The notes under the pieces: generated by a model | Told to the model about the DNA's origin: nothing | What the model saw: the letters and a program-made list of their open reading frames with translations, nothing else | The model's database searches: none | Assembly: GCA_023384575.1 (NCBI GenBank) | Contig: JAHDVP010000011.1 | Span: forward strand, 18,831-82,830 | Source: Acidobacteriota bacterium | GTDB lineage: Bacteria; Acidobacteriota; Vicinamibacteria; Vicinamibacterales; JAFNAJ01 | Reading direction: 5' to 3' | DNA: 64,000 nucleotides | Shown here: piece by piece, positions 1-64,000 of the stretch | Layout of the letters: the number at the start of each line of letters is the position of its first letter | Numbering within the stretch: position 1 is the stretch's first letter | Program-made: the position numbers and the translations under genes

Positions 1-6
1 CCGGCG

Positions 7-1470
7 CTACGACGAGCCGAGCGAGGTCCAGAGGTGCAGCACGGCGTACGCGCGCCACGGACGCCACGCCTCGGCCCGGTCCACGAGCTCCGCGGGTGTC
101 GGCTTTCGACCGACCTGGTTCGACACCGCACGGACGAGACCGGCGTCGCCCGCCGGGAAGGCATCGGGTTCGCCGAGCGCGCGCATGGCGATGTACTGCG
201 CCGTCCAGTCGCCGATGCCGCGCAGCGACCGCAGCAGCTCGATCGTCTCGTCGAGGTCGCGCCCCGCGTCGAGCAGTCGCGGGCACTCGACGAGCGCGGC
301 CGCGAGCGACGCGATCGCCGCGGCCCGCGCGCCCGGCACTCCGAGCCGCGACAGGTCCGCGCGCGCGACCCGCGCCGGACTGGGAAAGACGTGCGTGAGC
401 ACACCAGGGCGTCCGTTCCCGCTCCCGAGAGGCTCGCCGCAGCGCGTCACCAGGCGCCCGGAAAGCGAGACGGCTGCCGGCACGCTGACCTGCTGCCCCA
501 GGATCGCCCGCACCGCCGTCTCGAAGGGATCCCACGCGCCGGGGACCCTCAGCCCTGGCCGTGCGGCCACGAGCGGCGCGAGCAGGGCATCTTCCGACAG
601 GTGTGCCGCAATGGCGCGCGGGTCGGCCGCCAGATCGAAGAGACGACGCACGCGCGCGACGATCGCCGGCAGCGCCGTGAGCTCTGGCAGTTGCACGACG
701 ACGCGCACCGCCTCCTGCGCCTCGGGCCTCACGGCGATCACGCCGTAGCGCCCGCCGATCTCGATGGTGCGGCGATACACGCCTTCGGCGACGTGTTCCA
801 CCCCCGGGATGGCGCGTGCCTCGAGGAAGGCGAGCATCGCGGGCCAGTCGTACGGCGGTCGGTACGCGAGGCGAATCGACACCTCGCCGTCCGGCGACCG
901 CGCCGCCGCGGCGCCGACGCGACGCAGCGCGCCCGGTGCTCTTCCAAACAGATGCTGGAACGTCTCGTTGAACCGCCGGATGCTGCCGAACCCCGACGCC
1001 ATCGCCACGTCGGCCATCGGCAGGCTCGTCTCGTGCAGGAGCTGCTTGGCCAACAGGACGCGCCGCGTCTGCGCGACGGCGACGGGCGAGGCGCCGAGAT
1101 GCTGGCGGAAGAGCCTCCTCAGCTGCCGCTCGCCGACACCCAGACGTGAGGCGAGCGCGTCGACGCCGGCCTCGTCGAGCGCGCCGAGCTCGATGAGCGG
1201 CAGCGCGCGCGCGACGGTGTTCGACGTCCCGCGCCAGGCGGCAAGCTCGGGCGCCGTTTCCGGACGGCATCGGAGACACGGGCGGAACCCGGCCTCCTGC
1301 GCGGCCGCCGCCGACGGAAAAAACGTCATGTTCTCGCGGCGGGGCGTCCGCGCCGGGCAGATCGGACGGCAGTACACCCCCGTCGTCGTCACGCCGACGA
1401 ACACCCGACCGTCGAAGCGGGCGTCGCGCGCCCGGAAGGCCCGGTAGAGAGCACCGTGGTCGAGGGACAC
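7..1470 (-). CDS. alkA: Ada-type methyl acceptor / AraC / AlkA glycosylase fusion
   Basis: A 487-residue alkylation-damage repair protein with three parts. The N-terminus is an Ada zinc-binding domain: Cys34 and Cys38 lie in the GVYCRPIC motif, followed by Cys65 and Cys68. Cys34 corresponds to the Ada cysteine that accepts methyl groups from phosphotriesters. Residues about 90-185 are an AraC-type double helix-turn-helix. From about 198 comes an AlkA N-terminal domain and then a helix-hairpin-helix glycosylase domain (LRSLRGIGDWTAQYI) with a probable catalytic Asp442 in FPAGDAG. The family excises 3-methyladenine and other alkylated bases, and the Ada part can activate transcription once methylated. 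The start is GTG. It diverges from the O6-alkylguanine methyltransferase gene, so one methylated protein could control both; that control is inferred. Confidence 0.93.
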   Translation of the reverse strand: MSLDHGALYRAFRARDARFDGRVFVGVTTTGVYCRPICPARTPRRENMTFFPSAAAAQEAGFRPCLRCRPETAPELAAWRGTSNTVARALPLIELGALDEAGVDALASRLGVGERQLRRLFRQHLGASPVAVAQTRRVLLAKQLLHETSLPMADVAMASGFGSIRRFNETFQHLFGRAPGALRRVGAAAARSPDGEVSIRLAYRPPYDWPAMLAFLEARAIPGVEHVAEGVYRRTIEIGGRYGVIAVRPEAQEAVRVVVQLPELTALPAIVARVRRLFDLAADPRAIAAHLSEDALLAPLVAARPGLRVPGAWDPFETAVRAILGQQVSVPAAVSLSGRLVTRCGEPLGSGNGRPGVLTHVFPSPARVARADLSRLGVPGARAAAIASLAAALVECPRLLDAGRDLDETIELLRSLRGIGDWTAQYIAMRALGEPDAFPAGDAGLVRAVSNQVGRKPTPAELVDRAEAWRPWRAYAVLHLWTSLGSS

Positions 1471-1619
1471 CGTGCCATCGTCGATCGGGCGCGCGGCGCT
1501 GTCTAGCGGTTTTCGGACGTCCAGATCCCGACGATCTCGAGGGCCGAATACCGCCAGCGCGCCGGGGCGTGACCTGTCATGATGAGGGCACCGTCTGCGA
1601 GCCGGCCGAGGTCCAGCCC

Positions 1620-2204
1620 ATGCCCATCGACGAGTTCTTCATCGAGCGCCTCTCGACGCCGCCCGGTACACTGCTCGTCCTCACCGACGACCGCGATTGC
1701 GTGCTGGCCGTCGACTGGGGCGACCACGAAGCACGCATGCACGAGCTGCTCCGACGCCAGCACCACGTCACGACGGCCGCGCTGCGCGAGCGTCCCGATC
1801 GCTCGTCGGCCTCGCGCGCGCTCGAAACCTACTTCGACGGCGATCTCCATGCCATCGACCTCCTGGCGGTCCGCATGGGCGGCACGCCGTTCCAGCAGGG
1901 AGTCTGGACGGCGCTGCGGCAGATTCCCGTCGGCCAGACGCTCAGCTACTCCGCCCTGGCCGGACGGATCGGTCGCCCGGCCGCCGTCAGGGCGGTCGGC
2001 CTCGCCAACGGCGCCAACCCCATCGGCATCGTGGTGCCCTGCCACCGGGTGATCGGGGCAGACGGGTCGCTCGTCGGCTACGGTGGAGGGCTCGAACGCA
2101 AGCGGTGGCTGCTCGAGCACGAAGGCGTCCCGCTCTCCGGCGCGCGCCCGACGGGCACGCGACCGTCGGGGGTCGAGCCGGGCGCGGCGCCGAAGCTCTG
2201 GTAG
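1620..2204 (+). CDS. ogt: methylated-DNA--protein-cysteine S-methyltransferase
   Basis: Suicide repair protein that takes the alkyl group from O6-alkylguanine onto its own cysteine. The active-site motif PCHRV is present (Cys141 from this start), followed by the expected GADGSLVGYGGGLERKRWLL region, and the helix-turn-helix part GQTLSYSALA precedes it. With the ATG at 1620 the product is 194 residues, near family length, and a GAGG sequence sits about 10 nt upstream. A GTG at 1569 would add 17 residues that do not resemble the family. It is divergently arranged with the Ada/AlkA fusion gene 150 bp away, forming a compact adaptive-response pair. Confidence 0.93.
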   Translation: MPIDEFFIERLSTPPGTLLVLTDDRDCVLAVDWGDHEARMHELLRRQHHVTTAALRERPDRSSASRALETYFDGDLHAIDLLAVRMGGTPFQQGVWTALRQIPVGQTLSYSALAGRIGRPAAVRAVGLANGANPIGIVVPCHRVIGADGSLVGYGGGLERKRWLLEHEGVPLSGARPTGTRPSGVEPGAAPKLW

Positions 2205-2236
2205 AGCGGCCTCACGTCGAACCATGCCCGACGGGC

Positions 2237-2242
2237 TATAAT
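2237..2242 (+). promoter_or_regulatory. putative -10 hexamer for the acyl-CoA dehydrogenase operon
   Basis: A perfect TATAAT lies in the 203-bp gap between ogt and the acyl-CoA dehydrogenase gene, about 165 nt before its ATG. No convincing -35 box is visible at the usual spacing, so this is only a candidate promoter. Confidence 0.35.
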
Positions 2243-2407
2243 CGCAAGCGGTCCTCGGAGCGGCTCCACCGCTCCGGCCGCGTTCTCGCAGCCTGCCCCC
2301 AGGGTGCGCGTGCCGCGTGCACGTCCAGCACCCGTCCGACCATCCGGTCTGCCGTCGCCAGCCGCGCACCGCGGTCCCGTCCGCTCTCCGTGAAAGGAGC
2401 CTCTGCC

Positions 2408-4651
2408 ATGGCCCTCGTCCTCCCCCTGAGCCCGCGTCGCCCGCTGCAGGCCCTGCCTCCGGACGAGGCCCGTCAGGTCATGTGGCGCTTCACCGATCGT
2501 GTCGACCTGCAGATGCTCGTCCAGTCGGCACGCGCCGTCGCCCGCGGCCCCGTCGCGCAGTTGGTAGCATCGGGCGGGAGGAACTCTCACGAGTGGACGC
2601 CCGGCAAGGCCGCGCTGCTCGAGGCGTTCGATGCCTCGGGCCTGACGGCGGTGTACCTCGACCCGGCCGACGGCGGCTTCATCGAGGGCCCGAAAAACCT
2701 TGCGCTGGCCCTTGCGGCGTTCGAGCTCGCGTGGGTCGACGCCGGGGCGGCTACCGGCAGCCTGGCGGGGTGCCTCGCGCTCGCGCCGATTCACGAGCGT
2801 GGCACGCCGGCCCAGCGTGACGAGTACATGCGTCGCGCGGCGCCGGTCCATGTCAGCGCAGGCGAGGCGCCGTGGCGGGGAGCGTTCTGCCTCACCGAAC
2901 CCATCCCGTACGTCGGGGTCGAGACGGGCCTGCTCTCGGGCCGGGCGACCATCGAGGCCTGGACCGACGGCGAGGAGCCGCTGCTGCGCATCGACAAGCG
3001 CGGCCGCTTCATCACCAACATGGGCTTCGCCAACTTCGTGACGGCGGCTGTCGACTCCGGCGATGCGCGCATCAAGGGATCGTGCATGGTCGTGATCGAG
3101 CAAGGCGATGCCGGCCTCTACGACCGAGGCACGCCGACGCGCAAGCTCGTGCACCAGCTCTCGTCGACCTCCGATCCGGTCTTCGGCGTCGTCGTTCCCG
3201 CCTCGCGAATCATCGGTGGCTACTCGATCGTCGATGGGGTGATCGTCCCGCGCTACAGTCACGGCGAGATCATCGAAGCAGTCTTCCGCCGGACGCGCGT
3301 CACGGTCGGTGTGATGACGTCGGCCAAGCTGCTCTCGGCAGTCGAGCCGATCCTCCGCTATCACCGCACGCGCTTCAGGGGCGGCGAGCACGTCGCCCCC
3401 GGCTCGCCACGGTACGAGCTCGGGCTCCAGCAGAAGGAAGACGCCCTGCATCGCCTCGTCGACATCTGGGCCACCGGCGAGGCAAGCGCGTCGCTCGGCT
3501 TTGCCGCCGCGCGCGTCTTCGACGAGCTCGATCCGCTCGAGCGTGAGAAGGACCGGACCCTTGCCGAGCGCGGCGTGAAGCCCGGCCGGCCGACGATGAA
3601 GGCACTCGCGGCGGTGACCAGGGAGGCGCTCGAGTACATCGCGCTCGACGCGCTGCCGGCGGCCCAACGCGACGCCGCGCGCTTCGACGCGCTCGGCGCC
3701 GACCCGCTCGTCCGGTTCGTCGTGCTCGACGCGATCGCCAACGTGCTCTGCCCCGCGTGCAAGCTCTGGAACACGGGACACGGCGCGACGATGATGCGCG
3801 AGGCCGTGAGCCTGATGGGTGGTTACGGCATCACCGAGGACTGCCCGGGGTTCCTCGGCTACAAGTGGATGGACGCCCAGCTCGAGGCGACCTACGAGGG
3901 CCCGGAGGCGGTTCAGCGCCGGCAACTGTCGCTGACGATGACCAACGAGGTGTTTCTCGGGCAGTTCCGTCAGTGGATCGCCGAGATGCGCCGCATCGCC
4001 AACCGCCGGCCCGGCACTGGCGCGTGCACGCTCGCGACCGCCATGGAGCTGTGGATCTGGACCCTCGCGCACCTGCAGCAGGCCAGCGATGCCCAGGGGC
4101 ACTCGCTCTTCCACAGCAATCGGCAGGGCGTCACCTTCCCGCTCGCCGACGCGTTGTGCTGGCTGCTCGCCGCGCGGTGCCAGATCCTCGATGCCATCGC
4201 GCTCGAGGAGCAGGGCGACCAGCAGCCGACGCTCGCCGACGCCTTACCCGGCCTCGCCGCCTTCATGGCGGATCTCTGTCACGTGCAGTCTGCCAGGGCC
4301 GCAGGCGAGGTCGGGCGAATCTGCGCCGAGCTCGTGCACGGCTACGCACGACACCCCGCGTGGGATGCCGAAGGCGTCGCGAGTTGCTGTTCCGGCGACG
4401 AGGCCGACGCGTGCGAGGCCCTGATTCCGGGGTTCGGCAGCGGGGTCCGCGCCTACTCTGACGTCGTCGAAGTCGATGGTTCGCACGCGTCGAAGGCCGG
4501 TCCCTGCGTGCGGCGGCCGGGGCTCCAGCCGTTCATGGCCCTGCGCACGCGCCTCGACGGGTGTCTCACGGGCTGTCGGCTGGCGAAGGATCGCGCGGCC
4601 GATGCGCTCACCGAGGTCATGATCCCCGAAGCGCTCGACTACCCGAGGTAG
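2408..4651 (+). CDS. long-form acyl-CoA dehydrogenase family protein
   Basis: A 747-residue flavoprotein of the acyl-CoA dehydrogenase superfamily, which oxidises acyl-CoA thioesters to enoyl-CoA and hands electrons to ETF. Visible are the middle beta domain (AFCLTEPIPYVGVETG, then GRFITNMGFANFVT in place of the usual kitN/W segment) and the C-terminal helical signature LMGGYGITEDCPGFLGYKW followed by ATYEGPEAVQRRQLS. About 190 further residues follow, making it much longer than classical enzymes of roughly 380-400 residues. The ATG at 2408 has AAAGGAG upstream; reading further upstream gives only compositional noise. Next downstream, with a 4-nt gap, is an ETF-quinone oxidoreductase and then both ETF subunits, so the operon encodes a whole route from substrate to the quinone pool. 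The substrate cannot be read from the sequence. Confidence 0.88.
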   Translation: MALVLPLSPRRPLQALPPDEARQVMWRFTDRVDLQMLVQSARAVARGPVAQLVASGGRNSHEWTPGKAALLEAFDASGLTAVYLDPADGGFIEGPKNLALALAAFELAWVDAGAATGSLAGCLALAPIHERGTPAQRDEYMRRAAPVHVSAGEAPWRGAFCLTEPIPYVGVETGLLSGRATIEAWTDGEEPLLRIDKRGRFITNMGFANFVTAAVDSGDARIKGSCMVVIEQGDAGLYDRGTPTRKLVHQLSSTSDPVFGVVVPASRIIGGYSIVDGVIVPRYSHGEIIEAVFRRTRVTVGVMTSAKLLSAVEPILRYHRTRFRGGEHVAPGSPRYELGLQQKEDALHRLVDIWATGEASASLGFAAARVFDELDPLEREKDRTLAERGVKPGRPTMKALAAVTREALEYIALDALPAAQRDAARFDALGADPLVRFVVLDAIANVLCPACKLWNTGHGATMMREAVSLMGGYGITEDCPGFLGYKWMDAQLEATYEGPEAVQRRQLSLTMTNEVFLGQFRQWIAEMRRIANRRPGTGACTLATAMELWIWTLAHLQQASDAQGHSLFHSNRQGVTFPLADALCWLLAARCQILDAIALEEQGDQQPTLADALPGLAAFMADLCHVQSARAAGEVGRICAELVHGYARHPAWDAEGVASCCSGDEADACEALIPGFGSGVRAYSDVVEVDGSHASKAGPCVRRPGLQPFMALRTRLDGCLTGCRLAKDRAADALTEVMIPEALDYPR

Positions 4652-4655
4652 ATCG

Positions 4656-6521
4656 ATGACGCCGCCGCACCCGCAGGCTTCTCCGGCCGACCGGCCGGCC
4701 ATGGACGTCGACATCGTCTGCGTCGGGTTCGGACCGGCGATGGGCGGCTTCCTCACGACGTTGTCGAGACGAGTCGTCGACGACGAGGGTCGGCCGCGCG
4801 TCGAGAGCCGCGTGGCACCAGGGCTTCCTCCCCAGGTCGTGTGCTTCGAACGCGCCGACGATCTCGGGGTGGGTGTCTCGGGTGTCGTCACGCGGGCGCG
4901 AGGCCTCCGCGCGTCGTTTCCCGATCTCGACCCCTCGACGATTCCGCTTGCCACCGAGGTCGTCTCCGAGTCGATCGTCTACCTGCTCGATCCCACCGGC
5001 GCCAGTCGCCGCTCGCGCGGCCTGCGCGCCGCCGACAGGGCGCTCGGTCTCGCGGCGGGGCTCGTCGGCGTGCGGGACCACGCGTGGAAGCTGCCGTTTG
5101 TTCCGTCGTTCCTGAAGAAGGAACCGGGCTGGGTGCTCTCGATCGGCCAGTTCAACCAGTGGGTCGCGTCGCAGGTGATGGCGACCGGCACCGTGCAGAT
5201 CTGGCCGGGTTCCCCCGTCGCCGAACCCCTCGTCGATGCCCGTCGAGTGACAGGCGTGCGCCTGGTCGACCAGGGGACCGACCGCACGGGGCAGCCTGCC
5301 GCAGGGTACGTGCCCGGGATGGACGTCCGTGCCGCGCTCACCGTGGTGGGCGACGGCCCGGTGGGCGCCGTGGGTCGCGCACTCGACGATGGCTTCGGAC
5401 TGCCGGACGGTCATCACCACCACGAGTGGGCGATCGGCATGAAGGTGCTGGTGGAGCTGCGAGACGACGCGCGGCACGAGCCGGGCACGGTGCTGCACAC
5501 GATCGGGTACCCGGAACCGGAGATCTTCGGGTTTCTTTACGTCTGTGCGCCGGGCCTCGCGTCGGCTGGCATCTTCGTGCCGTCGTGGTTCGGCAGCCCC
5601 GTCCGCACCGCCTACCGGTACCTTCAGCACTGGATGCTCCACCCGTACCTGTGGCGGATTTTCGAGGGCGGCACCCTGCGTTCCTGGGGAGCCAAGTCCC
5701 TGCAGGAATCGGGTCGACGCGGCGAGCCCTACCTGGCAGGCGACGGCTACGCGCGAATCGGAGAGGGCTCGGGCAGCACCAACGTGCTGACAGGATCTGG
5801 CGTGGACGAAGCTTGGACGACGGGTGTGCTGCTCGCCGAGGCGGTCGCCGAACTGCTCGAGGCAGGTGAACCCTTCACGGCCGACACGCTCGAGCGCACG
5901 TACGTCGCACGACGCCGCGCGAGCTGGGTGGAGCACGAGGGCCGCGTCGCGGAGCGCGCACGCGACGGGTTCCACAAGGGGGTCGTCCGCGGCCTCGTCG
6001 GGATGGCGCTCGCCGGCCTGACGGGTGGCCGGCTCGCCTGGCCGGGCGACGCCCGCCCCCCTCATGCCCGTGTCGAGCCGTTCGAGCGGTTCTTCGCCGG
6101 GCGCGTCTCCGCCAGCGAGATCGATCGGCTGAAAGCCGAAGCCGCGGCGGCCGGAACGTCACTGCACGACGCGGTCATGGATCGCCTGGGATGGCCGCCG
6201 ATTCCCTACGACGGGCGGCTGCTCGTGACGCAGCAGGATGCGCTGCTGCTCGGCGGCAAGGTCCAGGCGCCGCCCGGCTACGCCGACCACGTCGTCGTCC
6301 GCGACCCGGTGGTCTGCCAGCACTGCGGCGCCAGGGTGTGCATCGAAGCCTGTTCCGGCGAAGCGCTGACCCCAGGTGAGAACGGCGCGCCGGCGTTCGA
6401 CCGCGACAAGTGCGTGCACTGCGGCGCGTGCGTCTGGAACTGTACGCAGGCAGTGGCCGGCGATCGCACGAACATCGACTTCCGCGCCGGCCCCGGGGGG
6501 TTGCATTCGGGGGAGAACTAG
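4656..6521 (+). CDS. ETF-quinone oxidoreductase-like flavoprotein with ferredoxin tail
   Basis: A 621-residue FAD protein of the FixC/ETF-QO group, expected to move electrons from ETF to membrane quinone. An FAD-binding GFGPAMGG loop lies near the N-terminus and GEGSGSTNVLTGSGVDEAWTTG forms the second FAD segment. The C-terminus carries two cysteine runs: Cys554, 557, 562, 566 and Cys586, 589, 592, 596. Eight cysteines suggest two [4Fe-4S] clusters, whereas the classical mitochondrial-type enzyme has one. The last residues contain NIDFRAGPGG, comparable to the usual ETF-QO tail. It starts 4 nt after the acyl-CoA dehydrogenase stop; an alternative start is the Met 16 residues in. About 300 bp of repeat DNA separates it from the ETF genes. 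Confidence 0.88.
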   Translation: MTPPHPQASPADRPAMDVDIVCVGFGPAMGGFLTTLSRRVVDDEGRPRVESRVAPGLPPQVVCFERADDLGVGVSGVVTRARGLRASFPDLDPSTIPLATEVVSESIVYLLDPTGASRRSRGLRAADRALGLAAGLVGVRDHAWKLPFVPSFLKKEPGWVLSIGQFNQWVASQVMATGTVQIWPGSPVAEPLVDARRVTGVRLVDQGTDRTGQPAAGYVPGMDVRAALTVVGDGPVGAVGRALDDGFGLPDGHHHHEWAIGMKVLVELRDDARHEPGTVLHTIGYPEPEIFGFLYVCAPGLASAGIFVPSWFGSPVRTAYRYLQHWMLHPYLWRIFEGGTLRSWGAKSLQESGRRGEPYLAGDGYARIGEGSGSTNVLTGSGVDEAWTTGVLLAEAVAELLEAGEPFTADTLERTYVARRRASWVEHEGRVAERARDGFHKGVVRGLVGMALAGLTGGRLAWPGDARPPHARVEPFERFFAGRVSASEIDRLKAEAAAAGTSLHDAVMDRLGWPPIPYDGRLLVTQQDALLLGGKVQAPPGYADHVVVRDPVVCQHCGARVCIEACSGEALTPGENGAPAFDRDKCVHCGACVWNCTQAVAGDRTNIDFRAGPGGLHSGEN

Positions 6522-6540
6522 CCATGGTGCGTCAGAACGG

Positions 6541-6794
6541 CTGGCGCCTGGCGACCGGCGGCTGGCGGCCCCACAAGGCTCTCCGCGACGCGCCACGCTG
6601 GTGGCAAGACGTCACCAGACGTGAGATGAAGGGATCGGGGGCGTTGGCGCGGAACGCCTTGCAGGCCGCGAGTCTGAAGCCGGCAGCCTGCAGCCGGATT
6701 GTCGGATTGGGGCGAGGGTTGGAAGTGAGCCGAACGCCAACGGTCCAATCGCTGATTCCTCCTATCAGGCCGCCAGCCGCCAGCCGGCAGCCAG
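6541..6794. repeat. intergenic mosaic repeat, copy 1 (inside ETF operon)
   Basis: The whole 304-bp gap between the ETF-QO and ETF-beta genes lacks a credible gene. It holds a CTGGCG/GGCTGGCGG-rich arm at 6541-6570 and its approximate inverse at 6768-6794, a block at 6680-6697 (ccggcagcctgcagccgg) and GTCGGATTGGGGCGAG at 6701-6716. The last block recurs almost exactly at 13895-13910 and in degenerate form near 41687. The arms could pair into a large hairpin in the mRNA between the two genes. Confidence 0.7.
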
Positions 6795-6825
6795 ACTGTC
6801 ACATTGGGGTACGCAGGAGAGCTTC

Positions 6826-7632
6826 ATGACTGGATACCACATCGTCGTCTGCGCGGGCATCGTGCCCGACCCGCTTCAGACGCTCGAGCCGCTACCGGAT
6901 CCCGCGAAGCCGGCGCTCAAGAACGAGGCGATGCTGCCGGCGGTGCTCGACCCGTGGGGCGCGCACGCGCTGTACGAGGCGGCTGCGCTCGCCCGCGAGG
7001 CGGCCGGCACGAAGGTGTGGCTGGCAAGCGTGGCGCCGAGGGCGCGCCTGCAGCAGGTCATGATGAGCGTGGCGCAGAAGGCGCCGTGCGAGCTGCTGCC
7101 GATCGACGGACCCGCCGGCGGCTTCACCGACGCGTTCGACGTGGCCGCGGCGCTCGCCGCCTCGATCCAGGCGGTGACGGGCCTCGACCGCTCACGCCTG
7201 CTGGTCTTCGGCGGATGGGAATCGGCCTCGCGCTGCGGCGGCACGACGCTCCAGATGGTCGGGGAGCGGCTGGGCATCGTCGACCAGTTCCTGGGCGTCG
7301 ATCGACTCACCGTGATCGACGACGGGCGCCTCGAGATCCTCGAGCGCGTCGAGGGCGCGCGACACCAGGTCTCCATCTGTGAAGGCCCGCCGCTCGTGGT
7401 CGGCTGGGCGACGGGCAGTCGCCCGGAGCCGCCCAACAGTCCACAGGTCGGCATGGCCAACATGCGTCAGATGATGCCGGCGCTTCAGCGTGCGGCCCCG
7501 TTTCCGCCCGGTGGCGGCGATCTCACCTTCAGCCGTGTGGCGCTGCCAGGCCAGCGACGGCAGACGGTCGTGGTCAAGGACGTGTCCACCGATGCCATCG
7601 CGCTCGACATCGTCGAGTGGATCCAGGGGTGA
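6826..7632 (+). CDS. etfB: electron transfer flavoprotein beta subunit
   Basis: A 268-residue ETF beta subunit that pairs with the alpha subunit encoded 4 nt downstream. It has the family's N-terminal strand (HIVVCAGIVPDP), the NEAMLPAVLDPWGAHALYEAAAL segment matching the conserved NPfD..Ale.A region, and FGGWESASRCGGTTLQMVGERLG corresponding to the domain that contacts AMP in other ETFs. The sequence is clearly divergent from textbook ETF beta. GGAGAG lies 6 nt before the ATG. Its role is to accept electrons from the operon's acyl-CoA dehydrogenase and pass them to the ETF-QO. Confidence 0.88.
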   Translation: MTGYHIVVCAGIVPDPLQTLEPLPDPAKPALKNEAMLPAVLDPWGAHALYEAAALAREAAGTKVWLASVAPRARLQQVMMSVAQKAPCELLPIDGPAGGFTDAFDVAAALAASIQAVTGLDRSRLLVFGGWESASRCGGTTLQMVGERLGIVDQFLGVDRLTVIDDGRLEILERVEGARHQVSICEGPPLVVGWATGSRPEPPNSPQVGMANMRQMMPALQRAAPFPPGGGDLTFSRVALPGQRRQTVVVKDVSTDAIALDIVEWIQG

Positions 7633-7636
7633 GGCG

Positions 7637-8680
7637 ATGAACGAGACGATGCTCTTGCTGGCGTTCACGGAACCGGACGGCACGCTCGCGCGGCCGGCGC
7701 TCGAAGCCCTCGGCACGGCGACGTCCGCCAGCCAGGCTGCTGGCGCGCCACTGGCGATCGGGCTCATCGGCGCCGTGGTCGACCCCGCGGCCTCCCAGAT
7801 CGGCGCAGCGGGCGCGCGGCTGTTCGCCGTGACCGGCGAGGCGTTCGCGGTGTCGCGATACGCCACCGACGCGCTGGCGGCGGAGGCCCTCGCGCGCGCG
7901 ACCGAGGCCACGCTGATCGTGTCGGCTGGCACGTCGCGTGCCGCGCGCTGCCTGCCGGGCGTCGCCCAGCGACTCGGTGGCCGAGCCGACACGCACGTCA
8001 CCCACATGGCGGCGACGGACGGCCGCGTCAGCGTGGACCGCTGGTACTACCGCCAGCGCATCGACACCACGGCCACCCGAACCGCGCGGCCGTGGATCGT
8101 GCTCGTCGAGCCCGGGTGTACCGTGCCGTGGTCCAGTGAGCCGGCTTCCCCTCCCGCTGTCCACCACCTGGCTCTCGACGTGCCTGTCGAGGCCCTGCGC
8201 ACGCGCGTGGTCGGCGTACAAGCGCCGCCGGCAGACCAGCAGACGGTGAGGCCGGATGCCGATCTGCTCTTCGTCGCTGGGGCAGGCTGGACGAAGACGC
8301 AGCGCGATGGCCAGGTGCACGCCCGTGAGGCGGAAGCGCTGATTCTCGGGTTCCTTCAGCGCAGCCAGGCCTCGCTCGGCGGCAGCAAGTCGCTCGTCGA
8401 CATGGGAGGCGACGGTCAGCCGGTGCTGCCGTTCATGAATCACCTGAACCAGGTGGGCCAGACCGGTTCCACCCCACGACACCGCAAGGGCCTGGCGACC
8501 TGCTGTCACGGCGAGGAACCGCACGTCGTCGGGTGGCGGTTCATCACCGAACGACGCGCGGTCAACCTCAACCCGAACTGCGGCTGGGCTCAAGGCAAGG
8601 CCGATGTGCTCTACGTGGCCGATGCCTTCGAGGTCATGGCGAAGGTCAACGCGCTGCTCGACGCGCGCGCATCGGGCTGA
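7637..8680 (+). CDS. etfA: electron transfer flavoprotein alpha subunit
   Basis: A 347-residue ETF alpha subunit. The C-terminal FAD domain is recognisable from LGGSKSLVDMGGDG (standard VGaSRaavDaG), NQVGQTGS and a closing KADVLYVADAFEVMAKVNALL. The segment usually reading ApeLYIAvGISGAiQH is replaced here by a cysteine- and histidine-rich stretch (GLATCCHGEEPHVVGW), and the NkDp..pIf region by AVNLNPNCGW. It therefore belongs to a divergent ETF clade. The ATG follows the etfB stop by 4 nt. Together with the upstream genes it completes a dehydrogenase-to-quinone chain. Confidence 0.85.
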   Translation: MNETMLLLAFTEPDGTLARPALEALGTATSASQAAGAPLAIGLIGAVVDPAASQIGAAGARLFAVTGEAFAVSRYATDALAAEALARATEATLIVSAGTSRAARCLPGVAQRLGGRADTHVTHMAATDGRVSVDRWYYRQRIDTTATRTARPWIVLVEPGCTVPWSSEPASPPAVHHLALDVPVEALRTRVVGVQAPPADQQTVRPDADLLFVAGAGWTKTQRDGQVHAREAEALILGFLQRSQASLGGSKSLVDMGGDGQPVLPFMNHLNQVGQTGSTPRHRKGLATCCHGEEPHVVGWRFITERRAVNLNPNCGWAQGKADVLYVADAFEVMAKVNALLDARASG

Positions 8681-8715
8681 CGACACCCCGATCGCCCGGC
8701 GATACGGCGCCCGGG

Positions 8716-11364
8716 CTACATGCTCGGCCCCAGCAGGATGCTGTTCAGGAACAGTTGGTGCGCCCCGCGCAGGAACGTCCTGAACGTGACGTCGTCGGCG
8801 AACACCACGACGTGGCCTCGGCCGGCCGGCTCGTGCCACATGAACGGCGCGCCGTCGAGATGCTCGAGCGCCTCATCGAACGCGAAGCCGGCCACGATCG
8901 GGCGCTCGCGCTTCAGGCTCGCGACGCGCGCGCCCTTCTTCGTCGGCGTGAAGACGACGTTCGACCGGAAGATCGCGTGGATCGGGCTTTCGATGCCGAC
9001 GCCCAGCATGTGCTCGGCATCGACGTCGAGACCGACGAAGACGCCCGGCACGACGTCGATGCGCCTCGGCGGGTCCTGCCTCGACTCCTTGGCGTCGGCT
9101 GGTGGCGCGGCGAACAGGTCGCGCGCGCTCGTGAGCCCGACGCGCTCACCGCTCGCCCAGGCCGCAGCGCCCTTGATGGCGACGAGCGTCCCGCCGTCGT
9201 TCACCCATCGCTTCAGCCGCTCGGCGCCCTCCTCGCCGAACACACGCCCATACCCCGCAGGCTGGCCATCGGGCAGCACGATCACGTCGTAGTCGTGGAG
9301 GCGGACGGACGCCAGGTCCTGGGCCTTGACGATGGTGAACGGCACACCGTAGGTCTGCTCGAGCAGGAACCAGATCGCCCCGAACGCGGTGACCGACGTT
9401 GGCGGCTCGCTGACGACGATGATCTTCGGCGCCTCGAGGTCGACGACGGTGCGGTCGCCGAGGTCGCGGCCCGCGTCGACCATCGCCGTGTTGGCGGCGA
9501 CGACGTCCACTTCGTACTCGCGGGCCAGGGCGGCGAGTCGCTCGTGCAGCGTCTCGGGGTTCGTCTCGGTGCGGACGAGTACCGTGCCGGGCGCGAAGCG
9601 GCGCCCGTCGAGCGTGAACGCCTCGCGGGCGAGCGACACCTGGTACTCGTCCTTCCACAGGGCGCCGACGAGCCGGATGCCGCCACGTGTGGTCCAGGGG
9701 AAGAGGTAGCCGAAGCGCGCCCGTTCCGGTGCCTGCGTGGCTGCCAGCGGCCGGGCGGTGACCCGCTCGAGTACCCCCGGGGGCGCGACGTCGCTCGTCC
9801 AGTAGGCCTCGACGCCGTAGGCGAGCGGGAGTGACCACACGTTGATGTCGTAGAAGCCGTACGGCTTCCTCGGGGCCGCCTCGCCCACCGAGTCGTTGTA
9901 CGCCTTCGCCTTCCGCACCTCGTCGAGGAAGGCCTCGTCCATCGGGGTCTCGGGGTCGAGCAGCGTCCGGAGCAGACGCTTCTGCGGCTGGTTGGCCGGG
10001 ACCACGAAGACGCCGGGGTCGAACGCGCGCTTCGAGGCCGTGCCGGTCCTGACGTCGGAGCCGGAGGCCGACGAGAAGGCGCCGGTCGCACGGTACACCT
10101 CGATGTGATGCTCGCGCAGCAGGTCGACGAGGTCGGCCGTGCGGGCCCGGTCGGCGCCTGGCACGAGCACGAACTGCTTCACCGGCTCGCGCGCCACGTC
10201 GGCCATCGCGGACGCCCTGAAGTCGTAGAGCGCCATCAACCGCTCCTCGCGGCGTTCGGCCGTCGTCACGAGCGTGGCCATCGCGCCGGTGAAGTGCCGC
10301 AGCACGGCATCGCCGAGCGTGCTGATGCGGCCGTCCGGCAGCCGGTACGCGAGCCCCTTGTTGCCGCCCCCGTCGGTCTCGAACGTCATGCCGGTGGCGC
10401 CGTTGAGCGACGGGTAGCTGTCCCAGTAGCCCGGGTAGTGGAGGTCGAAGACCTGTCTGGTGAAGTAGGTCCAGCCGTGGCGGTCGAAGGCCGCCGCGAT
10501 GTTCCGGCCGTACGCCTCGGCCCAGCGGCGCGACGGCTCGCTCACCTGCGCGTTGATGGGCAGCGCCCAGGGTGGGAAGAAGAAGCGATCCGGGTTGCCG
10601 TGGTGGTCGATGAAGACCACCGGGTTCCAGCGGTGCAGCTCGCGGGCGATCGTCCGGCTCTCGACCTGGCTCAGGAAGACGGCATCGCGGTTGAGATCGA
10701 TCTGATAGTGGTTGTTGTTCGTGTCCATCCGCCAGTCGCCGCGATGCTCCTGCGCGACGGGATCGGGATTGCCCGTGGCCGATGCCCTCATCCACGCCAC
10801 GTGGCGCGCATGGCTCTCCGGGTTGTGCGACGGGTAGATGATGGTGACGACCTCCTTCAAAACGCGCCGCGTCGTCTCGTCGGTGCCCGACGCGAGGTGG
10901 TAGGCCAGCTGGATGCCCGTCTCGACCGCCGCAGACTCGTTCCCGTCGTTGGCGAAGTTCATCCAGGCCACGGCTGGCGTCGACGCCGCGATAGCGCGTG
11001 CCGCATCGGCAGTGGTCGTCCGCGGGTCGCGAAGCCGCTCGATCGCCGTCCTGATCTCTTCGAGGCGCTGCACGTTCTCCGGAGCGGTGACCGCCACGAG
11101 CAGCAGCTCTCGACGTTCGTTGGTCCGCCCCACGCTGAAGACCTTCACGCGATCGGTCACCGTCTCGAGGCGGCGCATGTAGGCCGTCATCTCGACATGG
11201 TCGGTCCAGTACTCGCCCATCTCGTAGCCGAAGACCGATTGCGGCGCGGGCACCTTCGGATCGTGGGTGGCGCCAGGCCACCACTCGCGCGACTGACCCG
11301 ACAGCGGGCCCTGGAGGAGGACGAACAGGATCAGGCTCGTCAACGACAGCCGCAATCGACGCAT
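8716..11364 (-). CDS. secreted M14-family zinc carboxypeptidase-like protein
   Basis: An 882-residue exported protein: a signal peptide (about residues 1-24, ending LSGQS) precedes an M14-like catalytic domain and a long C-terminal part. Catalytic landmarks are WMNFANDGNESAAVE (around residues 135-149), IDLNRDAVFLSQ, and FIDHHGNPDRFFFPP. The first M14 zinc motif is normally HxxE; here the aligned positions read Asp140 and Glu143, which questions ordinary zinc binding. The last 300 residues contain segments like VIVLPDGQPAGYG and WVNDGGTLVAIKG typical of a glutamine-amidotransferase-like fold. The ATG has GAGGGG upstream. It converges on etfA with a 35-bp gap. Peptide-degrading activity is inferred from family only. 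Confidence 0.85.
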   Translation of the reverse strand: MRRLRLSLTSLILFVLLQGPLSGQSREWWPGATHDPKVPAPQSVFGYEMGEYWTDHVEMTAYMRRLETVTDRVKVFSVGRTNERRELLLVAVTAPENVQRLEEIRTAIERLRDPRTTTADAARAIAASTPAVAWMNFANDGNESAAVETGIQLAYHLASGTDETTRRVLKEVVTIIYPSHNPESHARHVAWMRASATGNPDPVAQEHRGDWRMDTNNNHYQIDLNRDAVFLSQVESRTIARELHRWNPVVFIDHHGNPDRFFFPPWALPINAQVSEPSRRWAEAYGRNIAAAFDRHGWTYFTRQVFDLHYPGYWDSYPSLNGATGMTFETDGGGNKGLAYRLPDGRISTLGDAVLRHFTGAMATLVTTAERREERLMALYDFRASAMADVAREPVKQFVLVPGADRARTADLVDLLREHHIEVYRATGAFSSASGSDVRTGTASKRAFDPGVFVVPANQPQKRLLRTLLDPETPMDEAFLDEVRKAKAYNDSVGEAAPRKPYGFYDINVWSLPLAYGVEAYWTSDVAPPGVLERVTARPLAATQAPERARFGYLFPWTTRGGIRLVGALWKDEYQVSLAREAFTLDGRRFAPGTVLVRTETNPETLHERLAALAREYEVDVVAANTAMVDAGRDLGDRTVVDLEAPKIIVVSEPPTSVTAFGAIWFLLEQTYGVPFTIVKAQDLASVRLHDYDVIVLPDGQPAGYGRVFGEEGAERLKRWVNDGGTLVAIKGAAAWASGERVGLTSARDLFAAPPADAKESRQDPPRRIDVVPGVFVGLDVDAEHMLGVGIESPIHAIFRSNVVFTPTKKGARVASLKRERPIVAGFAFDEALEHLDGAPFMWHEPAGRGHVVVFADDVTFRTFLRGAHQLFLNSILLGPSM

Positions 11365-11615
11365 GGGACCCCTCGGATGATGGTGAGGACCTCGAGCGCG
11401 CGGGGGCTCACACGGGACAGCCGGTCGACGGCCGGCGGCACGCACGAGGAAGGCCGACGGGGGGAGGATAACGCGAAAGACGGAGCACGGGAAGGCCGCC
11501 GGACGGGGCGGCCACACGACAGGCCTCGATGACGGCCACTCGGGCGGCGCGGGCGAGCGTCGAAGAGCTCCGCCGTCGCATCGCGTCGAGGCGACGGCGG
11601 AGCCCATCGGTGCGG

Positions 11616-12017
11616 TCAGCTGTTGAGCACCACGATCGCGCGGTCGTTGTTCGACGAGGCGAACACCACGAGGCAGCGGTCCTGGTTGGCCTGCGCCGTC
11701 GCGTACAGATGATGCAGGTCGATGCCTTCGGCCGCCAGCTTCTCGGTCAGGCCGCGGAGCATGCCGGGCTTGTGCGCCACCTCGGTGGCGACCACCTCGC
11801 CCTCGTGCGGGCTGAAGCCGGCGGCACGCAGCGCGTCGGCGACCCTGACGTTGTCGTCGGTCATCAGGCGGATGATGGCCTGGTCCCCGTGCACCCAGGA
11901 GCTCGTGCCGAGGAGGTTCACCCCCTTGTCGGAGATGATCCGCGTGATGCGGTGGAGGCTGCCCACGTCGTTCAGCACCTGGAGCACGACCTCCCGGGCT
12001 GGTCTCGCCTTCAGCAT
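11616..12017 (-). CDS. ACT domain-containing protein
   Basis: A 133-residue protein made of two ACT-like halves: residues 8-65 (VVLQVLNDVGSLHRITRIISDKGVN) and residues 75-133 (EVAHKPGMLRGLTEKLAAEGIDLHHLYATA). ACT domains bind amino acids or other small ligands and usually control a metabolic enzyme. No catalytic domain is attached, so a free-standing sensor is the likeliest reading. A near-perfect Shine-Dalgarno (AGGAGG) lies 8 nt before the ATG. It is transcribed apart from its neighbours; no partner enzyme is visible nearby. Confidence 0.88.
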   Translation of the reverse strand: MLKARPAREVVLQVLNDVGSLHRITRIISDKGVNLLGTSSWVHGDQAIIRLMTDDNVRVADALRAAGFSPHEGEVVATEVAHKPGMLRGLTEKLAAEGIDLHHLYATAQANQDRCLVVFASSNNDRAIVVLNS

Positions 12018-12148
12018 GGCTTCGTCCTCCTAACCCGCCAATTGTAGCGCCGCACGGGCCCGGCCGGGTGCGCGGCGTGGGGTATCATTTGGAGCCCACG
12101 AGCCAGGCATGTCGCCCGCGGAGCATGCGGTGGGTGCCCGGAGCACGC

Positions 12149-13693
12149 ATGAGCGAGCGCCTCGTCCTGCCCGTCGTTCCCGCACCGCGTCTCTGGGCGA
12201 AGCTCATCGATCACGGACAATGCATCGGCTGCCACGCGTGCTCGACCGCGTGCAAGTCCGAGAACGACGTGCCGCTGTCGGTGAACCGCACCTACGTGAA
12301 AGCGGTCGAGGTCGGCACGTTCCCGCAGGTGCGCCGCGCGTTCCAGGTGACCCGCTGCAACCAGTGCGAGGACGCGCCGTGTGTCGAGATCTGCCCGACA
12401 TCCGCGATGTACCGGCGCGACGATGGCATCGTCGACTTCGACAAGCGATCGTGCATCGGGTGCAAGGCGTGCATCGCGGCGTGCCCGTACGACGCCATCT
12501 TCATCAACCCCTTCGACGGTGCCGCGGAGAAGTGCAACCTCTGTGCGCACCGCCTCGAGGTAGGCCTCGAACCCGCGTGCGTGGTCGTCTGTCCGACGCA
12601 GGCCATCGTGGTCGGCGATCTCAATCACCCGGCGTCGGTCGTGGCGCGCGCGGCGCATCGCGACGTGGTACACGTCCGCCGGCCCGAGAAGGAGACGCGC
12701 CCGAAGCTGTTCTACCGGGGCGCGCATCAGGCAACGCTCGATCCGCTCGCCGCCGCACGCCCCGAAGGCGGCCTCTTCATGTGGAGCGAACAGCTCACCG
12801 GGGGGCAGCACGTCGTGTCGGGGCACCCGGAGGCGGCAAACCACGCGACGACGGCACGGCTCGCCTACGATGTCCCGCATCGCGCCCCCTGGGACTGGCG
12901 CGTGAGCCTGTACACGTGGACGAAGAGCGTGGCCGCAGGCGCGTACCTCGTGCCGGCGCTGCTCGTGCTCGCCGGTCTGCTCGACCCTTCGAGCCCGCTG
13001 TGGCGATGGCTCGGGCCGTGTATCGCCGGTGCTGCCCTGGCCGCAACCGGGCTGGTTCTCATCGGTGATCTCGAACAACCGACTCGTTTCTACTTCCTGT
13101 TCACGCGGGCACAACGCCGCAGCTGGCTGGTGAAGGGCGCGTGGGTCATCACGGCGTACGGCGCGCTGCTCTCGGCGCACGTGGCGCTCGTGCTCGCGGG
13201 GGTGGACCGCCTCGCGCCGCTGATGGCACTCGGGTTGCCTCTGGCGGCGATGACGGCCATCTACACGGCATACCTCTTCGCCCAGGCCAGGGCCCGCGAT
13301 CTGTGGCAGAGCCCGGTTCTCGCACCGCATCTCGTCGTGCAGGCCGTGCTGGCCGGTGCCGGCACCCTGGCGCTCTGCGGCCTCGTCGGCGGGCACCTCA
13401 CGGCGGAAGCCCGCGAGGCCCTGCTCTGGACGGTGGCCCTGGCCGGCGCCGGTCACCTGTGGCTCGTCCTCTGCGAGACGACGGTCGGGCATCCGACCTC
13501 GCACGCGCGACTCGCGGTGCGCGAGATGCTGTGGGGGCGCCATCACGTGACGTTCTGGACCAGCGTGGCGCTCGTGGCATGGGCCCTCGCCGCCCCCTGG
13601 CTGGGCCTGGCGGTGGTGCCGCTGGCGCTCGCGGGCCTGCTCGCCTACGAGCACGCCTACGTGCAGGCGGGCCAGGCGGTGCCGCTCGCGTGA
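12149..13693 (+). CDS. fused 4x[4Fe-4S] ferredoxin / NrfD-type membrane subunit
   Basis: A 514-residue fusion of the two electron-handling subunits of a DMSO-reductase-family complex. Residues 1-190 resemble DmsB/PsrB, with four cysteine sets: CIGCHACSTAC, CNQCEDAPCVEICP, CIGCKACIAACP and CNLC...CVVVCP, enough for four [4Fe-4S] clusters. From about residue 250 the protein has eight or so membrane segments and resembles NrfD/PsrC, which exchanges electrons with quinone. No signal peptide precedes the ferredoxin part. The ATG at 12149 is preceded by CCGGAG; an in-frame ATG at 12125 is possible. A TATCAT box lies at about 12083. The catalytic molybdoenzyme is the next gene, after repeat DNA. Confidence 0.9.
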   Translation: MSERLVLPVVPAPRLWAKLIDHGQCIGCHACSTACKSENDVPLSVNRTYVKAVEVGTFPQVRRAFQVTRCNQCEDAPCVEICPTSAMYRRDDGIVDFDKRSCIGCKACIAACPYDAIFINPFDGAAEKCNLCAHRLEVGLEPACVVVCPTQAIVVGDLNHPASVVARAAHRDVVHVRRPEKETRPKLFYRGAHQATLDPLAAARPEGGLFMWSEQLTGGQHVVSGHPEAANHATTARLAYDVPHRAPWDWRVSLYTWTKSVAAGAYLVPALLVLAGLLDPSSPLWRWLGPCIAGAALAATGLVLIGDLEQPTRFYFLFTRAQRRSWLVKGAWVITAYGALLSAHVALVLAGVDRLAPLMALGLPLAAMTAIYTAYLFAQARARDLWQSPVLAPHLVVQAVLAGAGTLALCGLVGGHLTAEAREALLWTVALAGAGHLWLVLCETTVGHPTSHARLAVREMLWGRHHVTFWTSVALVAWALAAPWLGLAVVPLALAGLLAYEHAYVQAGQAVPLA

Positions 13694-13730
13694 GGGACGG
13701 GGACAGGTGGTTGTCAGTCCTGAGCCGACA

Positions 13731-13910
13731 GTCTGGCTGGCGGCTACAGGCTACAGGCTGGTGGCCTGGTTGGAGACCTCGACGATTGAACGACTGGCCT
13801 TCGCTTCACTGCCAGTGAGGTTGCCGATCACGGAGGAGACGGCGATCGTCATCGTGCTGGCCGGTCGCCGCTGGCCGGTCGTCGCAAGCCGAATGTCGGA
13901 TTGGGGTGAG
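13731..13910. repeat. intergenic mosaic repeat, copy 2 (inside molybdoenzyme operon)
   Basis: The 252-bp gap before the molybdopterin oxidoreductase gene contains ggctggcggctacaggctac and caggctggtggcc at 13736-13766, then GTCGGATTGGGGTGAG at 13895-13910, which matches 6701-6716 at 15 of 16 positions. A short direct repeat (cattggtcattggt) follows just before the start codon. No gene is supported in the gap. Confidence 0.7.
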
Positions 13911-13945
13911 TCTGTTGTGATCGGCCATTGGTCATTGGTGACGAG

Positions 13946-16849
13946 ATGAGCATCGAGCCCGAGGCGGAACGCACCGCGCGCGAGGCCGCCGCCACGCGCG
14001 GGGAGACCTGTAACCCCGATCCGAGCCGGAACGAGCTCGTCGCGTTCCCACCGAAGGCGCGGTGGGACGACTGGCGCGAGCTCGATCCGAAAGCGTGGCC
14101 GGAACGCGTCGAGAGGCGCTACGCGCTCGTGCCGACGACCTGCTTCAACTGCGAGTCGGCGTGCGGCCTGCTCGCGTACGTCGACAGGGACACGGGTCAG
14201 GTCCGCAAGTTCGAGGGCAACCCGGAGCATCCCGGATCGCGCGGACGCAATTGCGCCAAGGGACCGGCCACCCTCAACCAGACCACCGACCCCGAGCGCA
14301 TCCTCCACCCGCTCAAGCGCTCCGGCCCGCGAGGCGAGGGGAGGTGGGAACGCGTGAGCTGGGACGAAGCGCTCGACGACATCGCCGCCCGCCTCCGGCG
14401 CGCGATCGTGGAAGGGCGCCAGAACGAGGTGATGTACCACGTCGGCCGGCCTGGCGAAGATGGCTTCACCGAGCGCATCCTCGCCGCGTGGGGCGTCGAT
14501 GGCCACAACTCACATACGAACGTCTGCTCGTCGAGCGGTCGTGCCGGCTATCAGTACTGGATGGGGTTCGATCGCCCCAGCCCCGACCACACCAACGCGG
14601 ACGTGATCCTGCTCATTTCCTCTCACCTCGAGGCCGGGCACTACTTCAACCCGCACGCGCAACGGGTGATGGAGGCCAGGCAGCGGGGCGCGACGCTGAT
14701 CGTCTTCGACACGCGGCTCTCCAACACGGCGACGCACGCCGACCACTGGCTCTCGACGTACCCGGGGTCGGAAGCAGCGGTCCTGCTCGCCGTCGCGAAC
14801 CACGTGATCCAGACCGGCCGGTACGACCGTGAGTTCGTCCGTCGCTGGTGGAACTGGGAGGAGTACCTGGCCATCGAACACCCGGCCGCGGGATCGTCCT
14901 TCGAGGACTTCGAGCGGATTCTCCGCGAGCTCTACGCGGAGTACACCTTCGAGTTCGCCTCGAAGGAGTCTGGCGTCGACACGGCCACGATCGCGGCCGT
15001 CGCCGATGCCGTGTCGCGCGCCGGCACCCGTCTGTCGACACACACGTGGCGCAGCGCGGCGGCCGGCAACCTCGGGGGGTGGCAGGTTTCGCGGACGCTC
15101 TTCCTCCTGAACGCGCTGCTCGGGGCAGTCGCCACCGAGGGCGGCGTCTACCCCAACGGCTGGAACAAGTTCGTCCCGCGGCCGATGCACGTACCGCCTC
15201 ACCCACGCACGTGGAACGAGCTGACGTGGCCGGCCGAATACCCGCTCGCCATGAACGAGCTGTCGTTCCTCCTGCCGCACTTCCTCGCGGAGGGGCGCGG
15301 CCGGCTCGATGTGTACTTCACGCGCGTCTACAACCCCGTCTGGACCAACCCCGACGGGTTCTCCTGGATCGAGGCGCTCACCGACGAGACCAAGGTCGGC
15401 CTGCACGTCGCGCTCACGCCGACGTGGAGCGAAACGGCCTTCTTCGCCGACTACGTGCTGCCGATGGGGCTCGCACCGGAGCGCCACGACGTCCACTCGT
15501 ACGAGACGCACGACGCGCAGTGGATCGGGTTCCGCCAGCCCGTGCTGCGCGCCTGGCGCGAGCGACAGGGCGACGCCGTCGTCGACACGCGCGACGTGAA
15601 TCCTGGCGACGTGTGGGAGGAGAACGAATTCTGGATCGACCTCACCTGGCGGATCGACCCCAGTGGCGAGCTGGGGATTCGTCGATACGTCGAGTCGCGC
15701 GACCGTGCTGGCGAGAAGCTCTCCATCGACGAGTACTACGGGTTCATCTTCGATCACTCCGTCCCCGGGCTGCCGGAGCGTGCGGCCAGTGAGGGCCTGA
15801 CGCCGCTGCAGTTCATGCGCCGCTACGGCGCGTTCGAGACCGCCCGCCGCATCGGCCCCGTGCACGAGCAGCCCGTTCCATCTGGAGAGCTCGACGACGC
15901 GGCCGTCGATCGGTTCGGGCGCGTGTACACCCGGGCGCCACAGGCCGCCCCGCTCAACCTGGTGCCGCAGCCCACCCCCGATCCCGACGCCGAGGACCGG
16001 CGGCCCGTCGGCGTCAACGTCGACGGCCGCATCCTTCACGGGTTCCCCACGCCGAGCGGACGGCTGGAGTTTTACTCGACGACGCTCGCGACCTGGGGAT
16101 GGCGCGAGTACGCGCTGCCCACGTACATCAGGAGCCACGTCCATCCCGAGCACCTCGAACCCGGGCAGATGCCCCTCATCTCGACGTTCCGCCTGCCCGT
16201 GCAGATCCATACGCGCAGCGCGAACGCGAAGTGGCTCGACGAGATCGCGCACACGAATCCCCTGTGGATACACCCGGCCGACGCGGCCCGGCTGGCGCTC
16301 GGCACCGGCGACCTCGTGCGCGTCGAGACGGCCACCGGCTACTTCGTCGTCAAAGCGTGGGTCACTGAAGGCATCCGCCCGGGCGTGGTCGCCTGCAGCC
16401 ATCACATGGGACGCTGGAAGGTGCACGATCACGGCCAGCGCCAGCACATGGCCACCGTCGCGCTCGATCGACAGGATCGCCGCTGGCGGATGACGCGTCG
16501 CGAGGGCGTGGGGCCGTATGCGTCGGCCGATCGCGATACGCAGCACATCTGGTGGAGCGACGTGGGGGTGCACCAGAACCTCACGTTCCCTGTGCACCCG
16601 GATCCCATTTCGGGCCAGCACTGCTGGCACCAGGCCGTACGCATCCGCAAGGCCGATTCAGGTGACGCCTACGGCGACGTCTTCGTCGACACGGGGCGGT
16701 CGCGTCGCGAGTACGAGTTGTGGCTCGCGCGCTCGCGCCCGGCGCTCGCGGTCTCACCCGACGGCACGCGGCGCCCGTACTGGCTGCTGCGACCGCTCAA
16801 GCCCGCGCGCGAGGCGTATCGGCTGCCGGGGTCGCCGGCCGGCGGGTAG
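13946..16849 (+). CDS. molybdopterin oxidoreductase catalytic subunit (DMSO reductase family)
   Basis: A 967-residue MopB-type enzyme. A [4Fe-4S] site is formed by Cys66, Cys69, Cys73 and Cys103. Cys194 in HTNVCSSSGRAGYQYW is the likely molybdenum ligand by comparison with cysteine-ligated family members. Downstream come pterin-binding segments (NADVILLISSHLEAGHYFNP, FDTRLSNTATHADHW) and a C-terminal molydopterin dinucleotide-binding domain (NPLWIHPADAARLALGTGDLVRVET). With the ferredoxin/NrfD fusion upstream it forms a membrane-attached quinone-linked complex like Psr/Phs. No twin-arginine signal is seen, so the enzyme may face the cytoplasm. The substrate cannot be assigned. The start is the ATG after GACGAG; the Shine-Dalgarno is weak. 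Confidence 0.9.
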   Translation: MSIEPEAERTAREAAATRGETCNPDPSRNELVAFPPKARWDDWRELDPKAWPERVERRYALVPTTCFNCESACGLLAYVDRDTGQVRKFEGNPEHPGSRGRNCAKGPATLNQTTDPERILHPLKRSGPRGEGRWERVSWDEALDDIAARLRRAIVEGRQNEVMYHVGRPGEDGFTERILAAWGVDGHNSHTNVCSSSGRAGYQYWMGFDRPSPDHTNADVILLISSHLEAGHYFNPHAQRVMEARQRGATLIVFDTRLSNTATHADHWLSTYPGSEAAVLLAVANHVIQTGRYDREFVRRWWNWEEYLAIEHPAAGSSFEDFERILRELYAEYTFEFASKESGVDTATIAAVADAVSRAGTRLSTHTWRSAAAGNLGGWQVSRTLFLLNALLGAVATEGGVYPNGWNKFVPRPMHVPPHPRTWNELTWPAEYPLAMNELSFLLPHFLAEGRGRLDVYFTRVYNPVWTNPDGFSWIEALTDETKVGLHVALTPTWSETAFFADYVLPMGLAPERHDVHSYETHDAQWIGFRQPVLRAWRERQGDAVVDTRDVNPGDVWEENEFWIDLTWRIDPSGELGIRRYVESRDRAGEKLSIDEYYGFIFDHSVPGLPERAASEGLTPLQFMRRYGAFETARRIGPVHEQPVPSGELDDAAVDRFGRVYTRAPQAAPLNLVPQPTPDPDAEDRRPVGVNVDGRILHGFPTPSGRLEFYSTTLATWGWREYALPTYIRSHVHPEHLEPGQMPLISTFRLPVQIHTRSANAKWLDEIAHTNPLWIHPADAARLALGTGDLVRVETATGYFVVKAWVTEGIRPGVVACSHHMGRWKVHDHGQRQHMATVALDRQDRRWRMTRREGVGPYASADRDTQHIWWSDVGVHQNLTFPVHPDPISGQHCWHQAVRIRKADSGDAYGDVFVDTGRSRREYELWLARSRPALAVSPDGTRRPYWLLRPLKPAREAYRLPGSPAGG

Positions 16850-16857
16850 CGAGCTGC

Positions 16858-17868
16858 ATGGCCATCCTCGTGGCGGGCCTGCTGGCGGCTCTTGCGGCAG
16901 CCCTTCTCTATCAGTTGGTCGGCACACGACGCGATGCCGCGCGGCTGCCCCCGCCGGGGCGCCTCGTCGACGCAGGGCACGTCACGCTCCACGTGCGTGC
17001 TCTCGGCACCGGCATGCCGACGGTCGTCTTCATCTCCGGCATCGCCGCCTCCTGTCTGAACTGGTGGGCCCTCCAGCAGGCGATGGCCTCCCACACCCGC
17101 ACGGTGTCGTACGATCGGCCGGGGCTCGGGTGGAGCCCGCTCGGGCCACGCGGCCTCACGGCGGCAGCGCACGCCCGTCACCTGCGCGAGGCGCTCTCGG
17201 CACTCGGCGCCCCACCACCCTACGTCCTCGTGACCCATTCCTTCGGGGCGTTCGTCGGGCAGCTCTTCACCGAACTGGAGCCGCACACGGTGAAGGGGCT
17301 CGTGCTGATCGACCCCATCACGTCGCGGGAGTGGATGGCGCCTGACCGGTCGCAGCGGTACACGCTTCGAGGCGGCGCCTTCGTCGCACGCGTGGGCGCG
17401 CTGCTCGCCGCGCTCGGCGTCGTGCGATTCGCGGTGCGGCGGTTTCGCCGCGGCTCGGAGGGCGTCGGGCGGGCGATCCTCGGCTCGTTCGGGGCGCAGG
17501 CCGTGCGGGCGGTGTCGCGCGTGATGGGAGAGGTCGGCAAGATGGCGCCCGAGACGTGGGACGCCATCCAGGCGCACTGGAGCCACCCCCGGGCGTTCGT
17601 CGCGATGGCCCGGCACTTCGTCGCCTTGCCGCGCAGCGCCACGGAAGTCCATCACGCCGCCGGGCAGCGGACGACGGCGTGGACGATGCCCGTCGTCGTG
17701 CTCTGCTCCGGCGATGCGAGTAAGGAGAAGGTCGCCGCCCAGCAGGATCTCGCGCGCCAATCGACCCGAGGGCGTCACGTGCGCGTGGCCGGCGCGGGAC
17801 ACTGGATCCACCTGGATCGACCCGACGTGGTCCGGAGCGCCATCCTCGAGGTGATGACGGCAGCGTAG
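16858..17868 (+). CDS. alpha/beta hydrolase, membrane-anchored
   Basis: A 336-residue alpha/beta-hydrolase-fold protein with an N-terminal hydrophobic segment (residues 2-20) likely to anchor or export it. The order of landmarks is the oxyanion-side strand VVFISGIAASCLNWW, VSYDRPGLGWSP, a nucleophile elbow THSFGAFVG (Ser in GHSFG-type position, with Thr replacing the first Gly), and a C-terminal GAGHWIHLDRPDVV supplying the catalytic His. Family members hydrolyse esters, amides or epoxides; the substrate is unknown. It starts 8 nt after the molybdoenzyme stop and is probably co-transcribed, but a functional link is not evident. Confidence 0.85.
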   Translation: MAILVAGLLAALAAALLYQLVGTRRDAARLPPPGRLVDAGHVTLHVRALGTGMPTVVFISGIAASCLNWWALQQAMASHTRTVSYDRPGLGWSPLGPRGLTAAAHARHLREALSALGAPPPYVLVTHSFGAFVGQLFTELEPHTVKGLVLIDPITSREWMAPDRSQRYTLRGGAFVARVGALLAALGVVRFAVRRFRRGSEGVGRAILGSFGAQAVRAVSRVMGEVGKMAPETWDAIQAHWSHPRAFVAMARHFVALPRSATEVHHAAGQRTTAWTMPVVVLCSGDASKEKVAAQQDLARQSTRGRHVRVAGAGHWIHLDRPDVVRSAILEVMTAA

Positions 17869-17908
17869 GCGGCGCGTCCAGCCACGCGCCTCCGGTACCT
17901 TGAGGTGC

Positions 17909-17914
17909 TACTCT
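17909..17914 (+). promoter_or_regulatory. -10 hexamer placing the DNA methyltransferase start at +1
   Basis: TACTCT ends 6 nt before the GTG at 17921, and no Shine-Dalgarno sequence precedes that codon. The geometry predicts a leaderless transcript. No good -35 box is visible. Confidence 0.4.
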
Positions 17915-17920
17915 AGCGTC

Positions 17921-19198
17921 GTGACGAGTCACCAGAGCACGGCCGCGCTGCCGTTCGACGTCGCACACGACGTCCCGCTCGCGGAGTCGCTTCGCCGCTT
18001 CCGGTGGCGCGGCGGCGCCGAACCGGCCGTCGACGAGCTCGAGGCGAGCGCCGGCTCCGCGACGCTTCGAGTGCCCACCTTCACCAACGAGTTCTGGACG
18101 GCGAAGCAGCGTGCCGCGCACAGCCTCCACGAAGTGTCGTATCGCGCGTGCTTCAAGCCCCAGTTGCCGCGGTTCTTCATCGAGCGCCTGACGACGCCGG
18201 GCGAGATCGTCTACGACCCCTTCATGGGCCGCGGAACGACCCTCGTCGAGGCCGCCTTGCTCGGTCGCGTACCGTTCGGCTGCGACGTCAACCCGCTCAG
18301 TCGCGTGCTGACCGAGCCGCGTCTCGACCCGCCCTGCCTGGAGGACGTGGACGCGGCACTCGCCGCCGTCGACTTCGCAGCGCCAGCGGAAGCACCGGAC
18401 GACCTGCTCGTGTTCTATCACCCCGAAACGCTGCGCGAGATCGCGGCGCTCCGCGCCCATCTCCTGGCACGCGAGCGAGCGGGGACGCTCACACCCGCAG
18501 ATCGATGGGTCAGGATGGTGGCGGTCAACCGGCTCACGGGGCACTCGACCGGGTTCTTCTCGGTCTATACGTTTCCCCCGAACCAGGCGGTGTCGGCACG
18601 ATCGCAGGCCCGCATCAACGCCCGAAGGAAGCAGATCCCCCCACGCCGCGACGTCGCCGCGATCATCAGGCGCAAGTCTCGAGCCCTGCTGAGCGACATC
18701 ACGCCCGAGACGCGCACACGATTGGCCGCGCTGGCCGGGCGCACGCGCCTCGTCACCGGCCTCTCGTCGCTCACGCCAGAACTGGCGAGCGGTTCGGTGG
18801 CGCTCGTCGTGACCTCACCGCCGTTTCTCGATGTGGTCGACTACCAGACCGACAACTGGCTTCGTTGCTGGTTCTGCGGCATCGACGCGACGAGTGTTCC
18901 GATCACGAAGGCACGGCGCACCGACGACTGGCAGGCGTTCGTCGAACGGACGCTCGTCGAGCTGCGGCGCGTACTGCGCCCCGGCGGTCACGTGGCCTTC
19001 GAGGTCGGCGAGGTCAAGGGCGGCGCGGTCCGTCTCGAGGAACTCGTCGTGCCGGCCGGCCTCGCGGCGGGCCTCGAGCCCGTGCTCGTGCTGATCAACG
19101 CGCAGGCCTTCACGAAGACCGCCAACTGCTGGGGCGTCGACAACAACCGCAAGGGCACGAACACCAACCGCATCGTCGTGTTCCGGAAGGCCGGCTGA
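17921..19198 (+). CDS. solitary DNA (adenine-N6 or cytosine-N4) methyltransferase
   Basis: A 425-residue SAM-dependent DNA amino-methyltransferase. The SAM-binding motif DPFMGRGTTLVEAALLG lies at residues 99-115 and the catalytic TSPPF motif at 298-302, separated by nearly 190 residues that could hold the target-recognition part. A last conserved block reads LRRVLRPGGHVAFEVGEV. SPPF/SPPY motifs occur in N4-cytosine and some N6-adenine enzymes, so the modified base is uncertain. No restriction endonuclease, specificity subunit or Vsr gene lies nearby, so it looks like an orphan methyltransferase. GTG at 17921 is preferred over a TTG at 17900 because a -10 box lies between them. The following fusion gene begins 16 nt after its stop. 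Confidence 0.85.
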   Translation: MTSHQSTAALPFDVAHDVPLAESLRRFRWRGGAEPAVDELEASAGSATLRVPTFTNEFWTAKQRAAHSLHEVSYRACFKPQLPRFFIERLTTPGEIVYDPFMGRGTTLVEAALLGRVPFGCDVNPLSRVLTEPRLDPPCLEDVDAALAAVDFAAPAEAPDDLLVFYHPETLREIAALRAHLLARERAGTLTPADRWVRMVAVNRLTGHSTGFFSVYTFPPNQAVSARSQARINARRKQIPPRRDVAAIIRRKSRALLSDITPETRTRLAALAGRTRLVTGLSSLTPELASGSVALVVTSPPFLDVVDYQTDNWLRCWFCGIDATSVPITKARRTDDWQAFVERTLVELRRVLRPGGHVAFEVGEVKGGAVRLEELVVPAGLAAGLEPVLVLINAQAFTKTANCWGVDNNRKGTNTNRIVVFRKAG

Positions 19199-19214
19199 TC
19201 GAGGGCGCTGGAAC

Positions 19215-22200
19215 GTGTCGCTCCTTCAACAGAAGCCCGCGCTGCCGCTGGACGTCGCCGCCGACCTGGCGCGCTCGCGTTTCGGCATCGAAGGCGCGGC
19301 CTCGCCGCTGCCTGGCGAACGCGACCAGAACGTCAGGATCGACGCAGTCGACGGGCGGCGGTTCGTGCTCAAGATTGCCCATCCCGCAGACGACGCGTCC
19401 CTGCTCGAGGCGCAGCACGTTGCGATGGCGGCCGCGGCACCGCTCTCGCCCCGGCCGGTGCCCGGCATGTCGGGTCGCGCCGTCGAAGCGGTCGTGATCG
19501 ATGGCCGCCGCTACCTCGTGCGCCTCCTCACGTGGATGGATGGCAGGCCCCTGGGCGAGCTCGCCCGCCGGACCCCGGCCCTGTTCGAGTCGCTCGGTCG
19601 GGCCGTGGCCGCGGTGGACCGGGCGCTGACCGGCATCGACCACCCGGCCCTGCACCGTGAGTTCCCGTGGGATCTCGAGACGGCTCCGCGCCTGCTCGCT
19701 GCGACGCCAGAAGGCCTCGACGCCGAACGACAGGCGTTCGTCTCGCACGCGCTGGCGCTTCACGCGGCGCACGTCGCCCCACGCGCAGCGGGCCTGCGGC
19801 GCCAGGCCATCCACAACGACGCGAACGACTACAACGTCCTGGTCGGCGGTGAAGACGACGCCCCTCACTCACGCGGCCAGACGGTCGTGGGGCTGCTCGA
19901 CTTCGGCGACCTCATCTGGTCGGCTCGGGTTCATGACGTGGCGGTCGCCGCCGCTTACGCCCTGCTCGGGCAGGACGACCCGCTCGCGGCGGTGGCCGCG
20001 GTGGTTCGTGGGTACCACGAGACCCTGCCACTCGACGAGAACGAGATCGCGTCGCTCTTTCCGCTCGTCCTGCTGCGCCTCGCGCTGAGCGTCCACCACG
20101 CGGCCCGCCAGACGTCGGCACGGCCCGACGACCCGTACCTGTCGATCAGCCAGGCCCCGATCACAGCGGCCATGCCGGTGCTGACCGCCACGCATCCCCG
20201 CCTCGCGCACTACGTCCTGCGCGACGCCTGCGGGCTGCCCCCCGTGCCGCATGCGTCGCGCGTCATCGAGTGGCTGCGCGCGCACCAGGTCGACTTCGCG
20301 CCGGTGCTCGGGCGCGACCTTCGCGCGCCAGGCGCCGCGGTGCCGCTGGATCTGAGCGCGGGCAGCGTGCTTCTGCCGAGCGACCCGGCTACCCGGACGC
20401 CGCGGTTGCTGGCAGAGCGACTGGCTGACGCCATCAGGCGGACTCCCGGGGCGGCTGACGACGCCGTCGGCGTCGGCGGCTACGACGAGGCGCGCGTGCT
20501 CTACACCACCCCGGCTTTTCGCAGCACGCGCCCCTTCGCCGAGGGCCGTACCGTCCACCTTGGCGTCGACCTGACCGCGCCGGCGGGCACGCCCGTGCAC
20601 GCGCCGATCGGCGGGGTCGTGCATGGGTTCGAGGACGCGACGGCGCCTCTCGACTACGGCCCCGTGATCGTCCTCAGGCACGATCAGCCCGGCGTGGCGT
20701 TCTACACGCTGTACGGGCATCTCGGTCGCGAATCGCTCGCACGCCTGCGGGTCGGCCAGACCGTTGCGGCGGGCGAGCGCCTGGGATCGATCGGCTCGTC
20801 CGAGGTGAACGGCGGCTGGTGGCCGCACCTGCACCTACAGGTCATCACGGACATGCTCGACGTGCCGTGCAACTTCAACGGCGCCGCCGTGCCGAGCCAG
20901 CGGGACGTCTGGAAGGGCCTCTGCCCCGACCCCAACCTGGTGCTGCAGGTTCCCGACGACCAGCTGCCCCGGAGACGCGCCACGAGGGATCTCCTGACCT
21001 CACGACGGGCTCACGTCGGTTCGAACGTCCGCTTGAGCTATCGTCGACCGCTGCGCATCGTGCGCGGATGGATGCAGTGGCTGTACGACGAGGACGGCCG
21101 GCCGTATCTCGACGTGTACAACAACGTCCCGCACGTCGGTCACGCGCACCCGGGAGTCGTGACAACGGTCTGCGAGCAGTTGGCGGTGCTCAACACCAAC
21201 ACGCGCTACCTGCAGGACGTGCACGCCGAGTACGTCGAAGCGCTGCTTGCCACCTTCCCGGCGCCGCTTTCGGTCTGCTACCTGACGACGTCGGGCAGCG
21301 AGGCCACCGAGCTCGCCCTGCGGCTGGCGCGCGCCGCGACGGAAGGTGTCGACTTGCTCGTTCTCGACGGGGCCTATCACGGCCACACCACGACGGCGAT
21401 CGACATCAGTCCGTACAAGCACGACGGCCCTGGCGGCGCGGGCGCGCCGGCATGGGTTCACAAGGTGTCGCTTCCCGACCTGTACCGCGGCCCCTATCGC
21501 GCCTCCGATCCTGACGCCGGTCTGAAGTACGCCGCGGCCGTCGGGGCTCGCATCGACGACATCGGGAGCCGGCGGCGCCGCCTGTGCGGCTACCTCGCCG
21601 AGACGTGTCCGAGCGTGGGCGGTCAGTTCTTCTTGCCGGCGGGCTACCTGCGCGAGGTCTATCGACTGACGCGGGCGGCTGGCGGCGTCGCCATCGCCGA
21701 CGAGGTGCAGACGGGCCTCGGCCGCATCGGCACGCACCTCTGGGCCTTCGAGGCGCACGGCGTCGTCCCCGACATCGTCGTGCTCGGCAAGCCACTCGGC
21801 AATGGCTACCCGATGGGGGCGGTCGTCACGACGCGCGAGATCGCCGACGCGTTCGACAACGGCATGGAGTTCTTCAGCACGTTCGGCGGCAGCAGCGCGG
21901 CCTGTGCCGCGGGGCTCGCCACGCTGAGGACGGTGCTGCGCGAGGGCCTGATGGCCAACGCCCGCGAGGTGGGTGGCCGGCTGCTCGACTCGCTCCGCGC
22001 CCTCCAGGGGCGACATGCGGTCATCGGCGACGTCCGGGGCGCCGGGCTCTTTCTCGGCATCGAGCTGGTCGTGGACCGCGACACGCGTCAGCCTGCTGCC
22101 GAGCAAGCCGACTTCGTCGTCAACCGTCTTCGCGAGCTCGGCATCCTCACGGGCACCGATGGCCCGTTCCACAACGTCGTCAAGGTGCGTGGCCCGATGT

Positions 22201-22271
22201 GCGTCACGGGCGAGGACGCGGACCTCCTCGTGACGGCGCTCGACCGCGCGTGCGACGAACTGGCGCACTGA
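19215..22271 (+). CDS. APH-type kinase / M23 / class III PLP phospho-lyase fusion
   Basis: A 1018-residue fusion. Residues 20-330 are a choline/aminoglycoside-kinase-like domain with the catalytic loop HND at 200-202 and the metal-binding DFGD at 229-232. Residues about 435-560 are an M23 (LytM-like) domain with intact zinc ligands: His448 and Asp452 in HLGVD, and His538/His540 in HLHL. Residues about 600-1015 are a class III aminotransferase fold with PLP lysine Lys859 in LGKPLGNGYPMG and the cofactor segment TSGSEATELALRLAR. The outer domains parallel the human hydroxylysine kinase and the ethanolamine-phosphate / phosphohydroxylysine phospho-lyases, so the likely job is to phosphorylate an amino alcohol and eliminate phosphate and ammonia. 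Why an M23 domain sits between is unclear. GTG start. Confidence 0.88.
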   Translation: MSLLQQKPALPLDVAADLARSRFGIEGAASPLPGERDQNVRIDAVDGRRFVLKIAHPADDASLLEAQHVAMAAAAPLSPRPVPGMSGRAVEAVVIDGRRYLVRLLTWMDGRPLGELARRTPALFESLGRAVAAVDRALTGIDHPALHREFPWDLETAPRLLAATPEGLDAERQAFVSHALALHAAHVAPRAAGLRRQAIHNDANDYNVLVGGEDDAPHSRGQTVVGLLDFGDLIWSARVHDVAVAAAYALLGQDDPLAAVAAVVRGYHETLPLDENEIASLFPLVLLRLALSVHHAARQTSARPDDPYLSISQAPITAAMPVLTATHPRLAHYVLRDACGLPPVPHASRVIEWLRAHQVDFAPVLGRDLRAPGAAVPLDLSAGSVLLPSDPATRTPRLLAERLADAIRRTPGAADDAVGVGGYDEARVLYTTPAFRSTRPFAEGRTVHLGVDLTAPAGTPVHAPIGGVVHGFEDATAPLDYGPVIVLRHDQPGVAFYTLYGHLGRESLARLRVGQTVAAGERLGSIGSSEVNGGWWPHLHLQVITDMLDVPCNFNGAAVPSQRDVWKGLCPDPNLVLQVPDDQLPRRRATRDLLTSRRAHVGSNVRLSYRRPLRIVRGWMQWLYDEDGRPYLDVYNNVPHVGHAHPGVVTTVCEQLAVLNTNTRYLQDVHAEYVEALLATFPAPLSVCYLTTSGSEATELALRLARAATEGVDLLVLDGAYHGHTTTAIDISPYKHDGPGGAGAPAWVHKVSLPDLYRGPYRASDPDAGLKYAAAVGARIDDIGSRRRRLCGYLAETCPSVGGQFFLPAGYLREVYRLTRAAGGVAIADEVQTGLGRIGTHLWAFEAHGVVPDIVVLGKPLGNGYPMGAVVTTREIADAFDNGMEFFSTFGGSSAACAAGLATLRTVLREGLMANAREVGGRLLDSLRALQGRHAVIGDVRGAGLFLGIELVVDRDTRQPAAEQADFVVNRLRELGILTGTDGPFHNVVKVRGPMCVTGEDADLLVTALDRACDELAH

Positions 22272-22311
22272 CACGTCGGCAGGAGCTGGCGGCGCGTCGC
22301 GCCCGCGCGCG

Positions 22312-23790
22312 TCAGGGTCCGTCCGGACGTCCATCGGCCGCTGCGCGGCGGGTTTCGCCGATCCGGTACAACCGCGTCGCCGTGCGCAGGAACAGCGCAT
22401 CGCTCGAGAGCGCCGGCGTGGCGAAGCTCAGCTCGTCGAGGCGGTTTCGCGCGAGCTCGACGTACCTGTCACCCGCCTCGATCACGAACGTGTCGCCCTC
22501 CTCGCTGAGCAGATACACCTTGCCGTCGGACGCCCACGGCGACGCCGAGAAGGTGTTGCCCGGGCCTCCGGCCCTCGCCTGATAGATCTGCCCACCCGTC
22601 GCCGCGTCGAACACGGTCAGGATCCCGTTGTCGTTGACGACGTACATGCGGCCCCTGTAGACGAGCGGCGAAGAGGTGTAGGCCGAGGCGCGCGGGTGCG
22701 CCCAGGCCACCCACTCGCTCCGTTCTTCGCCCTTCGGCAGCGTGATGTCACCGCGCGCCCCGGGGCGGATGGCGAAGACCGGCCGGTTCGACTCGCCTTG
22801 CGACCCGGTGGCGAGGTAGAGCAGGCCCTCGGCCGCAACGGGTGTGGGGGTGGACTGCCCGGTCAGGCCGTGCAGCCGCCAGATCTCCGAGCCGTCGGCC
22901 GGGCTGTAGCCGATGGCGTACTGCTGCCCGATCACGACGAGCTCCGTGCCCTTGTCGTGGGTCCAGATGAACGGCGTGGACCAGCCCGAGGCCCGCTGCT
23001 TGACGCGCGCCAGGTTTCGCTCGACGAGCCAGAGGGTCTCGCCCGACTTCGCGTCGACGGCGGCCACGAACGACTGCCCGTCGTTGTCGTGGACGACGAA
23101 CACCTTGCCGTCGTGGACGACCGGAGACGAGGCCGTGCCGAAGTCGAGGTACATGGGCTGCGGGTCGAACCGCCTGGCCCACACGGGTGTCCCGTCGAGG
23201 GTGTAGGCGAACAGGCCGACATTGCCGAAGTAGGCGTACACGCGCGCGCCGTCGGTGGCCGGCGTTTCGGACGCGTAGGTGTTCTTCCGGTGTCGGCCGC
23301 CGAAGGGCGTGCCCTTGTGGGCTTCGCGTTCCCAGCGAATCCGGCCCGTGGCGACGTCGATGCCGTACACCATGTAGCGGATCTCGCCGGTGTCACCCGT
23401 TCGCTCGATGTCGCGCTGGCGAACGGCTTCGAGCACCTCTTCTGGTGACAGGCCCTTCGCCGTGAGTTCGGCCACGTAGTCGTTGCCGAAGATGCCGGGC
23501 GACGGCGCCTTGTACGGACCCGGGCTGATGGCCGACGTGACGAACACCTGGTCTTTCCACACGATGGGCGACGACCAGCCGCGTCCCGGCACCTCGACCG
23601 ACCAGGCCAGACCTTCCGAGGCCGACCAGGTCAGCGGCAGGCGCACGCCGTCGGCGACGCCGGCCCCTCCGGGTCCGCGGAACTGAGGCCAGTCCCCCGG
23701 GCCGCGACGGGCTTCGGCCGGGCCGAACCAGAAAGATACGGCCGCGACGACGGCGGCGGCCACCACCGGGCAGGAGCGCTTCACTCGCAT
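22312..23790 (-). CDS. secreted PQQ-like beta-propeller protein
   Basis: A 492-residue exported protein. The N-terminus is a signal peptide (MRVKRSC then a hydrophobic run to AEA at about 27). The rest is an eight-bladed quinoprotein-type propeller with repeats such as WPQFRGPGGAGVADGVRLPL, VYAYFGNVGLFAYTLDGTPVWARR, VYLLSEEGDTFVIEAG. Proteins of this PQQ_2/BamB-like group in this lineage commonly begin with WPqFRGP; their function is unknown and binding of PQQ is not shown. No partner dehydrogenase is adjacent. The upstream gene is divergent. A paralogous architecture with added membrane helices is encoded at 49759-51681. Confidence 0.85.
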   Translation of the reverse strand: MRVKRSCPVVAAAVVAAVSFWFGPAEARRGPGDWPQFRGPGGAGVADGVRLPLTWSASEGLAWSVEVPGRGWSSPIVWKDQVFVTSAISPGPYKAPSPGIFGNDYVAELTAKGLSPEEVLEAVRQRDIERTGDTGEIRYMVYGIDVATGRIRWEREAHKGTPFGGRHRKNTYASETPATDGARVYAYFGNVGLFAYTLDGTPVWARRFDPQPMYLDFGTASSPVVHDGKVFVVHDNDGQSFVAAVDAKSGETLWLVERNLARVKQRASGWSTPFIWTHDKGTELVVIGQQYAIGYSPADGSEIWRLHGLTGQSTPTPVAAEGLLYLATGSQGESNRPVFAIRPGARGDITLPKGEERSEWVAWAHPRASAYTSSPLVYRGRMYVVNDNGILTVFDAATGGQIYQARAGGPGNTFSASPWASDGKVYLLSEEGDTFVIEAGDRYVELARNRLDELSFATPALSSDALFLRTATRLYRIGETRRAAADGRPDGP

Positions 23791-23959
23791 GTTGTGAGGA
23801 CGGTACCACACCTGCCGGCCCTCGTGTCGACGAGGGCGCGTTCGAACGGTGGAACGACGGGTCGACTCCGCCTTGACACGGGGTGGGCACCGGTCAATAG
23901 TCACGTGCGGGTCGTGGCCTCGTCGGGCGACCGGTTCGGGCTCGGCCGGATGCCGTACC

Positions 23960-25054
23960 ATGGGGGGCGCACTGGGCGAAGGAAACGTCTGGCCGAACGC
24001 GTTGTTCGTGGCGACGAGCTGGACCGGCGAGGACGCGATACGGGCGGCGGACCAAGGGCTGCGGCCGCGAATCGACTACGTCGAGTTGGCCCGCGCCTTC
24101 GGCTCGAGCTTCGTGCACTACAACGACCTTCGCTTCAAGGAGCGGTGGGCGCCGAGATCGGAGCGAACGCGGCTGCGTCGCCTGTGGTTCGAGTGGCATC
24201 TCGCGCGTCTCGCCCGCCGGCGCGCGGCCGAGAACGGCACGGACGTTCTCGTGGCCCTCTCGGAGGGGGTCGGGGCGTGGCTGGGAGGGCGCGACGCACG
24301 CTGGCGGACGGTGACCGTCCTGCACCACCCGCTTTCGCCACGCCGGCGCCCTTTCTATCGACTGACCCGCTTCGCCCAGCGCACCGAGCGCCTCGTGTTC
24401 ATCTCGACCGCAGAACGCGACGAGTTCGCCACCCGCTTCCCGTTGCCCGCGGAGAAGTCGGCCGTGATTCTCGGCAACATCGACACCGACTTCTATCGCC
24501 CGCGAGACGAAGGCGCCATCGCCGCGGCCCGGCCTTTCATCTTCGGGTTCGGCATGTCGAAGCGCGATTACGCGACGCTGGTGGCCGCGATGCGCCTGCT
24601 GCCCTCGATCGACTGCGTCATCGCCGCGGCAACCCTGTTCGATGACGCCCCCGTCGATTTCGGGCCGCCGCCGCTTCCCCGCAACGTCAAGATCTTCACG
24701 CGGTTCGACCTCAGGATGGTGCACCGCCTGATCTCCCAGTGCCGGTTCGTCGTGATTCCCCTCGAACCGAAGCTGACGCAGTGGGCGGCCGGGTGCACCG
24801 CGGCCATGGTGACGCAGGCCCTCGGTGCGCCCCTGATCATCACGCGCACGCCTGCCATCGTCGAGTACCTCCCGGCGTCCAACCACGACCTGCTGTGCCC
24901 CCCCGACGACGCCGGGCGTCTCGCCGAGCTCATCGAGGCCCTGTGGAGCCGACCCGGGACGCATGCCGACCGGGGAACCGAAGGGCGCCGCCACGTCGAG
25001 CTGCACCACGCCGTACGCGACTACCCGGCACGGATGCGCGACGTCCTGCCGTGA
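23960..25054 (+). CDS. glycosyltransferase (GT-B fold, GT4-like)
   Basis: A 364-residue protein resembling glycosyltransferases of the GT-B fold. The N-terminal half has LFVATSWTG and LVALSEGVGAW; the C-terminal half has FIFGFGMSKRDYATLVAAMRLLP, typical of the domain that begins the nucleotide-sugar-binding half, and TRTPAIVEYLPASNHDLLCPPDDAGRLAELIEALW, which corresponds to the conserved E..P.G segment and the following helix. Donor and acceptor are unknown and no glycan operon surrounds it. The start is uncertain: ATG 23960 is taken, with TTG/GTG alternatives at 24001 and 24007. Confidence 0.72.
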   Translation: MGGALGEGNVWPNALFVATSWTGEDAIRAADQGLRPRIDYVELARAFGSSFVHYNDLRFKERWAPRSERTRLRRLWFEWHLARLARRRAAENGTDVLVALSEGVGAWLGGRDARWRTVTVLHHPLSPRRRPFYRLTRFAQRTERLVFISTAERDEFATRFPLPAEKSAVILGNIDTDFYRPRDEGAIAAARPFIFGFGMSKRDYATLVAAMRLLPSIDCVIAAATLFDDAPVDFGPPPLPRNVKIFTRFDLRMVHRLISQCRFVVIPLEPKLTQWAAGCTAAMVTQALGAPLIITRTPAIVEYLPASNHDLLCPPDDAGRLAELIEALWSRPGTHADRGTEGRRHVELHHAVRDYPARMRDVLP

Positions 25055-25073
25055 GCGTACGCGGGCCTCGAGC

Positions 25074-26531
25074 TCAGTAGCCGCCAAGCCCGCGCGGCTT
25101 GACGACCCACCGGGTGAGCACGAGGTAGACGAGGATGCCCGCCGCCATCGACGGCAACGTGGCCGTCGTGTAAGGGAACCAGCCGTGGTAGGCGAGGCTC
25201 TTCGGGTCGAGGAACGCCAGGTAGCTCACGGAGCCGACGACGAGCGCGACGAGCGCCGGCCAGTTCCAGCCACCCCAGAAGTCGTACGGTGATCCCGCGC
25301 GCTCGTCGTAGAGCGCCCGGAGGTCGATGCGCTGGCGCCGCAGCAGGAAGTAGTCGGCCATCGAGATGCCGATCGCCGGGCCGTAGCCGAGCCCCGTCCA
25401 CAGGATGAAGTTGAGGAAGTGGTCGTAGATCCAGGTCGGGCGGACGAGCAGCACCGCCGTCGCGATCGCGACGATCGCCGAGCACGCCGACCAACTGAGC
25501 CGGCTCACGAACCTCACGCCTTCCTGGCGCGCGGCCACGAGGAACACGTACACGACGCTCGCCATGCTCGTGACGTTGGCGAAGGCAATCCACAGCAGCG
25601 CCGCGGCGCCGAGCGCGACGCCCCCCACGGGAATCATCCACGCCGTGGGGTCCGATTGGCCGAGCGCGAGCGCCGTCATCATGCCAAGGGCTTGAGCGAG
25701 GGCGGTCATGACCCCGAGGCCGATGAGAAACGCCCAGAAGGCGCCGCGCTGCGTGCGCGCAAGGCGCGAGAGGCTGCCGAGCCCGGGCCAGTACGAGAGC
25801 ATCGCCGCGAGGTTCAGTTCGACGGCGATCATGAAGTCGACGGGCTTGATGCCGTAGGGCTCGAGCGGCTCGAAGGCGAGGAAGTCGTCGTAGCGGTACT
25901 CGCGCAGCAGCAGGTACAGCATGCCGAGCATCACGACGACCAGGCCGGGGGCGGCAAGGCGATTCACCCAGCGGATCGTGCCGGGGCCGCGCACGACGAT
26001 CAGCCACGTGAGGCCGAGGGCGAGCAGGCCGAAGCCGACAACGACGAGCGAGTCGACGCTGAACGCCGTCTCGAGCATCGCGTTGACGACGTTGGTCGAC
26101 GCGCGGCCGAACATCACGGCGAGCACCGCGTTCCAGCCCACCGTAATGGCGAGCATCCAGGCGTAGACGAGCGGCTTCACGCCGTGGCGGCCGAAGTGGC
26201 TGCGGAGGAACGTGTAGTGCTCCTGTCCGTATTTCGCGGTCCCGAGCACCGAAGCCGCGATGATGGCCGTGCCGACCATCACGCCAATCACGTTGGCGGC
26301 AAGGCCTGCCTTGAAACCGACGAAGGTGATGGTCGTCCCGCCAATGAGAAACGCCCAGGTCGCGATGGCCAGGCCCGTCATGACGAGCGTGAGGTCGGCG
26401 AACCCCCAGATGCGCTCCTCGAAGTAGACGGGCAGGGTGTCGAACCAGGCGGAGGGACGGTCGGCGCGCGCCGCCGGCGAGACGGCGGCATCGTGTCCGG
26501 TGTGGCGATCAGAGGGCCCAGACCAGGACAC
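25074..26531 (-). CDS. NCS1 family nucleobase:cation symporter-type permease
   Basis: A 485-residue membrane protein with about twelve hydrophobic segments. It matches the NCS1 family (purines, cytosine, hydantoin, thiamine precursors): ERIWGFADLTLVMTGLAIATWAFLIGG aligns with the first helix region, GLAANVIGVMVGTAI with the second, and YGPAIGISMADYFLLRR with the conserved helix 10 loop. The best start is GTG at 26531, which lies inside the 3' end of a small upstream membrane ORF (23-nt overlap). The substrate cannot be told from sequence. No nucleobase catabolic genes are next to it. Confidence 0.87.
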   Translation of the reverse strand: MSWSGPSDRHTGHDAAVSPAARADRPSAWFDTLPVYFEERIWGFADLTLVMTGLAIATWAFLIGGTTITFVGFKAGLAANVIGVMVGTAIIAASVLGTAKYGQEHYTFLRSHFGRHGVKPLVYAWMLAITVGWNAVLAVMFGRASTNVVNAMLETAFSVDSLVVVGFGLLALGLTWLIVVRGPGTIRWVNRLAAPGLVVVMLGMLYLLLREYRYDDFLAFEPLEPYGIKPVDFMIAVELNLAAMLSYWPGLGSLSRLARTQRGAFWAFLIGLGVMTALAQALGMMTALALGQSDPTAWMIPVGGVALGAAALLWIAFANVTSMASVVYVFLVAARQEGVRFVSRLSWSACSAIVAIATAVLLVRPTWIYDHFLNFILWTGLGYGPAIGISMADYFLLRRQRIDLRALYDERAGSPYDFWGGWNWPALVALVVGSVSYLAFLDPKSLAYHGWFPYTTATLPSMAAGILVYLVLTRWVVKPRGLGGY

Positions 26532-26664
26532 CGCCGCAGATCACCGCGAGGAAGAGCACGACCGCCAGCCAGTCGGCAACCGTGAGGTGGGCGCGTGCCG
26601 GATCGTCGTAGCCTGGCGCAGCAAGCACGTCGAGCCGGCGATCGAGTTCGGGCGGCCGATCCAT
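26509..26664 (-). CDS. 51-residue membrane ORF overlapping the NCS1 permease
   Basis: An unrecognised small open reading frame, MDRPPELDRRLDVLAAPG onward, with a charged N-terminal half and one C-terminal membrane helix (roughly TVADWLAVVLFLAVICGG, then VLVWAL). Its stop lies 23 nt inside the permease gene, so the two are in different frames and probably translationally coupled. The same architecture, a short single-helix protein attached to a transporter gene, occurs a second time in this window at 29504-29617. It may be a small transporter subunit or assembly factor; that is inference. No strong Shine-Dalgarno is seen. Confidence 0.6.
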   Translation of the reverse strand: MDRPPELDRRLDVLAAPGYDDPARAHLTVADWLAVVLFLAVICGGVLVWAL

Positions 26665-26777
26665 GATCCGTGCACCCTACCGCAGATATTGGCAGCCCGA
26701 CAGCGAAAAATCGTGACCGTCCCCGTTTCGTGAGGCCGATGTCCTGCCGGCGACGCGCTCGCGCCGCGCTTCACTGG

Positions 26778-26990
26778 TCAAGCGAGGGGAGATACGTCGT
26801 CTAGCAGCCGGTGGGCGGACACGGCGCGGACGTCCCGCGCAAGAGGGAAGGTGTCGGCCCCCGCGCGGATCACGTCGAGGCTCGTGAGTCGAAGGTCGCC
26901 AGCGCGTGGCGCATCGACGGCGTGACGGCTGGCGCGGTGGTTCGCTTCACCTCGAAGCCGTAGCGCCGCGGGCCGTCGATCACGTCCCTT
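26778..26990 (-). pseudogene. frameshifted C-terminal remnant of a DUF4143-type ATPase
   Basis: Reading the minus strand from about 26990 gives VIDGPRRYGFEVKRTTAPAV then TPSMRHALA, and after loss of one base near 26907 the neighbouring frame continues DLRLTSLDVIRAGADTFPLA and RDVRAVSAHRLLDDVSPLA before a TGA at 26778-26780. This pattern (FEvKRt.ap.lTpSmr.al.DL.L..L.Vi.aG...ypLa) is the C-terminus of ATP-binding proteins with a DUF4143 domain. The AAA domain is absent, so only a decayed tail remains. The rest of the 385-bp gap (26665-27049) shows nothing recognisable. Confidence 0.7.
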
Positions 26991-27049
26991 TCACGCGCGC
27001 CTGCCGAACCTCTGCGTCGCAGGGCGGCGAGATCTGAGCCACGACCCAC

Positions 27050-28348
27050 TCACGGCCGGTTGAAGACGATGACGTGGTCGGATCGCCCGCTCATGAAGAA
27101 CCGGGCCGTCTGCCCGGCGTGCTTGTCGGTGCCCGTGCCCGCCTCGATTCCCGCGACCTGAGGATACCAACGGCCGCCGGCGAGCAGCCTGCGCGGCGTC
27201 GACCACGCACGCGGATCATCGAGTCTGGACGCAAACGACACGTAGATGCCCTCCAGGTCCCACCGCACAGTACGCGTCCGGTTGAGCAGCATCACGTATT
27301 GCTCGAGATGCGTGTTCCAGTGGACCGACGGACCCCAGAAGGCGGTGGCCGTCTGTCCGTCGTGCCACGAGTCCGACGTCGGGAAGATCGGCGTGGCGAC
27401 GGGGAAGATCCAGCGGGGTGGCGACGTGTCGCCCTTGGGGTCATCTTCGGGCTCTCCGCCGGGCTGGTCGCCCTCGCGGTCGCCGGTCACGGGCCCCTCG
27501 TCGGGGAACTGACCCGGACCCTCGTCCAATGAGGGCAGGATCCACGCGCCGTCGTGCCACACGCTGACGCGGCCTACGGGTTCGTCACGGTCGGCCCAGA
27601 CCATACGCCCCACGGCAATACCCTGGGTCGACGCGTCCCCGATGTACTGCGAGTAGACCAGGTACAGGTACTGCCCGTCGGCATCGAGCACAGCCGAGAA
27701 GTCACCGACGCCGCCGACGAAATACTCGTTGCGCGTGCCACAGGTCGCCGTGGCCCTGGGTGCGGCGAGGACAATGCCAAGATCGGTCCAGGTACGCCCC
27801 TCGTCCATCGACCGGGCCGCGCCGAGACGCGGCTCGATCTTCGCGCTGCCCGGGCAGTCGGACGGCGGGATCTCGTTGTGGTAATACCCGTACCACGTGC
27901 CGTCTGCGGCAGCAATGACGGCCTCCATCCAGGCGCCGTGAAGAGGTGCCGCCGAAGCCCATGCGATCGCCGACGACTCGCTGAGCGCGGCGATCGATGG
28001 TCCGCTGGCATGCGACGCGTGGCCGTCGATCGACGTGAGCACGTGCAGGACGAGGTCGCCGTCGGTAAGCGTCCACACGAGGGGGCTGTTGCTGTCGACC
28101 GGGCCGGTGGGCGCATCCCGCAGCCCGGGCAGCCGAATGGCCGACGCCGGAGCGAGTGCGGCGGACGGCACGCCGGGAGGCGTCTGCGCCGACAGAGTCG
28201 CGGGACGGTCGGCCAACGCCAGTGCGAAGGCACCGGTCACGAGGACGAGCACCGTTGTGAGCCGCGTGGATGGACCCGAGGCACGGTGAAACGCCCCGTG
28301 GCTTGCCGGGCCCGTGGTTCTGAGCAAGGCGTCCATCTCCATGATCAT
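27050..28348 (-). CDS. exported hypothetical protein, sialidase-like propeller
   Basis: A protein of about 432 residues with no clear family assignment. An N-terminal hydrophobic segment (TTVLVLVTGAFALALA) suggests a signal peptide or anchor ending near SAQ. The body contains propeller-like blocks: RSMDEGRTWTDLGIVLAAPR has the form of an Asp-box of BNR/sialidase proteins, and YFVGGVGDFSAVLDADGQYLYLVYSQY and QYVMLLNRTRTVRWDLEGIYVSFA resemble glycoside-hydrolase propeller blades. An acidic, Gly/Pro-rich insert (about residues 275-310) interrupts it. Several ATGs lie within 24 nt of the start, and a TTG at 28360 is also possible. It diverges from the LysR gene at 28413, which may regulate it. 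Confidence 0.65.
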   Translation of the reverse strand: MIMEMDALLRTTGPASHGAFHRASGPSTRLTTVLVLVTGAFALALADRPATLSAQTPPGVPSAALAPASAIRLPGLRDAPTGPVDSNSPLVWTLTDGDLVLHVLTSIDGHASHASGPSIAALSESSAIAWASAAPLHGAWMEAVIAAADGTWYGYYHNEIPPSDCPGSAKIEPRLGAARSMDEGRTWTDLGIVLAAPRATATCGTRNEYFVGGVGDFSAVLDADGQYLYLVYSQYIGDASTQGIAVGRMVWADRDEPVGRVSVWHDGAWILPSLDEGPGQFPDEGPVTGDREGDQPGGEPEDDPKGDTSPPRWIFPVATPIFPTSDSWHDGQTATAFWGPSVHWNTHLEQYVMLLNRTRTVRWDLEGIYVSFASRLDDPRAWSTPRRLLAGGRWYPQVAGIEAGTGTDKHAGQTARFFMSGRSDHVIVFNRP

Positions 28349-28412
28349 CGAGAAAGACAATCGAGGCTTCCAGTCGGCAATTCGTTGAGTTATCGTTAAG
28401 ACCGGCTACACA

Positions 28413-29345
28413 ATGGAGACACTTCGGGGCATGGTCGTCTTTGCCACCCTCGTCGAAGCTGGCTCGATGCGGCGGGCCGGCAGCGCGCTTGGCATCTCGA
28501 CATCGGCCGTGAGCCAGCAGGTGGCGAAGCTCGAACGGGACTTCAAGGTCGTGCTGCTCCACCGGACGACCCGACGTTTCGTGCTCACGGAGGCGGGTGA
28601 GGCGTTCTACCGCGACTGCCGACAGGTCCGCGATGCCGCCCACGCGGCGCGAGAGCGTCTCTTGGCCGCCCGCGAGGCACCTGAGGGCGAGCTCGTGGTG
28701 AGCGCGCCATCGATGCTCGCGGAGATGACCTTGCCCCTGGCCCTCGCGCCGCTGCTTCGCGTCTATCGGCGGCTCAACCTTCGACTGCTGGTAGCCGACG
28801 AGCGCTTCGACCTCGTCGACTCGAAGGTCGACATCGCCATCGTCGTGGGTCGCGTGCCCGACTCGACCCTCGTTGGGCACCTCCTCGCCACCTGGCAGCT
28901 GATCCTCTGCGCCTCGCCGGCTTACCTTGCTGAGCGCGGTGTGCCCCTCGAGGCCGACGACCTCGGCGAACACGACCTCCTCGGTCTCGCGCAGGACTAC
29001 ATCCCCGAGTCGTTCACGCTGGAGGATGCAGAAGGGCGAGAGGCCTTGCTGATGTGGCGTGCGAGGCACCTGAGCACCAGCCAATCGGCCCTGAGGCGCA
29101 TGGCGATCGATGGCCTGGGAGTCTCGGTGCAGGCGCGCGAGGAGGTGGACGACGAGCTGCGTCTCGGCAGGCTCGTGCGCGTGTTGCCTCAGTGGATCGT
29201 CGGCCGCGCCGCCGTGCGGGCCCTTACGTGGTCTCGCAGTCGCGAGGTGCCGAAAGTGCGTCTTGCGCTCGACACGATCCGCCGGTTCTTCGCAAAGCGG
29301 GCGACGGATGCCGCGTCGACCATGTCGGTCCACCACGGAACGTGA
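28413..29345 (+). CDS. LysR family transcriptional regulator
   Basis: A 310-residue regulator. Residues 1-60 form the winged helix-turn-helix (FATLVEAGSMRRAGSALGIS, then STSAVSQQVAKLERDFKVVLL), and from residue 90 the periplasmic-binding-protein-like effector domain follows (GELVVSAPSMLAEMTLPLALAPLL, VDIAIVVGRVPDSTLVGHLL). LysR proteins usually control a divergent neighbour, which here would be the exported propeller protein ending upstream at 28348, with 64 bp between the starts. The effector is unknown. Confidence 0.92.
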   Translation: METLRGMVVFATLVEAGSMRRAGSALGISTSAVSQQVAKLERDFKVVLLHRTTRRFVLTEAGEAFYRDCRQVRDAAHAARERLLAAREAPEGELVVSAPSMLAEMTLPLALAPLLRVYRRLNLRLLVADERFDLVDSKVDIAIVVGRVPDSTLVGHLLATWQLILCASPAYLAERGVPLEADDLGEHDLLGLAQDYIPESFTLEDAEGREALLMWRARHLSTSQSALRRMAIDGLGVSVQAREEVDDELRLGRLVRVLPQWIVGRAAVRALTWSRSREVPKVRLALDTIRRFFAKRATDAASTMSVHHGT

Positions 29346-29461
29346 TCACACGCTCGTCCGTTGCCACCGAGGCGCCCAGTATCAGCCTGGGCGAGGGCCG
29401 CCCACCGCGACGGGCCCGACCGTCGGGTTCGCCCGAGTCAGCAGCCCGCAGCGCAGCCGCC

Positions 29462-29480
29462 CCGTGCCTGCAAGGCACGG
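29462..29480. terminator. hairpin between convergent lysR and transporter genes
   Basis: ccgtgcct-gca-aggcacgg is a perfect 8-bp stem with a 3-nt loop, lying in the 158-bp gap between two convergent transcription units. There is no T-run on either side, so it may stop transcription weakly or protect mRNA 3' ends in both directions. Confidence 0.5.
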
Positions 29481-29503
29481 ATCACGGTTCCCGTCTGCCC
29501 GTG

Positions 29504-29617
29504 TCAGTCTGGTGGCATGCCGAACAACGGCAGCGACTTCTTCACCGACTCGTACACGCCCCAGGCCAGCGGAATCACCACCCAGAGCCACGCGACGATC
29601 AACGCGAGCCGTCTCAT
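29504..29617 (-). CDS. MFS transporter small subunit (37 residues)
   Basis: A 37-residue single-helix protein, MRRLALIVAWLWVVIPLAWG followed by VYESVKKSLPLFGMPPD. Its ATG overlaps the stop of the OFA-family transporter gene (ATGA overlap, 4 nt), so translation is coupled. Short proteins of this kind with a W-hydrophobic-P-x-W-G-v-y-e-s-v-k-k-s-l-x-L-F pattern are known as small partners encoded directly after OxlT-like transporters. The role is presumed to be stabilisation of the transporter. Confidence 0.82.
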   Translation of the reverse strand: MRRLALIVAWLWVVIPLAWGVYESVKKSLPLFGMPPD

Positions 29618-30963
29618 GTCGTCACCGAAGCCCGCTCCTGGACGTGGTGGCGCGGATGGACCGGGCGGACCAGGAGGTTGGCCACCAGGCCGACGAGCAG
29701 CAGCACCACCATCAGCAGGAAGATCGAGTTGTACGCCTCCTCGGCCGGCATCGCCAGCTTGTTGTGCGCCGACAGGCGATCGACGATCTGCGGGCCGATG
29801 ATCGCGGCGAGCGACCACGACGTGATCAGCCGCCCGTGAATGGCCCCAACCTGATAGCTGCCGAAGAGGTCGCGCAGGTACGCCGGGATGGTCGCGAACC
29901 CCCCACCGTACATCGTCAGGATCAGACCGGTGACGACGACGAAGAGGGCCACGCTGCCCCTGCCCTGGGTCCACGGCACGCTGGCGTACAACGCGGCTCC
30001 GAGCAGGAAGTAGATGCAGTAGACACCCTTGCGGCCGATCAGGTCGGACATCGACGACCAGAAGAACCGGCCACCCAGGTTGCAGAGCGACAGCAGGCCG
30101 ACGTAGCCGGCGGCAGCCGCGGGCGTCACGCCGAACATGTCCTGGATCATCGGCGAGGCCTGACCCAGGATGCCGATGCCCGCGCTGACGTTGGTGCACA
30201 GCACGACCCACAGCAGCCAGAACTGCGGCGTCCTCCAGGCACTGTCCACGGCGACGTTCGCGGTCGTGACCAGCCGGCTGCCGTTCTCCTTTGGCGTCCA
30301 TCCCGCAGGCCTCCACCCCGGGGGCGGCACGCGGACGATGAACGCACCAAACGCCATCGAGACGGCGTACAGCCCGGCCATGACCAGCATGGCCTCGGCC
30401 GCGCCAACGGACGTGGGCGAGGCGAACCGCTCGATGAGATCCTCGGCAAGCGGGCCGCCGATGAGCGCCCCGCCTCCGAAGCCCATGATCGCCATGCCGG
30501 TGGCCATGCCGGGCCGGTCGGGAAACCACTTGATCAGCGTCGAGACGGGCGAGATGTAGCCGAGGCCGAGACCGATGCCGCCAACGAGCCCGTAGCCGGC
30601 GTAGAGCAGCCACAGCTGGTGCCAGCGCACGGCCGCCGCCGACAGCACGAGTCCGCTGCAGAAACACACCATGCTGGCGAGCATGGTCTTGCGTGGGCCA
30701 TGGCTCTCGACCCATTTACCGAAGACCGCGGCCGAGATGCCGAGCAGGGCGAGGGCAATCGAGTACGCGACGCCGATGTCGACCTCAGTCCAGTCGCCCG
30801 GCACGGGCGCCTCGATGCCGAGCACGCGCGCCAGCGGCTTCTTGAACACGCTGAAGCCGTACACCTGGCCGATGCACATGTGGACGGCAATGGCCGCGGG
30901 TGGCACGAGCCAGCGAGAGTAGCCCGGCCCGGCGACCGTGGCTTCACGTGCGAGGAAGGACAT
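29614..30963 (-). CDS. OFA family MFS transporter (oxalate/formate antiporter-like)
   Basis: A 449-residue twelve-helix major facilitator. Landmarks are IAVHMCIGQVYGFSVF in the first helix, KWVESHGPRKTMLASM in the helix 2-3 loop (motif A position), GIGLGLGYISPVSTLIKWFP in helices 4-5, and SDLIGRKGVYCIYFLLG in the second-half loop, all matching the OFA (OxlT-like) subfamily, which exchanges carboxylates. The start at 30963 omits an unconserved upstream extension. Which acid is carried is unknown; no oxalyl- or formyl-CoA enzyme is encoded nearby. It is followed by its small subunit gene. Confidence 0.87.
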   Translation of the reverse strand: MSFLAREATVAGPGYSRWLVPPAAIAVHMCIGQVYGFSVFKKPLARVLGIEAPVPGDWTEVDIGVAYSIALALLGISAAVFGKWVESHGPRKTMLASMVCFCSGLVLSAAAVRWHQLWLLYAGYGLVGGIGLGLGYISPVSTLIKWFPDRPGMATGMAIMGFGGGALIGGPLAEDLIERFASPTSVGAAEAMLVMAGLYAVSMAFGAFIVRVPPPGWRPAGWTPKENGSRLVTTANVAVDSAWRTPQFWLLWVVLCTNVSAGIGILGQASPMIQDMFGVTPAAAAGYVGLLSLCNLGGRFFWSSMSDLIGRKGVYCIYFLLGAALYASVPWTQGRGSVALFVVVTGLILTMYGGGFATIPAYLRDLFGSYQVGAIHGRLITSWSLAAIIGPQIVDRLSAHNKLAMPAEEAYNSIFLLMVVLLLVGLVANLLVRPVHPRHHVQERASVTT

Positions 30964-31102
30964 CAGGGCCCCGGAGGAGCGTGCGACCGGTCGGTCTGGT
31001 CGAGACCAACGAGCATCGCGCGGGGGACGCGAGACCCCGCTAGTAGACACCACGGCCTGACGCGGGTCAACACCGCCCTCGAAAAAGGGGACATTCACCT
31101 TT

Positions 31103-31108
31103 TATGAT
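31103..31108 (+). promoter_or_regulatory. promoter for a leaderless tsaC/sua5 mRNA
   Basis: TATGAT ends 6 nt before the ATG at 31115, with a TCGAAA at 31079-31084 (4 of 6 matches to TTGACA, 18-bp spacer). No Shine-Dalgarno is present, so transcription should begin at or next to the start codon. Confidence 0.55.
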
Positions 31109-31114
31109 CGTCGG

Positions 31115-32083
31115 ATGGTCGACACGGCGCAGATCCAGGAGGCAGTGAGGCGCCTTCGGCGGGGCGAACTGGTCGCCTTCCCGACCGAAACGGTCTACGG
31201 GCTGGGCGCCGACGCGTCAAGCGCGGATGCTGTCGCGCGTATCTTCGCGGCCAAGGGCCGGCCCACGACCCACCCGGTCATCGTCCACCTCGCCCGCGTC
31301 GACCAGGTCGCCGCGTGGACCACGGGACTGCCCGACACCGCTCGACGCCTGGCCGAACGCTTCTGGCCGGGTCCTCTCACGCTCGTGCTCCCTCGCGGAC
31401 CGAAGGTGCTCGACCAGATCACCGGGGGGCAGGACACCGTCGCCGTTCGGATCCCGGTCCATCCCGTCGCCCGAGCGCTGCTCGAGGCCTTCGGGGATGG
31501 CATCGCCGCGCCGTCGGCGAACCGGTACGGGCGGGTGAGCCCGACGCGCGCCGAGCACGTGCGCCAGGAACTGGGTGATGCGGTTGGACTGGTGCTCGAC
31601 GGAGGCGACTGCGCCGTCGGCCTGGAATCGACAATCGTCCAGTGCTCGACGGATCGCGTGCGGCTGCTCCGGCCGGGCGGCATCACCCGCGTCGAGATCG
31701 AGGCGCTCGTCGGTCCGGTGGAGGCCTCGCTGCGCGGAGGGCCTCGGGTGCCGGGTTCAACGAGATCGCACTACGCGCCGGCGACCCCGGTCGAGCTCGT
31801 GGAGGCCGCCGACCTCGACGCGCGGTGGCGCGCGCGATCAACGGAAGGCCCCGTGGCCGTGGTGGCCCGTCGGGCGGCCCCAGCCGACTTCGCCGGCTGG
31901 TGGAGGTCGATGCCAGCCGACGCCGGAACGTACGGCCACGACCTGTATGCGACGCTGCGCGCGCTCGACGGCTCAGGCGCCGCGCGCATCCTGGTCGAGC
32001 GCGTGCCGGACGTGCCAGCCTGGGACGCGGTCCGCGACCGCCTGGAACGGGCCGCGGCGCGAGAGTCGGCTGAAACGACCTGA
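31115..32083 (+). CDS. L-threonylcarbamoyladenylate synthase (Sua5 type)
   Basis: A 322-residue enzyme that makes threonylcarbamoyl-AMP from threonine, bicarbonate and ATP for the universal t6A37 tRNA modification. The N-terminal YrdC/TsaC domain (residues 1-190) has GELVAFPTETVYGLGADASS, the KGRPTTHPVIVHL segment and IAAPSANRYGRVSPT. The linker carries STIVQCS and RLLRPGGI, and residues 210-322 form the shorter Sua5-specific C-terminal domain, starting PGSTRSHYAPATPVELVE. The presence of the second domain makes it Sua5-type rather than the short TsaC. The gene appears to be transcribed as a leaderless monocistron. Confidence 0.95.
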   Translation: MVDTAQIQEAVRRLRRGELVAFPTETVYGLGADASSADAVARIFAAKGRPTTHPVIVHLARVDQVAAWTTGLPDTARRLAERFWPGPLTLVLPRGPKVLDQITGGQDTVAVRIPVHPVARALLEAFGDGIAAPSANRYGRVSPTRAEHVRQELGDAVGLVLDGGDCAVGLESTIVQCSTDRVRLLRPGGITRVEIEALVGPVEASLRGGPRVPGSTRSHYAPATPVELVEAADLDARWRARSTEGPVAVVARRAAPADFAGWWRSMPADAGTYGHDLYATLRALDGSGAARILVERVPDVPAWDAVRDRLERAAARESAETT

Positions 32084-32135
32084 CGGCCCCGCGTCTCGCC
32101 ACGATCGTGGCGTGCGGCCCGCCGCGCCTCGCGCG

Positions 32136-32960
32136 TCAGCGCCCGGGTCGAGCCAGGTGGCGGTCGCCGCCCCAGAGCGCCCTCACCACGGCGCTCGCCA
32201 CCTGCGTCCCGTAGATGCGTTCGGGGACCACGTTGGCCGGATCGCGCTCGGCGGCATGGCGGCGCAACTCGAGGTCGCGCAGCGCGAGCTCGGGATACTC
32301 GTGCGGCCGGACGGGCTCGGCGTCGTCGACCCATCCCAGCCACCGATCCAGGTACGCGTGCGCCTGCGTCCTGATGAGATCGACGACGCCGTCAGTGCCC
32401 GGCTCCGCGATGAAGCAGAGGGCCACCGGCGACATCAGGGCGCGAACGTAGGTGCTCTGGCTGACGAAGGGCTTCAGCCGGTCGTCCTGCATCAACTCCA
32501 TGTACTGCGCGTTCGCCTGGTCGAAGTACCGATCCATGTAACCTGGAGTCGTCAGGAAGTGGACGCGCGGGAAATAGTCCATGTAGAACAGCGTGGCCGG
32601 GTAGGTGCCGAACTGGAACATGAGGTGCGGCACCTTCGTCTGCGGACCGAGCCACACGTTGATGTTCAGGTTGCAGAAGCTCTTGCCGGGCGTGCCGATG
32701 CGGCCGTAGACGGCCCAGTCGATCTCGGGGCCGCTCCACGCGGCGAGCGTGCCCTGGGCCTGGCCATCGGGAGACGCGTAGGGCTGGAACCGTGCCGTCG
32801 AGGGATCCGGCGTGAGCGCGAACCGGCCGCGGATCCGGTCCCACAGGGCATCCTGAATCGTGCACAGCTCCTTGAAGACGGGGGTGGTGTCGACGTCAGG
32901 ACGTTCTGCAATCAGCCTGGACACGGGCTTGACGTGATCGCCGTTGTTGCTGGTCGGCAT
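32136..32960 (-). CDS. red chlorophyll catabolite reductase-like protein
   Basis: A 274-residue protein without a common bacterial annotation. Its order of conserved blocks parallels plant red chlorophyll catabolite reductase, a ferredoxin-dependent bilin reductase: VPHLMFQFGTYPATLFYMDY, then RVHFLTTPGYMDRYF, then LKPFVSQSTYVRALMSPVAL, and a closing VPERIYGTQVASAVVRALWG. The plant enzyme has the equivalents PxFvvELIQ, RKDLV..P.Yl..YY, .PYVSpSLFVRS.fSPTA and FPRMFG..V..RVV.aI. The aligned position of the plant catalytic glutamate appears to be Gln here, so the reaction may differ. GGAGGT precedes the ATG at 32960. Family membership rests on recall of the plant sequence, not on a search. Confidence 0.6.
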   Translation of the reverse strand: MPTSNNGDHVKPVSRLIAERPDVDTTPVFKELCTIQDALWDRIRGRFALTPDPSTARFQPYASPDGQAQGTLAAWSGPEIDWAVYGRIGTPGKSFCNLNINVWLGPQTKVPHLMFQFGTYPATLFYMDYFPRVHFLTTPGYMDRYFDQANAQYMELMQDDRLKPFVSQSTYVRALMSPVALCFIAEPGTDGVVDLIRTQAHAYLDRWLGWVDDAEPVRPHEYPELALRDLELRRHAAERDPANVVPERIYGTQVASAVVRALWGGDRHLARPGR

Positions 32961-33132
32961 GACTCGGACCTCCGGCCGGGATGCGGATGGACATCGCGTG
33001 CGCGCGACCTCCGGCAGGGGCGGACAGGAGCGCGGGGCGCACAAAGGCCGAGTATGGAACCGCCTTCGAACCGCTGTCAACCGCCGGAGACGTCGCGGTG
33101 CGGCACGGCGGCGGATGCGTCGGCCACCGGTC

Positions 33133-33603
33133 TCAAGGCCTGTCCAGCCGCCCCGATCGCGCCGCGTGAATGAAGTCGATGACGGGCGGCGTGCCGCCGG
33201 CGGCACGGATGTCCGCCGCGATCTGACCCCGGTGGTGCTGCCCGTGGAGCGGCAGGTGCGTGACGATGTCGCCGAGCGTGCACTCGAACCACTGGCCCCG
33301 TGTGTTGGCGTAGCGTGCGACCTGTCCCAGCGACGCGTCGGTCAACTCGGCGAGCAGTCGCTGCCACTCGTCGCGCGCCACGTCGAGTTCCGCGCGAGTC
33401 TCGTCGAGAGTCAGCGTCGGGTTCACCTGGTGGGGCATGGGCGTTCCGACCACGCGTGCGTACCACACGCGCTTCGCCGCCATGATGTGCGCAAGCCAGG
33501 CCACCGACCTGGGAGCGCGGTCGGCCACGGGCGACAGGGCCGCGAGCGTTGCGAGGTTGGCCCAATGATCGAAGTCGAGCAGGCGACGGTGATAGGCAAT
33601 CAC
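33133..33603 (-). CDS. DinB family protein
   Basis: A 156-residue four-helix-bundle protein of the DinB/YfiT group. Metal-binding histidines are expected in SVAWLAHIMAAKRVW (first) and LPLHGQHHRGQI (second and third), and both motifs are present. DinB proteins are often thiol-dependent transferases or dechlorinases; the substrate here is unknown. It starts with GTG preceded by GGGAG. It follows the kinase-BRCT gene by 27 bp on the same strand. Confidence 0.85.
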   Translation of the reverse strand: MIAYHRRLLDFDHWANLATLAALSPVADRAPRSVAWLAHIMAAKRVWYARVVGTPMPHQVNPTLTLDETRAELDVARDEWQRLLAELTDASLGQVARYANTRGQWFECTLGDIVTHLPLHGQHHRGQIAADIRAAGGTPPVIDFIHAARSGRLDRP

Positions 33604-33630
33604 GAAGACTCCCGGTCGGCGCGTGCGGGC

Positions 33631-34827
33631 TCACCGGCGACGGCACAACTGCCAGAACCTGGCTTCGTCGAGCAGCACGATCCGGTGGCCTTTCTCGCGC
33701 AGGCGCTTGATCTCCATGAGCTTCAATCCGGCATCGCGGCCGGCCGCCTGCTGCGGGTTCGGCCGCCCTCGCACGACGACGCTCGTCCGCGCCGACGGCA
33801 TGCCGTGGACGACGGCGCCGGCCCGCCGAGCCGCATCGATGGCATCGGCCCGGGGGCGCGTGAGGATACCGGTGAAGGCCAGGTGCACGCCCTTCAGCGT
33901 GCGCAGCACGCCGACGTCGAGCGTGGCCGGCGGATGCCGCAACGCGTCGATGAGCTCGTCGGCGTTCTCGTACCGCTTCCGCCGCTCACCGATGCACCGG
34001 TAGATGATCTCCTTGAGGTGATCGCTGCACGCGAACCGCCGTACCTCGTGCGGTCGCACGCGCTCCCGCGCATCGCCCTTCACCAGCATCGCCAGCAACT
34101 GGCCCACCTGGTACACGTCGTCGCGCGCCTGCCACTTCGGCGCCGCGCTCGCCAGGAGGTCGCTCGGCGCCATCGACCGATTGAGCGTTCGCGCCGTGAT
34201 GCCCCGCTGGCCGCTCTGCTGGCGAGCGATCCCGAAGTCGCCGAGCTTCAGGCGGCGGCCTTCGCACACGAACACGTTCATGGGCGTCAGGTCACGGTGG
34301 AGCATCTGCCCGCGGTGGAGCTTGCCGAGGACCTGCAGGATGCCCGCGATCTCGCGGCGCACCGTCGCTTCGGGCCACGGTCTCCCGTCGCGGTGGAGGA
34401 ACAGGCCGAGGTCGCCATGGCTGGCGTATTCGATGACCAGGCAGTAGACCATCCTGCCGTCGGGCCGCGCGAGCGGGAAGCCGTCGAAGACACGAATGGC
34501 GCGCGGGTTGGCGTCGAGCACCTGTCCGAAGTACGCCTCGCGCAGCCACCCGTCGATCCGCGTGCTGGCCTTGACGCACACCACCTGCGGCACCGTCGTC
34601 GAGCGGCCGCGACGCCGGGCGAGGTACACCTGGCCGTAGCCCCCCTGCCCCAGCAGCCGTTCGATGCGGTATTCGAGCCTGGTCTCGGGACTGAAAACGG
34701 TCTGAGCCGGCTGCAGCAGGTAGCCGCCACCGTCGAGCGGAACGTGCACCGACCGGGTAGTGCGGGTCGTCGCGGCCGCCGCGCGCGTCGACAGGCGCGG
34801 GCGGGTCTTCGCGGGTCGTGATCGCAT
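33631..34827 (-). CDS. serine/threonine protein kinase with C-terminal BRCT domain
   Basis: A 398-residue fusion. Residues 50-300 form a Hanks-type kinase domain: Gly-rich loop GQGGYGQV (60-67), probable ATP-anchoring Lys86, catalytic loop HRDLTPMN (177-184), DFG at 197-199. Residues about 311-395 match a BRCT domain as in NAD-dependent DNA ligase: VHLAFTGILTRPRADAIDAA, then AGAVVHGMPSARTSVVVRG, AGLKLMEIKRLREKGHRIV and LLDEARFWQL. BRCT domains bind DNA ends or phosphopeptides, so the kinase may be directed to DNA damage or to its own phosphorylated partners. No membrane helix is present, unlike PknB-type kinases. The upstream GMC gene ends 29 bp before it. Confidence 0.88.
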   Translation of the reverse strand: MRSRPAKTRPRLSTRAAAATTRTTRSVHVPLDGGGYLLQPAQTVFSPETRLEYRIERLLGQGGYGQVYLARRRGRSTTVPQVVCVKASTRIDGWLREAYFGQVLDANPRAIRVFDGFPLARPDGRMVYCLVIEYASHGDLGLFLHRDGRPWPEATVRREIAGILQVLGKLHRGQMLHRDLTPMNVFVCEGRRLKLGDFGIARQQSGQRGITARTLNRSMAPSDLLASAAPKWQARDDVYQVGQLLAMLVKGDARERVRPHEVRRFACSDHLKEIIYRCIGERRKRYENADELIDALRHPPATLDVGVLRTLKGVHLAFTGILTRPRADAIDAARRAGAVVHGMPSARTSVVVRGRPNPQQAAGRDAGLKLMEIKRLREKGHRIVLLDEARFWQLCRRR

Positions 34828-34856
34828 GGTGCCGCGATCAGCATAGCCCAAACGAC

Positions 34857-36449
34857 TCAAGCCCGGAGGATGTCGGCCGCGCGCTCGCCGATCATCACGC
34901 ACGCCGCGTGGATCTGCGCGTTGACCAGCTCAGGCATGATCGACGCGTCGGCGACCCAGAGGCCCTCGACGCCACGCACCCGCAAACGGGGATCGACCAC
35001 CGACGCGGCATCGTGCCCCATCCGGCACGTGCCCGCCGGGTGGAAGATCGTGTCGGCCGTGCGGCGGATGAACACGCGAAGTGCGCCGACGGTGTCTTCC
35101 TCCGGCCCCGGATCGATCGGATCGCCGCGCAGTGCGGCATAGGCCTTCGTCGCCGCCAGCGCGCGGGCGAGCCGGACGCCCTCGAGCATCACGTCGAGGT
35201 CGCGGCCATCGTCGAAGTAGTTCGCCCGGATGACGGGCGCGTCGTGTGGGTCCGCGCTGCGGAGCGCGATGGACCCACGGCTCTTCGGCGCGCCGATGCC
35301 CACGCTGATCGAGACGAACCGATCGGGCTCGTCGAGGCCGCGGCCGACGAAAAACGCGAGGTCGGGAACCTCTCCCGGCGCTCCCTGCCCCGACCAGGTG
35401 AAGAGCCCCGCCGAGACCGACGAAGGCGGAAGCTCCGTCTTCCCCTCCCAGCGCAACGTCACGCGAGGTCGATCGTGGAGGTTCGCGCCGACGGCCGGCA
35501 GGTCGACGAGCACGGGGACGCCGTGCTGCCCGAGCGCGTCGGCGGGTCCGATGCCCGAGAGCATCAGGAGCTTCGGTGAGTCGACGGCTCCAGCCGCGAG
35601 TACCACGCCGCGCGTCGCGCGCACGTCGACGACCCCACCCTGGTGTGCGCATCGCACGCCGACGACCCGGCCGCGCTCGACGAGCACGCGATGAACGCGC
35701 GTATCGGACCAGACGGTCAGGTTCGGTCGCTCGCGCACGGGTTCGAGAAACGCGGCATACGTGGAATGCCGGCGTCCGGCGCGGATGTTCTTCTGGTAGT
35801 AGCCCGCGCCGTTCTCCTGCTGGGCACCGTTGAAGTCCCACTCCGGCCGTGCCGCGAACCCCATCGCGCTCGCGGCCTCGAGAAACGCGACGTGGCCGGC
35901 GTGCGGATCGGTCGTGTCGGTGACCGCGAGGGGCCCGCCGGCCCCGAGGAACTCGGAGGCGCCGCGCGAGTTGTCCTCGGCGCGCTTGAAGAGCGGCAGC
36001 ACTTCCCGAAACGACCACGACGCGTCGGCGAGCTCTGCCCAGCGTTCGAAGTTCAGCCGGTGTCCCCGCACGTACGACATCGCGTTGATCACGCTCGACC
36101 CGCCGAGCGCCCGCCCTCGCGGCCAGCTGACGACGCGATCGTTCAAGCCCGGCTCCGGCTCGGTCGCATAGCCCCAGTCGAGATCGCCGCCGAGCAGCGA
36201 GGTCCATCGCCCCGGCTCGTCGGCGGCGGGCGAGGTCGGAGGCCCGCCGGCCTCGACGACGAGGACACGAAGGTCGGGATCGGCGCTCAGCCGGTGTGCG
36301 ATGACGCACCCCGACGAGCCGGCGCCGACAACGACGAAGTCGACCTCGCGTGCAGATGACCGAGCGGCGTGCGCCGTCCGCGCCCACGCGGGGGCGGCGC
36401 CGAACAGCAGGGCGGAGTCCTGGAGGAACTGACGTCGGGTTCGTGTCAC
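34857..36449 (-). CDS. Tat-exported GMC family oxidoreductase
   Basis: A 530-residue FAD enzyme of the glucose-methanol-choline family, oxidising an alcohol. The N-terminus TRTRRQFLQDSALLFGAAPA is a twin-arginine signal. The FAD-binding VVVGAGSSGCVIAHRLS follows, then GMC signature 1 (WPRGRALGGSSVINAMSYVRG), signature 2 (GAVDSPKLLMLSGIGP), and the C-terminal HPAGTCRMG with catalytic His, plus NAQIHAACVMIGERAADI. It starts with GTG, with AAGGAG 4 nt upstream. The acceptor may be a quinone or a c-type cytochrome, but no cytochrome gene is adjacent. It lies in a six-gene run on the minus strand. Confidence 0.92.
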   Translation of the reverse strand: MTRTRRQFLQDSALLFGAAPAWARTAHAARSSAREVDFVVVGAGSSGCVIAHRLSADPDLRVLVVEAGGPPTSPAADEPGRWTSLLGGDLDWGYATEPEPGLNDRVVSWPRGRALGGSSVINAMSYVRGHRLNFERWAELADASWSFREVLPLFKRAEDNSRGASEFLGAGGPLAVTDTTDPHAGHVAFLEAASAMGFAARPEWDFNGAQQENGAGYYQKNIRAGRRHSTYAAFLEPVRERPNLTVWSDTRVHRVLVERGRVVGVRCAHQGGVVDVRATRGVVLAAGAVDSPKLLMLSGIGPADALGQHGVPVLVDLPAVGANLHDRPRVTLRWEGKTELPPSSVSAGLFTWSGQGAPGEVPDLAFFVGRGLDEPDRFVSISVGIGAPKSRGSIALRSADPHDAPVIRANYFDDGRDLDVMLEGVRLARALAATKAYAALRGDPIDPGPEEDTVGALRVFIRRTADTIFHPAGTCRMGHDAASVVDPRLRVRGVEGLWVADASIMPELVNAQIHAACVMIGERAADILRA

Positions 36450-36583
36450 GGCTCCTTGCAGTCTTATCACAGTCGAGCCGAACGCTCCCTGTCCCGCGAA
36501 CGCACGACACCTCATCCGCTCGACATCGGCAGGCCGCGTCGCGAAAAGCGGCCGGACACGACGCAGCAGGTCGCGCGGTGGCG

Positions 36584-37078
36584 CTACCCGATCGTGTCTT
36601 CTGGTGCGGCCTCGTAGACGCTCTCGCCAGCGACGTACACGATCCGCGTGGCGCCCGTCGCGGACGCAAGCGGCACCGCCCAGGCGATCCGGTCCGGGGT
36701 GCGATCGAACGAGAGGAAGGGCTCGCCTGCGGCCTCGCCCACGGAGCGAACCGACTCGGCCCTGGCGACGATGCTGGCCGGGTCGGTCCACTGAGCCGCG
36801 GGCGGACAGCCGTCGAAGCGGCCAGGCTGCCGCACGAAGCTCGAGAAGCGCATGAGCGTCGAGTCGGGCAGCAGCTGGAAGAACGCCACGAGGCGATTCC
36901 CGACCGTCACGGGCACGAACCAGGAATGATGGCGGCGGTCGGCCCCGAGCACCGGGATGGCTTCGCCGACCGCCGCGGCGCGGCGCAGCGGCTCGTCGCC
37001 CGCCGCGCCGCAATCCAGCAGGTGCCGCGCCGTGGCGCGGATCGCCTCGGGCCCGCGCTTCGCCTGCGAACCGGTCAC
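36584..37078 (-). CDS. hypothetical protein coupled to a C39-like peptidase
   Basis: A 164-residue protein that I do not recognise. It has no clear signal peptide or membrane helix; the middle reads HHSWFVPVTVGNRLVAFFQL and the end GATRIVYVAGESVYEAAP, suggesting a compact alpha/beta domain. Its GTG start overlaps the stop of the upstream peptidase-like gene by 4 nt (GTGA), so the two are translated together. A role as inhibitor, immunity factor or chaperone of that protein is possible but unsupported by sequence. Confidence 0.6.
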   Translation of the reverse strand: MTGSQAKRGPEAIRATARHLLDCGAAGDEPLRRAAAVGEAIPVLGADRRHHSWFVPVTVGNRLVAFFQLLPDSTLMRFSSFVRQPGRFDGCPPAAQWTDPASIVARAESVRSVGEAAGEPFLSFDRTPDRIAWAVPLASATGATRIVYVAGESVYEAAPEDTIG

Positions 37079-38241
37079 ACGTGCCTCAGCACCGACTGGT
37101 AGGCGTACTGATACACCTGCGTGGCGAAGTTCTCCCAGCGGGTGATGACGCCGACGTTCGGCGGCCACGGGTCGTACACGAGCAGGCCTCTGAACGCGAC
37201 CTGGTTCGGCAGCGTGATGAGCGAGCGCGTGTAGCCGGCCACCGTGCGCGAGTGCCCGGGAACGAAGCTGATGAGCGGTCGGTTGGCCCGGATCTCGTCA
37301 CGGAACAGGTTCCATCCCGGGTTGGTGTGCATGGTCACGTCGAGCGCGTTCGATGTCAGGTTCTCGATCACGGTGACGACGTCGCCCACCCTCGCGTAGG
37401 GGAGGCCGTTCGGGTGGGTGAGGGTCCCGAGACCGAGCTCCTGTGCCAGTCGCACCTGGTCGTACTGGTAGCGGTAGAAGTTCAGCAGCATCTCGACGCT
37501 GGCGCCGACGCACCACACGTTGGTCTGCTGTCCGCGCAGCTCGTAGCACGGCACGTGATCGGTGTCGCGCGGCGAGTAGTGGATCTCTCGCCTGTCGACG
37601 AGCTTGATCGCGAAGTCGCGGATGCGGATCGTCTCGAGCGCGACAATCTGTGGATCGATGCGCCGCAGCGCGGGCACGTCCCACGCGGCCAGCCGGTTGT
37701 TGAAGGCCCGGCGTCGCGCGGTGCGGACGGCCGCGGGCGTCTCGTCGAGCACGCTCCACCGCTCGAAGTTCGATGGCTCGAGGGGCTTGCGCTCGGCCGG
37801 GCGCGCCGGCGGCACTTCCGCCCACGTGAACAACTCGAGCATGAGCGTCTCGACGCCCTCCCGAAGGAACTGCAGCGCGACCTTCGGGTAGCTGTAGGCG
37901 ACGAAGCGCACGGCGTCGTAGGCGAACCCGCGCCGTCCCTTCCGGGCCGCGGCCTCACCCTCCTCGAGCAGGGCCTTCTCGTCCCACGCCTGCCCGGACG
38001 ACACCGCGAGGAGAGGCTCGCCGAGCGCCTCCTGCGCGGCCACGTCGGTGTAGCCGACGGAGGTGCGCCCGCGGGCGAGCGGGATGCGGTGGAAGAGGAC
38101 CTCTCCGTTCGGGTCGTGAACGGCGGTGCCGGCTGAGCTCACCCGCACCTTCTCGAACCGTTCGTCGAGGACTTCAGCCGCACGCAGCGCGTTCAGCTCC
38201 AGTCCGGCCGTTCGTTGGATCTGATCCCTCGACAGTGGCAT
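37075..38241 (-). CDS. papain-like C39 family cysteine peptidase domain protein
   Basis: A 388-residue protein whose C-terminal part (residues about 235-385) matches the bacterial papain-like C39_2 fold. Cys244 in QQTNVWCVGASVEMLL is the probable nucleophile, His330 in VPGHSRTVAGYTR the base, and the Asp in LLVYDPWPPN the third residue. The N-terminal 230 residues are unlike known families (FEKVRVSSAGTAVHDPNGEV, FHRIPLARGRTSVGYTDVAAQEA). No signal peptide or double-glycine leader-binding region is apparent. GGGAGG precedes the ATG. It heads the pair with the 164-residue unknown. Confidence 0.72.
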   Translation of the reverse strand: MPLSRDQIQRTAGLELNALRAAEVLDERFEKVRVSSAGTAVHDPNGEVLFHRIPLARGRTSVGYTDVAAQEALGEPLLAVSSGQAWDEKALLEEGEAAARKGRRGFAYDAVRFVAYSYPKVALQFLREGVETLMLELFTWAEVPPARPAERKPLEPSNFERWSVLDETPAAVRTARRRAFNNRLAAWDVPALRRIDPQIVALETIRIRDFAIKLVDRREIHYSPRDTDHVPCYELRGQQTNVWCVGASVEMLLNFYRYQYDQVRLAQELGLGTLTHPNGLPYARVGDVVTVIENLTSNALDVTMHTNPGWNLFRDEIRANRPLISFVPGHSRTVAGYTRSLITLPNQVAFRGLLVYDPWPPNVGVITRWENFATQVYQYAYQSVLRHV

Positions 38242-38699
38242 GACACGCCTCCCTTACTCTCGACCGAGGTGCCTGGCACCACCGCGCCCGAACCTCGCGC
38301 ACGTCCTTCGTCCCCAAGGAATCACGCGACGTCCTGCAGTGGCCATGTCAATCGTGATGTCGACATCGATCCCGCCTCCTGCTGGACTGGTGGTTCCTTC
38401 GCGGCGACGTGGGCGCGTGGCCGTGTGCTGTCGGGATGGAGACGTCCGGGAGGGTGTTTCACGCGCGCGCGAGCGGCTGGGGTGCGCACGACCCGGCTTT
38501 CGATAGGCGCCGCCGAGTTCGCGGGGGCGGCATTCGGCTGTGGGCATCCTGCGCCTGCCCTCGGTGCCTGTCAAGCGTTTTGTCGCGCCGTTTCGCGCGT
38601 CGTCACAGAATTCCCGTCGTGGCCGACTCGCTGGCTCATCCGTATCGTGCGTCAGCCCGACGCCGCGGTTCCCGACGAGCGGTGCCGCTACAATCGGAC
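38242..38699. other. 458-bp divergent intergenic region
   Basis: No gene is supported here. It separates the minus-strand C39-like gene from the plus-strand DUF5655 gene. The palindrome GGTGCCTGGCACC (about 38269-38281) and a short CG-alternating run near 38462-38472 are the only structures seen. It should hold two divergent promoters; only that at its right end (38689-38694) is recognisable. Confidence 0.5.
38689..38694 (+). promoter_or_regulatory. -10 hexamer for a leaderless DUF5655 mRNA
   Basis: TACAAT ends 5 nt before the ATG at 38700 with no Shine-Dalgarno between them, so transcription probably starts at the start codon. A -35 box is not obvious. Confidence 0.5.
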
Positions 38700-39164
38700 A
38701 TGGCGGGTCGGGAGTGCTACCACTGCAAACAGTGGATCGAGCCGGGCGAGGCACACGACTGCTGGACGACCACCGAGGCCGCCCTCACCGAGGACCTCTC
38801 GGAGGATCTGCGCGACGCCTGGGAACGCCTGCGCGAGACGGCCGCGTCGTTCGGCGTGCAGCGCATCTACGCCTCACACCAGTCCATCATGTTTTCGCGC
38901 CGGTCGTGCTACTTCTTCGTGCGGCCGAAGCGCTCGTACCTCGAGCTGTGCGTGTTCCTCGGACGCGTCATCCGGGCGCCGCAGGTCAGACGCGTCGACC
39001 GGGCCTCGAAGGTGAAGCACGTCCACGTCCTGCGTCTGACGCATCGCGACGAGGTGGAACCGCCCATCACCGACTGGCTTCGTGAGGCATACGAGTTCGC
39101 CGAGGCGGCCCCTGCGACACCGGCGGCCTCCGCCAGATCGAGGGCGGCGGGCCGGCAGCGGTAG
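38700..39164 (+). CDS. DUF5655-like protein with N-terminal CxxC knuckle
   Basis: A 154-residue protein. The first 20 residues contain CYHCKQWIEPGEAHDC, a possible metal-binding knuckle (two Cys, one His, one Cys). Residues 45-140 resemble DUF5655: QRIYASHQSIMFSRRSCYFF, then VRPKRSYLELCVFLGR, then KHVHVLRLTHRDEVEPPITD and WLREAYEFAE. The function of DUF5655 is unknown; it often occurs alone or beside DinB-like proteins, as here (89 bp to the next gene). Confidence 0.72.
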   Translation: MAGRECYHCKQWIEPGEAHDCWTTTEAALTEDLSEDLRDAWERLRETAASFGVQRIYASHQSIMFSRRSCYFFVRPKRSYLELCVFLGRVIRAPQVRRVDRASKVKHVHVLRLTHRDEVEPPITDWLREAYEFAEAAPATPAASARSRAAGRQR

Positions 39165-39177
39165 ACCGCAGGTGGGA

Positions 39178-39183
39178 TATGAT
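39178..39183 (+). promoter_or_regulatory. putative -10 hexamer upstream of DinB gene
   Basis: TATGAT lies 70 nt before the ATG at 39253, inside the 88-bp gap. No matching -35 box is evident. Confidence 0.3.
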
Positions 39184-39252
39184 CGCGCTCGTTCCCCCGT
39201 TGATGGACCGAACTGCCGCCTCGTCACCGATCCGGCCCATGGAGCCATTCGC

Positions 39253-39774
39253 ATGTCGGACGTGAAGCGTGCCATTCAGCTCGTGCTCGCCAGAGAGCTC
39301 GACGCGTTCTGTCGCGAGATCGAGGCGTTCCCCGACGACGAGTCGATCTGGAGAACGGTGCCGGGCATCTCGAATTCCTGTGGGAACCTGGCCCTGCACG
39401 CGGCCGGCAACCTGCAGCACTTCGTCGGCGCGCGACTGGGCGCCTCCGGCTACGTTCGCGACCGCGATCGCGAGTTCAACGAGCGATCGGGCACGCGCCT
39501 GGACCTCGTCGCCGAGCTCCGGCGTGCCCGTGAGGTGGTGACGACCGTTCTGGGGCGGCTGCCCGACGCCGCGTGGGACCAGGCCTATCCCGACGTCGTC
39601 GGAGGGGCGCGACTGCCGACCGGCGTCTTCCTCGTTCACCTTGCGAGCCACCTGGCCTTCCACCTCGGACAGGCTGGCTACCTGCGCCGTGTCCTGACCG
39701 GTGAGAACCGGAGCGTGACGCCGGTCGCGATCCCGGCGCTCGCGGCGCTGCTCGACGAGCCGCCGAACGCCTGA
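39253..39774 (+). CDS. DinB family protein
   Basis: A 173-residue DinB-like four-helix protein, distinct from the copy at 33133-33603. Expected metal ligands are in NLALHAAGNLQHFVG and in VHLASHLAFHLGQAGYLRR. The N-terminus MSDVKRAIQLVLARELDAF fits a helical start. The function is likely a small-molecule thiol transferase, by family only. The ATG at 39253 is chosen because upstream in-frame sequence is non-conserved and a -10-like box lies within it. Confidence 0.83.
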   Translation: MSDVKRAIQLVLARELDAFCREIEAFPDDESIWRTVPGISNSCGNLALHAAGNLQHFVGARLGASGYVRDRDREFNERSGTRLDLVAELRRAREVVTTVLGRLPDAAWDQAYPDVVGGARLPTGVFLVHLASHLAFHLGQAGYLRRVLTGENRSVTPVAIPALAALLDEPPNA

Positions 39775-39986
39775 CGACCCCCTCGGCCTCGCGGCGCTCT
39801 CTTCGGCCGGGGCCGCCGTCGGCACGGGGCGAATGAACCGGCCGGCGCGCAGATCAGGACAGTTGGTCGAACCCGAGGGTTCTGTCTGTGGACGTCGTGT
39901 CCACCATTTCATAGCCTCACCGTATCGGTCACGCCCCACCATGGCGCGGCGCCGGAGGGCCTGCCGCCCCGGAGGAGAGACTGCTC

Positions 39987-41618
39987 ATGCGTCGCGCGCT
40001 TCCAGCCGGCATCGTGCTCGCAGTGCTCGCTGTCGTCCTGGTGTTTCTCGCGACGCCGCGTGGCACCCCATCGTCGTCGTACGACGCGCTCGTCGATCTC
40101 TTCGGTGAGTGGCGGGAGTTCGCGCGGCCGCCGATGGACGCCGGTGTTCCCGACTACGGGGCCGCGGCCATGGCCGCCCAGAGCAGGGCCCTGCCTGAGT
40201 GGCAGGCGCGCCTCGCGGCGATCGACACGAGCCGCTGGCCGGTCACCCAGCGTCACGACCACGCCGTCGTCGAGGCCGAAATGGCCGGCCTGGACTTCGA
40301 CCATCGCGTGCGGAAGCCGTGGGCCCGCGATCCGGGCTTCTACCGCGTCGTGTACGTCTCGCAAAGCGACACGCCGGCTGCCGAGGGCGTCGCGGGCGAG
40401 GGCGTCCTCGAGGTCTGGCGGCACGACTTTCCCGTCGACGGCGCCGCCCTCGAGGACGTGCGGACCCGGCTGCGCGCGGCGCGCGGCCGGCTCGAACGGG
40501 CGCGCGCCAACCTCACGGGCGACGGCCGCGACCTCTGGCGCGCGGGTGTTGCCGTGTTCCGCGACCAGGTCGACGCGCTCGACACGCTCACGGTTCGTCT
40601 CGCATCGGCGCAGCCCGAACTCGTGCCCGACGCGAAGGACGCGACCGAGGCCGCCCGCGACTTCCTCGCGTGGCTCGAGGCCGAGCTGCCGAAGAAGCAG
40701 GGGCCCTCGGGCATCGGCGTCGAGGCCTACGACTGGCACGCTCGCCACGTGCGACTGAGCCCCTATGCGTGGAGCGACCAGGTGGCGATCCTCCAGCGTG
40801 AGCTGGGCCGCGCCTGGTCGTCGCTGCGCTTCGAGGAGGTTCGCAACCGCGACCTGCCGCCGTTGACGGCGACAACCGTCGCCGAGGAGCACGACCGCCG
40901 GTCGCAGGAGGCCGTGACCGACTTCCTCGAGTTCGCCCGCACGCGCGAGATCTTCACGGTGGAGCCGTTCATGGACGCGGCCCTGCGCGTCCAGGTCGGT
41001 CGCTACCTTCCGCCGTCGCCGCCTCGCGAGTTCTTCAGGGAAGCCGATCACCACGACGCCATGGCGATGCGCGTGCACGACATGCACTGGATCGAGCTCG
41101 CGCGGATGGAACTCGAGCCGCACGCGAGCCCCATTCGTCGTGTGCCGCTGCTCTTCAATATCTGGGTCGACCGAGCGGAGGGCATCGCGACGGGCCTCGA
41201 GGAGCAGATGCTCGTCGCCGGGTTGTACGACCCGCGGCCGCGTTCGCGCGAGTCGGTCTGGATCCTGCTCGCGCAGCGGGCCGCGCGGGGGCTCGGCGAC
41301 CTCATGATGCACGCCAATCGCTGGACGCTCGACGAGGCCGCCGAGTTCACCGTGAGAAGCACCCCACGAGGCTGGCTGCGGATCGACGGCCGGACAGTGT
41401 GGCGCGAACAGCACCTGTACCTCCAGCAGCCGGGCTACGGCACGAGCTACATCATCGGCAAGGTCGAGCTCGACGAGCTGATCGCCGAGCGCATGCGCGA
41501 CGACGGCGCCGGATTCTCGCTGCGCGCCACGCTCGACGCCGTGCAGCGCGCCGGCATGGTTCCCCTATCGCTGATTCGCGCGGAGCTCGCGGCCGCGCGG
41601 TCGAGTTCGTCGCCATAG
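39987..41618 (+). CDS. DUF885-like membrane-anchored protein, degenerate active site
   Basis: A 543-residue protein with an N-terminal membrane segment (about residues 4-23). Overall organisation and the C-terminal YGTSYIIGKVELDELIAER match DUF885 proteins, which are helical and peptidase-like. Active relatives carry an HExxGHH-type zinc motif followed by W.EGWA.Y.E.L. Here the equivalent regions read HDMHWIELARME and WVDRAEGIATGLEEQMLVAG, so the first metal motif appears altered and catalysis may be lost or different. GGAGGAGAG lies upstream of the ATG. The gene stands alone on the plus strand. Confidence 0.7.
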   Translation: MRRALPAGIVLAVLAVVLVFLATPRGTPSSSYDALVDLFGEWREFARPPMDAGVPDYGAAAMAAQSRALPEWQARLAAIDTSRWPVTQRHDHAVVEAEMAGLDFDHRVRKPWARDPGFYRVVYVSQSDTPAAEGVAGEGVLEVWRHDFPVDGAALEDVRTRLRAARGRLERARANLTGDGRDLWRAGVAVFRDQVDALDTLTVRLASAQPELVPDAKDATEAARDFLAWLEAELPKKQGPSGIGVEAYDWHARHVRLSPYAWSDQVAILQRELGRAWSSLRFEEVRNRDLPPLTATTVAEEHDRRSQEAVTDFLEFARTREIFTVEPFMDAALRVQVGRYLPPSPPREFFREADHHDAMAMRVHDMHWIELARMELEPHASPIRRVPLLFNIWVDRAEGIATGLEEQMLVAGLYDPRPRSRESVWILLAQRAARGLGDLMMHANRWTLDEAAEFTVRSTPRGWLRIDGRTVWREQHLYLQQPGYGTSYIIGKVELDELIAERMRDDGAGFSLRATLDAVQRAGMVPLSLIRAELAAARSSSSP

Positions 41619-41686
41619 CACCCGGTCGACGCCGGTGCACCAACGCGCATCGCGGCCAGCCTCCGTCGTTCACGTCGAGTCGATTC

Positions 41687-41754
41687 TCGATTCGGGGCGA
41701 GTGTCCGTGTCGGCCGGCCGCCAGCCTGTGGCCAGCAGCCACCAGCCTGCCGTC
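41687..41754. repeat. intergenic mosaic repeat, copy 3
   Basis: TCGATTCGGGGCGAG at 41687-41701 is a degenerate form of the block at 6701-6716. It is followed by CCAGCCTGTGGCCAGCAGCC and ACCAGCCTGCCG ending near 41754. It occupies most of the 171-bp gap before the acetyltransferase gene. Confidence 0.55.
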
Positions 41755-41777
41755 CGAGTCCCGGCAGCCAGTCGGGG

Positions 41778-41783
41778 TAGCAT
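41778..41783 (+). promoter_or_regulatory. -10 hexamer for a leaderless AAC(3)-like mRNA
   Basis: TAGCAT ends 6 nt before the ATG at 41790 and no Shine-Dalgarno lies between them. The spacing matches the other leaderless candidates in this window. Confidence 0.45.
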
Positions 41784-41789
41784 GCGCTC

Positions 41790-42623
41790 ATGCACTCCAG
41801 GCACGCGCTCGCCCGCGACTTCGAACGGCTCGGCCTCGGGCCCGGCGACGTCGTCATGCTGCACGCGTCGGTCAGGGCCGTCGGCCCGGTGATCGGCGGA
41901 CCCGACCAGATCCACCTGGCGCTCGAGGACGCCGTGTCCGGCACGGGAACCCTGATGATGTACGTCGGCTGCCCCCGCTACTACGACGAGGTGGGGCGAG
42001 GCAACCTGACACCTGCCGAAGAGGCCGAGGTGCTCGCCCACCTCCCGGCCTTCGATCCGCTCACGGCCCGCGCCGCGCAGGATCACGGCGTGCTCGCCGA
42101 GTTCTTCCGCACGTGGCCCGGTACGGCCGTCAATGATCACGTCGCCCGTTTCGCCGTCCGCGGTGCGCGAGCGGAGTACCTGCTCGACGGGCAGCCGTGG
42201 GACTTCGCGTTCGGCCGCGGCTCGATCCTCGATCGCTTCGTCGAGCTCGACGGCCGTCTCGTGCTGCTCGGATCGGACCACGACAACGTGACCTTCCTGC
42301 ACTACGTCGAGCACGTGGCCGACTTGCCCGGCCGACGCGTCACGCGCATGCTGGTCCCGACGAGCGGACTCGACGGGACGACGTGGCGGGAGATGCAGGA
42401 GGTCGACACGAACGTCGCGCACGACCACTGGCCCGACGCCTTCTTCGCGTCGATCGTTGGCGCGTTCCTGCGACACACGGGGAACACCGGAGGGCTCGTC
42501 GGCGGCGCGCGCAGCTACGTGCTCGCCGCACGACGCCTGCTCGCCTTCGCGCGACCGGTCATGGAAGAGGTGGCACTCGACCGCCGCGCGCGCGCGCTGA
42601 CAACCCTGCGCGCTCTCCTGTAG
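41790..42623 (+). CDS. AAC(3) family N-acetyltransferase
   Basis: A 277-residue acetyltransferase of the aminoglycoside 3-N-acetyltransferase family, which transfers acetyl from acetyl-CoA to an amine. Landmarks are GDVVMLHASVRAVGPVIGGP near the N-terminus, VNDHVARFAVRGARAEYLLD in the middle (the usual HP..S.aa.G region), and ILDRFVELDGRLVLLGSDHDNVTFLHYVEH containing the conserved cofactor/catalytic segment. Chromosomal members often act on unknown amines and do not give resistance, and no mobile context is present here. The mRNA seems leaderless. Confidence 0.88.
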   Translation: MHSRHALARDFERLGLGPGDVVMLHASVRAVGPVIGGPDQIHLALEDAVSGTGTLMMYVGCPRYYDEVGRGNLTPAEEAEVLAHLPAFDPLTARAAQDHGVLAEFFRTWPGTAVNDHVARFAVRGARAEYLLDGQPWDFAFGRGSILDRFVELDGRLVLLGSDHDNVTFLHYVEHVADLPGRRVTRMLVPTSGLDGTTWREMQEVDTNVAHDHWPDAFFASIVGAFLRHTGNTGGLVGGARSYVLAARRLLAFARPVMEEVALDRRARALTTLRALL

Positions 42624-42626
42624 AAT
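42597..42626 (+). promoter_or_regulatory. sigma70-type promoter for the AraC regulator gene
   Basis: CTGACA (42597-42602) and TAGAAT (42621-42626) are separated by 18 bp, each one mismatch from consensus. They overlap the 3' end of the acetyltransferase gene and would give a leader of about 150 nt for the AraC gene at 42781. Confidence 0.5.
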
Positions 42627-42780
42627 CTGGGCGCTCTCCGAACGTCAGCGATCGCCAGGGGCGAGCGTCCGCCGCGCTCGCCTCGTCCGGCCGCATGCTT
42701 CGCGCCATCGCCGACCGTCCGGATCAGCCGTCTCCCGTATGGGGGGCGCCAGGGTGCCGGCTCGACGTCGCGGAGGGACC

Positions 42781-43740
42781 ATGGATGCGCTGTCGGACGT
42801 GCTTCGGGCCGTACGCCTCACCGGCGCGATCTTCTTCGACGTGCGCGCGTCCGAACCGTGGGTGGCCGAGACGCCCCCCGGCGCCTCGATTGTCGGCACG
42901 ATCTTCCCCGGTGCCGACCACCTCGTGTCGTACCACGTCATCACGCGGGGCTCGTGCTGGGCCGGCGTGGCGGACGAGGCGCCGATTCGCCTCTCGGCGG
43001 GCGACGTCGTGGTCTTTCCCCACGGCGACCAGCACGCCATGTCGAGCGCACCCGGCATGCACGCGGCGCCCGACCTCGCGCTCTATCGGCGGCCGGTGGA
43101 TGGCCAACTGCCCTTCAAGCTCTCCGTCGGCAGCGCGATCGACGAGTCGGCGCAGTTCGTCTGTGGCTTCCTGGGCTGCGACGCCCGTCCGTTCAACCCG
43201 CTGCTGGCGGCGCTCCCGCGTGTCGTCCACCTGAGCGGCGCCACGAGCGGTGCCATCGGCGCGTTCGTGCAGGTCGCGCTGGCCGAGGCGAGGGAACCGC
43301 GACCTGGCGGCCAGTGCGTGCTGAGCCACCTGAGCGAGTTGATGTTCGTCGACGTCGTTCGACGCTACCTCGAGACGCTGCCGGCCGACCGGACCGGGTG
43401 GCTCGCAGGGCTGCGCGATCCCGCGGTGGGGCGGGCGCTCACCGCGCTGCATCGCAGCCCTGAACGCGACTGGACGCTGGAGGGGCTGGCCCGCGAGGCG
43501 GGGCTGTCGAGAACGGCGCTCGCCGAGCGCTTCACCCAGTTCGTCGGCCAGCCGCCGATGCAGTACCTCACGAACTGGCGCATGCAAATCGCCGCGACTC
43601 ACCTGCGGAGCGGCACCGACAGCATGGCGACGATTGCCGAGCGCGTCGGCTACGAGTCGGAAGCCGCGTTCAGCCGTGCCTTCAAGCGCGCGCTCGGCGA
43701 GCCGCCGAGCGCGTGGCGGAAGCGAAGCGCGGCGGGCTGA
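42781..43740 (+). CDS. AraC family regulator with cupin sensor
   Basis: A 319-residue regulator. Residues 1-190 form a cupin-type ligand-binding domain (cupin_6 type: GASIVGTIFPGADHLVSYHV, then RLSAGDVVVFPHGDQHAMSS). Residues 210-319 hold two helix-turn-helices: LEGLAREAGLSRTALAERFT and MATIAERVGYESEAAFSRAF, ending in the typical GEPPSAWRKR. GGAGGG lies 6 nt before the ATG. Regulators of this subgroup usually control a nearby oxidoreductase or transporter; the target is not evident here. Confidence 0.93.
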   Translation: MDALSDVLRAVRLTGAIFFDVRASEPWVAETPPGASIVGTIFPGADHLVSYHVITRGSCWAGVADEAPIRLSAGDVVVFPHGDQHAMSSAPGMHAAPDLALYRRPVDGQLPFKLSVGSAIDESAQFVCGFLGCDARPFNPLLAALPRVVHLSGATSGAIGAFVQVALAEAREPRPGGQCVLSHLSELMFVDVVRRYLETLPADRTGWLAGLRDPAVGRALTALHRSPERDWTLEGLAREAGLSRTALAERFTQFVGQPPMQYLTNWRMQIAATHLRSGTDSMATIAERVGYESEAAFSRAFKRALGEPPSAWRKRSAAG

Positions 43741-43828
43741 CGGCACGCCGCCAGCCCGCCGGTTCCCCCTCCACGGTCTCCGGCCGACTCGTGGTCCGAG
43801 GGGCCACGAGGACGGTTGCGGCCGCGCT

Positions 43829-45121
43829 TCACGAGGTCGGCCGGAAGTAGTGCTTCACGACGTGCCGCGCGACACGGCGTCCGATCCGCGCGCCGTCCCG
43901 CATGGCATGACGCCAGTGGAGCCCCGCCCATACCCGCGCATCGTCGATTTCACGCCCGAGCGCGCTCAGCCGCTGGTACGTGCGCTCGGTCCGGACGAGC
44001 TGCGGCACGGCCGTTTTCGATGTCGCGATCGTCCACGTGACCTCGTCGGTGCCGAAGAACGCCTCGACGGCGTCGAGCAGGGCCGTCGACCAGAACGCGT
44101 GACCAGACGGGTACTCCGGATGGTTCACCGCGAGCAGCGGTTTCCACGTCGGATCGCCCACGGTGGCCCGGTTGCCGTCAGCATCTGCCCGCGGGATGGC
44201 CGTCCTCGGCCGAGACGACCGGTAGAAGTACTTCGCCTCGAAGCCCGCGATCGTCGCATCCGCCGCAGTCGTGTGCACCATCGCGAAGAAGCGCGCGGTG
44301 TCCCTGAGGCTCAGGCCACGGCTGACGGCGAGGCCGACGAGGTTCCGATTCCAGTGGACGTACGGATGCTCGGACCAGAAGTAGGCGATGTCGGTCTGCT
44401 CGGCCGAACGGAACACGCTGTCGGCGCGGCCGTAGTCGCGCGTCTCGACGAAGTCGTTCGCGTAGCCCTTCGACGAGAGCGGCTCGGGCCCGCCCGGACG
44501 AAGGCGCCTCGCCTCGACGAACGTGAACGGCTTGACGTGTCCGAGCTTCGCGTCGGCCGGCTGCGGGTCGGTCGGCTGCGTCGGGCACCCCGTGTCGGGC
44601 TCGAACTCCTCGACCGGAGGCGGGCTCGCGGTGCACCAGTACGGCACGACCCGATCCATGCCGTCGTCGGCCCGCAGCGCGAGCAGCGACTGAGCCGAGG
44701 CCTCGCCCACGCTCACGCCGTCGGCTTTCGACGGCCCGTCGGGCAGGCCCGCCATGTAGATCGCGTACTGTTCGTCGAGATACGTGACCCGCGAGGGCGC
44801 GACGCGCGCGCGGGCGGTACGGTGAGCTGCCGTCGCCACCGCCGCGCGAACGTCGGCGTCGGGAAACGGCGTGATGACGGTGGCGTAGGGCTCGAAGCCC
44901 CCCTCGATGGCGACGACCGCGTCGTACATCGCGAGCACGACCATCGTGTGGAGCACCTGCGCGCTGCCGGCCGGTCGGGGGGCGGCTGCGCTGTGGATCG
45001 CCGGCTGGACGATCAGCGCCCAGTCGGTGACGGCATTGCCCGTGCCAGCCGAGACGTGACACGGCGGGACGAGCGCGCCGAGCGCGCCCGCGGCAATCAG
45101 AAAGCGGAAGTGTGTGGTCAT
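43829..45121 (-). CDS. vanadium-dependent haloperoxidase-like PAP2 family protein
   Basis: A 430-residue exported protein (signal peptide to about residue 25) of the vanadium haloperoxidase / PAP2 phosphatase superfamily. The oxyanion-binding motifs are present in order: KYFYRSSRPRTAI, PEYPSGHAFWSTALL and RVWAGLHWRHAMRDG. These hold the Lys/Arg, Ser-Gly-His and Arg...His residues that bind vanadate or phosphate. Bacterial members of this length can be chloro- or bromoperoxidases or plain phosphatases; sequence alone does not decide. GAGGAGG precedes the ATG. Confidence 0.87.
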   Translation of the reverse strand: MTTHFRFLIAAGALGALVPPCHVSAGTGNAVTDWALIVQPAIHSAAAPRPAGSAQVLHTMVVLAMYDAVVAIEGGFEPYATVITPFPDADVRAAVATAAHRTARARVAPSRVTYLDEQYAIYMAGLPDGPSKADGVSVGEASAQSLLALRADDGMDRVVPYWCTASPPPVEEFEPDTGCPTQPTDPQPADAKLGHVKPFTFVEARRLRPGGPEPLSSKGYANDFVETRDYGRADSVFRSAEQTDIAYFWSEHPYVHWNRNLVGLAVSRGLSLRDTARFFAMVHTTAADATIAGFEAKYFYRSSRPRTAIPRADADGNRATVGDPTWKPLLAVNHPEYPSGHAFWSTALLDAVEAFFGTDEVTWTIATSKTAVPQLVRTERTYQRLSALGREIDDARVWAGLHWRHAMRDGARIGRRVARHVVKHYFRPTS

Positions 45122-45190
45122 CGTCGTCCCTCCTCGTGTGCGTCGTGCACGGTCTCAGGCTAGGACCGTGGGAGAGGCGAAGGAATGACC

Positions 45191-45278
45191 GCGCGTTCGC
45201 GTCACTTGTCCGCGCGTCCGCCGCACGGGCGAGTCTTGCTCGCGCGTTCGCCGCGCGTGTCCGATCGTCCGACGGACG
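45191..45278. repeat. imperfect 30-bp direct repeat plus palindrome
   Basis: Two copies of a GCGCGTTCGC...GTCCG unit at 45191-45220 and 45242-45271 match at about 24 of 30 positions. The palindrome CGTCCGACGGACG follows at 45266-45278. It fills the 239-bp gap between the haloperoxidase-like and serine hydrolase genes, where no gene is supported. Confidence 0.5.
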
Positions 45279-45360
45279 AGCTGTTTGACGCCGACTTCGG
45301 CAGTCGTCGCCCCGGGCGGCCGAGGCGTGCAGCGCGCGGCCGTGACGGCGGCGTCGACGG

Positions 45361-46854
45361 TCAGCGCACCGCCGGCAGCGATCTCATCAGCAGCTCGAAT
45401 GCGCCGTTGAGTGCCTTGGCGCCGGCTTCCGCCCCGCGGTACTTCCCGAGCCGCACGACGACGAGGCCGTGCGACGGCACGATCGTCGCGCTCTGCCCGC
45501 CGGCGCCGCGCATGGCAAACGCATCGCGGGGAAGGGGCAGGGCGCCGTCGCCGTTCACCCAGAAGAAGCCGCCGCCGTACACGGGGCGGCCGTCGGCTTC
45601 CCATGCAGGCGCAATCGTCTTCACGTGGTCCACGTAACCCTGGGGCAGCAACCGCTCGCCGTTCCACACGCCGTCCCTCAGGTAGAGACTGGCGAGTCGC
45701 GCCCAGTCGCGGGCGGCCACCATCCCGTACCCCTGGCCGAGGAAGTTGCCGAAGGGATCGGTCTCGATCACGGCGTTGCGAATGCCAATCTTGTCGAAGA
45801 GCACGCGCTGCGGAAACGCGTGGTAGTCCTGCCCCAGCTTCTCCGCGCCGAGCTTCACGAGGTAGCTCGCCAGGACGGGGTCCGTGTTGCGGTAACGGCC
45901 CACCGTGTTCGGCCTCCACTGCAGCGGGCGCGTGGCCGCCCACTCGAACGAGTTCACCGTGCCCGTGTAGAGATAGAGGTGATCGGGATAGCCGAACGAC
46001 GCGTCCCAGTCGGGGTCCTGTGGGGCCCGGATGCGGATGCCGCTCGACATCCGCATGATGTCGACGATGCGGATCGCCCGACGCGGGTCGTCGGGTGCCT
46101 GCCACTCGGGAATCGGCGCCGGCTGGTCGAGCGTATACACCCCCATCTGGATGAGTCGCGCGACGAGCGTACCGGTGAGGCTCTTCGTCATCGACCAGCT
46201 CTCGAGCGGCGTGTGGAGGTCGATGCCCGGCGCGTAGCGTTCGCCGATGATACGCCCCTTGTAGGTGACGACGAGCGCGAGCGTCATGGCCTCGGGCGGG
46301 CCGAAGCCTGCCTCCATCGCGGCAGCCACGGCGGCCGGATTGAACTCCGCGACCGGTGGCTCGGGGGCGGGCACGTCGCCCATGGGCCAGTGGGTCTTGG
46401 CAGGGTCTGGCAGGTTCGGCGTGACGACCGACGGCGTGAAGAACACGTCGTCGCGGCCGATGGGCAGCGCCACGCACCCCTGGCTCCCGAATCGGCGTGC
46501 GACGCGCGTGACGCCGTTCTCCAGGCGCAGCCGCACTTCCTGCTTCTCGCGGTCGATGACGCGGTCGACCACGGCGGCGCGATGCTCGAGCGGACCCGTG
46601 AAGAACCCGACGTTCGCCGCCGCATCGTCGGGATCGAGGCCGGTGAGGAAGACGGCCGAGCAGAGGGTCTTCGCGTAGCCCGCGGTGTGATGCTCGACGG
46701 CGTGGCCGGGCGGAGGCTCCCACGCGCCGGGCAGCTCGAGCGACACCCCGCGCGCGATGAGAGCGGCGCGCCGATCCTCGGCGCCCTGCGTGGCCTGAGC
46801 GGACCCCGCCACGACCTGGACCAGCACGAACAGCACGGCGAGCAGCAAGCGCAT
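45361..46854 (-). CDS. exported serine hydrolase (beta-lactamase/class C family)
   Basis: A 497-residue protein with a signal peptide (MRLLLAVLFVLVQVVAGSAQ). The first 170 residues are not conserved with the catalytic part. Residues about 190-490 form the serine beta-lactamase-like domain with SMTK (nucleophile Ser221, Lys224), YRN (Tyr321, Asn323) and a C-terminal MRGAGGQSATIVP standing in place of the KTG/HTG motif. Such proteins are esterases, amidases or D-aminopeptidases more often than true beta-lactamases. TGGAGA precedes the ATG. Confidence 0.88.
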   Translation of the reverse strand: MRLLLAVLFVLVQVVAGSAQATQGAEDRRAALIARGVSLELPGAWEPPPGHAVEHHTAGYAKTLCSAVFLTGLDPDDAAANVGFFTGPLEHRAAVVDRVIDREKQEVRLRLENGVTRVARRFGSQGCVALPIGRDDVFFTPSVVTPNLPDPAKTHWPMGDVPAPEPPVAEFNPAAVAAAMEAGFGPPEAMTLALVVTYKGRIIGERYAPGIDLHTPLESWSMTKSLTGTLVARLIQMGVYTLDQPAPIPEWQAPDDPRRAIRIVDIMRMSSGIRIRAPQDPDWDASFGYPDHLYLYTGTVNSFEWAATRPLQWRPNTVGRYRNTDPVLASYLVKLGAEKLGQDYHAFPQRVLFDKIGIRNAVIETDPFGNFLGQGYGMVAARDWARLASLYLRDGVWNGERLLPQGYVDHVKTIAPAWEADGRPVYGGGFFWVNGDGALPLPRDAFAMRGAGGQSATIVPSHGLVVVRLGKYRGAEAGAKALNGAFELLMRSLPAVR

Positions 46855-46944
46855 GGTGTGTCTCCAGAAGTCGACGACGCTGTGTTCGGCACGAGGCTAT
46901 CGCATGCCGCGCGCCGAGGCCACTCTGCCCGCGCGGCGGCGCGA

Positions 46945-49554
46945 CTACGCGAGTGGCCCGATGCGCTCGAGCCGCATCACCGGCTGCCCGTGCGCGCGAG
47001 ACGCGTCGAGGTCGATGTCGAACGCCGCCACCCAGTCGTTCGCCATCTCCGGGTCGACGAGCATCTGCTCGACGCGCCACGTGCGGCCATCGTCAGAGGG
47101 CGTGATGTACGTGTGGCGCGCGTTGCGCGCCTCGGGATCGAAGCGCAACATGCCGCGCTCCGCCCGATACTCGTCCGCCACCGCCTGCAGCCGCTTCGTC
47201 GTCCAGCCGTCAGCCGCGCCATCGGCGCCGTCGGTCGGGCCCTCGTCCTGCGCGGAAGGCTCGACGTCGGCGAGCACGGCGAGCGCGCCGACCTCGTCGC
47301 GCGTCCACCACGCGCGCAGGAAGAGGAAGATGCGCGCGCGAACGGCCGCCGTGAAGCGCCGCGTATCGGTTGTGATGTCGGCCACGGCGAGGTCGGTGCC
47401 TGGCGGGCGTCTCTCCCCCGCGCGCGAAGCGGGCAGGGCAGCACCCTCGAGGGGACGATAGGCCGGATCCCGCATCCGCGCCCATTCCTCTTCGAGGCTC
47501 GAATCCACCTGTCGCAGCATCGTCCGCAAGTAGTGCTCGAGGTCGAGCACCTCGTCGGTCTTGTGCGGGTCGGGCACGGTCTGGCTGAGCACCTTGTAGA
47601 CGCTGTTGAGGTGCCGCAGCAGCAGCCCTTCCGATCGCTGGAGGTCGTAGTCGAGCACGTACTCGGTGAACGAGCGACACTGCTCGAACATCTCGCGCGC
47701 AATCGACTTCGGCCGGATGCTCTCTTCGCCGACCCACGGGTGGTTGGCGGCGAACTGGTTGAAGGTCTGGTAGACGAAGTCGGCGAGCGGCTTTGGATAC
47801 TCGAGCTTCTCGAGCTCCTCCATGCGCTGCTCGTAGTCGAGGCCCTCGGCCTTCATCTTCGCCACTGCCTCGCCCTTCAGGCGGTCGAGCTGTCGGCGCA
47901 GGATGATCTCGGGGTTCTCGAGGATCGACTCGACGAGCGTGATGAGGTCGAGTACGTAGGCAGGCGAGTCGGGCTCGAGCAGCGGGATCGTCTCGACCAG
48001 ATAGAGTGACAACGCCTGGTCCATCGAGAAGTCGTCCTGCAGGTCGACGTTCACGCGGAGTCTCGTCTCGTGCTCGTCGGGCGGCACGAACTCGATGATC
48101 CCGCGCGCGACCAGCGCGCGGAAGAGCAGCCAGCCGCGCCGCCGGTGCACGGCCTTCGCGGCCTCCGCCTCGTGGCTGTCGCGCACGAGCCTCCGCATCG
48201 CGCCGCAGCCGTCACCTCGGCGGCTCAGCACGTTGAGCAGCATCCCGTGCGACACCTCGAATCGCGAGACGAGCTGCTCGGGCCGTGCGCTCATCAGCCG
48301 CTTGAACGTGTTGACGTCCCAGTTCACGAAGTTGTGCTCGGGCGGCTTGCGCCGTGTGACCTTCTTGCCGTCGCGAGCCGCCTTCTCGCTGAGCCGCAGG
48401 TTCTCGATGACGTGCTCGGGCGCCTGCACGACGACGTACCCGTGGTCGTCGAAGCCCTTGCGCCCCGCACGCCCGGCAATCTGGTGGAAGTCGCGCGCGG
48501 TGAGAATGGCGGTCTTCCGGCCGTCGAACTTGCAGAGCCGCGTGAAGAGCACCGTGCGGATGGGCACGTTGATGCCCGCGCCGAGCGTGTCGGTGCCGCA
48601 GATCACCTTGAGGAGGCCGCGCTGCGCGAGCTGCTCGACGAGCACGCGGTACTTCGGCAGCAGCCCGGCATGGTGCAGGCCGATGCCGTGACGCAGCCAC
48701 CGCCGGATCTCGCCGCCGTACGGGCTGCTGAAGTGGACGTGCGCGATGCGCGCGGCGATCTCGGCCTTCTCCTCGCGCGTGCAGATCTTCAGGCTGGTGA
48801 AGTCCTGCGCGCTCGTGGCCGCGTCCGCCTGCGTGAAATGGACGACGTAGACTGGCGCCTTGCGCTCGTCGACGAGTTGCTCGACCGTGTGAGGAAGCGC
48901 GATCTCCGAGTAGGCGTACTCGAGCGGCACGGGCCGCTCGCCCGACGCGATGGTCGCGGTGGACCGGCCGTTGAGACGCGTGAGCGCCTCCTCGAAGAAC
49001 GCCGTGTCGCCGAGTGTGGCCGACATCAGGAGGAAGCGCGTCCGCGGCAGCGTCAGCAGAGGCGTCTGCCAGGCCACGCCGCGGTCGCGATCGGCGTAGT
49101 AGTGGAACTCGTCCATCACCACGTGGTCGACGTCGGCGTCTGCACCGTGTCTCAGGGCGATGTTCGAGAGCACCTCCGCCGTACAGCAGAGGATCGGCGC
49201 GTCGCGGTTCACCGACGCGTCACCCGTGCTCAACCCCACGTGATCAGGGCCGAACTCGCGGCACAGGTTCATCCATTTCTCGTTGACGAGCGCCTTGATC
49301 GGGCAGGTGTAGACCGCGCGTTCGCCGCGAGCGAGAGCGGCGAAGAGCATCGCCGAGGCCACGAGCGACTTGCCGGAGCCCGTGGGCGTGTTCAGGATGA
49401 CGTTCCGATCGTCGAGCAGCGCAAGGACGGCCTCTTCCTGCGCCGGGTACAACGAAAGCCGTGAGGCGGCCACGTAGTCGAGAAAGCGGTCGAGCAACTC
49501 GTCGCTCGAGGCATTTCGCGTCTGGGGCAGCAGGTCGGCGAGCGAGGCGGTCAT
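46945..49554 (-). CDS. DEAD/DEAH-box helicase with DUF3516 C-terminus
   Basis: An 869-residue superfamily 2 helicase of the Ski2-like group. Motif I is TPTGSGKS (56-63), motif II DEFH (148-151, in place of DEAD), motif III LLMSATL and motif [13 protein letters not shown]. The second half (from about residue 400) matches DUF3516, which accompanies this helicase type in bacteria: [60 protein letters not shown]. The substrate, RNA or DNA, is not known. A TACAAC box ends 8 nt before the ATG with no clear Shine-Dalgarno, suggesting a nearly leaderless mRNA. Confidence 0.92.
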
Positions 49555-49562
49555 GGGCCTCA

Positions 49563-49568
49563 GTTGTA
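49563..49568 (-). promoter_or_regulatory. -10 hexamer just upstream of the helicase start
   Basis: On the minus strand TACAAC is followed by 8 nt and then the helicase ATG. The distance fits transcription starting at or one or two bases before the start codon. Confidence 0.35.
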
Positions 49569-49758
49569 CCTCGGAACGGCGTCGCGTGCGCCCTTCGGCC
49601 CGGCAAATGGAACGGCTCGCACCCCGCGGAGCCGACGACGCGAGTCATGATGAGCGCTTGGCGCGCGACACTGTCGAGGGGGCCGTCGAGCGACGTTGGG
49701 ACCCTCCAGACGCTGTGCGAAGCTCACGACGCGTGTCGTCGGGAGGCCCTCCGGGTGC

Positions 49759-51681
49759 TCACCGGCTTGCGGTCGCCAGGCGGAACGCGGCCATCTCCTC
49801 GCCGTTGCGCACCAGGACGACGTCGCCGGCGAGCACCGGGTGGTTCCACGTCTTGCCCTCGATGGCGGGCACGCGCGCGAGTTCGCTGAACCCGTCAGGA
49901 GCCGCCCGCACGAGCGCCAGCTCGCCGTCCTCGGACAGCACGAGCAGCAGGGCCTGGTCGGGCAGGAGCACCATCTGGCCGTGACCGTACCGTCCACCCT
50001 TCCACTTGCGCGTCCCCGTCTCGAGATCGACGCAGGCGAGGATCCTGCCGTCGAATCCGTACGCGTGGCCCTCGTGAACGACGAAGTCGTTGAAGTAGGG
50101 CTTGAGGTCGCGCGACGTCCAGCGCTCCTCCACGGTCCACCCGGACGATCCCTGCGCCACCGAGATCCGGCGAAGTCCGACAGCCGCAGCCAGCCCGGAA
50201 CCGCTGCCGATGAGCACGTCGCCGCGCGCGACGACCGTCGGCTGGACGATGCCGTCCCCCCTCCACTCGTGCCGCCAGAGCACCGCGCCATCGGCTGGCG
50301 CGACGCCAATCGCGCCGGCGCCGTTCAGCAGCACGACCTGGGCCACGCCGTCGATGGTCGCAAGGTGCGGCGAACTGTAGCCCGACCCCCCCGCCGGACC
50401 GGTCCAGCGCGGGCGGCCAGTCGAGCGATCGTAGGCGGCGAGCACACCCGCGGTCGCGACGATGACCAGGTCGCCGACCACGAGGGGCGAGCTCGAAAAG
50501 CCCCAGTCGGGAATGGGCCTGCCGGTGTCGGCCGCGGCGTGGCGCGACCAGACCACCGCGCCCGTGCGCGCGTCGAGCGCGTTCAGGAGGCCCGTCGCGC
50601 CGAGCGTGTAGACGCGGCCGCGGTCGAGCGTCGGCGTGCCTCGGGGACCGGCGCCGGCGTTGGACTCCCAGAAGCGTGCGGCGTCGCGGTGCCGCCACAC
50701 CGGCGCGCCCGTCTCCAGGTCGTACGCGGACACGAGTTCCTCGTCCCCTCGTTGTTCCTGCGTGTAGACGAGGCGACCGTGGACCGCGAACGACGACCAC
50801 CCGGGCCCAATCGGGCGGCGCCACAATTCGGCGGGAGGCCTCGCCGACCAGTCGGTCTCGATTCGAACGCCACGGACGATGCCGTCACGGGCAGCGCCAC
50901 GAAAGCCGGGCCATTCGCCGCCTGGTGTTTCGGGGTCGGTGCTGTCCGGTTCAGCGACTGCCGCCACGCCCGCGTCACGCGGAGCCGACTCGTGAGCTTC
51001 TCTGCGTGGAGCGTCGACCGGTTCCGCCGTCCCCGATGGTGCCGGAACCTCGACGCCGGCGGCTGCGGCTGTGAGGACTGCGTCGTCGGCAGCTTCCTCG
51101 CGCCCGGGACTCGCCACCGCCGGCGGTGCAGTGCCGGCAGGAGGCGGCTCCTCCCCGCGAGCCAGCAGCCGCTCTTCGGCCGTCGGCGTCCAGCGCCACC
51201 GAAAGTCCGATCCGCCATCGCCACGGACGCCGTCGGTCCGCACGAGCGTCATGAGGCCGCAGGCGAGCAGGATGGCGGCGAGCATCACGACCTGGCGCGA
51301 TCCGGCTGGACGCTGGAGCGTGACGGCGACGGCCGCGACCAGCGCGAGGCTCAGCAGGGGCACGCCGTAGAGGAAGGGCATGAGTCCCATCATCCCGTTC
51401 GCGATGGAGGGGTGCACGACCTGCGCGGTCGTCAACAGCGCGACGGCCATCAGCACGAGGGCTCCCAGGCGCTCACGCCAGCGCGCGCGACTGAAGAGCA
51501 GCCACCAGAGGAGAATCGCCAGGGCGCCAACCGCGCCGGCGAGCACCGCTGTGCCACCCTGGCTCGGCGCGGCAAGTGGGAGCCCCACCCAGGCGAGCGC
51601 GGTGAGCACGCCGGCCGCGGCGCCCGGCCAGAACCGGATGGGCTTCCGAGGCGCCTCCTCATGCGTTCGTTGGCTGGACAT
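49759..51681 (-). CDS. membrane-anchored PQQ-like beta-propeller protein
   Basis: A 640-residue protein. Residues 15-145 contain about four or five membrane helices (PGAAAGVLTALAWVGLPLAA, GAVGALAILLWWLLF, ALVLMAVALLTTA, LLSLALVAAVAVTL, VVMLAAILLACGLMTLV). A long Pro/Ala/Glu-rich linker (about 150-240) leads to a propeller domain that starts WPGFRGAARDGIV and continues with blades such as VYTQEQRGDEELVSAYDLET and GLLNALDARTGAVVWSRHA. The propeller resembles the secreted protein at 22312-23790. The function is unknown; a periplasmic sensor or scaffold tied to the inner membrane is plausible. GGGAAGG precedes the ATG. Confidence 0.8.
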   Translation of the reverse strand: MSSQRTHEEAPRKPIRFWPGAAAGVLTALAWVGLPLAAPSQGGTAVLAGAVGALAILLWWLLFSRARWRERLGALVLMAVALLTTAQVVHPSIANGMMGLMPFLYGVPLLSLALVAAVAVTLQRPAGSRQVVMLAAILLACGLMTLVRTDGVRGDGGSDFRWRWTPTAEERLLARGEEPPPAGTAPPAVASPGREEAADDAVLTAAAAGVEVPAPSGTAEPVDAPRREAHESAPRDAGVAAVAEPDSTDPETPGGEWPGFRGAARDGIVRGVRIETDWSARPPAELWRRPIGPGWSSFAVHGRLVYTQEQRGDEELVSAYDLETGAPVWRHRDAARFWESNAGAGPRGTPTLDRGRVYTLGATGLLNALDARTGAVVWSRHAAADTGRPIPDWGFSSSPLVVGDLVIVATAGVLAAYDRSTGRPRWTGPAGGSGYSSPHLATIDGVAQVVLLNGAGAIGVAPADGAVLWRHEWRGDGIVQPTVVARGDVLIGSGSGLAAAVGLRRISVAQGSSGWTVEERWTSRDLKPYFNDFVVHEGHAYGFDGRILACVDLETGTRKWKGGRYGHGQMVLLPDQALLLVLSEDGELALVRAAPDGFSELARVPAIEGKTWNHPVLAGDVVLVRNGEEMAAFRLATASR

Positions 51682-52030
51682 GTGAGCCTTCCCGCAGGCC
51701 GTGCCAGCGACCTTCAGTGGATCGCCGCCGCCTGGCATAGTGGTGAATCGGATCGGTGATCGCCCCTCCCGTACTGACGGCGTCTCGAAGCAGCGAGAGC
51801 GTCCGCGCGTACGAGGAGCGGTACGGCCGTTTGACGGAATCCCTGGTGAGCAGGTTCGCACGGTCGAGCTCGACTCACACGGGCGGATCACGGCTGACCT
51901 TGTCGTGCGGGCGAGAATCGCGCAGCACGTGTCGAACTTCGCGTCCGTCGTTCGACGTAGGGATAGAGCCCGGTTCCTGACGCGGCCAGCCGGCCGTCGC
52001 CGGGCTCACCACGAGCGCTGGGAGGACCAC
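51682..52030. other. 349-bp divergent intergenic region
   Basis: It lies between the minus-strand membrane propeller gene and the plus-strand YCII gene. No gene, terminator or clear repeat is seen; it should contain two divergent promoters, but none is convincing. Confidence 0.4.
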
Positions 52031-52453
52031 ATGCGGTTCATGATGATCGTCAAGGCCACGAGAGAGACCGAAGCCGGGGTGAGACCGAAAGAGGAGCTGT
52101 TCGCTGCGATGGCGACCTATCACGAGGACCTGGCCAAGGCCGGCGTGCTGCTGGACGCCTCGGGTCTCCAGCCAAGCGCGAAGGGATTTCGCGTCCAGTA
52201 CGCCGGTGGGAAGCGCACGGTGGTGGACGGCCCCTTCACCGAGACGAAGGAGCTCATCGCCGGCTATACGCTCATCCAGGTGAAGTCGCGGGACGAAGCG
52301 GTGGAGTGGGCGCGCCGGTTTCCCAACCCCCACGACGAGGACGGTCACATCGAAGTCAGGCAACTCTTCGAACTGGACGACTTCGGACCGAGCGAGCAAG
52401 TCGACCGATTCCGCCGCCTGGACGTCTTGACGGGTCAGGACCTTCGCGAATGA
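52031..52453 (+). CDS. YCII/DGPF domain protein
   Basis: A 140-residue protein of the YCII-related (DGPF) family, small ferredoxin-like-fold proteins. The N-terminus MRFMMIVKATRETEAG and the motif VVDGPFTETKELIAGYTLIQ are diagnostic, followed by AVEWARRFPNP and a C-terminal acidic tail. Proteins of this family regularly accompany ECF42 sigma factors, as happens here two genes downstream. GGGAGGA precedes the ATG. The catalytic role is unknown. Confidence 0.92.
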   Translation: MRFMMIVKATRETEAGVRPKEELFAAMATYHEDLAKAGVLLDASGLQPSAKGFRVQYAGGKRTVVDGPFTETKELIAGYTLIQVKSRDEAVEWARRFPNPHDEDGHIEVRQLFELDDFGPSEQVDRFRRLDVLTGQDLRE

Positions 52454-52546
52454 GGCTGGGCCGCCAGGACGGCCACTGCGCATCTCATCAGCGACCGAAG
52501 GACCGATACCGACCGCAACGACGGTGACGAGAAAGGAAGGGACGAC

Positions 52547-52900
52547 ATGCGATTCATGGCGATGGTGAAGTCCAAGGAGAACGCGGGTCCTGTGCCGCAG
52601 GCCCTCATGGAGGCAATCGCGACGCTCGGCGAAGAGGCCGGCAGAGCCGGGGTGCTCGTGCAGATGGGCGGGCTGCTGCCGAGCGGATCGGGGGCGCGCG
52701 TGCGGGTCTCGGACGGCAAGCTGACGGTGACCGATGGGCCGTTCACGGAAGCGAAGGAGGTGATCGGTGGCTTCGCTGTCTACGAGCTCGGATCGAAGGC
52801 CGAGGCCCTGGAGTGGACGGAACGCTTCATGCGGCTGCACATCGAACACTGGCCGGGCTGGGACGGCGAGACTGAGCTCCGGCAGATCTTCACGACGTAG
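52547..52900 (+). CDS. YCII/DGPF domain protein, second copy
   Basis: A 117-residue paralogue of the preceding gene, with MRFMAMVKSKENAG, VTDGPFTEAKEVIGGFAVYE and the end TELRQIFTT. It lies 93 bp after the first copy and 40 bp before the sigma factor gene. AAAGGAAGG lies upstream of the ATG. Both YCII proteins are probably produced together with the sigma factor; whether they regulate it is not known. Confidence 0.92.
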   Translation: MRFMAMVKSKENAGPVPQALMEAIATLGEEAGRAGVLVQMGGLLPSGSGARVRVSDGKLTVTDGPFTEAKEVIGGFAVYELGSKAEALEWTERFMRLHIEHWPGWDGETELRQIFTT

Positions 52901-52940
52901 CGACGTGTCGCCGGAGCGAGCGCAGCGCTGAGCCCGAGTC

Positions 52941-54260
52941 ATGACGGCCCCCGACGTCCACCGTGCGATCGAGACCGCCTGGCGAATCGAGGCGCCCAAG
53001 GTCATCGCCGTCCTCACCCGGATGACGGGTGACGTCGGCCGGGCAGAGGACCTGGCGCACGACGCCCTGGTGGCCGCGCTCGAGCAGTGGCCCGGGGCCG
53101 GCATCCCCGACAACCCGGGGGCCTGGCTGACGGCCGTCGCCAAACGCAAGGCCATCGACGTCAGGCGCCGTGCGGCGATGCAGGAGCGCAAGCACGCCGA
53201 AGTGGGCTACGAACACGAGGCGCGGCAGTCGGACGCCGCACCGGATCTCGACGCAGGTCTGGACCGGCCGATTGGCGACGACCTCCTGTGCCTCGTGTTC
53301 ACCTGCTGCCACCCGCTGCTGTCGATGGAGGCCCGCGTCGCGTTGACGCTGCGCCTCCTGGGCGGGCTCACCACCGCCGAGATCGCGCGGGCGTTCCTCG
53401 TCGCCGAGCCGACGATCGCCCAGCGGGTCGTCCGTGCGAAGCGGACGCTCGCCGAAGCGCGCGTGCCCTTCGAAATCCCGCGCGCGTCCGAATGGCCCGA
53501 ACGGCTGGCCTCGGTCGAGCAGGTCATCTACCTGGTGTTCAACGAGGGGTACACGGCCACGGCCGGCGGCGACTGGATGCGTCCGGCACTCTGCGACGAG
53601 GCGTTGCGGCTCGGCCGCGTACTCGCCGAGCTGATGCCGCACGAGGCGGAAGTCCACGGCCTCGTGGCGCTGATGGAGATTCAGGCGTCCCGTCTGCCCG
53701 CGCGTGCGGGTCCGACGGGCGAGCCCATCCTGCTGCTCGATCAGGATCGCGCTCGCTGGGATCGGCTGCTCATCCGGCGCGGGCTGGCGGCCCTGGCGCG
53801 GGCCGAGGCGCTCGGGGGAGCGTTCGGGCCGTACACGCTGCAGGCGGCCATCGCGGCGTGCCACGCGCGTGCGGCGACCGCGACCGCGACCGATTGGGGC
53901 CGGATCGCCGCGCTGTACGACGCGCTCGCAGAGGTCGCCCCTTCGCCGGTCGTGGAGCTGAACCGGGCCGTCGCCGTGGGAATGGCGTTCGGACCTGCGG
54001 CAGGGCTCGAACTCGTCGAGGCGCTGGCTGAGGAGCCGGCCCTCCGTTCCACGCACCTCTTGCCCGCCGTGCAGGGCGACCTGCTCGCGCGGCTCGGACG
54101 GATGACCGACGCCCGCAGGGCCTTCGAGCGGTCGGCCTCGCTCACGCGGAACCTCCGCGAGCGCGACGTTCTCCTCGCCAGAGCCGCAGACTGCCTTCGC
54201 GACGCGCGCGGAGAGCCGTCGGACACGTCTGGCGGCGGACCCAACGCGCCCGGATCGTGA
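52941..54260 (+). CDS. ECF42-type RNA polymerase sigma factor with TPR-like C-terminus
   Basis: A 439-residue sigma factor. Region 2 is residues about 12-80 (KVIAVLTRMTGDVGRAEDLA, HDALVAALEQWP, NPGAWLTAVAKRKAID), region 4 about 125-180 (LTLRLLGGLTTAEIARAFLV, AEPTIAQRVVRAKRTL). A C-terminal extension of over 240 residues with tetratricopeptide-like helices (FNEGYTATAGGDWMRPALCD, ELNRAVAVGMAFGPAAGLEL, GDLLARLGRMTDARRAFERS) is diagnostic for the ECF42 group. These lack an anti-sigma gene and are thought to be controlled through the extension. The two YCII genes upstream complete the usual module. Confidence 0.95.
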   Translation: MTAPDVHRAIETAWRIEAPKVIAVLTRMTGDVGRAEDLAHDALVAALEQWPGAGIPDNPGAWLTAVAKRKAIDVRRRAAMQERKHAEVGYEHEARQSDAAPDLDAGLDRPIGDDLLCLVFTCCHPLLSMEARVALTLRLLGGLTTAEIARAFLVAEPTIAQRVVRAKRTLAEARVPFEIPRASEWPERLASVEQVIYLVFNEGYTATAGGDWMRPALCDEALRLGRVLAELMPHEAEVHGLVALMEIQASRLPARAGPTGEPILLLDQDRARWDRLLIRRGLAALARAEALGGAFGPYTLQAAIAACHARAATATATDWGRIAALYDALAEVAPSPVVELNRAVAVGMAFGPAAGLELVEALAEEPALRSTHLLPAVQGDLLARLGRMTDARRAFERSASLTRNLRERDVLLARAADCLRDARGEPSDTSGGGPNAPGS

Positions 54261-54696
54261 GGTCGGCGACGCGGCCGAGTCCTCACCATCCTTCGATTCT
54301 GAGGGGCGACCCGACGTGCAGGTACCGCATCGACCTCGCACCTCGCGCTCACGCCTGAGCCGGGGCCGCCGACAGGGGGCGCCACCGAGCCGACCCGCCC
54401 TCGAGGCGGCAGGCGCTTGAGCATGAGCCACTCGCCGACGTGAAGGACTCTCGTCCCGGATCGGACGTTTCCGGACGATCCTCTGGTCATCGTTCCCCGC
54501 GCGACCTGAGCCACGACGCGGCGTTCCCGGCGGACCTGCGGAGAACCTCTGCCGGCTGCGCGGGCGTCCTACGTGGACGCGCCTCCGCACCGGCGCCATA
54601 ATCGACGGCGTCCACGCGTCGTGGCGCCGGAACGCCCTTCCTGCCGGCCGCTGGTGGACCGGCGGGGACGCGGCACCGTACGGAGGTCCCGAGTCC
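54261..54696. other. 436-bp intergenic region with one promoter candidate
   Basis: No gene is supported. A possible sigma70 promoter is TGGACG (54574-54579), a 17-bp spacer and CATAAT (54597-54602), giving a leader of about 90 nt for the next gene. An inverted repeat cgccctcgaggcgg near 54398 may end the sigma-factor transcript. Confidence 0.4.
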
Positions 54697-56955
54697 ATGA
54701 CGGGCGTCACGCCCTGCCGTCGGCGTCTCGCGCACCGGGTCGGTCCACCACTCGCGACCGTCGTGCTCACCGCGACGGCCGCCATGCTGGCCACCTGGCC
54801 GTTGGCCCGCGAGATGGCGAGCGCGACGCTGCGCGACGGCGAGGTGCTGCTCACGGCGTGGCAGATCAACTCCTATCACCACGCACTGCTCAGCGCCCCC
54901 TGGACCTGGCTCGACGCGAACATCTTCTTCCCGTACGACCGCGCCTCGACGTTCAACGACCTTCTGCTCGCCCACGCCCTCGTCACGCTGCCGGCGGGCT
55001 GGGCCGACTCGCCCGTGCTCGCCCTCAACCTGGCGCTGCTCGGCGGCATCGTCCTCTGCGGCGTGTTCGCGTCTCTGCTGGTCGACGAACTCGTCGACGC
55101 ACCGTGGATCGCCGCGGTGGCCGGCACACTCTTCGCCCTGACGCCGTTCCGTTTCCTTCATCTCGGGCACCTGTCGATGGCGGCCGCGTGGGCCGTCCCG
55201 CTTTTCCTGTGGGCGTTGCTCGCGCACCTGCGACAGCCGTCGTGGTCGCGGGCGGCCCTCGCCTCGGCGAGCGGCGTGCTGGTGGGCCTTTCGTCGGTCT
55301 ACCTCGCCGTCTACGTCGCGCCGATCGTGCCGGTCCTCCTGCTCGTCGGTGCCCGCCGCGGGCCGGGTGGACGCGCAGCATGGATGCCCTTGCTCGTGAC
55401 GGCCGTGCCCGGCCTGGTCCTGCTCGCCGCGTGCCTCGTGCCGTATGCCGCCACGCTCGATGCCTTCGGCGTGGCAGCGGCCCCCGGTGACCTCGTGCGC
55501 TACGGCGCCGATCTGACGTCGCTTCGCCAGCGACCGGAGTTCCTGGCAGGCTCGACGCCTGGCGTGGCAGTCGACCCCGAAGCGCAACTCTACCCGGGCG
55601 CTGCGCTCGGATGGCTGTCGGCCGCGGGCCTTCTCGCCGCCGTCGCCTCAACCCTTCGACGCGAAGAGGCGTCGCGGTGGCATCTGACGGCACTCCTCAC
55701 CCTCGCGCTCGGCGCGGGCCTCGGCGTTGCGATGCCACTCGACGGCGTCTGGCGGGAGGCCTGGCGATTCATCGTCCTGGCGCTCATCTGGGTCGGGCCG
55801 GTCCTCGCCTTCGCGTGGGCTTTCGCGAGCGTGCGGTCGCGTCAGCCGACCCGCCCACAGGCAGCGATTCGACTCGGCATCGCCGGTGCCGCCGTCACCT
55901 TCGCGCTCGCCCTCGGGCCGGAGGCCCGCCACGCGACCGAGACGATCGGACCCGCGCCATACAGCCTGCTCACCTCCGCCTCCCGAGCGTTCGAGGGCAC
56001 CCGAGTGCCGGCTCGTTTCGGCGGCCTGACGATCTTGTTTCTCGCGATCGCGTCGGCTGGGCTGCTTGCCGGACTCGCGCGTTCACGCCAGCGCCTGGCG
56101 CGGTGGGCAGGCGTGGTCGCCGCGGCTCTTGCGCTCGTGGCGACAGCGCGCGAGCTTCCGGTCCCACCGCTGCCCGAGGGGCTCGAACTCGTCGAGCAGA
56201 CCGACCTGCACCATCCTGCCTATCGCTGGCTTCGCCAGCAGCAAGGCCAGCTCGCGATTCTCGAGCTGCCCGACTGGCCCACCACCGCACCGGTCGGCTG
56301 GGAGTTCCGCGAATGGCGTGCGCTGCGCTACATGCTCGCGTCGAAGCAGCACGGCCAGCATCTTGCCAACGGCAGCGGACGCATCGAACCGCTTCTCTGG
56401 TCGCGCTTCCGTCAGAACGAGCCGTGGAGCGATGCGTTCTTCGGCTTCATCACAGCGTACTTCCCCGTCGACTACGTCCTGCTGCACGAGGCTGGCCTGC
56501 CGCCGGACGCGCGCGAGGTCGTGCGCGCACGTATCGCCCGGCGCATCGACGGCTGGAACGAGGTGTTCAGCGGCGGAGGCGTCAGCGTCTTCACTGTCGA
56601 CCGTTCCTTCGGCCAGGGCACGCGCGTCGACCGCCTGGTGCGGCGACGTGACGCGAGCCCCGTGAGCGAGATCACGTTCTCGGTGCGACGCGCACCGCCT
56701 CACGACGAGGCGCCCGGTCACGACGCCTCGAACCCGGTGGTCGTCGACCTCTTCCGGGACGACGAGCCCGTGGGGTCGTGGCCGCTCGACGGCGAATGGC
56801 GAGAGGTGGTCGTGCGGATTCCGGTCGGCGCCGTCTCACCGGCAGGTTGGGAAGCCTGGCCTCGTACCACGACGCTGCTCCGCTGGCAGGCGCGCGAAGG
56901 CGCCTTTGAGCTTCGCAACCTCCGCGTCGGTCGCTGGGAGGGTGGCGGGAGCTGA
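54697..56955 (+). CDS. multi-pass membrane protein, GT-C glycosyltransferase-like
   Basis: A 752-residue protein with roughly eleven to thirteen membrane helices in the first 500 residues and a soluble C-terminal domain. The first extracytoplasmic loop contains LRDGEVLLTAWQINSYHHAL and ANIFFPYDRASTFNDLLLAH, the acidic-residue pattern of GT-C type polyprenyl-phosphate-sugar-dependent transferases. The last 250 residues (RWLRQQQGQLAILELPDWPT, YFPVDYVLLHEAGLPPDARE) are globular and beta-rich. The sugar donor and target are unknown. GGAGG lies 9 nt before the ATG. It opens a region of glycan-related genes. Confidence 0.7.
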   Translation: MTGVTPCRRRLAHRVGPPLATVVLTATAAMLATWPLAREMASATLRDGEVLLTAWQINSYHHALLSAPWTWLDANIFFPYDRASTFNDLLLAHALVTLPAGWADSPVLALNLALLGGIVLCGVFASLLVDELVDAPWIAAVAGTLFALTPFRFLHLGHLSMAAAWAVPLFLWALLAHLRQPSWSRAALASASGVLVGLSSVYLAVYVAPIVPVLLLVGARRGPGGRAAWMPLLVTAVPGLVLLAACLVPYAATLDAFGVAAAPGDLVRYGADLTSLRQRPEFLAGSTPGVAVDPEAQLYPGAALGWLSAAGLLAAVASTLRREEASRWHLTALLTLALGAGLGVAMPLDGVWREAWRFIVLALIWVGPVLAFAWAFASVRSRQPTRPQAAIRLGIAGAAVTFALALGPEARHATETIGPAPYSLLTSASRAFEGTRVPARFGGLTILFLAIASAGLLAGLARSRQRLARWAGVVAAALALVATARELPVPPLPEGLELVEQTDLHHPAYRWLRQQQGQLAILELPDWPTTAPVGWEFREWRALRYMLASKQHGQHLANGSGRIEPLLWSRFRQNEPWSDAFFGFITAYFPVDYVLLHEAGLPPDAREVVRARIARRIDGWNEVFSGGGVSVFTVDRSFGQGTRVDRLVRRRDASPVSEITFSVRRAPPHDEAPGHDASNPVVVDLFRDDEPVGSWPLDGEWREVVVRIPVGAVSPAGWEAWPRTTTLLRWQAREGAFELRNLRVGRWEGGGS

Positions 56956-56963
56956 CGAGTTCA

Positions 56964-57024
56964 CAGCCTGCAGCCTGTCGCCTGTCGTCTGCAGCCTGTC
57001 GCCCGTAGCTGCCTGCAGCCTGTC
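56964..57024. repeat. CAGCCTG-rich intergenic repeat, copy 4
   Basis: The heptamer CAGCCTG occurs at 56964, 56971, 56992 and 57015, with related GTCGCCTGTCG units between. It lies in the gap between two convergent genes. It shares the CAGCCTG theme with copies 1-3 but lacks the CGGATTGGGG block. Confidence 0.6.
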
Positions 57025-57069
57025 TGTACCGTGGCCTGCCCGGTGCCGGGTCGTGAAGAACGCCATGCT

Positions 57070-58065
57070 TCACGACCTGGCCCCATGGCGCATGGCCCGT
57101 GCCGCCCCGATCGCAAAGCCGGCGCCGCACGTGAGCAGGTAGAGCCAGTGCAGGGGAACGGCGCCGAGGGCAAAGCGCCAGCCACGCTGCCTGACGAAGA
57201 ACGCGAAGAGGTCGGCGTTGAGCGCGACGACGAGCGCGAGGCTCACGAGCACGCCCACGACGGCCGTCGGCCACCACCACGCGAGCGGCAGTGCCGCGAG
57301 GGCGGCGAACGTCAGCAGCACGCTCACCCGGTCGCGCGTCTTCACGTTGAGATCGTTGACGAGTTGGCCGCCGCGCAGCATGAGGGCCGTCCACGGCACT
57401 GCGCGACGCCAGAGGTCGGTGGCCACCATCTCGTCGAGGCGCCAGCGCTTGAGGTGCTTCACCTGCAGCGCCTTCGCGATCCGGATGGCATAGCCGGCGC
57501 GCGTGAGTCGCGCCCCGAGTTCGATGTCCTCGATGCTGGGCTCGACCCACGCGACGTCGAATCCGCCCACGGCGTCGAACGCCTCCCGCCGCACTGCGCC
57601 GCAGCCCGCCCAGAACGTCGTCGCCTCCTCGCGCGCGGCCTGGTGCACCGCGTGGTGGAGCAGGTTCCGATACTGCGAAACAAGGTGCGGGTCGGCCGGG
57701 TGTGCGTCGTACGAGCCGAAGACGGCCGAGAGTGCGGGCTCCGTCGTGAAGGCGGCCGCCACGCGGGCCACGAGGTCGGCTGGCACCTCGACATCGGCAT
57801 CGAGAAACAGCACGATCGGTTGGGTCGACGACGCGACGCCTCGATTGCGCGCGCGCGCCGGACCACCGCGCCCGTCGAGCACGACGGTCGTGGCGCCGAT
57901 GTCGGTGGCCACGCGCTCGAGTGGCTCGCTCGGACCGTCGACGACGACCACGAGCGCGCCCGGCGGCGGGTCGAGCCGCGCAAGGCTCGCCGCGGCGCGC
58001 GGCCAGGCCGCGCCTGCCCCTCCAACCGGCACGACGATGGCGATGTCCGACGAGGTGACTGGCAT
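57070..58065 (-). CDS. family 2 glycosyltransferase with C-terminal membrane helices
   Basis: A 331-residue GT-A-fold transferase. The nucleotide-sugar-binding part has IAIVVPVGGAGAAWPRAAAS, RARNRGVASSTQPIVLFLDADVEVP with the metal-binding DAD, and GGFDVAWVEPSIEDIELGAR carrying the conserved acidic ED pair. Three C-terminal membrane helices follow (VLLTFAALAALPLAWWWPTA, VVGVLVSLALVVALNADLFA, WLYLLTCGAGFAIGAA). It probably adds a sugar to a membrane-bound lipid acceptor. It is the last of three minus-strand genes and begins 11 nt after the preceding stop. Confidence 0.88.
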   Translation of the reverse strand: MPVTSSDIAIVVPVGGAGAAWPRAAASLARLDPPPGALVVVVDGPSEPLERVATDIGATTVVLDGRGGPARARNRGVASSTQPIVLFLDADVEVPADLVARVAAAFTTEPALSAVFGSYDAHPADPHLVSQYRNLLHHAVHQAAREEATTFWAGCGAVRREAFDAVGGFDVAWVEPSIEDIELGARLTRAGYAIRIAKALQVKHLKRWRLDEMVATDLWRRAVPWTALMLRGGQLVNDLNVKTRDRVSVLLTFAALAALPLAWWWPTAVVGVLVSLALVVALNADLFAFFVRQRGWRFALGAVPLHWLYLLTCGAGFAIGAARAMRHGARS

Positions 58066-58076
58066 CGCGCGCGTCG

Positions 58077-58403
58077 TCAGTCGCGTGGCGTGCGCAGGGC
58101 GGCGAGCACGTTGTAGAGCCAGGCCACGCACCAGCCGAACACAGCCCCCGTCAGTGCGCCGTACAGGAAGCCCACGAACGACCCCGCCCACGTCACGGAG
58201 TACCCAGGGTAGTAGGCCCGGAGCAGTCCGAGGTGCTGGCCGACGTTCTCTCCTCCCTTGACGACGAGCCAGAGCGTGGCCGCAAAGAGCGCCGTGCCGC
58301 CAATCATGCCGGTCACGACCGCGACGATGCCTGCACGCAGCCGGGCCACGGTCTTCGCGATGAGCAGGCGTTCCTCTCTACCGGAGTTCAATGGTGCCTC
58401 CAT
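58077..58403 (-). CDS. small two-helix membrane protein
   Basis: A 108-residue protein of unknown function. Two membrane segments are visible: IVAVVTGMIGGTALFAATLWLVV and YSVTWAGSFVGFLYGALTGA continuing FGWCVAWLYNVL. The second segment, with a glycine every three or four residues, closely resembles the C-terminal membrane domain of the upstream flavoprotein (YAVSWPG...GFALGWAIARLVNVL). The gene overlaps that flavoprotein gene by 26 nt, so the two proteins are coupled and probably related by duplication. It may help to place the flavoprotein or GT2 in the membrane. Confidence 0.75.
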   Translation of the reverse strand: MEAPLNSGREERLLIAKTVARLRAGIVAVVTGMIGGTALFAATLWLVVKGGENVGQHLGLLRAYYPGYSVTWAGSFVGFLYGALTGAVFGWCVAWLYNVLAALRTPRD

Positions 58404-60225
58404 CGATGGCCTCGAGCGTCGAGAGTGCCGCCAGCCGCCGCTCGAGACCCTTCAACGTCCACGTCGTCAGCACGTTCACGAGGCGTGCGATTGCCCATCC
58501 CAGGGCGAAGCCCCAGACGCCGGCCTCGACCATGCCGAGGGCGAGGCCTGGCCACGACACCGCATAGCCGAACAGGAAGTTGCCAAGCAGCGACAGCATC
58601 GGCACGAACGCCGCCGCCCGTTCCGAGAGCATGAGCAGCGTGGCCAGGCCGAGCACCACCATGGCGGTGACGGCGAACGCGCCGCCGAGCGCCACCTCGT
58701 CGTAGACGGGGAAAGCCTCCCGGACGAACGCCTCGATGTCATCGGCCACCGGCTGCGGCGTGAGCCGGTCGCGCACGCTGACACCGTCGTCGCGCACTTC
58801 CTCGTGGAAACTCTGCTCCTCGTTCACGCCCCACACGTCGAATCGCGCGCCGGCCACGTTGCGCGCGGCGAGCAGGCCGGTCAGCATCGAGTGGTCCTGG
58901 TTGTTGTAGCGATGCTGCCCGTTGCGCCCCACGGTGAACAGGTTGTCGAACGCGTCGATCCAGCCGCGCAGCGTCTCAACGTGCCGCTCGTAGTCGCCGT
59001 CGTAGACGGGGTAGGCCCTCGGCATCCGCACGACGGTGCCCGAGCCGACGTCGCGTGCCTCGAAGAGGCCAATGGTCTCCGCCTCGCGCGTGCCAAGGGC
59101 GACGAGCTCGTCATCCGGAAGCCGCCAGAGGTCGTCGCCCTGGTTGACGAAGTACTCGAGCCCGATGAACGACACGGCCGGGTCGTCGACCATCGCCGGG
59201 CTCCAGTTCTTGAAGCTCTGCACGCGGCCGACACGCACCTCCGGCGAGTGCACGTAGATCCAGTTGTCTGGGAAGACCGCGGCGCGATTGACGATGAGCC
59301 CGACGATGAGGAAGTCGCGGTAGCGGAGCGAGGCCGCGGCGTCGAGGACGGCTGGCGGCGGCGCCGGTACCATCGCGCGCACGAGCTCGCCCACCGGCAT
59401 CGACGAGATCAGGGCACCGCACGGCTCGTGCCGCCGCCCTTCGGGCCCATCAACCTCCACGCCCGTCACCCGCCCGTCGTCGTGGTGCACGGCGACGACG
59501 CGCGTGCCCATGTGGGTGAGGATGCCCCGTTCGGCCACGAGGTCGCGGCACCGCTCCCACATCATCCCCGGACCGAGCCGCGGATAGTAGAACTGCTCGA
59601 TGAGACTCGTGACGACCGCACCGCCGCTGCCGCGCTGCCCGAAGAAGGCGTTGCGGAGCGCCGTCTTGAGGTCCAGGTTCCTGATCCGCTGCACGGCCCA
59701 CGCCGCGCTGATCTCCGAGCACGGCATGCCCCACACCTTCTCGGTGTAGGTCTTGAAGAAGATCTCGAAGAGCCGTCGGCCGAAGCGGTTGCTCACCCAG
59801 GCGTCGAACGTGCGCTCGTCGTCAATCGGGAACACCTGCGCGTGCACGTAGCTCGCAAGGACGCGCGCAGCTTCGACGAGGCCGAGACCGGAGAGGGCGT
59901 TGAGTGGGCGCAGCGGGTAGTCGAAGAAGCGGCCCCGATAGTAGATTCGCGACATCCTCGGGCGCACGAGCAGGTCGTCGCCGAGCATCTCGTGCCAGAG
60001 CGACTCCACCTCACGGACCTTGGTGAAGAAGCGATGGCCCCCGATGTCGAGGCGGCAGCCGTTGAAGACGACGCTCCGGGAGATGCCGCCAACGATGTCG
60101 TCGGCCTCGAAGACCAACGCCGCATGGCCGAGGCGCCCGAGTTCGTAGGCCGCCGTGAGACCCGCCGGCCCCGCCCCCGCGATGATGACGGGCGAAGGGG
60201 CGCCAGCCCTGCTGGCTGTCGACAT
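58378..60225 (-). CDS. membrane-tethered FAD oxidoreductase, UGM/amine-oxidase-like
   Basis: A 615-residue flavoprotein. The FAD-binding start VIIAGAGPAGLTAAYELGRL is followed by EADDIVGGISRSV and DIGGHRFFTKVREV; this set matches the protoporphyrinogen-oxidase / UDP-galactopyranose-mutase-like group, and YNNQDHSMLTGLLAARNV closes the FAD site. From about residue 525 the C-terminus has three membrane helices. UDP-sugar or desaturation chemistry on a lipid is plausible given the glycosyltransferase neighbours, but the substrate is unknown. GGAGG precedes the ATG. It heads an operon with the small membrane protein and the GT2. Confidence 0.85.
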   Translation of the reverse strand: MSTASRAGAPSPVIIAGAGPAGLTAAYELGRLGHAALVFEADDIVGGISRSVVFNGCRLDIGGHRFFTKVREVESLWHEMLGDDLLVRPRMSRIYYRGRFFDYPLRPLNALSGLGLVEAARVLASYVHAQVFPIDDERTFDAWVSNRFGRRLFEIFFKTYTEKVWGMPCSEISAAWAVQRIRNLDLKTALRNAFFGQRGSGGAVVTSLIEQFYYPRLGPGMMWERCRDLVAERGILTHMGTRVVAVHHDDGRVTGVEVDGPEGRRHEPCGALISSMPVGELVRAMVPAPPPAVLDAAASLRYRDFLIVGLIVNRAAVFPDNWIYVHSPEVRVGRVQSFKNWSPAMVDDPAVSFIGLEYFVNQGDDLWRLPDDELVALGTREAETIGLFEARDVGSGTVVRMPRAYPVYDGDYERHVETLRGWIDAFDNLFTVGRNGQHRYNNQDHSMLTGLLAARNVAGARFDVWGVNEEQSFHEEVRDDGVSVRDRLTPQPVADDIEAFVREAFPVYDEVALGGAFAVTAMVVLGLATLLMLSERAAAFVPMLSLLGNFLFGYAVSWPGLALGMVEAGVWGFALGWAIARLVNVLTTWTLKGLERRLAALSTLEAIDGGTIELR

Positions 60226-60380
60226 AATCCTCCGTGTGCCTGCCCGTGGCCGCGCCCGTGGTCCGCGCCCCCCCGAGTCGTGGCGAAGTGGGAATGCCCG
60301 CCACGGACGACTCCGCGTCGGCTACTCTACCAATTCATGAAAGACGCCTCCCGGCCCGGGTTGGTGGCAAGGACGTCTCG

Positions 60381-61781
60381 ATGGCCCGCCTGCTGATCGT
60401 CAGCGACGGGTTGCCGAGCGTGCGCTTTCAGGGCATCGAGCTCGCCCGCCGCCTGGCGGCCCACGGCCACATCGTCACGTGGGTCGGGCCGGACGAGTCG
60501 CTGGCGCTCGCATCGCACCACCGCCTCGCGGTCGGGCCGTTGCCCGGCAGCCGCTGCGCGGAATGGGCCGCGCAGGACGCCGCGCGGTCGACGCTCGGCC
60601 GCCTGCGGGCAATCGCGGCACGGCGCGCGCGCGCCCTCGCCACGCTCGGGCTCGAGCCGTTCGAACGCCTTCTGCGCGACGTGAACCCGGAACTGCTGCT
60701 CGTGAACGGCGAGATGCACGAGCATATTCTCACGGCCCTGCCCACGGGAATCCCCATCGGGCTCATCAACACCTTTCTGTCGATCTGGCGACGGCCAGGC
60801 CTTCCGCCCCCGCATACCATGGCGCGACCTGGCATCGGATGGCAGGGCAGCGCGGTTGGGACGTGGGGACTCTGGGCAGGGCTCATCGCGAGGAAACGGA
60901 TGAAGGCCTGGCGGGCCAGGGTCCGGGAGATCGGATGTGACCGCCTGTCGCTGCTCGGGGAGGTGGCGCGACAGCGAGGCGTCGACCTGGCGCGCGAAAC
61001 GGATCGGTCGCAGTGGCTCATCCCCTTCACCTATCGCCGCCTGCCCGTGCTCAGCCTGCACGCGCTCGAGTTCGAGTTCCCGCACGAGCCGCCTGCCCGC
61101 GTCCGCTACGTCGGGCCGATGGTGCTCGCCGACCGGCTCGACGCCGGCGCCGAGCCCGCCGACCGCCAGCGCCTCGACGCAATTCTGGCAAGGCGCCGCG
61201 CGGGCCCAGCACGTGCGCTCATCTACGCGGGCTTCGGTTCGGCTTTTTCGACCGATCTCACCTTCCTTCGTCGTCTCTTCGGAGTCGTCGCCCAACGACC
61301 CGGCTGGGAGCTCGTCGTGAGTCTGGGGCGGAAGGTGCCCGCGGCCACCGTCGGGCCGCTGCCCGACCGCGTCCACGTCTTCCCGTGGGTGCCACAGCTC
61401 GACGTGCTCGCCGGGAGCGATGTCGCCGTCACACACGGCGGGGTGAACACGATCGACGAGTGCGTGCTCGCCGGCGTGCCGACGCTCGTCTACTGCGGGT
61501 GGGAAACCGACATGGGTGGCACGACCGCGCGTGTGGTCCACCACGGTATCGGGCTCGCGGGCGATCGGCGGCACGATTCGACCGACGACATCCGTCGGCG
61601 CCTCGAGCGGTTGCTCGGCGATCCCGACGTCCGCCAACGCGTGCGGCACCTGCGCACCCGCTACGAAGCCTACGCCACCGATCGCGTGGCCGAAGGAGCC
61701 GTCGACGCGCTTCTCGAGGCCGGGCGGCGCGGGCCCGAGCGGTCGGCAGCGTTTCGCCTGGACTCCGGGGTGCGCGCGTGA
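60381..61781 (+). CDS. GT1-type glycosyltransferase (UDP-glycosyltransferase-like)
   Basis: A 466-residue GT-B transferase of the UGT/MGT group. The N-terminal domain begins MARLLIVSDGLPSVRFQGIE and contains HGHIVTWVGPDESLAL. The donor-binding signature is VHVFPWVPQLDVLAGSDVAV followed by HGGVNTIDECVLAGVPTLVY, close to the family HGG..t..E....GvP pattern. Acceptors of such enzymes are lipids, polyketides or sterols; none is indicated. AAGGA lies upstream of the ATG. Its stop overlaps the next gene's ATG by one base, so the flippase is co-translated. Confidence 0.88.
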   Translation: MARLLIVSDGLPSVRFQGIELARRLAAHGHIVTWVGPDESLALASHHRLAVGPLPGSRCAEWAAQDAARSTLGRLRAIAARRARALATLGLEPFERLLRDVNPELLLVNGEMHEHILTALPTGIPIGLINTFLSIWRRPGLPPPHTMARPGIGWQGSAVGTWGLWAGLIARKRMKAWRARVREIGCDRLSLLGEVARQRGVDLARETDRSQWLIPFTYRRLPVLSLHALEFEFPHEPPARVRYVGPMVLADRLDAGAEPADRQRLDAILARRRAGPARALIYAGFGSAFSTDLTFLRRLFGVVAQRPGWELVVSLGRKVPAATVGPLPDRVHVFPWVPQLDVLAGSDVAVTHGGVNTIDECVLAGVPTLVYCGWETDMGGTTARVVHHGIGLAGDRRHDSTDDIRRRLERLLGDPDVRQRVRHLRTRYEAYATDRVAEGAVDALLEAGRRGPERSAAFRLDSGVRA

Positions 61782-63229
61782 TGGACACCACCCGTCGCGT
61801 GGCGACCGGCGCCGGGTGGCTCTATGCCTACCGCTGGGCCGAACGCCTGCTCGACTTCCTGTCGATTGCGGTGCTCGCGCGGCTGCTCGCGCCCGACGAC
61901 TTCGGCCTCGTCGCCATTGCCGCCTCGCTCGTCGTCATCGTCGAAGGGCTGAGCGCCTTCGATGTCGACCGGGCCATCATCAGGTCGCGCGACGACGACC
62001 GCGCGCTCTACGACACGGGATGGACGCTCTCGACGCTTCGCGGCGTGCTCGCCTCGCTCGCGATGCTCGGTGTCTCGGTGTTCGTCACCGACACGCGCCT
62101 CGCCTCGGCGCTGCAGGTGCTCGCCATCTGCCCGCTCGTCAACGGCCTGCGCAACCCCACGTTCGTGGCCTTCGAACGTCAGCTCATCTACTCGAAGCTC
62201 GCGGCGCTCACGCTCGTCGCGAAGCTGCTCTCGGTCGGCGCCATGCTCGGCGTGGCCCTCGCCACGCGCAACTTCTGGGCGCTCGTCGTGGGCCAGCTCG
62301 TCTACGTCGCATCGGGCGCGGTGCTCAGCTACGTGTGGCGACCGTATCGTCCGAGGTGGTCCCTCGCGCGGTTCGCGGCGCTCTTCGGCTTCAGCGGCTG
62401 GCTCTCGCTCACGAGCGTCGTGACGGCGCTCTCGATGGAAACCGACAAGATCATCGTCGGATGGCTGCTCGGCGTGCGCGATGCCGGGCTCTACTTCATG
62501 GTCCAGCGGGTGGGCGTGCTGCCGACGCAGGAGCTGCTGAGCCCGCTGCAGCGGCTGCTCTTCCCCGCCCTGAGCGAGCTCGCAGCCGACGCCGCGCGCA
62601 TGCGGCGCGCCGTCGCGGAGTCAATGAACGTCGTCGGTACCCTTGGCCTTGCGGCAAGCGTTGGCTTCGCCGTCGTCGCCGACGAGTTCGTCACGATCGC
62701 GCTTGGCACGACCTGGACGCCGATCGTGCCGCTGCTCGTCGTCTTCGTGCCCTATCTGGGCGTGCGGTCGACGCTTTCGGTGGCTCTCCCCTGCGTGCTC
62801 GCGCTCGGGCGAACGCAGCTGCTCTTCTGGGTGAGCTTCGTCTATGCGCTCGTGCACCTGCCGGCGTTCATCGCCGGCACCGCGCTCTTCGGGCTCCCGG
62901 GCGCCGTCGGCAGCATCATCGCCGCCGGCGTGCTCTACACGGGTCTCAACGCGTGGATGCTGCGGGCCACCGTCGGCCTGACGACCGGGGACCTCTTCGC
63001 GCAACTCCGGCGACCGGTCATCGCCGCGGCGGTCATGGCAGGCGCCCTCGTGGGGCTCACCCTGGTGACGCCGCTCGGCGACGTCGGCAGGGTGGGGCCT
63101 GGCGTCTCGCTCCCGGCCAAGGCCCTCGTGGGTGCGATCGTCTTCTGCGCGAGCCAGTACGCGATCTGGCGGCTCGAGGGCAGACCCGCGGGCATCGAGC
63201 GGCGGATTGGCGCGCTCGTCGGTCGCTAG
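61781..63229 (+). CDS. Wzx-like oligosaccharide flippase
   Basis: A 482-residue membrane protein with about twelve to fourteen helices, of the polysaccharide-export MATE/Wzx group. The N-terminus (WLYAYRWAERLLDFLSIAVLARLLAPDDFG) is typical, as is SMETDKIIVGWLLGVRDAGLYFM in the middle. It is expected to flip lipid-linked oligosaccharide to the outer face. The ATG overlaps the upstream TGA (TGATG type). Its stop codon TAG is formed by the left end of the inverted-repeat element at 63224-63393, so the last residues may have been changed by insertion. Confidence 0.9.
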   Translation: MDTTRRVATGAGWLYAYRWAERLLDFLSIAVLARLLAPDDFGLVAIAASLVVIVEGLSAFDVDRAIIRSRDDDRALYDTGWTLSTLRGVLASLAMLGVSVFVTDTRLASALQVLAICPLVNGLRNPTFVAFERQLIYSKLAALTLVAKLLSVGAMLGVALATRNFWALVVGQLVYVASGAVLSYVWRPYRPRWSLARFAALFGFSGWLSLTSVVTALSMETDKIIVGWLLGVRDAGLYFMVQRVGVLPTQELLSPLQRLLFPALSELAADAARMRRAVAESMNVVGTLGLAASVGFAVVADEFVTIALGTTWTPIVPLLVVFVPYLGVRSTLSVALPCVLALGRTQLLFWVSFVYALVHLPAFIAGTALFGLPGAVGSIIAAGVLYTGLNAWMLRATVGLTTGDLFAQLRRPVIAAAVMAGALVGLTLVTPLGDVGRVGPGVSLPAKALVGAIVFCASQYAIWRLEGRPAGIERRIGALVGR

Positions 63230-63393
63230 TCCCCTGGAACCGTGATTCCTCGCAGAATCCCCGGGCGGGGCATCCCGCCTGGCGGCGTTGCTCCTCCCTC
63301 GAATACTCCCGGTATTCTCGGTCGTCGCGCCTTGCCAAGCGGGCGCCGCGCTCCGGGCCTTCTACCAGGCCTCACGATTCCAGGGGACTAGCG
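63224..63393. mobile_element. 170-bp MITE-like element with 22-bp terminal inverted repeats
   Basis: The ends 63224-63245 (CGCTAGTCCCCTGGAACCGT plus GA) and 63372-63393 are inverted copies differing at one position. The interior includes a strong hairpin region (ccccgggcggggcatcccgc) and the near-palindrome gaatactcccggtattc. No transposase is encoded, so it would move in trans. Each end contains CTAG; a TA target duplication, as for IS630/Tc1-type elements, is possible. The TAG stops of both convergent flanking genes lie in the repeats. The element probably also ends transcription from both sides. Confidence 0.72.
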
Positions 63394-64000
63394 CGGCGGC
63401 TGTGCGGCCGTCGCGACCTGCTCGAACACTCGTTCTGTGAGCCGCGCAATCGACGGCCACGAATGCTCGGCGGCCACGGCGCGGCCTCCCTCGGCCAGTC
63501 GCCGCCTGAGACCAGCGTCGGTGAGCGCGCGTCGAAGGGCTGAGGCAAGGGCGTCGGGCGATTCGGGCTCGACGAGCAGCGCGCTCTCACCGTCACGCAG
63601 CACCTCGGCAAGTGCGCCGACGCGCGTGGCCACCACGGGCAGCCCGCGCGCGAGGGCGAGGTAGAGCACGCCCGACTGGCTGACGCGGCGATAGGGCAGC
63701 ACGAGAAGGTCGGCCGCCGCGCAGTAGCGCGTGACCTCGCCGAAGGGCACGTACTCGAAGCGGTGGAGGGCGCCCACGCGCGACGCCGCTGCTTCGAGTT
63801 CGGCACGCCGCGACGGCGGCAGTTGCACGGGGTCGCCGGCAATCACGAGCCGCGCGCGGCGCCTGGCGGCGGCCACGGCCGGCCAGGCCTCGAGCAGGAT
63901 GTCGAGGCCCTTGTACTCGCGGATGTAGCCGAAGAAGAGCACGGCCTCGTCTTCGGGCGAAAGGCCGATGAGACGCCGGGCGTCGTCGCGGTCGACTTCC
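63388..64000 (-). CDS. family 4 glycosyltransferase, C-terminal part (runs off window)
   Basis: The last 204 codons of a GT-B glycosyltransferase; its start lies beyond position 64000. It reads RRLIGLSPEDEAVLFFGYIR then EYKGLDILLEAWPAVAAARR, with FEYVPFGEVTRYCAAADLLVL and PYRRVSQSGVLYLALARGLPVVATRVG, where the last matches the GT4 nucleotide-sugar-binding E/S-x7-E equivalent region, followed by LAEVLRDGESALLVEPESPDALASAL. It belongs to the glycan region. The final codons CGC TAG lie inside the right inverted repeat of the adjacent element, mirroring the flippase gene's end. Confidence 0.88.
   Translation of the reverse strand, partial: EVDRDDARRLIGLSPEDEAVLFFGYIREYKGLDILLEAWPAVAAARRRARLVIAGDPVQLPPSRRAELEAAASRVGALHRFEYVPFGEVTRYCAAADLLVLPYRRVSQSGVLYLALARGLPVVATRVGALAEVLRDGESALLVEPESPDALASALRRALTDAGLRRRLAEGGRAVAAEHSWPSIARLTERVFEQVATAAQPPR

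Follow-up and report, generated by a model that had tools for sequence, protein, structure and literature searches.

A bacterial homologue of red chlorophyll catabolite reductase in Acidobacteriota and a conserved gene cluster around its actinobacterial relatives

The window, the whole stretch of 64,000 nucleotides of Acidobacteriota DNA that was analyzed, encodes a protein that almost certainly belongs to the superfamily formed by plant red chlorophyll catabolite reductase (RCCR) and the ferredoxin-dependent bilin reductases. Its nearest kin in this superfamily are RCCR and an RCCR-like family of actinobacteria. The actinobacterial genes lie in a conserved cluster from which we infer degradation of chlorophyll-type tetrapyrroles, while the window gene itself appears to stand alone.

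Gene, family membership and active site of the window protein

The original prediction placed an RCCR homologue at 32136-32960. These coordinates are exact, and the strand, which had not been given, is minus. All of the ordered blocks quoted as resembling RCCR are present in an open reading frame that starts with ATG. The gene and its surroundings contain the following features.

32136..32960, minus: RCCR-family gene (P0002), 274 aa, with the ATG at 32960 and the stop at 32136
32613..32615, minus: codon of Gln116, the counterpart of Arabidopsis Glu154 in alignments
32241..32243, minus: codon of Asp240, the counterpart of Arabidopsis Asp291 in alignments
32968..32973, minus: Shine-Dalgarno GGAGGT, 7 nt before the ATG of the RCCR-like gene, read from the sequence
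33051..33080, minus: promoter-like TTGACA-18-CATACT between the DinB gene and the RCCR-like gene, from a consensus scan
33133..33603, minus: DinB-superfamily protein (PF12867, E 5.9e-13), upstream neighbour with no evident link
31115..32083, plus: Sua5/YciO threonylcarbamoyl-AMP synthase (PF01300, E 6.3e-60), downstream on the opposite strand with no evident link

The RCCR-like gene looks monocistronic because a promoter-like site of its own separates it from the DinB gene. This site has 10/12 consensus matches and was found once, against 0.0 +/- 0.2 expected in shuffles, which is no proof of function. The gene has a GC content of 67% and a codon use native to the window, where 13 of 45 genes deviate more. 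Its neighbourhood (Sua5, DinB, a kinase, a GMC oxidoreductase, an MFS transporter and a LysR regulator) suggests no pathway. A Ser/Thr kinase is encoded at 33631-34827 (minus strand), with a C-terminal part that is BRCT-like by reading and without a Pfam match at 1e-4. Elsewhere in the window, one protein of 1018 aa (19215-22271, plus strand) combines an APH-type phosphotransferase, an M23 peptidase domain and a class III aminotransferase, and a Fer4/NrfD membrane protein is paired with a molybdopterin oxidoreductase as an electron-transfer complex (12149-16849, plus strand).

Homology to RCCR, as had been proposed, is significant by profile, by sequence and by predicted fold, which establishes family membership. 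A lack of profile similarity, named beforehand as grounds for refutation, is not what we found. The Pfam profile PF06405 (RCC_reductase) matched residues 49-262 of the window protein with an E of 5.1e-16 and 59.1 bits (gathering cut-off 24.9); Arabidopsis RCCR (AtRCCR) was also matched by profile (E 6e-19). The bilin reductase profile PF05996 stayed below its cut-off (E 0.027, 14.6 bits vs 31), and a search of NCBIfam with the window protein gave no match. When PDB sequences were searched with phmmer, AtRCCR (2zxk) came first (E 3.9e-10, residues 8-262), and the AtRCCR entries were followed by a plastid bilin reductase at E 0.019. An AlphaFold2 model (pLDDT 86.3), built from an alignment of 15 bacterial relatives, had AtRCCR chains as all nine of its best PDB matches (TM 0.69-0.73, E 3e-13 to 4e-12). 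Behind these came HY2 (E 7e-11), PebB (1.4e-10), PebA and PcyA, and coproporphyrinogen oxidase was a far weaker fold match (E 0.14). The protein is classed here as a homologue within PF06405; the name RCC reductase would require ferredoxin-dependent reduction of RCC to pFCC.

We take Glu154 and Asp291 to be the catalytic acids of plant RCCR, and Phe218 to set its stereospecificity; the plant numbering was set from the F218V mutant pair as chain index plus 34. The suspicion that the catalytic Glu is Gln in the window protein was borne out, as Gln116 occupies the Glu154 position in the alignments. At this position the 52 bacterial relatives, which we divided into type A, the closest to the window gene, type B and a short type C (PF06405 E 0.003), carry Ala in 21/21 A-type, Val in 12/12 B-type and Asp in 19/19 C-type proteins. 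The second acid is conserved as Asp240, which aligns with Asp291 in all alignments except one, where it aligns with the adjacent D290; the position is Asp in 51 of 53 bacterial rows, the other two being one gap and one Asn. Asp128, Arg132 and Arg233 are also retained, and Phe218 is Met176. According to a study of bilin reductases, pre-PcyA and PcyX have no equivalent of Glu76 and are nevertheless active, with Glu76 needed for one regiospecific step (PMC10151467), so that Gln116 is no argument against catalysis. By analogy, a changed reduction site is more likely than a loss of reduction. Since the A and B clades have Ala or Val in place of the first acid, the RCCR-like family as a whole may catalyze another reaction.

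Host genome, actinobacterial relatives and their gene cluster

The host genome (5.9 Mb, 100% complete, 0.54% estimated contamination) contains a single PF06405 match. Of 59 relatives of the host and 395 further genomes sampled within its phylum, none matched this family, a pattern which suggests that the RCCR-like gene was acquired horizontally or has been lost widely. Viral, plasmid and phage sequences were searched as well and gave no matches. The earlier remark that no chlorophyll genes are evident holds for the photosynthetic reaction centre family PF00124 (Photo_RC), which had no match in the whole host genome. The host also had no match to the phytochrome PHY domain PF00360 and none to the heme oxygenase family PF01126, the one heme-degrading family that the search covered. 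No partner genes were found on the stretch of contig that was read around the RCCR-like gene.

We scanned 84,980 species genomes with a pattern built on the motif P-[FY]-V-S-x-S-x-[YF]-V-R-[AS]-x-x-S-P-x-A, which is common to the window protein and Arabidopsis RCCR. Seven loci were found, every one of them in Nocardioides or Mumia. All code for full-length relatives of the window protein (38-40% identity, tblastn E 1e-58 to 1e-64), and this outcome for one motif of 17 residues excludes a chance resemblance. The nearest relatives overall belong to the Actinomycetota (38-43% identity), and the A-type proteins have the C-terminal motif RALWGGDR in common with the window protein. A profile search for the PF06405 family in these genomes found at least two copies in each and a third within about 25 kb in three of them; a third RCCR-like type was also read directly at other loci. 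In trees, the window protein falls on a long branch outside the actinobacterial A and B clades, with the A clade forming one side of a branch that excludes it (95/92 in one tree, 90/92 in another). The host was searched for B-type, C-type, Rieske, orphan and chlorophyllase-like hydrolase genes and none were found; for the Rieske oxygenase of the actinobacterial cluster described below, this holds at E 1e-5. On these searches, the window gene thus represents a separate and solitary lineage.

Relatives occurred in 15/395 genomes sampled from the class of Nocardioides, including genomes of 1.0-1.7 Mb with two to six matches as well as genomes of 8 Mb, and in 3/396 genomes of the phylum sample. 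The two to six RCCR-like matches in the 1.0-1.7 Mb genomes (L065, L066, L067, L073, L074) would be a heavy investment if these genomes are streamlined. Such small RCCR-rich actinobacteria are perhaps aquatic and live among algae.

Around the RCCR-like genes, about 20 genes are conserved between Nocardioides and Mumia. The clusters read were L027 and L028 (Nocardioides sp. Root1257), L029 and L030 (Mumia sp. zg.B17), L065-L072 and L083-L086, with contents assigned by Pfam and PDB matches. In 14/14 actinobacterial genomes with enough readable flank, a Rieske oxygenase gene and a C-type paralogue are no more than a few kilobases away from the A-type gene; the minimal arrangement in common runs A, Rieske, C, orphan (L083, L084). 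The cluster has two or three RCCR-like paralogues, and individual genes are missing from some clusters. The following products are encoded in addition to the RCCR-like proteins.

Cluster: Rieske oxygenase carrying VanA_C
Cluster: alpha/beta hydrolases, one in the plant methylesterase/hydroxynitrile-lyase family that includes a probable pheophorbidase
Cluster: short-chain dehydrogenase (SDR)
Cluster: ABM-domain protein
Cluster: branched-chain-type ABC importer
Cluster: FAD monooxygenase, two aldehyde dehydrogenases, acyl-CoA dehydrogenase, flavin reductase, CN-hydrolase and CoA-transferase
Cluster: isochorismatase-family amidohydrolase, maleamate-amidase-like (PDB matches 3e-42 and 5.8e-37)
Cluster: putative maleate isomerase (PDB match 2.7e-11)
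Cluster: dimethylmalate-lyase-like protein (best PDB relative 2,3-dimethylmalate lyase, 1.7e-44)
Nearly every cluster read: orphan of 326 aa without a Pfam match (L028:7145-8125 and relatives)

Some more specific names were considered for these products. The Rieske protein was dropped as PAO-like, since its domain is VanA_C and not PaO, and a hydrolase was dropped as a chlorophyllase, its match to PF07224 (E 0.008) being below the cut-off. A heme-degrading function is not claimed for the ABM-domain protein, which has no PDB relative. We likewise do not claim that the SDR resembles chlorophyll b reductase (NYC1/NOL). The orphan gave a poor model (pLDDT 59) that resembles the cyanobacterial DUF3598 and the chloroplast protein BFA1, a likeness that we regard as a lead only. 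Beside or near the RCCR-A gene in several clusters (L071:8292-9926, L069, L070, L072, L084), a CN-hydrolase (nitrilase) carries an additional fused part of about 280 aa that Pfam does not match. No heme oxygenase gene is present in the cluster, and Nocardioidaceae carry one elsewhere in the genome.

Candidate role of the window protein and of the cluster

Our best guess from the sequence is that the window protein acts on another tetrapyrrole or has a new role, and the best single explanation, which we hold with about even confidence, is a stand-alone enzyme that depends on ferredoxin, reduces a scavenged open-chain tetrapyrrole and has a changed site specificity. From its kinship we infer the substrate and reaction as follows. 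The open-chain tetrapyrrole would be held between the central beta-sheet and the C-terminal helices and reduced one electron at a time by reduced ferredoxin, Asp240 donating a proton. With Gln116 in place of the first acid, the reduction site is probably unlike that of plant RCCR. The substrate is probably scavenged, since the host has neither canonical heme oxygenase to supply biliverdin nor photosynthetic reaction centres, and it is probably a chlorophyll-derived linear tetrapyrrole of the RCC or phyllobilin type. Its reduction would either remove a photosensitizing pigment or serve as one step of degradation by a community. A catabolic role is supported by the relatives, whose A-type gene shares a cluster with the Rieske and C-type genes, amide hydrolases and the maleate isomerase/dimethylmalate-lyase-like module, though this context transfers weakly to the window gene because the companion genes searched for are missing from the host.

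Other explanations differ in what they make of the same evidence. The protein might bind or alter a tetrapyrrole without ferredoxin-dependent reduction, as a chaperone, as an isomerase or by coproporphyrinogen-type chemistry, or it might act on an unrelated ligand. This would fit the loss of the catalytic Glu, which has given way to Gln in the window protein and to Ala or Val in paralogues A and B, as well as the fold that coproporphyrinogen oxidase has in common with the window protein, weak as that match is. It is rendered rather unlikely by the retained Asp240, Asp128, Arg132 and Arg233, by a pocket-bearing fold that is intact in the model and by the active reductases without an equivalent Glu (PMC10151467). 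Alternatively, a bilin reductase could act on biliverdin or another heme-derived bilin and yield a chromophore or an antioxidant. The fold common to PebB, HY2, PebA and PcyA, the C-terminal DPA...R.YG block like that of bilin reductases and the weak PF05996 match, along with a match at 2e-5 for an actinobacterial A-type member, agree with such an activity; we consider it improbable, as both sequence and fold are nearer RCCR and the host has no PF01126 heme oxygenase or PHY domain, with no such gene nearby.

The history of the gene offers two further readings. That the gene was picked up passively and has no role at present could account for its absence from the 59 relatives and 395 other sampled genomes and for the contig stretch free of partner genes, yet this seems quite improbable for a full-length open frame with a strong ribosome-binding site, a promoter-like site, native codon use and conserved core residues. 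As RCCR is best known from plants, the gene might be a contaminant or have come recently from a plant or alga by transfer. This is hardly credible and is refuted as far as the present data go, given the greater identity to actinobacterial proteins (38-43%) than to Arabidopsis RCCR (24%), the GC content and native codon use, the low estimated contamination and a contig of 134 kb with ordinary bacterial genes.

The actinobacterial cluster may extend the stand-alone reductase reading to a pathway. The amidohydrolase, maleate isomerase and dimethylmalate-lyase-like protein would plausibly form a route from maleimides to small acids, by analogy with the comparable route of nicotinate catabolism. 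Oxidative breakdown of chlorophyll and heme yields substituted maleimides and hematinic acid (PMC7318184). A Rieske oxygenase together with as many as three RCCR-like proteins suggests an open-chain or macrocyclic tetrapyrrole as the natural starting substrate, and chlorophyll is favoured over heme by the kinship to RCCR, the ester hydrolases and the absence of heme oxygenase from the cluster. Taken as a whole, it is possible, though we hold it only tentatively, that the family of the window gene is the reductase arm of an undescribed bacterial uptake and mineralization of chlorophyll-type tetrapyrroles. The Rieske oxygenase and two or three RCCR-like reductases would open and reduce the macrocycle or bilin, and hydrolases would take off the ester groups. 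The resulting substituted maleimides or maleamates would then pass through amide hydrolysis, maleate isomerization and dimethylmalate-lyase-like cleavage to small acids. The window organism would retain the reductase only, perhaps detoxifying pigments released by its neighbours.

Comparison with known systems

The window protein matches plant RCCR (PF06405; AtRCCR 2zxk/3aga) in profile, sequence and fold over the whole domain and retains the counterpart of Asp291. It differs in its low identity, in the changes of Glu154 to Gln116 and Phe218 to Met176, and in its bacterial, non-photosynthetic host, where no ring-opening oxygenase partner was found in the search with the Rieske oxygenase of the cluster. 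The bilin reductases of PF05996 (PebA, PebB, HY2, PcyA, pre-PcyA) have the same fold and C-terminal D-P-A block, whereas their sequence match to the window protein is insignificant (0.027) and the host is without PF01126 and phytochrome. The globin, V4R and Fe-S companions of pre-PcyA are not among the neighbours of the window gene.

A bacterial relative of RCCR is not new as such. RCCR-like sequences from Ca. Schekmanbacteria have been placed in an RCCR outgroup (PMC10151467), cyanobacterial BLAST hits to RCCR have been reported (PMC2716323) and two new clades of RCCR-like sequences were left unplaced (PMC13193486). In the accessible parts of these three papers, with which we compare by description only, no such cluster, Actinomycetota or host is described. 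The literature searched, which was without most subscription papers and all preprints, held no description of the cluster, and its novelty is therefore provisional; to judge from this literature, neither the variants of the catalytic site nor the conserved catabolic cluster had been reported before.

Chlorophyll turnover is estimated at about 1 billion tons a year (PMC12930011), and the reviews in the literature searched trace chlorophyll catabolites inside plants only. The window gene alone is a modest addition, and the main interest lies in its relatives. With a conserved bacterial cluster that contains RCCR-like enzymes, the question of which organisms break down chlorophyll and phyllobilins in soil and water, and by what means, can be put to a concrete set of genes. 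Research on RCCR and the bilin reductases also gains bacterial lineages whose natural residue at the site of the plant catalytic Glu is Gln, Ala, Val or Asp.
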